Virus record (IMG/VR): IMGVR_UViG_3300029981_000050
Coordinates: 1-28,033 of that record
Length of the DNA stretch: 28,033 nt
Source: a virus
Reading direction: 5' to 3' (one strand)
Below are positions 1 to 28,033 of this stretch, in pieces; within the stretch, counting starts at the first letter, position 1; every line of letters starts with the position of its first letter. Under the pieces are notes generated by a model. The model was not told the origin of the DNA and ran no database searches. It was given only the letters and a program-made list of their open reading frames with translations. Made by a program: the position numbers and the translations under genes.

Positions 1-366
1 AAAAGAGCAGATGTAATTAAATGGAATAAAGAATTGATAGATATAAGTAAGAGAAAAAAAAGAGCAATGAATACTGCGGCAGTAATGGCCACTGAATACT
101 TAAGAAAACCTAATATTGCTAAGCGTATTGATGAGATACTAGAAGAGAGAGCTTTTAATGATAATGCGGTTAAGAGAGAACACTTTAAATTGGTGGCTAA
201 TTCCAAAGATGAAGTTAAGATAAGAGCTATTGATTCTTATTATAAGTTGAAAGGAAAATTTGTTGAAAAGATTGACCATACTACTTTAGGAGAAAAGATT
301 GAAGGTATTAATTATATAATCCCAAATGGCAACGATAAACATAACACCAACATTAAGACAGCATGA
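1..366 (+). CDS. Terminase small subunit (TerS), 5' truncated by window edge
   Basis: The frame is open from the first base of the window to TGA at 364-366, so about 121 residues are visible and the true start lies upstream. The visible part is helical and basic, with a segment of the type 'KPNIAKRIDEILEER' followed by 'SKDEVKIRAIDSYYKLKGKF', a pattern typical of small terminases in which an N-terminal DNA-binding region precedes oligomerisation helices. Its 3' end overlaps the large terminase by 41 nt, the classic terS-terL order. In the family, TerS recognises packaging sites and regulates TerL; this role is inferred from position and pattern. The TGA stop is one of only two in the window. 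An internal TTG at 34 could be read as a start, but the coding pattern continues above it. Confidence 0.75.
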   Translation, partial: KRADVIKWNKELIDISKRKKRAMNTAAVMATEYLRKPNIAKRIDEILEERAFNDNAVKREHFKLVANSKDEVKIRAIDSYYKLKGKFVEKIDHTTLGEKIEGINYIIPNGNDKHNTNIKTA

Positions 367-1828
367 AGTCTACCAAGCTCTTCAAAGTAAAGACGAAATA
401 TTTTATGGTGGAGCGGCTGGCGGAGGAAAGAGTTGGCTTATATGTGAGAGTAGATTAATAAACTGCTACCTATACCCAGGTTATCGTTCATTTATTGGTA
501 GAGAAGAGTTAACCAGATTAATGCAGTCAACCTATCTTACTTGGATGAAAGTTTGTAAGTATCATAAAATACCATCAACTGATTGGCATTTGAATGGCCA
601 ATATCATTATATACAGTTTAACAATGGAAGCCGGATAGATTTACTAGATTTAAAGTTTCTTCCATCTGATCCATTATATGAAAGATTTGGTTCGTTAGAG
701 TTCTGCGATGGTGCTATTGATGAAGCTGGGGAAATAAACTTCTTAGCTTATGATGTATTAAATTCTAGAATTGGTCGTCATATGGTTGATATAGTAAGGC
801 CTACACTACTTTGCGGTGGCAATCCTAAGAAGAATTGGACTTATAGATTGTTTTATAAGCCATGGAAACTTGGGACTTTATTACCGGGTCAAGCCTTTAT
901 TCAAGCAAAGTATTCCGATAATCCTTTTATATCAGAGTCATATGGTAAACAACTAGATAAGCTTAAGGATGGAGTTATGAGGTCTAGACTTAAGGATGGT
1001 AATTGGGAGTATGAAGACGATAATAATTCTATGACTAGTTTTGAAGCAATAAATAGTTTATTCAGTAATACCATTAAACCATCGTCAGAAAAGTTCTTAA
1101 TAGTTGATGCGGCAAGATATGGAGGAGACTTAATTGTTTTTAGTTTCTGGTCAGGTCTTAATTGGTATAAAGTAGTTTACAAGACTAAGCAGGGATTAGA
1201 TAAAACTGCTGATGACATTATAGAGTTTGCCAAGCAAGAGAAGATACCATATGAGAATATATTGATTGATGAAGATGGTGTTGGTGGTGGCTTAGTTGAT
1301 GATAAAAGGTTAAGAGGTGTTAAAGGTTTCATGGGTAATCGTTCTCCATTAGTTAATCCTAATCCAGCTAACCCAGATCAACTTAAACAAAACTTTGGTA
1401 ATTTACGCGCTCAGTGTTGCTATAAGATGTCTGATATAATTAATGAACATAAAGCAAGTGTTAGTTTCACTGACGAGAAAGCCAAAGAATTATTGGCATC
1501 TGATATTGAACAATATAAAAAGAAGAACCCTGACTCCGATAAAAAGCTTTATATTATTGATAAGAAAGAAATGAAAAAAGAGTTAGGCAGAAGTCCTGAT
1601 TTTGGAGATTGTTTCATGATGAGAATGTGGTTTATATTAAAGGAGTCAGCTGATAAGCAAGACGAGTATCAACAGAAACCTTATGAGCCAAGTAGTGACT
1701 ATGAAGATGCAGGACAAATAAATAACAATTTATACCCAGAAAATAACAATCCGTTTATAAATAATAACGAGTCGGTGGTCCAAGATAATTATAAGCAAGC
1801 CCCATGGAATGGGTTTGATGAAGAATAA
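326..1828 (+). CDS. Terminase large subunit (TerL), packaging ATPase/nuclease
   Basis: 500 residues, the usual TerL length. The ATPase domain is N-terminal: Walker A 'GGAAGGGKS' at residues 28-36 (K35), Walker B 'FCDGAIDEAGE' at 126-136 (D132, E133), and a coupling-type 'CGGNPKKN' at 163-170. The C-terminal RNase-H-like nuclease has acidic ligands in 'FLIVDAARYGGD' (D261), 'ILIDEDGVGGG' (D315-D317) and 'PDFGDCFMMR' (D425, D428). It should power DNA translocation into the prohead through the portal and cut concatemers. The Asn/Glu-rich tail after residue 450 looks disordered. The start overlaps terS by 41 nt and the stop is 5 nt before the portal start, which indicates translational coupling. 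Function is secure from motifs; the packaging type (headful or cos) cannot be told. Confidence 0.95.
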   Translation: MATINITPTLRQHEVYQALQSKDEIFYGGAAGGGKSWLICESRLINCYLYPGYRSFIGREELTRLMQSTYLTWMKVCKYHKIPSTDWHLNGQYHYIQFNNGSRIDLLDLKFLPSDPLYERFGSLEFCDGAIDEAGEINFLAYDVLNSRIGRHMVDIVRPTLLCGGNPKKNWTYRLFYKPWKLGTLLPGQAFIQAKYSDNPFISESYGKQLDKLKDGVMRSRLKDGNWEYEDDNNSMTSFEAINSLFSNTIKPSSEKFLIVDAARYGGDLIVFSFWSGLNWYKVVYKTKQGLDKTADDIIEFAKQEKIPYENILIDEDGVGGGLVDDKRLRGVKGFMGNRSPLVNPNPANPDQLKQNFGNLRAQCCYKMSDIINEHKASVSFTDEKAKELLASDIEQYKKKNPDSDKKLYIIDKKEMKKELGRSPDFGDCFMMRMWFILKESADKQDEYQQKPYEPSSDYEDAGQINNNLYPENNNPFINNNESVVQDNYKQAPWNGFDEE

Positions 1829-1833
1829 ATAAT

Positions 1834-3846
1834 ATGCCAGTATCAAAACGATTAGGAGAAAATTTATTAAAGACAGCGCTTATACAGCTTAAGGTCTCAA
1901 CAGACTATAAGGCTAAGCGTTTTGTTAAGATTAATGAGGCTATCGCTTTGCTTGATGGCGATACTAAAAAGAAACTAAGAACTCAGTTTAATGTTCCATT
2001 GCCAGTGCTTCAAGGTTTGTTTGAAACTTTCTTAGGAGACTTAGACGACCCAGTTACTATTAAGATTAAAAATAACGCTGGTAAGAACTTCCAGGCTATT
2101 AAAGGTATTAACGAAGCTATTAACATTGCTAAGAAGTCATTAAAAAATAATGCTCTATGGGATTATAAAGACCGTGCTAGTCGTAAGTTTTGTGGTGCTA
2201 CTGGACGAGCTGTCTTAAAGTCTTGGTCAGTTGCTAACCCATATCAAAACAATTTGGAATGTGTTGACCCTCAGGAGTTCCATTGTCAACCTAAAGGTGG
2301 TGGCATTTTAGAGCGCCATTTGTTCTGTGGAGAAGAGGGCATCTTTAAAACCAAAGATGAATTAACTAAAGGCGCAGAGGACGATTACTACATTAAAGAG
2401 AATGTGGACGAACTGTTAACAATCATTGGCGACAATGAATACCAACAGAAATTAAGTGAGGCCAATGAAGCTAGTATGACTCGCTTTAAGTCTTTAGGGT
2501 TAGACCCTGACTCTAATAATTATGTTGGAGAAGTTACTGTTAACCTTTGCGAGTGGAATTTAACTAAATACGGTAAGAGATACCATTTACTATTTGACCC
2601 TTGGAATAAGATTTTATTAAAAGCTGATGAGTTGAAAGACTTAGAACCATCTGGCTTATACCCTTATACTTCTTACGCTACTCACGAAGATATTAAGGTT
2701 TTCTGGTCAACTTCAATGTTGGCTGACATCTTAATGCCTATTGCTAAGTCCATCATTGATTTGTTTAATCAAGACTTAACCAATAGACAGAAGAGAATGA
2801 TGAACGCCAAGTTGTATGATAAGGACATGATCAAGAACGTGGCCAAGCTCGATGAAGCTCAAAGCCGTCCTGATTGTTTAGTCCCTGTTGATACATTTGG
2901 CGGAGCAAGACGTTTGAGTGAGGCTACATATGCCTTTCAAACCCCTGAAATGTCAGGCACAGTCGATTTAATCTCTTGGCTTGATGAATTTACAGGAAAA
3001 GCTACAGGTATCTACCAGAACGCTCCTAGCAAGGGGGGAAAGAAGAATAATAACATCGTCTACGCTGAAATTCAGCAAATGACTAAGAGAGTAGATTATC
3101 GCTCCCACTCCTATCAAGAATGTTGGGGCCAAGTCGCTCTTCGCTTCATTTCTGGACTTAAAGAAAACTTAACTGATAAAGAAGCTTTAGATATGTTGGG
3201 TCCTGAACTTGGTTTCGACTTTGTTAAACAATTAAAAGAAGTTCGGATTGACAAAGATGATATTGAAATTATATCAACTAAAGAACAAGCCCAGGAAGAT
3301 GCTTTACGTAAAGCTCAAAAGGAAAAGGCGTTAAGTTTATTAGGACAAGACCCTGGAATTAATCCTGACTGGAAAAGACGACATTTACTATCGGACATTG
3401 GAGGTTTTGAACAAGACGAAATTGATGATGCTTTAGATATTCGAGGTCAAGGTAAGGAGCAAGACCAACTTAGTTCTGCAGATGATGCTATTAAAGATTT
3501 GATTAAAGGAAAAGAGCCAGAAGTTTGTTGGCACGCTACTACGATATTTTTAAGAAAGATTATGGACTTTGCCGTTGGTCATAAACTGTCACTCGATGAT
3601 AAATTCCCTAAATTTATTCAATTTGCTGAAAAGCACAACGAAATAGTAATGGAGAATATGATGCAACTCGCACTGAGAACCAAAGCTTATCAACCACCAG
3701 CTCAGCCAGGAGCCACCCCTCCTAACCAACCAGGTGCTCCTACCGGAGCCCCAGGAGCACCTGATGGCGGAGGATTTGCCCAAAAGACACCCGAGCCAAC
3801 AATGGGAGGTGGCCAACCCACTCCCGTAGAAGTTTCACAACGATAA
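1834..3846 (+). CDS. Portal protein
   Basis: 670 residues immediately after terL, the expected portal position, and in the size range of podovirus (P22-like) portals. Portals form the dodecameric ring at the capsid vertex that docks TerL and later the tail. Residues around 45-130 ('LRTQFNVPLPVLQGLFETFLGDLDDPV', shown here in part as 'LPVLQGLFETFLGDLDDP') and the central region fit portal clip/wing sequences, and a long helical C-terminal half follows. The last ~50 residues are Pro/Gly-rich ('PGAPTGAPGAPDGGG') and probably flexible, like the disordered C-terminal extensions of some long portals. There is no strict signature motif, so the call rests on order, length and general pattern. Start context is 'aataatATG'. 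Confidence 0.85.
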   Translation: MPVSKRLGENLLKTALIQLKVSTDYKAKRFVKINEAIALLDGDTKKKLRTQFNVPLPVLQGLFETFLGDLDDPVTIKIKNNAGKNFQAIKGINEAINIAKKSLKNNALWDYKDRASRKFCGATGRAVLKSWSVANPYQNNLECVDPQEFHCQPKGGGILERHLFCGEEGIFKTKDELTKGAEDDYYIKENVDELLTIIGDNEYQQKLSEANEASMTRFKSLGLDPDSNNYVGEVTVNLCEWNLTKYGKRYHLLFDPWNKILLKADELKDLEPSGLYPYTSYATHEDIKVFWSTSMLADILMPIAKSIIDLFNQDLTNRQKRMMNAKLYDKDMIKNVAKLDEAQSRPDCLVPVDTFGGARRLSEATYAFQTPEMSGTVDLISWLDEFTGKATGIYQNAPSKGGKKNNNIVYAEIQQMTKRVDYRSHSYQECWGQVALRFISGLKENLTDKEALDMLGPELGFDFVKQLKEVRIDKDDIEIISTKEQAQEDALRKAQKEKALSLLGQDPGINPDWKRRHLLSDIGGFEQDEIDDALDIRGQGKEQDQLSSADDAIKDLIKGKEPEVCWHATTIFLRKIMDFAVGHKLSLDDKFPKFIQFAEKHNEIVMENMMQLALRTKAYQPPAQPGATPPNQPGAPTGAPGAPDGGGFAQKTPEPTMGGGQPTPVEVSQR

Positions 3847-3850
3847 CTTT

Positions 3851-4189
3851 ATGATGGAAGTCAAGAAAAAACTTAATACACTTCGAAAGCGAGAGGACTG
3901 GGATTCAAGTGCGTTGGCCGTATTCAATGAATGGGACAAGCAACTTGATGAGCTCGAACTAGAAAAAAACTATTTAGAACTTCCTCAATCAATTGCGATC
4001 GCAAATCAATTGGTCGATAAGTTACAAAACATTCACGAGGAATTGCTTACTAATCGAACAATGTCAGTAGACCAAAGAGAAAGTTTGTTTAACTTAAAAG
4101 ATTTAACAGAAATGTTATTGTCACATTATTCTTTAGAAGAAAATAATAAAAAAATCTCTTCCATTGAGAAAGAGATAGAAGCTAATTAA
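3851..4189 (+). CDS. Small helical head-region protein of unknown function
   Basis: 112 residues, strongly charged and predicted helical (many Lys/Glu/Leu heptad-like positions, for example 'QLDELELEKNYLEL'). It lies 4 nt after the portal stop and 6 nt before the next gene, so it is co-translated with head genes. An ATGATG at 3851 gives two possible start codons one codon apart. I do not recognise a family. The placement between portal and scaffold suggests a head assembly or minor structural role, but nothing in the sequence proves it. Confidence 0.75.
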   Translation: MMEVKKKLNTLRKREDWDSSALAVFNEWDKQLDELELEKNYLELPQSIAIANQLVDKLQNIHEELLTNRTMSVDQRESLFNLKDLTEMLLSHYSLEENNKKISSIEKEIEAN

Positions 4190-4195
4190 AATTAT

Positions 4196-4456
4196 ATGAT
4201 TAAGCCAATTAAAAAACCAAACGCTGGTGTTGCTAAAATGGGTTCTAAAGGAGCCGTTCCAACCAAAGCAAAAGAAATGGTAAAGCAAGTTACAGGTGGT
4301 AAGAGAGTTATGCGCGGTATGAAAGCTCCAATGACTAAAAATGGCGTTAAACCAAACATTCCTATTATGGATAGCTCTGGCCCAGATGACCGCACAGGTT
4401 CAATGACCGGTGCTCCATCTCCAGCAGAAAGAGCTAAGTTAAAGTTTAAAGATTAA
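4196..4456 (+). CDS. Small basic Gly/Lys/Met-rich protein, unknown function
   Basis: 86 residues with a strong positive charge, rich in Lys, Gly, Pro and Met, and low in predicted structure ('KMGSKGAVPTKAKEMVKQ', 'GGKRVMRGMKAPMTKNG'). A basic disordered protein in the head region could bind DNA or a head surface, but no family is recognised. The spacing (6 nt after the previous stop; start in 'aattatATG') supports a real gene. Codon use matches its neighbours. Confidence 0.65.
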   Translation: MIKPIKKPNAGVAKMGSKGAVPTKAKEMVKQVTGGKRVMRGMKAPMTKNGVKPNIPIMDSSGPDDRTGSMTGAPSPAERAKLKFKD

Positions 4457-4468
4457 TTTATAAACTAA

Positions 4469-4500
4469 TTACAACTAATAGTTACAACTAATAGTTACAA
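4469..4500 (+). repeat. 13-bp tandem repeat, about 2.5 copies
   Basis: The unit 'ttacaactaatag' occurs at 4469-4481 and 4482-4494 and again in part at 4495-4500, ending four bases before the ATG at 4505. It fills most of the short gap between two head genes. It may be slippage or a regulatory repeat. Confidence 0.85.
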
Positions 4501-4504
4501 AAGT

Positions 4505-4816
4505 ATGTCCGTAAAAGTATTTCACAAAGTAGCCGTTCCAACTCACGGCATGGTAAGAGAATTTAGCGAAGAGTTACATGGTAAAGATTATAAGGAAATT
4601 GCTAAGAGTTATGTAGCAAACTATCCTCATAATATTGCATCTGTTGAGGGTTTAGATATTAAACCAGCTAAGTTAGATGCTACTGGAAAAGAATTGTCAG
4701 CTAGAGATTTATTAAAGGCAAAGGCTGAGTCTCTAGGTATTCCATTCGCAGCGAATATTTCTACTGCTAATTTAACCGCTTTAGTTGAAGCTAAAGAGGC
4801 CGAAGAAGCTAAGTAG
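4505..4816 (+). CDS. Small head-region protein with HeH/SAP-like C-terminal helix-turn-helix
   Basis: 103 residues. The N-terminal half is of unknown type ('VFHKVAVPTHGMVREFSEEL'). The C-terminal ~35 residues ('ARDLLKAKAESLGIPFAANI' then 'STANLTALVEAKEAEEAK') match the pattern 'L..KA..LGI......T...L...IE' of HeH/LEM/SAP-like minidomains, which often sit at the C-terminus of small phage head or fibre proteins. The domain is thought to mediate DNA or protein contacts. Position before the scaffold supports a minor virion or head-completion role. The start is in A-rich sequence with no Shine-Dalgarno. Domain call by eye only. Confidence 0.65.
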   Translation: MSVKVFHKVAVPTHGMVREFSEELHGKDYKEIAKSYVANYPHNIASVEGLDIKPAKLDATGKELSARDLLKAKAESLGIPFAANISTANLTALVEAKEAEEAK

Positions 4817-4937
4817 TTTTAGATATTAGTTTGGCGTTTCCACTCGCCTGTCGCAAGACGAAACAAGGATTTGAGGGCGTTTACCTCATTGTTAATAAAT
4901 AAACTGCGCTTCACACTGCGCATTAAAAAGGAATTAT
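4817..4937 (+). other. Hairpin-rich 121-nt noncoding leader before scaffold/capsid genes
   Basis: No convincing ORF. Four short potential hairpins follow one another: GGCG/CGCC near 4832-4847, GTC-GCAA-GAC (a GNRA-type tetraloop) near 4850-4859, TGAGG/CCTCA (4872-4876 with 4884-4888) and TGCGC/GCGCA (4905-4909 with 4918-4922). The stretch is more GC-rich than its surroundings. It then gives way to 'aaaaaggaattatATG', one of the few starts here with a Shine-Dalgarno-like AAGGA. It is likely a 5' leader or processing region controlling the scaffold and capsid genes. Confidence 0.45.
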
Positions 4938-5858
4938 ATGGGTAAAGAATTAGATGAGATGGAAAAAGATGCCTTAGAGTTAGGTATAACTACTGAGGAT
5001 GACGAAGAAGAGTCCGAAGAGGAAGAGGAATCCGAGGAGGAATCCGATGAAGAAGAATCTCAATTCGAGGACGATGAGGAAGAAGAGGAGGAAGAGGAAT
5101 CCGAGGAGGAGGAAGATTCCAAATCTAAAAAACCAAAGGGAAGTATTTACAAGGAATTTAACCAAATCCGTAAAGAAAATCGACAATTCCAAAAAGAAAA
5201 AGAGGAATGGGAAGCGGAAAAGGCTGGGCTACTTGAAAAGTCATCTAAATTTGATGCCTTAGAGAATGGCAAAGTCGAGGAAGAGAAAATTAGAGAAGCT
5301 GCTAAAGAGTTAGCTGGCGAAGATGCTTCGGAAGAAACATTAATCGCCACTGAAAAGCAAATCAGAGCTCTATCAAAGATTTTCTCTAAACCTGCTACCG
5401 CTGCTAACGAACAAGAAATCGAGTCTATTAAAGAAAAACTTGCCGTCACTGAGGATGAAAAGTTATTCCAAACAGACTGGAAAGAGTTTGAAAGCACCAC
5501 CCTCCGCAGTGAGTTTAAAGGAGCGAGCAGGGAACAAATCGAACAAGCCCAAAAGGCTATGGATGATTTGGCCCACGCACCTCAATTCGCTGATAAGGAA
5601 TTTGATTATGTCTACTTCAAAAACAAAGCTATCTTTCAAGAAATCTTAAAGTCACGACCATCTAGAACTTTTGAGTCTAGGGATAATTACTTAGAAGATA
5701 GGGAAGAAAAACCTAACTTAGAAGAAAAATATAAGGGCCGTCACGCTAAAGATATTCCTATCCGTGATTTAGAAAAGATGGATAGAGAAATGGACGAACA
5801 AGCTCGTCAAGAAGAAGAATCTGATGGATGGAAAATTCAAAATCCAAGTAGAACTTAA
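4938..5858 (+). CDS. Scaffolding-like protein, highly acidic
   Basis: 306 residues directly upstream of the capsid gene, the usual scaffold position. Residues ~20-60 are almost only Glu, Asp and Ser. A charged coiled-coil region follows ('EFNQIRKENRQFQKEKEEWE' covers part), then a helical C-terminal half with a basic patch ('RSEFKGASREQIEQAQKAMD'). This acidic N-terminus plus helical C-terminus fits scaffolds, which fill the prohead and bind coat subunits by a C-terminal helix. AAGGA lies five bases before the ATG, a better ribosome site than most genes here have. Homology cannot be tested by eye; the call is by position and composition. An acidic DNA-mimic or internal protein would be the alternative. 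Confidence 0.7.
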   Translation: MGKELDEMEKDALELGITTEDDEEESEEEEESEEESDEEESQFEDDEEEEEEEESEEEEDSKSKKPKGSIYKEFNQIRKENRQFQKEKEEWEAEKAGLLEKSSKFDALENGKVEEEKIREAAKELAGEDASEETLIATEKQIRALSKIFSKPATAANEQEIESIKEKLAVTEDEKLFQTDWKEFESTTLRSEFKGASREQIEQAQKAMDDLAHAPQFADKEFDYVYFKNKAIFQEILKSRPSRTFESRDNYLEDREEKPNLEEKYKGRHAKDIPIRDLEKMDREMDEQARQEEESDGWKIQNPSRT

Positions 5859-5885
5859 TTTTGGTATTAATTAAATAATACCCTG

Positions 5886-5907
5886 TCAACTAACTAAGTT
5901 TAGTTGA
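5886..5907 (+). other. Hairpin in the capsid-gene leader
   Basis: An 8-bp perfect stem (5886-5893 'TCAACTAA' with 5900-5907 'TTAGTTGA') encloses a six-base loop. It can be extended by a G-T and a T-A pair. There is no U-tract, so it is not a standard terminator. It ends 15 nt before the presumed ATC start and could stabilise the capsid mRNA or influence initiation. Confidence 0.5.
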
Positions 5908-5922
5908 TACAAACCCAAACAT

Positions 5923-7299
5923 ATCGCAAACACATATTCGTTACAACAAGTATGGGAACGAAAGTTCGAAGTTTCCCATTACAAAAAGCCATTATTTAGA
6001 GCTTTTTCAGTTGAAAAATTCACTCCAGGTTTAGAAATGGGTGCAACTTTCAACCGTCAATTCGCTTCTGATTTAGCGGTTAATTCTATGGGTGCCAATG
6101 GTTCCTATAGTGTTCAATCTTTCACTAACAGCAACGAGTCCGGTGTTGTTAATATCAAAGATGAAGCATCCTACCAAATTGTAGAATGGCAAAAAATGCA
6201 AGACCACTTAAAGAGTCAAACTAAGTATGCTGAAAAGGCTGCTAACGCTCTTTGGTTACAGGTTGATGCAGAAGCTCTATTCGCAATGCAACAGGGTGCT
6301 GCTAGTTATATTGATGATGCTGTTTTAAACCCAGCAGGTGGTGTAGCTGGTAAGCCAATCGCTTTAGGTATTAACAATGTTATGCCTATCTTTACTACTG
6401 CTATTCAAATCTTCCAGTTAGCTAATGTAGTTTATGATCCAAATAAGAGTTTAAAGAGTGATGTTAAGTTAGAAACTATCTCTGATGCTTTATGCGCAGC
6501 GATTACTCCTCAACTTTACACAACTTTACTTCAATATATTGGTGGGAAAACTACTGTTTTAGGAGATACTATTTCCCGCAATGGTCATGCTGGTTTATTC
6601 ATGGGACATAACCTATTCACAGGTAACACTTTACCTTGGGAGGGTGTATTAAATGTTGGTGCTACAAACCCATCAGATGGCGATACTATTACTTTATTAA
6701 GTGGTGTTTCCGTTAAAGGAGTTTCTCAGGCTTTAACATTTACTTTCAAATCCACTCTAGGAGCTACTGCAGGTAATGTTAAAATCGGAACTGCTATTGC
6801 TGACACGGTTGCTAATTTAGTAGCTGCTTTAAATGCTCCTTACACAACTATTGCTGAAACTGCTACTACTGGTTTTGCTCCATTTGTTAAGGCTTCATTA
6901 ACTACAGCTCAAATCAGACTATTAAGAAACATCTATGCTGTTCAAACTGCTAGTGCTTCTTTAGGTGCCGCTTCTAACGCTGCTGGAACTTATGTTGATT
7001 TGTTCGTTAAAGGACAAGGAAACATCCCAGTCGCTAATGTAGCCGCTTCTAATGGTGCTGCTTGGGGTTATCAATGTCAGCATTTACTTTTCGCTACTTC
7101 TCAATCCGTATCTTTATTGATGCAGAAAGAAGTTCACTTATATGAAAACCCAGTATCAGGACAAGTCGCTCATGACTTTGTTTTCTGGGATTTGTATGGT
7201 GTTAAAGTATTCACTGACCAATCCTATCAAATCATTGATGTTAAGATTGACAGCTCTTCTTATGGTGCTGCAGGCTCATCCCCAATGGTATCTTTCTAA
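5923..7299 (+). CDS. Major capsid protein, apparent ATC start codon
   Basis: The first ATG in frame is at 6037, but the frame is open and protein-like for 38 codons above it, beginning 'ATC GCA AAC ACA TAT'. Residues encoded there ('ANTYSLQQVWERKFEVSHY', then 'KKPLFRAFSVEKFTPG') look like a capsid N-terminal arm and run straight into 'FNRQFASDLAVNSMG'. No ATG, GTG, TTG or CTG exists between the in-frame TGA (5905-5907) and 6037. From ATC the protein has 458 residues. The fold appears HK97/P22-like: N-arm, helical P-domain region, then an inserted beta domain (about residues 249-388, containing 'LTFTFKSTLGATAGNVKIG'), then a C-terminal strand region. It forms the icosahedral shell and follows the scaffold gene, as expected. 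Gene identity is strong; the start codon is unresolved. Confidence 0.85.
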   Translation: MANTYSLQQVWERKFEVSHYKKPLFRAFSVEKFTPGLEMGATFNRQFASDLAVNSMGANGSYSVQSFTNSNESGVVNIKDEASYQIVEWQKMQDHLKSQTKYAEKAANALWLQVDAEALFAMQQGAASYIDDAVLNPAGGVAGKPIALGINNVMPIFTTAIQIFQLANVVYDPNKSLKSDVKLETISDALCAAITPQLYTTLLQYIGGKTTVLGDTISRNGHAGLFMGHNLFTGNTLPWEGVLNVGATNPSDGDTITLLSGVSVKGVSQALTFTFKSTLGATAGNVKIGTAIADTVANLVAALNAPYTTIAETATTGFAPFVKASLTTAQIRLLRNIYAVQTASASLGAASNAAGTYVDLFVKGQGNIPVANVAASNGAAWGYQCQHLLFATSQSVSLLMQKEVHLYENPVSGQVAHDFVFWDLYGVKVFTDQSYQIIDVKIDSSSYGAAGSSPMVSF

Positions 7300-7327
7300 C
7301 CTTTAATTAACTTAATTTTTAATCTAT

Positions 7328-7921
7328 ATGAATAAAAATAAAATCTTAATTGGGTTAGTAGCTTTAGTAATCGGTGCTGTGTTTGGTTTTTCCATCCACG
7401 GCGCTGGGGTTGCTAATCTAGGCACCCAAGTGCAAAACGAAGCATTTAATTTCACAAGTGGTATCAATGTAGGCTCGACTAACCAGTTAGCTGTTAGTTC
7501 AGCTGGTGCTGTTTCTACTACTGGTGCAATTACTTCCACAGGTTTAATAACTGCTAATAATCTAGTTCAAGGTGGACCTAGTTCTGTATTATCAATTGCA
7601 ACATCTTCAACCGCTTATACTTTAACAGCGGCTCAAGGTTGTTCTGCTTCTACATTTATTTCTACACCTCTAGCTGGTGCATTAACTGTGACTTTACCTG
7701 CCACATCGACATTATTCACTACTTGTTTAACGTCTGTCGGTCAGTTTGCAGAAAACAATATAAACTCTGTTGGAACTTCGACAACTATTGCTGCTGGTGC
7801 TGGTGGAACACTCGGTTATACTTCGAGTGCGACTATCGCCGCTGGTAAATATGGTTTATTAAGAGTAGTAAGAGATACCGCTAATACTTATAAAGCGTAT
7901 TTAGTAAATATTACGAACTAA
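7328..7921 (+). CDS. Exported Ser/Thr/Ala-rich virion-like or fibre-like protein
   Basis: 197 residues with an N-terminal signal: basic 'MNKNK' followed by a hydrophobic run ('ILIGLVALVIGAVFGF'). The mature part is low-complexity beta-type ('STTGAITSTGLITANNLVQG') like fibre stalk sequences, then a globular C-terminal ~100 residues ending 'YGLLRVVRDTANTYKAYLVN'. Two cysteines ('QGCSAS', 'FTTCLT') could pair outside the cytoplasm. It lies between the capsid gene and further fibre-like genes, so it is probably a fibre or decoration protein, yet a secretion signal is not expected for a protein assembled in the cytoplasm. Family not recognised beyond the repeat style. Confidence 0.75.
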   Translation: MNKNKILIGLVALVIGAVFGFSIHGAGVANLGTQVQNEAFNFTSGINVGSTNQLAVSSAGAVSTTGAITSTGLITANNLVQGGPSSVLSIATSSTAYTLTAAQGCSASTFISTPLAGALTVTLPATSTLFTTCLTSVGQFAENNINSVGTSTTIAAGAGGTLGYTSSATIAAGKYGLLRVVRDTANTYKAYLVNITN

Positions 7922-7933
7922 TCGAATTTTCTT

Positions 7934-7956
7934 AGGTGGGCGGAACTCCGCCCCCT
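7934..7956 (+). other. GC-rich intergenic hairpin without U-tract
   Basis: GGGCGG (7938-7943) pairs with CCGCCC (7948-7953) around the loop AACT. The stem continues with AGG/CCT across one bulged T. In such AT-rich DNA this is a very stable structure. What follows is 'tatagag' rather than a T-run, so it is a weak terminator at best. A pause, processing or mRNA-stability site between 7328-7921 and 7988-8377 is more likely. Confidence 0.55.
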
Positions 7957-7987
7957 TATAGAGAATTTAATTAATAATCTAAAAAAT

Positions 7988-8377
7988 ATGAACAAGTTAT
8001 CAAAAATTTTATTAACACTAGCCACCGTATTAGTTATCGGTTTAATGGCAATTGCTCTTGATAAATCGAGTAGCAAAACAATTGGCGACTCAAACGTCCC
8101 TAATCTATTTGCTTCTGCTACTAATAGTTCGGTAGCCGTCTCAGCTTCAACAAGCACAACTATCATGTCATTTAATGGCAATAGACAATTCGCTTCGGTT
8201 TGTAATAACGGAGCTAACACTGTTTATTTGTCTTTTAATGCTGCTGCCGTTGTAGCAAAGGGGTATATATTAAACTCGACTGATTGTTTTGAAATAAATA
8301 ATACTAAAAATTATACTGGCTCAATTACTGGTATTGCTACAAGTTCAACATCAACTGTCACTATTATCGAAAAGTAG
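7988..8377 (+). CDS. Exported small beta-rich virion-like protein
   Basis: 129 residues. Residues 1-25 form an export signal or anchor ('MNKLSKILLTLATVLVIGLM'). The rest follows a small phage virion pattern that I recognise in general form: 'NRQFASVCNNGANTVYLSF', then 'AKGYILNSTDCFEI' and 'YTGSITGIATSSTSTVTI', that is, a ligand-free beta sandwich often found beside fibre genes. Those relatives normally lack a signal peptide. Two cysteines at the ends of the sandwich could form a disulphide. The start is in 'aaaaaatATG' with no Shine-Dalgarno. It probably decorates the tail or capsid, or the host surface. Confidence 0.7.
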   Translation: MNKLSKILLTLATVLVIGLMAIALDKSSSKTIGDSNVPNLFASATNSSVAVSASTSTTIMSFNGNRQFASVCNNGANTVYLSFNAAAVVAKGYILNSTDCFEINNTKNYTGSITGIATSSTSTVTIIEK

Positions 8378-8402
8378 ATTTTAATTATTAAACATTAAAT
8401 CT

Positions 8403-9335
8403 GTGTCACAATTACAACCAAGAATTCAATATCCTTTAGTTTATCAAATATTCCCTGATGACCCAGCGACTTATTATATTCGCGCGATCATAAGACTTTC
8501 TAACAGTGGCCAAGTTTGGCGGACTGTTGATTTAGTGAACTCTGGCGGAAATAGATATACAGGCCAGTATTTGACCCCAGGAGACGATACTAATGGCGTT
8601 CCGATAGATATTACCTATTATGTTTATACAGACGCACAGCACACCACTCTGTCGCAACAGTATGATACCAAGAATGTGGAGCATCTAGTCTTTACGCTTG
8701 CTAGTCCATCTATCGGTTTTTCTGGTGGCGGAAGTGACGGTCTTACTCCTAAAATGATTGCTGAAATAGTCCGGGAAGAACTTAAGGGGTATAAACTTCC
8801 TAAAGGTTTCGGTATGGAAGATATGGAATTAGGCTTAAACAAGAATATGAGCCCATATTTTCAAACATTTCACGACTCTTTAATGGGAATTTATGATAAG
8901 AACGATATTTTAGAGGGAGGTTTACATAAATTAACCGAACTTCATGGCGAAAACGGTAAAATGTTATCAAGCGTTAAAGAAGAATTATCTGTTTTATTTT
9001 CTAACGTTATTAAACAGTTAAAAGAAGAATTATCTGGCCACTTCGAATTGTTAATGGAAGAAAATGGTAACAAACTAGGAAACTCAATAATTGACAGTCA
9101 GTCAAGATTAGAGAAGTTTAGCGGCGAAGTCGGAGATAACTTTAAAAAGGTTGCCTCAGTCTTGGAAGAATTAACTAATAACACTAAAGGCATTGATGGA
9201 AAGATTAATCAATACAATTACCGAAAGATTCAAGGATTAAAAGAAAGTTTAACAAAGATTTTTGATGACACTGAAAAGGATTATCAAAATGAAGAAGATT
9301 ATTTAAAACAAGCAAAAAAGTTATTAGGAAACTAA
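8403..9335 (+). CDS. Tail-fibre-like protein with long coiled coil (GTG start)
   Basis: 310 residues starting at GTG, the only plausible start after the previous stop at 8375-8377. Residues 1-105 look like a beta-sandwich head ('YQIFPDDPATYYIRAIIRLS', 'DITYYVYTDAQHTTLSQQYD'). A short Gly linker ('GFSGGGSDG') leads to a long amphipathic helical region from about 115 to 308 with heptad-like Leu/Ile spacing ('LTELHGENGKMLSSVKEELS', 'LFSNVIKQLKEELSGHFELL'). This head-plus-coiled-coil design fits a trimeric fibre or whisker protein. Unlike its neighbours it has no signal peptide. Ten nt separate it from the next gene. No family name can be given from sequence alone. Confidence 0.75.
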   Translation: MSQLQPRIQYPLVYQIFPDDPATYYIRAIIRLSNSGQVWRTVDLVNSGGNRYTGQYLTPGDDTNGVPIDITYYVYTDAQHTTLSQQYDTKNVEHLVFTLASPSIGFSGGGSDGLTPKMIAEIVREELKGYKLPKGFGMEDMELGLNKNMSPYFQTFHDSLMGIYDKNDILEGGLHKLTELHGENGKMLSSVKEELSVLFSNVIKQLKEELSGHFELLMEENGNKLGNSIIDSQSRLEKFSGEVGDNFKKVASVLEELTNNTKGIDGKINQYNYRKIQGLKESLTKIFDDTEKDYQNEEDYLKQAKKLLGN

Positions 9336-9345
9336 ATTTAGATTT

Positions 9346-11436
9346 ATGTTAAACTCTATTAAAATATTTTTATTATCATTTGTAGCCATAGTTTCTGGTT
9401 TATTTGGGGTCAACAATAAGACAATTGGAGAATACGCGCCAACGAGAGGAATGACTAATCCAATGACTACTGCGGGGGATATGATTATTGGTGCTACCGC
9501 TGGCACTCCTACTAAATTGGGTATTGGTTCTAATGGACAAGTCCTCACAGTATCAAGTGGAACTCCTATTTGGGCACCATCTACTGGTAGTGGTGGTAGT
9601 TCTGCCACAACTACAATCAATGGAGCAAGTGGACCTGATTTTTCTTTCTTAACCGGAACAAGCGGAAGTAATTTTAATTTAGCAACTTCTACCGGTTCAG
9701 TTACTTTTAATTTACCAACTGCTTCAGCTTCTAACCGCGGTCTTTTATCTAGTGCCGATTGGACAACTTTTAATAATAAACAACCAGCAGGAAGTTATTT
9801 AACATCAATATCAGGATTAAATATTTCAACATTAAATAATGACAGTGGATTTATAACTTCTAGTTCTTTGACCCAATATCTTTCAACAACAACTGCGGCA
9901 TCGACTTATGCTCCCCTAACATCTCCTACTTTTGCCACGTCAATTAATGGTTCTTATCTTACTGCTTCTCAAATACTTGGCACAGATGCTTCTAAGAATA
10001 TAGTTAGTTTGCCTGTAGCAACTTATCCTAGCTTAACTGAACTTACTTACTTAAAAGGTGTTACAAGCGCAATACAGACTCAGTTAAATGGTAAACAAGC
10101 CTCATTAACTAACCCAGTAACAGGCACAGGAACGACTAACGAACTTGCTTATTGGTCTAGCTCATCAGCTATCGGAACTTTACCAGTTGCCACCTACCCA
10201 AGTCTTACAGAACTTTCTTATATTAAGGGGGTTACTTCTGCTATCCAAACTCAACTTAACGCTAAGGGAACATTTACTTTGCCAGATTTAACCACTGGTT
10301 CAGTTCTATTCTCAAACGGCACAACTATCTCTCAAGATAATAATAATTTTTTCTACGACTCAACTAATAATAGATTAGCAGTTGGAACAAAAACATTTCT
10401 TTCAACTGGGAATGTTTTTCAAGGTGTAGCTTCTAGCACAGCAACGGCTCAATTAAATATTCAAAATACAAGTTCAGGAACTTCCGCTTCTTCGGATTTA
10501 GTAGCAACCGCAAATACTGGGACAGATTCAGCAAATTATATAGATTTAGGAATTAACTCTTCAACTTATAATGATGCTGGTTATACAATAGGCGGTGCTT
10601 TAAGTTCTTATCTTTATTCTAATGGTGGAGATTTAGCAGTCGGAACTCAATCAACTGGTAAAGTATTAAAATTTCATACAGGCGGAACTTTAGCCGCTAA
10701 CTTAAGGGCAACAATATCTGATACTGGATTAGCAGTTGTTGGAACTGTAACCGGTTCTAATCTTTCAGGAACTAATACGGGGAATGAAAGCACTTCAACT
10801 ATCGGTGTTCTTATTAATGGTTCTACATCCACGACAACGCCAGCTGATACCGATCGCTTTGCTTTTAGTAGCACAAGTATTTTACGTTATATCACTTGGT
10901 CTAATATCAAATCAAGTTTAAAGACTTACTTTGACACAGTTTATTCTCAATTAGCAGGTAGTATCTCACAAGCATTTTCTGCCCTTAGTTTAGACTTAGG
11001 CAACGCTGACACAACCATAGCAAGAGTAAGTGCTGGTGTTATTTCTGTAGAGGGCGTAACAGTGCCAACTATTTCAAGCACTGACACTCTAACGAATAAG
11101 CGTGTAACCCCTAGAATTGTCACTACAGCAACGACAACATCTTTGACGATAAATAGTGATACAACTGACCAATACACGATTACGGCCCTAGCTAGTGCCC
11201 TTACAATTAACGCTCCAAGTGGAACGCCAACAGACGGACAGAAACTTGTCTTAAGAATTACCCCAGATGCTACTCCAAGAGCTTTAACATTCGCGACTTC
11301 GACAGGTGGATTTGCTACTTCAAGTGATTTGGCTTTACCTAGCACTACAGTCGCAAGCAAAACAATGTATTTAGGATTTATTTGGAGTTCTTTAACTTCT
11401 CGTTGGAATTTAATCGCATTTTTAAACAACTTCTAG
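9346..11436 (+). CDS. Large tail-fibre/stalk protein with N-terminal export signal
   Basis: 696 residues. An N-terminal hydrophobic segment ('IKIFLLSFVAIVSGLFGV') is followed by the well-known fibre motif 'NPMTTAGDMIIGATAGTPTK' and 'IGSNGQVLTVSSGTPIWAP'. Residues 222-250 and 279-307 are two copies of the stalk motif 'SLTELTYLKGVTSAIQTQLN', common in phage fibres. A long Ser/Thr-rich shaft comes next. The C-terminal ~120 residues ('ITALASALTINAPSGTPTDG', 'QKLVLRITPDATPRALTF') form the beta domain often found at fibre tips. No cysteine is seen. It is probably the main host-attachment fibre or a surface-anchored version of one. Stop and next start are 1 nt apart. Confidence 0.8.
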   Translation: MLNSIKIFLLSFVAIVSGLFGVNNKTIGEYAPTRGMTNPMTTAGDMIIGATAGTPTKLGIGSNGQVLTVSSGTPIWAPSTGSGGSSATTTINGASGPDFSFLTGTSGSNFNLATSTGSVTFNLPTASASNRGLLSSADWTTFNNKQPAGSYLTSISGLNISTLNNDSGFITSSSLTQYLSTTTAASTYAPLTSPTFATSINGSYLTASQILGTDASKNIVSLPVATYPSLTELTYLKGVTSAIQTQLNGKQASLTNPVTGTGTTNELAYWSSSSAIGTLPVATYPSLTELSYIKGVTSAIQTQLNAKGTFTLPDLTTGSVLFSNGTTISQDNNNFFYDSTNNRLAVGTKTFLSTGNVFQGVASSTATAQLNIQNTSSGTSASSDLVATANTGTDSANYIDLGINSSTYNDAGYTIGGALSSYLYSNGGDLAVGTQSTGKVLKFHTGGTLAANLRATISDTGLAVVGTVTGSNLSGTNTGNESTSTIGVLINGSTSTTTPADTDRFAFSSTSILRYITWSNIKSSLKTYFDTVYSQLAGSISQAFSALSLDLGNADTTIARVSAGVISVEGVTVPTISSTDTLTNKRVTPRIVTTATTTSLTINSDTTDQYTITALASALTINAPSGTPTDGQKLVLRITPDATPRALTFATSTGGFATSSDLALPSTTVASKTMYLGFIWSSLTSRWNLIAFLNNF
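10009..10266 (+). repeat. Two stalk-motif copies, protein conserved but codons changed
   Basis: Copy 1 is 10009-10095 and copy 2 is 10180-10266, 29 codons each. Twenty-six residues are the same ('LPVATYPSLTEL', then 'KGVTSAIQTQLN'), but only four of those 26 use the same codon. For example, ttg-cct-gta-gca-act-tat in copy 1 is tta-cca-gtt-gcc-acc-tac in copy 2. Confidence 0.9.
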
Positions 11437-11437
11437 T

Positions 11438-12442
11438 ATGAAACTATTTAAAAAACTATTCTTAATATCAACTTTATTAATAAGCACATTATTTGTTTCT
11501 TTGAATGTTTATAATACTAGAGTAGTTAGCAATCAATTTACTGAGTCAAAATTATTAGGAGTTTCATCTGTTAATATAAAAGCTTTAGTAGTAGCTGGAG
11601 GAGGAGGAGGAGGAAAGGGTATTTCTGGCGGTGGTGGTGCTGGAGGTTATCAATATAATTCTTCTTTTGCCGTATCTATACAGCAATATTCTATTGTAGT
11701 TGGTAATGGAGGAAATGGAGCAACAGCAGCTAATGATGCCGGTTCCAATGGTTTTAACTCAACTTTTTCGACTATAACAGCTAATGGCGGAGGGGGTGGA
11801 GTTTCTAATACATCTGGTATTGGCTCTGGTGGTGGTTCAAGCGGAGGTGTTCACGGAGCGTCAGCTACAATAGGGGCAGCTTCACAGGGTTATCAAGGTG
11901 GCAGAGGTAATGATAGTGCCCCTTTTGGTCAATGTGGCGGTGGAGGAGGTGGAGCTGGTGGATTAGGAACAACTGGAACAACTCTAAATCATGGTGGGGT
12001 TGGTGTCGTAAATCCTATTACCGGTTCTACTTCTGGTCAAAATGTTAGTGGAACTTATTATTTAGCTGGTGGTGGAGGAGGTGGTGGATATTTAAATGGA
12101 AATACTCTTGCTGGCAATGGCGGTAATGGTGGGGGCGGAAACGGAACAAATGACGGAGCAGCTGGTGGAAATGGAACAGCAAATACTGGTGGTGGAGGTG
12201 GAGGTGCTGGTTATTCTTATAGTGGAGGAGTTTTAGGTGTTGGTAACGGCGGTAATGGTGGCTCTGGTATAGTTATTTTATCCTGGCCAACATCTTCAAT
12301 GGGAATAGCTAGTATTACTGGAACTGGTAATACTATCACAACTAGCGGGGCTGATTCTATTGCTACATTTATAGTAAGTGGAAATATTACTTTTACTGAG
12401 GCTATTTCTAATAATTCAAATTTCTTTATGTTTTTTAATTAA
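11438..12442 (+). CDS. Glycine-rich fibre-tip/adhesin with export signal
   Basis: 334 residues. Residues 1-28 form a signal ('MKLFKKLFLISTLLISTLFV'). From residue ~50 the protein becomes a glycine-rich domain: 'VVAGGGGGGKGISGGGGAGG', 'YSIVVGNGGNGATAAND', 'GGGGGAGYSYSGGV', ending 'GGSGIVILSW'. That pattern is the glycine-rich domain of phage and bacterial surface proteins. In the Salmonella phage S16 gp38 adhesin such poly-Gly stretches fold as a polyglycine-II sandwich at the fibre tip. A last 50-residue beta segment ends in aromatic 'FFMFFN'. It follows the large fibre by 1 nt, so a fibre-adhesin pair is likely. Family pattern is strong; the receptor is unknown. Confidence 0.8.
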   Translation: MKLFKKLFLISTLLISTLFVSLNVYNTRVVSNQFTESKLLGVSSVNIKALVVAGGGGGGKGISGGGGAGGYQYNSSFAVSIQQYSIVVGNGGNGATAANDAGSNGFNSTFSTITANGGGGGVSNTSGIGSGGGSSGGVHGASATIGAASQGYQGGRGNDSAPFGQCGGGGGGAGGLGTTGTTLNHGGVGVVNPITGSTSGQNVSGTYYLAGGGGGGGYLNGNTLAGNGGNGGGGNGTNDGAAGGNGTANTGGGGGGAGYSYSGGVLGVGNGGNGGSGIVILSWPTSSMGIASITGTGNTITTSGADSIATFIVSGNITFTEAISNNSNFFMFFN

Positions 12443-12460
12443 TAAATTAATTATAAATTT

Positions 12461-12688
12461 ATGAACACTCAAATTGGAAACTTAAATTTAGGGGATTGGT
12501 TAAAAGGTTTAGTTATGGCGGTTATTACTGCCGTCCTAACACTTGTCTATCAACTATTAACTTCAAGTCAAGCTATTGATTACAAACAAATTGGTATTGT
12601 TGCTTTAACTGCCGCTCTTGCTTATATTTTGAAGCAATTAGGAAGTGATGAACAAGGTAATATTTTAGGTGTTGGTTCTAAAAAATAA
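12461..12688 (+). CDS. Holin-like small membrane protein
   Basis: 75 residues with two predicted membrane segments ('LVMAVITAVLTLVYQLL' and 'IGIVALTAALAYILKQL'), a short polar N-terminus 'MNTQIGNLNLGDWLKG' and a charged C-terminus 'GSKK'. Size and layout match class II-type holins, and I have seen similar small proteins in phages of Bacteroidota. A holin would open the inner membrane for lysis. The gene lies after the fibre genes and before another small membrane protein, a typical lysis-cassette spot. However, no classic endolysin is visible next to it; the nearby papain-like enzyme may have a different role. A membrane-anchored structural protein is the alternative. Confidence 0.65.
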   Translation: MNTQIGNLNLGDWLKGLVMAVITAVLTLVYQLLTSSQAIDYKQIGIVALTAALAYILKQLGSDEQGNILGVGSKK

Positions 12689-12700
12689 TCTAAACGTCTT

Positions 12701-12937
12701 ATGTCTTTACACAAACTTGGAGCAATAACTCAAAATACCTTAATCCCTTTAAGCTTAGCAATAGGTTTATTAGGAGCCGCTATCTGGCTGGGAACTCTGT
12801 TCGCTAGAGTTCAATTTTTAGAAGCTAAAGATGCTCCAAGTCGCTCTGAGTTTAATGCGATGTGCACTCAATTATCAGATATTAAGACAGGAGTAGATGG
12901 AATAAATAACTATTTAAGAGGTAAAAAACTTGATTAA
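12701..12937 (+). CDS. Small single-span membrane protein with C-terminal helix
   Basis: 78 residues. One membrane segment ('LIPLSLAIGLLGAAIWLGTLF') precedes a helical, charged tail ('RVQFLEAKDAPSRSEFNAMC', then 'IKTGVDGINNYLRGKK') that could form a short coiled coil. In the lysis region this design suits an i-spanin-like protein, an antiholin or a holin partner. It has no lipobox and one cysteine. It lies 12 nt after the holin-like gene, so the two are probably translated together. The specific role is not proven. Confidence 0.65.
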   Translation: MSLHKLGAITQNTLIPLSLAIGLLGAAIWLGTLFARVQFLEAKDAPSRSEFNAMCTQLSDIKTGVDGINNYLRGKKLD

Positions 12938-12957
12938 AAAAAGAAAGGGAATGAGAA

Positions 12958-13224
12958 ATGAAAGACATTGGCAATTGCCCAATCTGCGGAAACATTTATG
13001 GCAAACATAACCATAGAACATTCCATCACGTCTTTCCTGTAAATGTATATCCAAATAGCACGTTAAGAGTTGAAGTGTGCCAAAAGTGCCACGGAGAATT
13101 TAACCAACTACACGAACATACAGAAAAACTGGATAGACCAACTTGGTTGAAACGATGGATATTATTCGTTATTTCTAAAAAGAAACAACCCTATGAATTG
13201 TATCCGCAACTTAGAGATTTCTAA
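12958..13224 (+). CDS. Small HNH-type zinc-finger protein/endonuclease
   Basis: 88 residues. CxxC at the N-terminus ('CPICGNIYGKHNHRTFHHVF') and a second 'CQKCHGEFNQLHEH' form a treble-clef-type zinc site. The 'HHVFP' histidines and the 'NQLHEH' segment fit an HNH nuclease core. Small HNH proteins often act as free-standing homing endonucleases or assist packaging. It has a purine-rich 'aaagaaaggga' before the ATG, a real Shine-Dalgarno-like site that most genes here lack, which hints at separate origin. It interrupts the lysis/tail order. Catalytic activity is not certain because the last HNH residue pattern is short. Confidence 0.65.
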   Translation: MKDIGNCPICGNIYGKHNHRTFHHVFPVNVYPNSTLRVEVCQKCHGEFNQLHEHTEKLDRPTWLKRWILFVISKKKQPYELYPQLRDF

Positions 13225-13236
13225 GTCTAAAAGAAT

Positions 13237-13255
13237 GGGGAGCAAAATGTTCCCC
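13237..13255 (+). other. Short intergenic hairpin
   Basis: GGGGA (13237-13241) pairs with TCCCC (13251-13255), with a possible inner G-T pair, around a loop of about seven bases. It sits 12 nt after the HNH stop. The following 'taactaaaaaa' is not a U-tract, so termination is unlikely; it may be an mRNA-processing or stability element. Confidence 0.4.
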
Positions 13256-13281
13256 TAACTAAAAAATTAATTATTAAACAT

Positions 13282-14445
13282 ATGTTAGACAAAGAGCAAA
13301 TCGTCTATAAAATAAAGCATTTTTTACCTTATATATTTGGTTCTTTTAAAGGTTCTGGCTACAGACTGCTCGAAGATGATGATAGAGACTTTCAATTAGG
13401 TAGTTTTTTTGGATTAGGTGCTTATTCTCCAAAGTCTAGCCGTGTTTTGCTTCCAACTTTAAGCGTTAAAGACCAAAATCATTTTAATACCTGTGTTTTT
13501 AATTCTGCAACTGTATGTAAAGAACCAGACGAAGGCGTTATCTTATCGGTTCGATCTTTAGTTTCGCAATCTTGGCGTTCTAACTATATTCAAGGAAATG
13601 GAAACTCTAGTCTGAGATATGCCCAACAAGTTTTAAAGGACTGGGGGGAGATGGAAGAAAAAGATTTACCGGATGGAAATTACTCTGTATCTAATGATTT
13701 CAATGGTTATGTAAATACTTCTTTAGACCAGAATAAAGCATCTGGTCATAAAATTAGCTCTTTCTGGTCAGTAAGCACTAAAGACCAGATTCTACAACTT
13801 CTTGATCAAGGAAGAAGATGTCATGTGGCTATTCCTTGGTATTCTGGTTATAACCAAGGCGGTGGTTTCTCCGCTCCTTGGATTATTACTAAAGCTTTAG
13901 GTTATTTTGTAGGTGGTCACGCTCTAGCAATAATCGGTTATGACTTAAATTATCAAGGACATAAAGTTTTTATTATTCAAAATTCATATAGTGCTCAGTG
14001 GGGAGATGCTGGAAAGTTCTATGTAGAAATGGACTTCTTAGTTCGTGAAATGAATCAACCAGGATACGGATGTTATTGTAATTTAGATTTAGGAACAGAC
14101 ACCGCCTCGTTTATCAATAAGTTTGATAGCAAGAACGTTAAGAAGAAAAACAACCCATCAATCTACTTAATCCAGTCTGGTGTTAAAAAAGTTTACCCAG
14201 ATTGGCCAACTTATTTAGCATTCGATGGTAATAATAAAGGTTTTACTACTTTATCGGATACTGATGCTTTAGCTTTAGATAAAATTCAAGCTGGGGATAA
14301 TATGGACATTACTAAATCTGTTTACTGGTCAATGATTGAAGAATTAAAACTGGCTGATGATAAAGATGGAGCTTTAATTTCTGCCATTACTCAGATGCAA
14401 TATAATAAGAGACTTGGTTTAGCTTTAGATACTAATTTAAGATAA
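13282..14445 (+). CDS. Papain-like (C1-type) cysteine peptidase
   Basis: 387 residues. The active site is complete: Q65 six residues before C71 in 'DQNHFNTCVFNSA' matches the papain oxyanion Gln and nucleophile Cys spacing; H213 is in 'GGHALAIIGYD'; N234 is in 'IIQNSYSAQWGDAGKFYV', the equivalent of the papain 'NSWG' block. A C-terminal ~120-residue extension ('SIYLIQSGVKKVYPDWPTYL') may be a binding or virion-attachment domain. No signal peptide is present, so it is probably carried in the virion or acts inside the cell. Possible substrates are host surface proteins, capsid proteins during maturation, or cell-wall peptides; none can be chosen from sequence. It sits between lysis-type and tail genes. 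Confidence 0.85.
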   Translation: MLDKEQIVYKIKHFLPYIFGSFKGSGYRLLEDDDRDFQLGSFFGLGAYSPKSSRVLLPTLSVKDQNHFNTCVFNSATVCKEPDEGVILSVRSLVSQSWRSNYIQGNGNSSLRYAQQVLKDWGEMEEKDLPDGNYSVSNDFNGYVNTSLDQNKASGHKISSFWSVSTKDQILQLLDQGRRCHVAIPWYSGYNQGGGFSAPWIITKALGYFVGGHALAIIGYDLNYQGHKVFIIQNSYSAQWGDAGKFYVEMDFLVREMNQPGYGCYCNLDLGTDTASFINKFDSKNVKKKNNPSIYLIQSGVKKVYPDWPTYLAFDGNNKGFTTLSDTDALALDKIQAGDNMDITKSVYWSMIEELKLADDKDGALISAITQMQYNKRLGLALDTNLR

Positions 14446-14449
14446 CAAT

Positions 14450-15169
14450 ATGCAGTTCAACGGACAAAATCTCTACGACTTAACATCGAAACTTCTTTTG
14501 GGTTATCAAATGGACACGACTACGTTCTTTTGGCTTTTAAATTTATCAAAATCAAATAGAGAGCAATCACGTCCTTGGGTAATTTTAAGAAAAAAAGACA
14601 CATCAAATATTGCTACACCGCAACAAAATACTATCAATAACAGTATGTATTTGACTCCGTTTACTTTACCTAGTGATTTTCTTAATCATTACTCACCAAA
14701 TCGTTCTTTGGTCGGCGTAGCTCAAGACGGAATAACATTTAGATGGTATAAAGAAATACCGCTAGAAAGAATGCACGAATATAAGGATGATAACTCTAAA
14801 TTCTATATTGATTTAAAGAATAAAAAGTTTTTCTTATGCGGTATCTTAGACCAACAATATACTTTAAATGAATTTTATATTGCTGGGTCAGCTGATATTG
14901 ATGCTGAAACCGAGTGGGCTTTTCCTGGTCAGTTTGCTCCTATCCTAGCCTATGATGTGGCAAAGACTTATAGAGAAATGTTTGACTATGATATTGTCAA
15001 TGTTCAGCAAGGAGAAATGATTGCTAAGGGGGCGGCGGTTATTGAAAAGATGATGATTGAATGGGACGGTGGTTTACAAGAAAGCCAATTAGAGGGAATT
15101 GATAATTATCAGGGCATTGGAAGTGGTTCATCATTCAATTCAAACATAGTCGGAGATAATAATAATTAA
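14450..15169 (+). CDS. Probable head-tail adaptor/connector protein
   Basis: 239 residues starting 4 nt after the peptidase stop. The central part ('NKKFFLCGILDQQYTLNEFY', 'AFPGQFAPILAYDVAKTYRE') has the mixed alpha/beta feel of podovirus connector proteins placed between portal and tail hub, and the protein precedes the tail-hub-like gene, as in P22-like orders. The last 30 residues are Gly/Ser/Asn-rich and flexible. There is no catalytic motif. The call is by position and pattern; a tail chaperone or neck protein would be an alternative. Confidence 0.55.
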   Translation: MQFNGQNLYDLTSKLLLGYQMDTTTFFWLLNLSKSNREQSRPWVILRKKDTSNIATPQQNTINNSMYLTPFTLPSDFLNHYSPNRSLVGVAQDGITFRWYKEIPLERMHEYKDDNSKFYIDLKNKKFFLCGILDQQYTLNEFYIAGSADIDAETEWAFPGQFAPILAYDVAKTYREMFDYDIVNVQQGEMIAKGAAVIEKMMIEWDGGLQESQLEGIDNYQGIGSGSSFNSNIVGDNNN

Positions 15170-15180
15170 CTGTTTAATAT

Positions 15181-17430
15181 ATGGCTAGAAAAGCATCAAA
15201 AGGAAAGTTAGCGGATTTCGTTGTTTCATCTTTTGGAGGTTTAAATACTTCTTTAAAAAATTTAGATGCGATGACACCGGGAACTTCTCCTGATAGTTTA
15301 AATTGGATGACTGGTGCCGCTGAAAAAGACGGCAAGTATTACGGCGATCATATCGAACTTAGACGCGGAACTGCTTTTTTAAATGGTTCTGATAGTGGGT
15401 CATCTACCCCAGTATCAGGTTTGACTGTTGGAATAAAACAAGACGGCACTCAAGTCCCATTTTTTACTTCTGGTCGTAAACTCTTTTATTACGACATAAC
15501 TACAAACACCTATATTGAATCTGGAAGTGATTTACTTCCTGATTCGGCCATAAATGATGATGTTTCTGTTCTTTCTTATCAAAGTTTTTCAGGTAATCAG
15601 ATTTTATTATCTTCTCCAAACTCGTCAATCTACAAAGTAATGGTTACTAATCCTATCAACCCGATTAATTTAAACTCTTTAGAATATAGGGGATATATCT
15701 CAGCTAATCAATCACGTTTAATGCTTTGGAATAGAAAAGGTTTAACTAGCGGAAATAATATCAATGATTTATTTGTGTCTGCAGTTGATGGTTCTCAGGT
15801 TTCTTATATGGCTGGTCCTAATAACGCTCCTTATACTTATAAGACTGGTGTTATTGGTGCTACTGCTGACGGTGTAACTAAAACTTTTACAGGAACTATA
15901 ACAAAAGATTTAGCTATTCAAACTTTATTTACTGTTTCTATTGTCGCTCCTATTGCTACCCCAACTGCCATTACTGCCATAACTAAAGCTGCTTCCGCTA
16001 AAGTGACTTCTGCTGGTCACGGTCTAGCAATTGGAGATATTGTTAGTATTACTGGTGTCTTAGGAATGACTGAAATAAATAATCTAATTGTTGTTGTCAC
16101 TTCTGTAATAAGTTCAGCTGAATTTGAAATAGGGTTAAACACCAATTCATTCACGGCTTATACTTCTGGTGGATTTGTAGGTAAAGACGAAGCTTTTAGA
16201 GATGATGGAAATGGAAATCTAACATCTTTACAGGGCGGGACTGGTAATATTAATTATTCTACTGGTGTTTATACAGTGACTTTTAACACTGCACCAATAA
16301 ATACTTATACCCTTTTGCTTTCATATAATGAAGAAGATTCTACTAAAAATAGCTTAGCTTATTTTGTGCCTGATATTTCCGCTCCAGTAGCTTCTCATCC
16401 ATCTATTTATGGTCAACCTGGATTTGGACCACTTATGAATGTTTTTCCTTTATCTGGTATTCTTTTTTGCATTCATCAATTTGGCACTTACCAATTATCT
16501 ATTGTAGACAATGATGTCACTCAATCATCTCAAATTATTTATCGTAATGGAGTTGGCATTCCTTATTGGCGCGCGGGATTTGCTACTGGCGATGGTATTT
16601 TATATTTAGATACTTTAAATCAAGCAAACCCAACTCTTAGACAGTTAGTGATGCAAGCTTCTACATCAGGAACAAACCCTGCTATTATTCCTGATTCAAT
16701 TTCTGACCAATTAGATTTAACTATTAACGCTCACGATAGAGACGTAGTTTATGAGTGGGGAGACTATTATGTTCTTGAATGCAAAGCTCTTACTAACGGA
16801 GTCGCTGACACTGCAAATAACAGAATGTATTTAATGAATAAAAAGACAGGAGCATTTGATTTATTAGATTTACGCTCAGATTGTTTTGCTAATTATTACG
16901 GAGCGTTACTCGCAGGAGATTCTATTTCAGGAAATCCACTTATTTTATTTTCCGGTTTTGATGATTTAGGGTATAATATAAATAACTACTGGAAGTCAGC
17001 TCCATCTTTTTTGGGGGCTATCGGAATTAAAACTTTTAATAAATTTGTAGTTAAAGGTTTAATACAGCCATCACAAAATTTAGGAGTTTATTTATCGTTT
17101 GATGGTGGTCAACCAGTGAAGTGGGGAGATGTTGATGGCGATGGCAAGTATGTAAACAAAGGGGTTCCATTAGAGGTCGGTGGCCCTACGATGGGAACAA
17201 ATGTAGTTGGTGGTGGTGGAACTGTTTATGCTTATCCATATGAAATGGAAATAACAATCGGTTCCGATCACTTTAATAGGGTTTCAGTGATGTTCAAAGC
17301 CGAACCAAAATTAGATGAAGATGGGATGGAAATTGATGGAAGCGGTGTAGGCTATGTTTCCGTTGATGAATACACACTAAAAGATATTAGATATAAATCG
17401 TCTCATATAATGAATTCAAATGTTGAATAA
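15181..17430 (+). CDS. Tail hub/stabilisation-like protein with nested domains
   Basis: 749 residues. The opening 'FGGLNTSLKNLDAMTPGTSP', then 'DHIELRRGTAFLNG', is typical of the large beta-propeller-like proteins that plug the portal (P22 gp10-type stabilisation proteins or podovirus tail tubes). Residues 262-335 are a recurrent phage module ('AGHGLAIGDIVSITGVLGMT' and 'FTAYTSGGFV'), resembling the E1 FCCH-type domain, and it sits inside another common beta module whose halves are about 223-250 ('GVTKTFTGTI') and 336-390 ('NINYSTGVYTVTFNTAP'). The C-terminal region resumes propeller-like strands ('DGGQPVKWGDVDGDGKYV'). It should close the head and connect fibres. A helper needle or ejectosome role is possible. 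Confidence 0.7.
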   Translation: MARKASKGKLADFVVSSFGGLNTSLKNLDAMTPGTSPDSLNWMTGAAEKDGKYYGDHIELRRGTAFLNGSDSGSSTPVSGLTVGIKQDGTQVPFFTSGRKLFYYDITTNTYIESGSDLLPDSAINDDVSVLSYQSFSGNQILLSSPNSSIYKVMVTNPINPINLNSLEYRGYISANQSRLMLWNRKGLTSGNNINDLFVSAVDGSQVSYMAGPNNAPYTYKTGVIGATADGVTKTFTGTITKDLAIQTLFTVSIVAPIATPTAITAITKAASAKVTSAGHGLAIGDIVSITGVLGMTEINNLIVVVTSVISSAEFEIGLNTNSFTAYTSGGFVGKDEAFRDDGNGNLTSLQGGTGNINYSTGVYTVTFNTAPINTYTLLLSYNEEDSTKNSLAYFVPDISAPVASHPSIYGQPGFGPLMNVFPLSGILFCIHQFGTYQLSIVDNDVTQSSQIIYRNGVGIPYWRAGFATGDGILYLDTLNQANPTLRQLVMQASTSGTNPAIIPDSISDQLDLTINAHDRDVVYEWGDYYVLECKALTNGVADTANNRMYLMNKKTGAFDLLDLRSDCFANYYGALLAGDSISGNPLILFSGFDDLGYNINNYWKSAPSFLGAIGIKTFNKFVVKGLIQPSQNLGVYLSFDGGQPVKWGDVDGDGKYVNKGVPLEVGGPTMGTNVVGGGGTVYAYPYEMEITIGSDHFNRVSVMFKAEPKLDEDGMEIDGSGVGYVSVDEYTLKDIRYKSSHIMNSNVE

Positions 17431-17443
17431 TAACTTTAAAAAT

Positions 17444-18799
17444 ATGAATAAAAAACTAACAAAGTCATTAATTATCTTGCTCTTGTTATTTCCTGCGTTA
17501 ACTCAAGCTATCACAGTTAACAAGGCAACTCTAATTAATTTGGATGGGACTAAAAAAATTGTTTTAATTGGTTCTGTTGAATCAAATTTTTACACAGGTA
17601 AACTCGGCTATCATTTATTAAGTGATGAAATGCTTGGTGCTGTTATTAACCAAACCCCAGCTTTATTTGAAACTTCTTTAGCTACCGCAATTGGAAAAAC
17701 TGATTCAGCAATGACGTTAGTTTCAGGAAAGACTAGAGATGGTTTATCTTTATCTGGTAATTACTGTTTTACTATTGATAGCGGTTTAAATACTGCTGAA
17801 TACGTTTGTGGAACCGCTTCTTCTACAGTAATAACTTCAATGACTCGCGGTATTGGTTCTGATGGAGTGACCTCCTATACTTCTTTGAAATATGCCCATA
17901 GATATGGGGCTGATGTAAAAATTACAGACTTTCCAGTTTTACAACAATTTGGTCGTATTTTAAGCGGTCTTGATACCACGCCAGGAGGATTAACATTTGG
18001 CACTAGCACAATTAGCGGTATTAATAATCTAAACATTAATGGTTCTTTGACTGGTATTATTACTACGCCAGCATCTTCTGCCACTACTTCGGCCGCAAAT
18101 GTGGACTATGTTAATAAAATAGTAGTTTCTGGTGGAGTTGACGCTTCTTCGGTTTCTAAAGGTATTTCCTATTTAAGTTCTAATGCTTCTTCTTCTACTC
18201 GACCAATCGCATTAAACAGCGAAGAAGTAGCGACTACGACTGGAGCTAATAAAGTTGTAAGGGCGAGTTCGACTGGCTTAATCAGCCCAACCTTTATAGA
18301 TGGAACTGGCAATTATACTTTTAGCGGTAGCAACAGTTTTACTGCCACAACCACGCTTAATAATTTAAACGTGACAGGAACATCTACGTTTGCCGTCTCT
18401 CCTATTGTTATTGCAAAGGGTAGTTATGACGTTACCCCAAATGCTTCAGTATCTACCACTACTATTACTCATAGTTTAAATGTGGTTCCATATTTAATTA
18501 CTTTTGATTATTATGCTGCCGATACTACTTCAAGCGGAAGTAAAATTGTTGGAAATGGTAAATATACCACAGGAAGCAGCACATTAACCTATACTGGTTA
18601 TTTACAGGGTCCTGTTAATGTAGTTTTTAATCAAAGTAATTCTTTGGTGACTCATTTTCAGGGGACAACAACCTGTGATGGCTCGATAAATCCAGTTAAT
18701 GTCGGAACCTCCACGGCTCTTATCAACTATACCGCTTGCAATGATGGAACTTTAACTGATTATAAAGTCTATTGGACTGCATTTGGTATCAGAAAATAA
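17444..18799 (+). CDS. Secreted fibre/receptor-binding-like protein
   Basis: 451 residues from ATG 17444, chosen over ATG 17420 because it clears the previous stop (17428-17430), has the usual 'aaaaatATG' context, and starts a textbook Sec signal: 'MNKKLTKSLIILLLLFPALT' followed by 'QA' and a likely cut before 'ITV'. A short conserved domain with a disulphide-like Cys pair follows ('GNYCFTIDSG', 'EYVCGTASS'), which I associate with Patescibacteria fibre-like proteins, then 'YAHRYGADVKITDFPVLQQF'. The Ser/Thr-rich shaft ('FTATTTLNNLNVTGTSTFAV') and a C-terminal beta domain with two more cysteines ('TTTCDGS', 'NYTACND') complete it. It is probably an attachment fibre or an exported surface protein. 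Confidence 0.75.
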   Translation: MNKKLTKSLIILLLLFPALTQAITVNKATLINLDGTKKIVLIGSVESNFYTGKLGYHLLSDEMLGAVINQTPALFETSLATAIGKTDSAMTLVSGKTRDGLSLSGNYCFTIDSGLNTAEYVCGTASSTVITSMTRGIGSDGVTSYTSLKYAHRYGADVKITDFPVLQQFGRILSGLDTTPGGLTFGTSTISGINNLNINGSLTGIITTPASSATTSAANVDYVNKIVVSGGVDASSVSKGISYLSSNASSSTRPIALNSEEVATTTGANKVVRASSTGLISPTFIDGTGNYTFSGSNSFTATTTLNNLNVTGTSTFAVSPIVIAKGSYDVTPNASVSTTTITHSLNVVPYLITFDYYAADTTSSGSKIVGNGKYTTGSSTLTYTGYLQGPVNVVFNQSNSLVTHFQGTTTCDGSINPVNVGTSTALINYTACNDGTLTDYKVYWTAFGIRK

Positions 18800-18824
18800 T
18801 TTAAAACAAAATAATAGTAAAAAT

Positions 18825-20756
18825 ATGGCAGATACAATTCAAATCACAGATAAAACATCTAAAGGTGGAGACCCAATAACTGTTTCCAAGCAAGCTTATG
18901 ATGATGTTTATTCTAAACAAGGAGATAGATACTCAGTCTTTACTCCGCCAGTAGCACCTACGCCGGCCCCAGCAGCAGGAGCTTTAAATTTGGGTGGAAC
19001 GCCAACTGACCCTAATAAAACTCCAGGCGCTATTGCTAATTTACCGGCAACAACTTTACAGCCAGCCGTTCCTGCCACTAAATTACCAGAAGCAACCCCA
19101 GCGACTCCAACAGCTCCAGCTCCTACTTTTAAGGATACTTATAATGATGCTTATTCTTCAATGGCATCAAAGGAGCAAGATGTTATTTCTAAAATTGAGG
19201 GTTATTATAAAAATGTTTTAGGCCAAGCTGATACTGAGGCGGCTGGTAGAGAGGCGGCTATTAATGCTTTAGTTGGTTCAGGTCAAATTGCCGGAGTCGG
19301 TGCTGGCGCTAGTGCTGTAAGAGGCTCTCAAAAAACAACTGAAAAAGCTTACGCAACGGCAACTTCTCAAATGGCAAAAGATATTGCTGATGTTATGCAA
19401 AACGTTGCTACTAACGCAATGACACTGGCCAACAATATAACAACCGATAGGGCAAATATTAAGGCCTCGGCAATTTCAAATTTAGACACCCTTGCTAAGC
19501 TCGGTAAATCTTCCGATGAAATTAAAGCGGCTGACCCAAGTCTTTATCAAAATCTTTTAGATCAGACTGGTTTTTCGGATTATCAATTAGCTTCTTATAT
19601 TGATTCGAACGATAACAACCCAAATAAACCAACTGTCAAAGAAGTTCCAATGCCATCTGCCGATGGTAACTCTACTGTAATTAAAAGAATTACTTTTGAC
19701 CCAAAAACAGGAAAGAGCACTGAAAAAGATTACACCGTTAACGTTCCTTTTGCTTCTTATCAAGGAGAACAAATTGCCAAGACTACTGATGGGAAAATGC
19801 TTCAACAAATGCCTGATGGAACTTATAAAGATATTACACCGGGAATCAGCGGCGCTACCACCACAAATCAAAAAGATTATGAGTATTATGCTGCTCAAGA
19901 AAAGGCTGCAGGTAAAGTTCCTCAAACTTTTGATGAATGGCAAACTAATGCTAAAGCACCTGCTGCGGTTAAAGAATACAACGCCGCCGTTAAAGCTGGA
20001 TTTACTGGTTCAATGATTGAATATACACAACAAAAGAAAGGTGCTGGTGCTACTTTAGACGCTGAAACAGTAAATTTCATGGCTAGTGAATATATGACAA
20101 CTGGTAAAGTCCCATCATTTGGTATGGGGGTTGCTGGTATGGCTGCTAGAACCCAATTCTACAAAGCTGTTGCTGATATGGCCGCAACTCAAGGAAAGTC
20201 TGGACAACAAGTTGCTGCTTCTCAAATGGCTGCTAAATCTGCCGCTGCTGCTCTTACAAATCAAACAAAACTTAACGCCGCTACTGAGCAAGCAGAAAAG
20301 GCCGCAATTAAAAATGCCGATTATGCCTTTACTCTTGCTTCAAAACTTGATAAATATCAAATGCCTGATGCCAATAAATTCACTAATTGGGTTAATGGTA
20401 AGTTAGGTAATAAAGATTTGACTGCCTTTGAAGTTGCTTTATTTACTGCTACTAGAGAATATGCTAAAGTCGCTTCTGGTTCTGCTGGATCTGTCGCTGG
20501 TTTAACTGAATCAGCCCAAAAAGAAGCTGCCGCTTTATTGAGTTCTGCTATGAACTTAGAACAGTTAAAGTCTGCTATTGATACTATGAAAGTTGATATG
20601 GAAAATGTAAAAGAAAGTCAAACATCTACTGAGAGTCAATTAAGACAGGACATAGTTGATTATGGAGGTGCACCAGAAACACCCGTCACTCCAACAACCC
20701 CAACTGATGGAGGTGGTGGAAGCGGAGATACAAGCTTTGATTCAATTTGGGATTAA
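18825..20756 (+). CDS. Probable internal virion/ejection protein (Ala-rich)
   Basis: 643 residues from ATG 18825 ('aaaaatATG'), 25 nt after the previous stop; a TTG at 18783 is possible but would overlap the fibre gene. The N-terminal ~100 residues are Pro/Ala/Thr-rich and disordered ('PPVAPTPAPAAGALNLGG'). A helical section follows ('KTTEKAYATATSQMAKDIAD'), then a short beta region ('VIKRITFDPKTGKSTEKDYT'), and a long Ala-rich helical C-terminus ('AAKSAAAALTNQTKLNAATE'). Long, helical and low in motif content, it fits podovirus ejection proteins delivered with DNA. Its order (tail hub, fibre, this, next large protein) agrees. No enzyme motif is seen. Confidence 0.6.
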   Translation: MADTIQITDKTSKGGDPITVSKQAYDDVYSKQGDRYSVFTPPVAPTPAPAAGALNLGGTPTDPNKTPGAIANLPATTLQPAVPATKLPEATPATPTAPAPTFKDTYNDAYSSMASKEQDVISKIEGYYKNVLGQADTEAAGREAAINALVGSGQIAGVGAGASAVRGSQKTTEKAYATATSQMAKDIADVMQNVATNAMTLANNITTDRANIKASAISNLDTLAKLGKSSDEIKAADPSLYQNLLDQTGFSDYQLASYIDSNDNNPNKPTVKEVPMPSADGNSTVIKRITFDPKTGKSTEKDYTVNVPFASYQGEQIAKTTDGKMLQQMPDGTYKDITPGISGATTTNQKDYEYYAAQEKAAGKVPQTFDEWQTNAKAPAAVKEYNAAVKAGFTGSMIEYTQQKKGAGATLDAETVNFMASEYMTTGKVPSFGMGVAGMAARTQFYKAVADMAATQGKSGQQVAASQMAAKSAAAALTNQTKLNAATEQAEKAAIKNADYAFTLASKLDKYQMPDANKFTNWVNGKLGNKDLTAFEVALFTATREYAKVASGSAGSVAGLTESAQKEAAALLSSAMNLEQLKSAIDTMKVDMENVKESQTSTESQLRQDIVDYGGAPETPVTPTTPTDGGGGSGDTSFDSIWD

Positions 20757-20766
20757 TCATAAATTT

Positions 20767-23157
20767 ATGACAATGCGCACCGATCGTTCGAATAACCCAA
20801 TAGCAAATAAAGCTTACCCAGTTGTTTTGGCCAAGCTTGATAGCTTAGGTTATAAAAAAGACGTTGATTATACTATTGGAGATAGCACAGCTGGTATTGA
20901 TACTGACGCTACCTCAACGATTAAATATGCTAATCCAACTGTAGGATTCAAAGCTTCTGCTGACCTCTTAAAAGGTGGGCAGATAGCTTCTTGGTATGGA
21001 AATGCTAAATATGGTGGAGCGGGTTCTATTCATTCAACCTTAAGCCAATTAAGTGGCAAAAAAGTAGATTACAATAATGCTCAATCAATCTATAATTCTC
21101 TTGACCCAGAAAAACAAAAAGCGGTTGTTAAGGCTATTTACAAACACGAGGGAGGAAGTGGTATTTTATCAACTTTTGAAAACTTTAATGAAAAGATAGA
21201 CAAATCAAGAGCGGCTGGTTATTCAGACACTCAAATTTTAGATAATCTTGGAAAAATAAGCCCTGATTTAAAATCTAAGGTAGAAAAATCACGTGCTTTA
21301 TTCGGAAAAGACCCAATGATTAATAACGATAACGATATTTTAGCTCGTTTATCTCAAAAATATGCTGGCACGGTGCCAAGTTCTACTCCTAAACCAATAT
21401 CAGCAACACAAGAACAAAATCAAAAGAAACAGGACATCGCCGCTAAAAATGGAATGGTCTTAAATCCAACAACAGGGGCAGTCGAACAACCAAAAGAACA
21501 GTCAGGAGTTCAAAAAGTTATTGGTGGTTTAGGCAACTGGTTTAATAAAGCAATTATTGACCCAGCTAAAGGTTATGCTAAAGACTTACAGGACATCGCT
21601 GGTAGAGCCACTACAGCAGGCGCTCTTAACTTAAACCCAGTTAAAGGACAAACATTACCTGAAACAGCCTTACAAGCCACAGGAGCGGGTGTAAAGGCCT
21701 TATTTACTCCTATTGCTGAAACAGTTAAATCTCTATACGAAGCATCTTCATTTAAAAAAGGAATGAGTGATTTGGCAACGCTGAATCCTAAGGCGGTTGC
21801 TGAAAAAGAAAAAGAAAGAAATCAAGCAATGGAAGTTCTTAGTAAAGGGTTTTCTGCTTATAGTGAATTTGCACAAAAGAATCCAAGATTGGCGGCAAAT
21901 ATTAATGCTACCGTCGATGTTGGAACTTTATTTTTAGGTGGAAGTGGAAAAACTCTTACTTCTATTGAAAAAGATATTGTAGCTAATGAGGCTAAGGCCG
22001 CCATTCCTAAAGAAGTTGAGACTGTTGTTGGCAAAGACTTCTTAAAAGCTGTTAAACCCAGCACCGCTAATATTAGATATGCTGGTGGTATTCAAGGTTA
22101 TGTTTCTAAGGCTTCCGAGGCTTTACACGATATTCTTTCAAATTTTAGTAAGCTAAATATTGTTAATAAAGAAACTGGGGAAGTCGTCACTAAACTAAGT
22201 AAAATGCCTAGCGTTGTTGACGGCACTGTTCAGGCCGTTGATAATGGTAAAAAATTAGTATTCGATGCTTATGATAATTTACAGCGGTCAGCAGGGAATA
22301 ATGTTAAAGTTGATTTAGGAAAAGTTGCTGATGAAATGACTGCTTTTGTAAAAGATAATAAGGTTTTAAAAACAGAATACCCAGAAGTCTATCAAAAGTT
22401 TTTGCAAGAGGCTGATAATTTAAGAAATTCAGGAAGCTATAGTTTACAAGAAGCTCAAGAGTCTTTGAAAAAAGCTAATGAGGCTTTACAGAATTTTTAT
22501 AGAACTGGAAACGGTGGAGCAGATGCCCAAATTAAGGCTTTTGTTTCTTCTCGTTTAAGAACTTCAATGGACGAATTGATAAGCGGAGAAACTGATATGA
22601 GTTATCAGGCTCTTAAAAATAAATACGGAAACTTTAAAGCCATTGAAAAGGATGTTATGAATATGGCCCTTAAAGAGGCAAAGAAAGCTCCTAAAGGCCT
22701 TTATGATGTATTTGGCGATATGGCCGCTTCTGGCGAAATGTTAAGAGGATTAGTTACTTTAAACCCGGGCTCAATTGCTTCTTCATTTGGTATTAAAGCC
22801 GTTCAACAATTCTATAAGAACTTAAACAGCCCAGATGCTATTTTAAGAGGTATGTTTAAAACTCTTGAAAAGAAGATACCAGAAGCAGATGTTACTTCTA
22901 TCACCCAAGCATTAGGAGCTAAAGAAAAACCATTACTACAACTTCCCGAACCAAAACCAGGTGCTTCCAAAGTTAGTATTGAAACTCCTATAAATTTACC
23001 AGCTAAAGCCCCGTCAACCATTGAGAAAGGGGAAATACAAAAGTTTGGCGGTAAAAAGACTGCTGAACCAGTTAGTATTTTAGGGCTTCCAGCTCCAAAA
23101 AATGTTATCGAGCTTCCTAGTAAAGGAATATTAGAGGGTCAATCTAAAATAAAATAA
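20767..23157 (+). CDS. Large probable ejection protein with N-terminal 'RTDRxNNP' domain
   Basis: 796 residues from ATG 20767, 10 nt after the previous stop. The first 130 residues open with 'MRTDRSNNPIANKAYPVVLA' and contain 'KQKAVVKAIYKHEGGSG', a pattern I know from the N-terminal domain of phage tail or muramidase-associated proteins ('RTDRxNNP...'). The rest is helical and Ala/Lys-rich with membrane-active-looking parts near 'LQATGAGVKALFTPIAETVK' and 'NINATVDVGTLFLGGSGK', followed by long helices ('SLKKANEALQNFYRTGNGG'). The C-terminus is Pro-rich and disordered. It is probably injected to form a channel or act on the envelope. No definite lysozyme motif is visible, so enzymatic function is unproven. 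Confidence 0.6.
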   Translation: MTMRTDRSNNPIANKAYPVVLAKLDSLGYKKDVDYTIGDSTAGIDTDATSTIKYANPTVGFKASADLLKGGQIASWYGNAKYGGAGSIHSTLSQLSGKKVDYNNAQSIYNSLDPEKQKAVVKAIYKHEGGSGILSTFENFNEKIDKSRAAGYSDTQILDNLGKISPDLKSKVEKSRALFGKDPMINNDNDILARLSQKYAGTVPSSTPKPISATQEQNQKKQDIAAKNGMVLNPTTGAVEQPKEQSGVQKVIGGLGNWFNKAIIDPAKGYAKDLQDIAGRATTAGALNLNPVKGQTLPETALQATGAGVKALFTPIAETVKSLYEASSFKKGMSDLATLNPKAVAEKEKERNQAMEVLSKGFSAYSEFAQKNPRLAANINATVDVGTLFLGGSGKTLTSIEKDIVANEAKAAIPKEVETVVGKDFLKAVKPSTANIRYAGGIQGYVSKASEALHDILSNFSKLNIVNKETGEVVTKLSKMPSVVDGTVQAVDNGKKLVFDAYDNLQRSAGNNVKVDLGKVADEMTAFVKDNKVLKTEYPEVYQKFLQEADNLRNSGSYSLQEAQESLKKANEALQNFYRTGNGGADAQIKAFVSSRLRTSMDELISGETDMSYQALKNKYGNFKAIEKDVMNMALKEAKKAPKGLYDVFGDMAASGEMLRGLVTLNPGSIASSFGIKAVQQFYKNLNSPDAILRGMFKTLEKKIPEADVTSITQALGAKEKPLLQLPEPKPGASKVSIETPINLPAKAPSTIEKGEIQKFGGKKTAEPVSILGLPAPKNVIELPSKGILEGQSKIK

Positions 23158-23165
23158 TTAAAAAT

Positions 23166-24500
23166 ATGATTATTAACATCCCAAAAGAAAAAGACAATAA
23201 AAGAAAGTTTGTCCTCGTCACGAAAGATTTTAGTGGACTAGGTTTCGCATTGGACGAACAAGAAAACGGAAGCGAAGTTATTATTGCCTATGGTGGTCAA
23301 GAATTTAAAGACGACAAGGAAGAAAAAGCCTATTTAATGACTGGCGAGGGAATGATTGAAAAAATACCTTTAGAGGAATTGATGGCTAGTAAAAATAAAT
23401 ACAAAGAACACTATTTTGTGTTTGACGGAAATCATAATGTTGACTCTGGCGAGAAGCTTAGAAAACTAGGATTTAAAGTTTGGGGTGGTTCTAAATTTAC
23501 CGATGACCTAGAAAATGACCGAGAGTTTGGAATGGAGTTTGCTGAGTCTTGCGGACTACATAGCCCAGAGCAGGAAGAATTTAGCGGTGCTGATGAGGGA
23601 ATATCATTTTTAGAGGAACACGAGGAAGATGCTTATGTTTTTAAACCAAACGGATCGTCAGATAATTCTAAGACCTATGTTCCAGTTAACGAAGAACCAG
23701 CTAAGGCTAATAAAGAAGTTAGAGATTTTATTCAAGCGTTTCAAAATGATGAATGCACCTCTTCTTATATTCTTCAAAAGATGGTTAAAGGAGTTGAAGT
23801 AAATGTTGAGGCATATTTCATTAAAGGTAATGCGGTATTCGCTCACGCTAACTTTGAAAACAAAAAAGCTTATCAAGAAGAAATGGGCCGAGCAACTGGC
23901 TGTGCCTTTGACGTTGATTTTGAAATACCTTTAGAGTCCGAACTTTATAAGATGACTGTTGGTAAAATGGCTAGTAAGTTAAAGGAAATGAACTATACTG
24001 GATTGGCCGATGCTAATGTTTTAATCGGTGACTTTAATGAGGTTTATTTCTTAGAATTCTGTTTCCGTTGTGGTTATAATGCTATGGTAAATTTCCATAA
24101 AAACCTTTGTAATAAAACAATGATGCAAACTTGCGCTGATATGATTGACGGAATTTCCGATATTAAAGCTAAAAAAGGTTTTGGTGTCACAATTACAATG
24201 TTTACTGATGACTTCTACACTGGACTCCCTATTTATATCCCAGAGAATATTGAGAAAGATGTTTACTTATTTGATGCTTATTGTGAGGGGTATGATTTAA
24301 GAATGGCTGGAACTTCAAATGAAATACTTATTGTTTGTCATCACGGTTATACTATCTCGGAAGCTTTGAGAGAGTGCCAAGAAAAGGCAGAAAAGATTAT
24401 TTTTAAAGACAGATATATGAGACTTGATACTTGGGAGCATAAAACAAGTAAGAGTCCCCAGAGACGATTTGAAGCCATTAGAGCGATGAATATTTTGTAA
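23166..24500 (+). CDS. PurD-like ATP-grasp ligase
   Basis: 444 residues, last gene of the late operon, 8 nt after the ejection-like gene. The ATP-grasp layout resembles glycinamide ribonucleotide synthetase (PurD): an N-domain with 'LGFKVWGGSKFTDDLENDRE', a nucleotide site 'AYVFKPNGSSDNSKTYV' (K160), 'LQKMVKGVEVNVEAYF', 'NKKAYQEEMGRATGCA', and a metal-site stretch 'NEVYFLEFCFRCGYNAM'. In PurD the last is 'EfNaRfGdpE'; here the Asn that binds Mg is Cys299. It is probably an ATP-dependent carboxylate-amine ligase, but not necessarily for purines. Its place among virion genes suggests a modification of a virion protein or a phage peptide. A diverged or inactive enzyme remains possible. Confidence 0.75.
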   Translation: MIINIPKEKDNKRKFVLVTKDFSGLGFALDEQENGSEVIIAYGGQEFKDDKEEKAYLMTGEGMIEKIPLEELMASKNKYKEHYFVFDGNHNVDSGEKLRKLGFKVWGGSKFTDDLENDREFGMEFAESCGLHSPEQEEFSGADEGISFLEEHEEDAYVFKPNGSSDNSKTYVPVNEEPAKANKEVRDFIQAFQNDECTSSYILQKMVKGVEVNVEAYFIKGNAVFAHANFENKKAYQEEMGRATGCAFDVDFEIPLESELYKMTVGKMASKLKEMNYTGLADANVLIGDFNEVYFLEFCFRCGYNAMVNFHKNLCNKTMMQTCADMIDGISDIKAKKGFGVTITMFTDDFYTGLPIYIPENIEKDVYLFDAYCEGYDLRMAGTSNEILIVCHHGYTISEALRECQEKAEKIIFKDRYMRLDTWEHKTSKSPQRRFEAIRAMNIL

Positions 24501-24502
24501 AT

Positions 24503-24531
24503 AAAAAGACTCCTTAATTGGAGTCTTTTTT
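24503..24531. terminator. Bidirectional intrinsic terminator between convergent operons
   Basis: A perfect 11-bp stem (24503-24513 'AAAAAGACTCC' with 24520-24530) surrounds the loop TTAATT. It has a T-run on the right arm and, read on the other strand, a T-run on the left arm. It lies three bases after the ATP-grasp stop and about 170 nt downstream of the leftward HAD gene, so it serves both transcription units. Confidence 0.9.
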
Positions 24532-24698
24532 AAAGAACGTGCTGTGGTCATGTTGTCATGGCCGATTGAAGCGTAAACTCTTATTTTGTAATATTTATTT
24601 TTTGAGGCAAACAAATGTCGAAAATAATCCGGAGTGTTGGGCGAGCATCCCAAATGGCTCAATTTCCACTCCGACAGCATTCTTTTTGTAGGGGGATG
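24532..24698 (-). ncRNA. Structured 167-nt spacer with candidate pseudoknot
   Basis: No gene is supported. The core at 24630-24673 has a 7-bp outer stem (CGGAGTG 24630-24636 with CACTCCG 24667-24673). Inside, TTGGG (24637-24641) can pair with CCCAA (24649-24653) and GAGC (24643-24646) with GCTC (24657-24660); these two helices interleave, so the fold is an H-type pseudoknot. TGTCG (24616-24620) with CGACA (24672-24676) competes with the outer stem. A separate 7-bp hairpin lies at 24546-24563. The minus strand is the more likely RNA, since it is the 3' UTR of the HAD transcript before the terminator. No known RNA family recognised. Confidence 0.4.
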
Positions 24699-25037
24699 TT
24701 AGTTATGCTTATTCCATTGTTCTCTGGAACGATTATTATTTAAACGCTTAACCTTTATATTTATTTTAGATAAATCAACATCACAGTCATCAAAGGCAAT
24801 ATCTATATCATCTGTCTTTTGTTTTACTCTTATTTCGCAAGGGAAAAGTCCTAATTTATTAGCCCACATTTTAGCATAATCAACCCCACCACCAGACCAA
24901 ACTATCATTCTATTTCCTTGAGCTTGAAACCATCTAAATAAAGCAATAGTTTCATAATTAGGGGTATCAATATCTGAACTTGTAGCAATACTAGGAATTA
25001 TTAAAGTGTCATCTACATCAAAAGCTATTATAGCCAT
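24699..25037 (-). CDS. Mini HAD-superfamily phosphatase
   Basis: 112 residues, very short for a HAD protein (no cap domain). Motif I 'AFDVDDT' gives the nucleophile D7 and acid D9; motif II is 'IVWSGGG' (S48); a lysine near 72-74 could be motif III; motif IV is 'IDIAFDD' (D83, D84). Such small HAD proteins in phages act on nucleotides, on 3' phosphates of nucleic acid, or on sugar phosphates; the substrate cannot be told. It is the last gene of the leftward unit and starts in an AT-rich context with no Shine-Dalgarno. Its C-terminus is Asn/Arg-rich and may be disordered. Confidence 0.75.
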   Translation of the reverse strand: MAIIAFDVDDTLIIPSIATSSDIDTPNYETIALFRWFQAQGNRMIVWSGGGVDYAKMWANKLGLFPCEIRVKQKTDDIDIAFDDCDVDLSKINIKVKRLNNNRSREQWNKHN

Positions 25038-25075
25038 AAAATTATATTACATTTATTAACTTGCCGACTGGTTAT

Positions 25076-25101
25076 GGTTGGGAGGGGGTGGGGCTATCCC
25101 C
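25076..25101. other. G-rich patch and GGGG/CCCC hairpin at methyltransferase stop
   Basis: On the + strand 'ggttgggagggggtgggg' (25076-25093) has three G-runs of three or more and a short GG run in otherwise AT-rich DNA. GGGG (25090-25093) can pair with CCCC (25098-25101) around the loop CTAT, which contains the complement of the methyltransferase TAG stop. It may be a G-quadruplex-prone site or a mRNA 3' end element. Confidence 0.45.
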
Positions 25102-25705
25102 ATTGTTCTGCCATAGCATCTGCTATTCCTTGAAATGTTTTACTTCTTTCACTGCTTCCACTAAATTTTCCATTAAAGCCTCCATATCTACCGCTTGGAG
25201 TAAAGGATTGGTTTAACCAACCAGTAGTAGGTTTTTCTAAAACATTAGTGTGACTCAATAGTGGCAATCCTTTTATCCATAAACAAGTGCTTTTAGTATA
25301 AGGATGACCAAACTGCCAAGGTTGAATTATTTGGTCTGGTTTTCTATATCTACTACTAATAACTCCAATGGGATTTTCGATAACTATTTTATCGCACTTA
25401 GCATTAACAAATTTCATAAAAAACTCAATCGCTTCCTCCCGGCTCTTAGTTCTTTCAATCGCTTTATCTCCATATTTTTCTACATTAAACCAAGCGTTAC
25501 CGGAAACAGTTAAATAGGTGCAAGGAGGGTGAGCAATAATCATATCCCAACCTTTATCTAATTGTTCTAAAACATCTCCTTTAATATGCCACTCAGGATG
25601 TCCGCCGGAACAATCTAAAATATCGCAAGAGTATGCTTCGTGACCTAATTTTCTAAACGCTTTACATACTGCTTGACTTTCTTCACAAGCTATTAAAATT
25701 CTCAT
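25094..25705 (-). CDS. Small cytosine-C5 methyltransferase-like protein
   Basis: 203 residues, shorter than a usual Dcm-type enzyme. The Rossmann start 'RILIACEESQAVCKAF' and 'GHEAYSCDILDC' bind the cofactor in the family. The catalytic loop 'IIAHPPCTYLTVSGNAW' has the PPC with C62, and 'IVIENPIGV' gives the ENP motif (110-112). A closing helix 'SKTFQGIADAMAEQW' fits the last MTase motif. No clear target-recognition domain is present. This compact form is common in phages and is usually annotated as a cytosine methyltransferase, but its base or nucleotide substrate is not established. It lies downstream of a structured spacer holding a possible promoter. Confidence 0.7.
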   Translation of the reverse strand: MRILIACEESQAVCKAFRKLGHEAYSCDILDCSGGHPEWHIKGDVLEQLDKGWDMIIAHPPCTYLTVSGNAWFNVEKYGDKAIERTKSREEAIEFFMKFVNAKCDKIVIENPIGVISSRYRKPDQIIQPWQFGHPYTKSTCLWIKGLPLLSHTNVLEKPTTGWLNQSFTPSGRYGGFNGKFSGSSERSKTFQGIADAMAEQWG

Positions 25706-25877
25706 ATAAATATACTTAATTATTAAATCTCTTATAACACTTTAATTATTTGCTAAGCTAGTATAATGTCCACCTTTGCTCATACAAGTATTGTGGCTAC
25801 CTAACTAGACTCATCTAATTAGTTATCGTAATAGCTTTTTACGACTCATTATACCGACTCAACAAACAATATTAAGT
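25706..25877 (-). other. Noncoding spacer element A (172 nt)
   Basis: No ORF is supported. On the minus strand it runs from box ATTGTTTGTTGA (25859-25870) to box AGCAAATAATTA (25743-25754), 37 nt before the methyltransferase start. Between them are hairpins CGTAA/TTACG and TAACTA/TAGTTA and the segment GGTAGCCACAATA. GAGTCG occurs twice 13 bases apart around a TATAAT. Both boxes recur in the same order in the spacer at 26064-26236. Confidence 0.5.
25760..25787 (-). promoter_or_regulatory. Possible promoter for the methyltransferase gene
   Basis: On the minus strand TTGTAT (25782-25787) and TATACT (25760-25765) are separated by 16 bases, giving a weak -35 and a good -10 like a sigma70-type promoter. 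Transcription would begin near 25753, leaving a leader of about 48 nt. It is a pattern match in AT-rich DNA only. Confidence 0.3.
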
Positions 25878-26063
25878 TTAATCTTCTATTTCTACTTTCT
25901 TTTTAGACAAAGTAAATGTCATTAAATAACAAGAAAGTAAATACCACCAACCACTTATTCCTACCCAAAATACTAAGTAAGTTGTTCCAATTAAAACAAT
26001 AACTGCCCATAACCATTCAAGTATCATTGATAAATTGTTTTTTTCTCGTGTCGTTGTTTTCAT
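25878..26063 (-). CDS. Small two-span membrane protein, unknown function
   Basis: 61 residues with two hydrophobic helices ('MILEWLWAVIVLIGTTYLVF' and 'GWWYLLSCYLMTFTLS'), a basic N-terminus 'MKTTTREKNN' and a charged C-terminus 'KKKVEIED'. Several Trp residues lie at the membrane edges. Start is in 'aattatATG'. Phage proteins of this sort may be superinfection-exclusion, antiholin or membrane-remodelling proteins, but nothing here decides. It stands alone between two structured spacers, which suggests separate regulation. Confidence 0.6.
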   Translation of the reverse strand: MKTTTREKNNLSMILEWLWAVIVLIGTTYLVFWVGISGWWYLLSCYLMTFTLSKKKVEIED

Positions 26064-26236
26064 ATAATTTACATTTAATTTACCAATAGTAATTATTTGC
26101 TGGTAAGAACTGGGCTACTTTATTCACCCAGTTTGTAATATTGAGGTAGCGTATAAAAGAACTAAATATAAATACGCTTTTCAAGACCTCTTATCAACAA
26201 ACAATTTACCAATAGTGAAAGAAAGATGTGGCTGAG
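26064..26236 (-). other. Noncoding spacer element B (173 nt), flanked by 14-bp direct repeats
   Basis: No ORF is supported. The repeat 'aatttaccaatagt' occurs at 26077-26090 and 26203-26216. Just inside are the same boxes as in the previous spacer: minus-strand ATTGTTTGTTGA (26194-26205) and AGCAAATAATTA (26090-26101). Between them are AACTGGG/CCCAGTT (26108-26114 with 26127-26133), AGCGTAT/ATACGCT (26148-26154 with 26172-26178) and GAGGT/ACCTC (26143-26147 with 26186-26190). Confidence 0.5.
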
Positions 26237-26465
26237 TTATAGTAAGAAATCTTCTATTTGTTCTTCACAACTTGATTCAAATTCTTCAACTACTTTAATG
26301 GCTTCTCTTACTTTTTTAGCATCATCTTCGTTTTCGCATAATTTCTCTGGGTCTAAATAACCACCTTTAGATAAATCATACCAAAAATCTGCTGTTTGAA
26401 CTTCTTGTAAATTTTCTTTAATTTTCATATAAATTATATTATTTTATTAGCCACACATCTTTCTC
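26221..26465. repeat. Imperfect inverted repeats around the 63-residue gene
   Basis: GAAAGATGTGGCT at 26221-26233 faces AGCCACACATCTTTC at 26449-26463 (13 matching bases with a 2-nt indel). The two arms flank the gene at 26237-26428 almost exactly. Confidence 0.6.
26237..26428 (-). CDS. Small acidic protein, unknown function
   Basis: 63 residues, acidic and helical ('MKIKENLQEVQTADFWYDLS', then 'ENEDDAKKVREAIKVVEEFE'). Small acidic early proteins of phages often bind host factors or mimic nucleic acid, but no family is recognised. The start 'atttatATG' matches neighbouring genes. It is bracketed by short inverted repeats and lies next to a structured spacer, so it may be part of a movable unit or have its own control. 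Confidence 0.6.
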   Translation of the reverse strand: MKIKENLQEVQTADFWYDLSKGGYLDPEKLCENEDDAKKVREAIKVVEEFESSCEEQIEDFLL

Positions 26466-26482
26466 TCGCTACTGGTTCCCAC

Positions 26483-27019
26483 TTAGTGATGACTGTTTAA
26501 TTCTTCTAACTTAATTTTTAAATCTTCTATGATCGCCGTTAAATCTTCTACTGAATAACCTTTATGACTCCAAGCGTCTTTTACTAATTGATTAAACCAT
26601 TCTAAGCCATAATCTCTTATAAGGTTCTCGGCGTAAACATCTAATTTACCAGAATAATATTTATTACATTGGCTATCCTGAGGCTTTAAATTTCTAGGGT
26701 CAAAGTCAAGTTTATCGTGTTTGAAGTGTCCGGCTTGTAATTCTTTCCAATGCTTAACCGCTCCGCAGGTGTAGCATTCGTTGTAGCCGTCTAAATTAGC
26801 CCCTGTGCGTCTTACAATCTCACTCATTAACTTCCACGCCTTTTTATGTAAAGTCTTGCGTAGCGACTCTTTAAAGCCTTTAGTGGACTCGTGTCTTTCT
26901 TTCTTAAGTCGTGCCTTTTCTTCTTTCTGTTCCTTGGTTCTAGCCTTTAGACAAGAATAACAGAAATTGCTATTGGCATATTTAGGTTTTAGTCCGCAAG
27001 TTTTACAAAGTTTAGTCAT
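26483..27019 (-). CDS. ninG: NinG-like (Rap) recombination protein
   Basis: 178 residues from ATG 27019, which overlaps the stop of the upstream gene as ATGA; a GTG at 27034 would be five codons longer and lacks this coupling. An N-terminal zinc knuckle (C5, C8, C20, C23 in 'LCKTCG' and 'NFCYSCL') and a Lys/Glu-rich helix lead to an HNH-type core: 'ECYTCGAVKHWKELQAGHF', 'DFDPRNLKPQDSQCNKYYSG'. This is the lambda NinG/Rap pattern; Rap is a structure-specific nuclease acting on recombination intermediates. A C-terminal helix 'LTAIIEDLKIKLEEL' follows. Family call is strong; the gene symbol is by similarity of pattern. Confidence 0.85.
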   Translation of the reverse strand: MTKLCKTCGLKPKYANSNFCYSCLKARTKEQKEEKARLKKERHESTKGFKESLRKTLHKKAWKLMSEIVRRTGANLDGYNECYTCGAVKHWKELQAGHFKHDKLDFDPRNLKPQDSQCNKYYSGKLDVYAENLIRDYGLEWFNQLVKDAWSHKGYSVEDLTAIIEDLKIKLEELNSHH

Positions 27020-27390
27020 AGTTTTATGGTCCACTCTAGTGGCATTACTAAATTTTTAGGTAATTCAAATCTATTAAATAAACAAATCATATGGTTGTGG
27101 GTATGTCCACAAATTCCAGTCCCCACAGCAGTTAATAGAAAAGTTTTGTCTTGATTATCTTCACAACACTTAATAAGTTTTTTAATGTGTTCTAGTAACT
27201 CTTTATTTTCTATCTTATTCATTTGTTTATCCAGTGTAGGAAAAGCATAACATTGACCAGTTAATCCCTCCCCAACTCCCCATTCAGCTCCAAACTGTTC
27301 ATAGGCTTGTTTCGCCGCTCCCCCTAGATGATTCCCTAGTAAATTACTACCAAATACGAAAATTTGATTATCTTTAAGTTCTGTAATCAT
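27016..27390 (-). CDS. Macro-like phage protein (ADP-ribose-type fold)
   Basis: 124 residues. 'NQIFVFGSNLLGNHLGGAAK' and 'GVGEGLTGQCYAFPTLDKQ' match a small phage/bacterial family of the type 'FVFGSN.aG.hG.GAA...GL.GqsyaiPT', related to macro domains. 'TFLLTAVGTGICGHT' would be the glycine-rich loop near the ligand. Macro-type domains bind or hydrolyse ADP-ribose derivatives, so a role in host NAD/ADP-ribose defence systems is possible, but the substrate is not known. TAAtATG separates it by one base from the repeat-protein gene and ATGA overlap joins it to ninG, so the three are one operon. TGA stop. Confidence 0.7.
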   Translation of the reverse strand: MITELKDNQIFVFGSNLLGNHLGGAAKQAYEQFGAEWGVGEGLTGQCYAFPTLDKQMNKIENKELLEHIKKLIKCCEDNQDKTFLLTAVGTGICGHTHNHMICLFNRFELPKNLVMPLEWTIKL

Positions 27391-27391
27391 A

Positions 27392-28033
27392 TTATTCGTT
27401 GCTATCGTCAGTTTCTACAAACTTCTTATCAACTACTTTATACCACTGGTCAGCTTTAATTTTTTTATCATCAACTTTAGCAGATAAAACACATAAAGGT
27501 TTAGCATCTTCAAAATTATATCCCTCTTTCCATTCAGCAATAACAATCCAAGAACCTAGTGATGCTTTAGCTTTAGCTTTTCTTCCTATAGAACAAGCAA
27601 TCGCATCGCTCGTTGAAGTAGCGGAGTGAGCACCATAGCCAGAAGTAGCGGAGTTAGCACGATTGCCAGAAGTAGCGGAGTGAGCATATTCGCCAGAAGT
27701 AGCGGAGTGAGCATCATTGCCAGAAGTAGCGGAGTGAGCATCATTGCCAGAAGTAGCGGAGTGAGCACCATGGCCAGAAGTAGCGGAGTGAGCACCATGG
27801 CCAGAAGTAGCGGAGTTAGCATCATTGCCAGAAGTAGCGGAGTGAGCACCATGGCCAGAAGTAGCGGAGTTAGCATCATTGCCAGAAGTAGCGGAGTGAG
27901 CATCATTGCCAGAAGTAGCGGAGTGAGCACCATAGCCAGAAGTAGCGGAGTGAGCACCATAGCCAGAAGTAGCGGAGTGAGCACCATGGCCAGAAGTAGC
28001 GGAGTGAGCACCATGGCCAGAAGTAGCGGAGTT
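27392..28033 (-). CDS. Solenoid-repeat protein, 5' truncated by window edge
   Basis: The minus frame is open from the right edge to TAA at 27392-27394, 213 codons, so the N-terminus is missing. The first ~140 residues are 15 full copies of a nine-residue repeat, framework S-A-T-S-G-x-x-A-[H/N], with x-x mostly HG, YG or ND. A beta-solenoid is likely. After the array comes a conserved tail: 'DAIACSIGRKAKAKASLGSW', 'IVIAEWKEGYNFED', 'KKIKADQWYKVVDKKFVE'. I recognise this array-plus-tail layout from phage and bacterial proteins with 'STAASSGDY'-type repeats, whose N-terminal part is outside this window. Function unknown. It is the first visible gene of the leftward operon. Confidence 0.75.
   Translation of the reverse strand, partial: NSATSGHGAHSATSGHGAHSATSGYGAHSATSGYGAHSATSGNDAHSATSGNDANSATSGHGAHSATSGNDANSATSGHGAHSATSGHGAHSATSGNDAHSATSGNDAHSATSGEYAHSATSGNRANSATSGYGAHSATSTSDAIACSIGRKAKAKASLGSWIVIAEWKEGYNFEDAKPLCVLSAKVDDKKIKADQWYKVVDKKFVETDDSNE
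27616..28033. repeat. 27-nt tandem repeat array, at least 15 units
   Basis: Units of the form 'agaagtagcggag' plus 14 more bases follow without gaps to the window end. The unit is exactly nine codons, and the array is coding on the minus strand. Framework bases do not vary; differences fall in three codons. The contig probably ends here because the repeat could not be assembled. Confidence 0.95.

Follow-up and report, generated by a model that had tools for sequence, protein, structure and literature searches.

A phage major capsid gene that probably starts at an AUC codon

Introduction

Where does translation of a capsid gene begin when the first canonical start in its frame lies 38 codons inside what seems to be the coding region? 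The question is raised by the window, a virus record of 28,033 bases whose whole length was analysed here, in which the listed open reading frame (ORF) 6037–7299 extends in frame upstream to TGA 5905–5907. An earlier note on this DNA proposed that the gene starts at an ATC codon, at 5923, which would be either a true non-AUG start or the product of a single-base sequence error or mutation. AUC is counted among the bacterial start triplets, and triplets without a 3′ G are regarded as non-canonical and subject to IF3 discrimination (PMC4611024). Because IF3 discriminates against AUC in model bacteria, as the same source describes, an AUC start is odd for a protein needed in bulk.

Results

The capsid frame offers few possible starts

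The capsid frame is free of stops from 5908, and the stretch between the TGA and the first ATG contains no ATG, GTG, TTG or CTG, just as the earlier note had described it. The only near-cognates there, one base away from ATG, are ATC 5923, AAG 5962 and AAG 5986, and no in-frame start is available further upstream, between the TGA and 5923. Positions 5923–6036 make up 38 codons. Gene callers restricted to ATG, GTG and TTG would truncate conserved phage proteins of this sort, here by 38 of 458 residues.

Table 1. Features of the capsid start region, in window coordinates
Feature	Position	Strand	Evidence or remark
ATC, putative initiation codon of the major capsid gene	5923..5925	+	aligned GTG in three relatives, ATG in five; same base in 3300028864
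Major capsid protein gene (label supported through relatives), 458 codons + stop	5923..7299	+	PHROG 267 matches of relatives; follows portal-like and scaffold-like ORFs
Codons 2–38, N-terminus lost if a gene caller starts at 6037	5926..6036	+	pN/pS; residues 2–7 identical in four phages
First in-frame ATG, internal codon M39, rejected as start	6037..6039	+	context score; relatives extend upstream
Stop of upstream acidic (scaffold-like) ORF 4938–5858, 64 nt before ATC	5856..5858	+	ORF list
Leader hairpin 1, 7 pairs, loop 6	5863..5882	+	same place in L015, one compensated pair
Leader hairpin 2, 8 perfect pairs, loop 6; 10 pairs in predicted fold (5884–5909)	5886..5907	+	same place in L015, two compensated pairs
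A-rich spacer with A−6, A−2, T−1, no Shine-Dalgarno; last 13 nt unpaired in leader fold	5908..5922	+	context and fold

The label "major capsid", which the earlier note had attached to this gene, holds up through its relatives. Six of eight match PHROG 267, "major head protein" (E 2.2e-6 to 6.6e-11), and for this reason we regard the capsid name as supported. The window protein itself has no PHROG or Pfam match, and the L015 and L003 capsid proteins likewise lack a match to PHROG 267. A PDB profile search with the capsid gave a single weak capsid match (E 0.052). Two structure models of the protein were of low confidence (mean pLDDT 44.2 and 47.4), too poor for the predicted fold to be used as capsid evidence. 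The two preceding ORFs would encode a portal-like and then an acidic, scaffold-like protein, names given to ORFs that have no family match of their own.

Homology places the start at 5923

Our comparison set comprised nine distinct capsid sequences, namely that of the window and those of eight relatives. L015 (72% identical) and L002 and L003 (61%) have GTG at the codon aligned with the window ATC, and read GTG GCT AAC ACA/ACT TAT/TAC, that is, (M)ANTYSL. Five outgroup phages, recovered when the portal and an alignment of six capsids served as queries, are 40–43% identical and have ATG at the capsid N-terminus (L036; L037, also L029; L038, also L030; L039; L040). The two outgroup sequences in the six-sequence alignment start in the same column and carry three extra residues after residue 2. 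Alignment with homologous N-termini had been named in the earlier note as a means of deciding the matter, homologues that begin at the residue encoded by 6037 being the outcome that would speak for the downstream ATG. All eight relatives carry residues upstream of the M39 position, align there and begin at the codon aligned with ATC, and homology with these eight distinct sequences thus places the start at 5923. Named phages yielded a single weak match (MW202577; 27% over 48%), whose annotated start is ATG and whose N-terminus is unaligned.

In the capsid tree, a branch with 100/100 support separates the four non-ATG sequences from the others. The capsid start is therefore non-AUG in 4/4 phages of the window clade, and since the three nearest relatives use GTG, we take a non-AUG start to be a feature of the clade. 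To this extent the earlier note, which implied a normal ATG gene altered at a single base, gave an incomplete picture. The ATC itself occurs in 0/8 relatives; the codon is not conserved, which counts against the ATC reading. By a hand count on the tree, ATG>GTG once followed by GTG>ATC (1+2 changes) ties with two origins of GTG plus ATG>ATC (3 changes), and because the two routes tie we do not claim that ATC descends from GTG.

The three GTG relatives also have an in-frame ATG at codon 8 (L015 3001–3030, L002 5001–5030, L003 5001–5030), which could serve as a secondary start. With this ATG present, their GTG start is read from the conservation of residues 2–7. The window has CAA at codon 8, so internal initiation there is not available to the window phage. 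To set the capsid against other genes, we compared where frame matches begin between the window and the three relatives' records. The alignments of 31 non-capsid matches start no more than 5 codons ahead of the first ATG in the relative, whereas those of the three capsid matches start 7–9 codons ahead of it, at the GTG or two codons earlier. These offsets indicate that, in the relatives' records, only the capsid gene demands a non-ATG start.

Codons 2–38 evolve as coding sequence

Against L015, pN and pS are 0.231 and 0.849 in codons 2–38, compared to 0.185 and 0.739 from codon 39 on. The corresponding pN/pS values are 0.275/1.123 and 0.301/0.934 against L002, and 0.235/0.964 and 0.293/0.939 against L003. 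Residues 2–7 (ANTYSL) are identical in the four phages, and five of their six codons vary synonymously in at least one of them. Thus, as judged from sequence comparison, codons 2–38 evolve as coding and are under purifying selection in the four-phage group, and this pattern of evolution argues that they are translated in the phage. Since their evolution is much like that of the later codons, ATG 6037 can be dismissed as the start; beginning there would strip off conserved residues. In the six-sequence alignment, just one of the five sequences besides the window has Met at the position aligned with 6037.

Start context and host

Twenty-five comparison starts (20 on the plus strand, 5 on the minus strand) were picked by hand from an ORF list allowing only ATG, GTG and TTG, and some of them belong to small, unverified ORFs. 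Left out as ambiguous were the ORFs at 34, 20656 and 26483–27034 (listed with GTG) and the repeat ORF 27586–28014. All but one of the picked starts are ATG (24/25), a proportion that cannot reveal other odd starts because of the limit on the list. The exception is the gene at 8403, with GTG, yet both relatives that have this gene (the L015 and L002 records) show ATG near the aligned N-terminus.

The picked starts have T at −1 in 22/25 cases, A at −6 in 20/25 and A at −12 in 19/25. The combination of A−6, A−2 and T−1 is found at 13 of the 25, as against 2.9% of all positions and 14 of 386 ATC triplets, and it is present at the capsid ATC. The context score of this ATC (0.32) exceeds those of 92% of all positions and 94.5% of the 510 other plus-strand ATGs. 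Among the picked starts it is only mid-rank (leave-one-out scores −7.63 to 10.79), which counts against the ATC reading. ATG 6037 scores −8.68, under the leave-one-out scores of all 25. The resemblance between the capsid context and that of the start at 13282, pointed out in the earlier note, is real, the exact hexamer aaacat occurring at that one start alone among the 25. Also counting against the ATC reading, the capsid has C at −3 and so lacks the A−3 reported to be favourable in Bacteroidetes (PMC6847099).

None of 22 sites examined for Shine-Dalgarno pairing, a set that includes the capsid and two misplaced sites (18849, 20764), reaches −4.4 kcal/mol, a level attained at 15.8% of 1000 randomly chosen places. 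Pairing is weak (−3.7 to −4.0 kcal/mol) at 4938, 9346, 12958 and the misplaced 20764. The Bacteroidetes are described as being without Shine-Dalgarno sequences (PMC6847099), and their initiation resembles that of the window, with A-rich leaders and A at −6 and −12. One difference is that that study, which leaves GUG unmentioned, stresses A−3, whereas T−1 is dominant in the window. Of the records matched, ten span 80% or more of the terminase; they comprise phages of Bacteroides, Flavobacterium and Polaribacter together with two faecal records. Cellulophaga phages follow at 78%, and phages of Salmonella and Arthrobacter are among the weaker, partial matches. These matches, together with leaders that lack a strong Shine-Dalgarno, suggest that the host is probably a member of the Bacteroidota. 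Profile searches of genome contigs with the capsid and portal yielded no (prophage) relatives that would indicate a host.

The terminase large subunit (326–1825) resembles those of Bacteroidota phages. In the record of the sister phage, L015, no homologue turned up at E 1e-6, despite ∼70% identity in portal and capsid, which may point to a terminase swap.

The C at 5925 recurs in a second record

An IMG/VR search with the capsid protein retrieved record 3300028864_000011 (36,150 bases), which carries the same ATC. It is identical to the window across 11,374 bases around the capsid gene and indeed up to 27741, the first mismatch (27742) lying inside a 27-base tandem array. On account of its 127-base terminal repeat, this record is probably a circular genome of 36,023 bases. 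A pattern scan in which the third base of the start codon was left free found, besides the window, only this record. The phage is also present in a third dataset, 3300028772, as a contig of 7,223 bases with 100% identity to window positions 1–5181 and to the longer record; this contig ends before 5923 and thus says nothing on base 5925. Given the same C in a second record, a simple sequence error is unlikely. One caveat is that, while the samples behind the two records are likely to be independent, the records may share a site or even reads.

Two hairpins in the capsid leader

Two hairpins occupy most of the gap between the upstream stop and the ATC. The second had been noticed earlier and credited with a possible part in initiation; the fold is real, and it is one of a tandem pair whose first member had been missed. 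The window leader folds better than 200 of 200 dinucleotide shuffles (z −4.77), ranks second among the 21 gene leaders scored, and comes fifth among 875 scan windows (windows folding weaker than −8 kcal/mol were given z = 0 without shuffling). L015 has the same two-hairpin layout (z −4.43), with its start 12–13 nt past the second stem. As MAFFT misaligned the two hairpin leaders, the arms were anchored by hand, a procedure that leans towards structure; compared in this way between these two sequences, which are few for arguing covariation, 12 of the 15 pairs are the same, another three differ in both partners and no pair is lost.

The 65-nt leaders of L002, L003 and the five outgroup phages show no comparable fold (z −0.75 to 1.91). 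The pair is hence present in two of nine capsid leaders rather than across the family, and its absence from the other seven argues against a general role. An Rfam search of the leader returned nothing above the gathering score. Within 5859–5922 there is no terminator-like match, so an intrinsic terminator at the hairpins was rejected, and no sigma-70-like match either. In the window phage, a loose scan for −7 elements of the Bacteroidota type turned up no more than TAATTTTG at −67 and TAAGTTTA at −28, neither of them convincing. The hairpins may stabilise the transcript, bind a protein or help initiation.

Proposed mechanism and alternatives

We put the probability at about 0.72 that ATC 5923–5925 is the real capsid start, at which the ordinary initiator tRNA inserts (formyl)methionine, with context compensating for the weak codon. 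The product would be (M)ANTYSLQQVWER..., and the predicted N-terminal peptides would be ANTYSLQQVWER, with the initiator Met removed, or MANTYSLQQVWER. The AUC would be read by the ordinary fMet initiator tRNA, and U at −1 may pair with A37 of that tRNA, giving three pairs (U−1, A1, U2) despite the C:C mismatch at codon position 3. Pairing of U−1 with A37, beside the anticodon, is reportedly the core of the "extended codon–anticodon" model of Esposito (2003), which is said to derive from the chloroplast petD system. Recognition of the start would proceed through the Shine-Dalgarno-free, A-rich, U(−1) context typical of the window phage, and we propose that the weak codon is tolerated because this context carries recognition. 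No tRNA gene was found in the window or in records G001–G003, so these do not supply a special initiator; a phage-encoded initiator tRNA was rejected on this ground.

Of the possibilities raised in the earlier note, a true non-AUG start is favoured by the N-termini of the eight relatives, by the coding character of codons 2–38 and by the second record, and the single-base error or mutation is disfavoured, since two assembled records share the C. The base could nonetheless be real and the ATC a recent, damaging or near-neutral mutation, with capsid made by residual initiation from an allele that is drifting or on its way out. The restriction of ATC to the window phage fits such a history, as do the poor performance of AUC as a start in model bacteria (PMC4611024) and the Neisseria PAAR gene, where an ATG>ATC start mutation is known in a copy of doubtful function (PMC10210955); decay of codons 2–38 would not be expected so soon. 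Also in its favour, for 61,358 AUG, 5,080 GUG and 2,468 UUG ancestral starts reconstructed in closely related genomes, PMC5622118 gives one change from AUG to AUU and 202 from GUG to AUG and reports none to AUC, although gene callers rarely annotate such starts. Yet two records were assembled with this same allele, and in a group that keeps a non-AUG start throughout the change need not be damaging. We therefore judge a recent mutation to be distinctly unlikely. An artefact, with a true base other than C at 5925, is very improbable: ATC is one base from ATG and both witnesses are assembled sequences, but the two agree at every base up to 27741, and one wrong base would not restore the GTG of the nearest relatives.

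Equally slight, in our view, is the chance that ribosomes enter the capsid frame in some other way, without initiator pairing at the AUC, for instance by reinitiating, or through an unusual event that follows the upstream gene or takes place in the hairpin leader. Two strong hairpins do lie between the upstream stop and the start, but that stop is 64 nt off in a different frame, an in-frame TGA intervenes at 5905, and relatives without such leader folds use GTG or ATG at the same codon. That the protein begins at ATG 6037, without the 38 upstream residues, is scarcely credible. It is the first canonical start in frame, but homology, the coding signal and the context score all speak against it: the alignments of all eight relatives take in the upstream residues, on which purifying selection acts in the four-phage group, and the 6037 score is under that of every picked start.

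Given the start-codon changes recorded in PMC5622118, a GTG conserved among relatives near saturation at synonymous sites (L015 versus L002, pS 0.78–0.96) together with ATC in their sister is unusual. Beyond the AUC start itself, it is reasonable, but unproved, that the window clade favours weak initiation at the capsid. A stronger version, which we consider unlikely, is that the non-AUG capsid start is a selected control point. Initiation would be weak or factor-dependent (at GUG, and here at AUC), the tandem-hairpin leader of the window phage and its sister, just upstream of the ribosome footprint, would help or time it, and capsid synthesis would respond late in infection to initiation-factor levels or to a leader-binding protein.

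Comparison with known non-AUG starts

The infC gene of E. coli, which encodes IF3, starts at AUU, and dsg, the IF3 gene of Myxococcus xanthus, has an AUC start. Like infC, the window capsid gene would have a natural AUH start with a third-position mismatch to the initiator tRNA. In contrast, infC is regulatory and is held in check by its start codon, while the capsid gene is structural, its product is needed in bulk, and it has neither a Shine-Dalgarno nor known IF3 feedback. Being a capsid gene by its relatives, it does not encode IF3 and so, by that measure, is not an autoregulated AUH start of the infC kind. It shares with AUH-start genes a homology-fixed start at a codon other than AUG, GUG or UUG, and the AUH codon is present in more than one assembled record (the window and 3300028864). 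AUC initiation in E. coli is reportedly weak (Hecht 2017).

One precedent is the ribosomal protein L12ae gene of Staphylothermus marinus, for which an ATC start was assigned by alignment (PMC2678158). There, too, relatives point to the ATC, in an essential and presumably well-expressed gene without a valid canonical start; unlike the window capsid it is archaeal, and it forms the subject of a single remark with no test. When the start codon of chloroplast petD was changed to AUU or AUC, initiation was down 10–20% (PMC9845219); this too is AUC initiation in a bacterial-type system, but the petD variants are engineered and chloroplast-borne, whereas the window capsid is natural and from a phage. 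An engineered AUC start of Bacillus rny is likewise used (PMC10303841). The Neisseria PAAR gene shows the same ATG>ATC change and was missed by annotation programs, but in that case insertion of a repeat element produced the change, and the copy is disrupted, unlike the window capsid (PMC10210955). A further comparison is with the GUG-started capsids of L015, L002 and L003, which are the same gene, with the aligned codon, the same following residues and a non-AUG codon read by initiator tRNA; GUG, however, keeps the third-position G and escapes IF3 discrimination, which AUC does not (PMC4611024).

AUC starts are therefore already known, with a precedent in an essential archaeal gene, and a phage major capsid gene that uses one would be new. 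Among the matches listed in the literature on AUC/ATC starts, where start-codon phrases lead mostly to mitochondria and eukaryotes, there was no phage capsid gene starting at AUC. Capsid expression from AUC, as it appears from these comparisons, would mean that the natural gene of an abundant structural protein starts at this codon without a Shine-Dalgarno. It would run counter to the idea that only weak, regulatory genes have AUH starts, and would offer a natural test of start choice by Bacteroidota-type ribosomes.

Other features of the window

Two domains are unexpected beside phage structural genes: a papain-like cysteine protease domain (PF00112) at 13282–14445 and an ATP-grasp domain (PF01071) at 23166–24500. 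Directly behind the final long gene of the plus strand, and ahead of convergent ORFs on the minus strand, 24503–24530 forms a perfect 11-pair hairpin (AAAAAGACTCC...GGAGTCTTTTT) that looks like a terminator for both strands. A 13-base tandem repeat (TTACAACTAATAG, 2.5 copies) at 4469–4500 lies directly upstream of the gene at 4505. At 27615–28032 there are ∼15.5 copies of a 27-base repeat, whose minus-strand open frame consists of repeats of a nine-residue unit. The window contig ends inside this array, which differs between the window and 3300028864.
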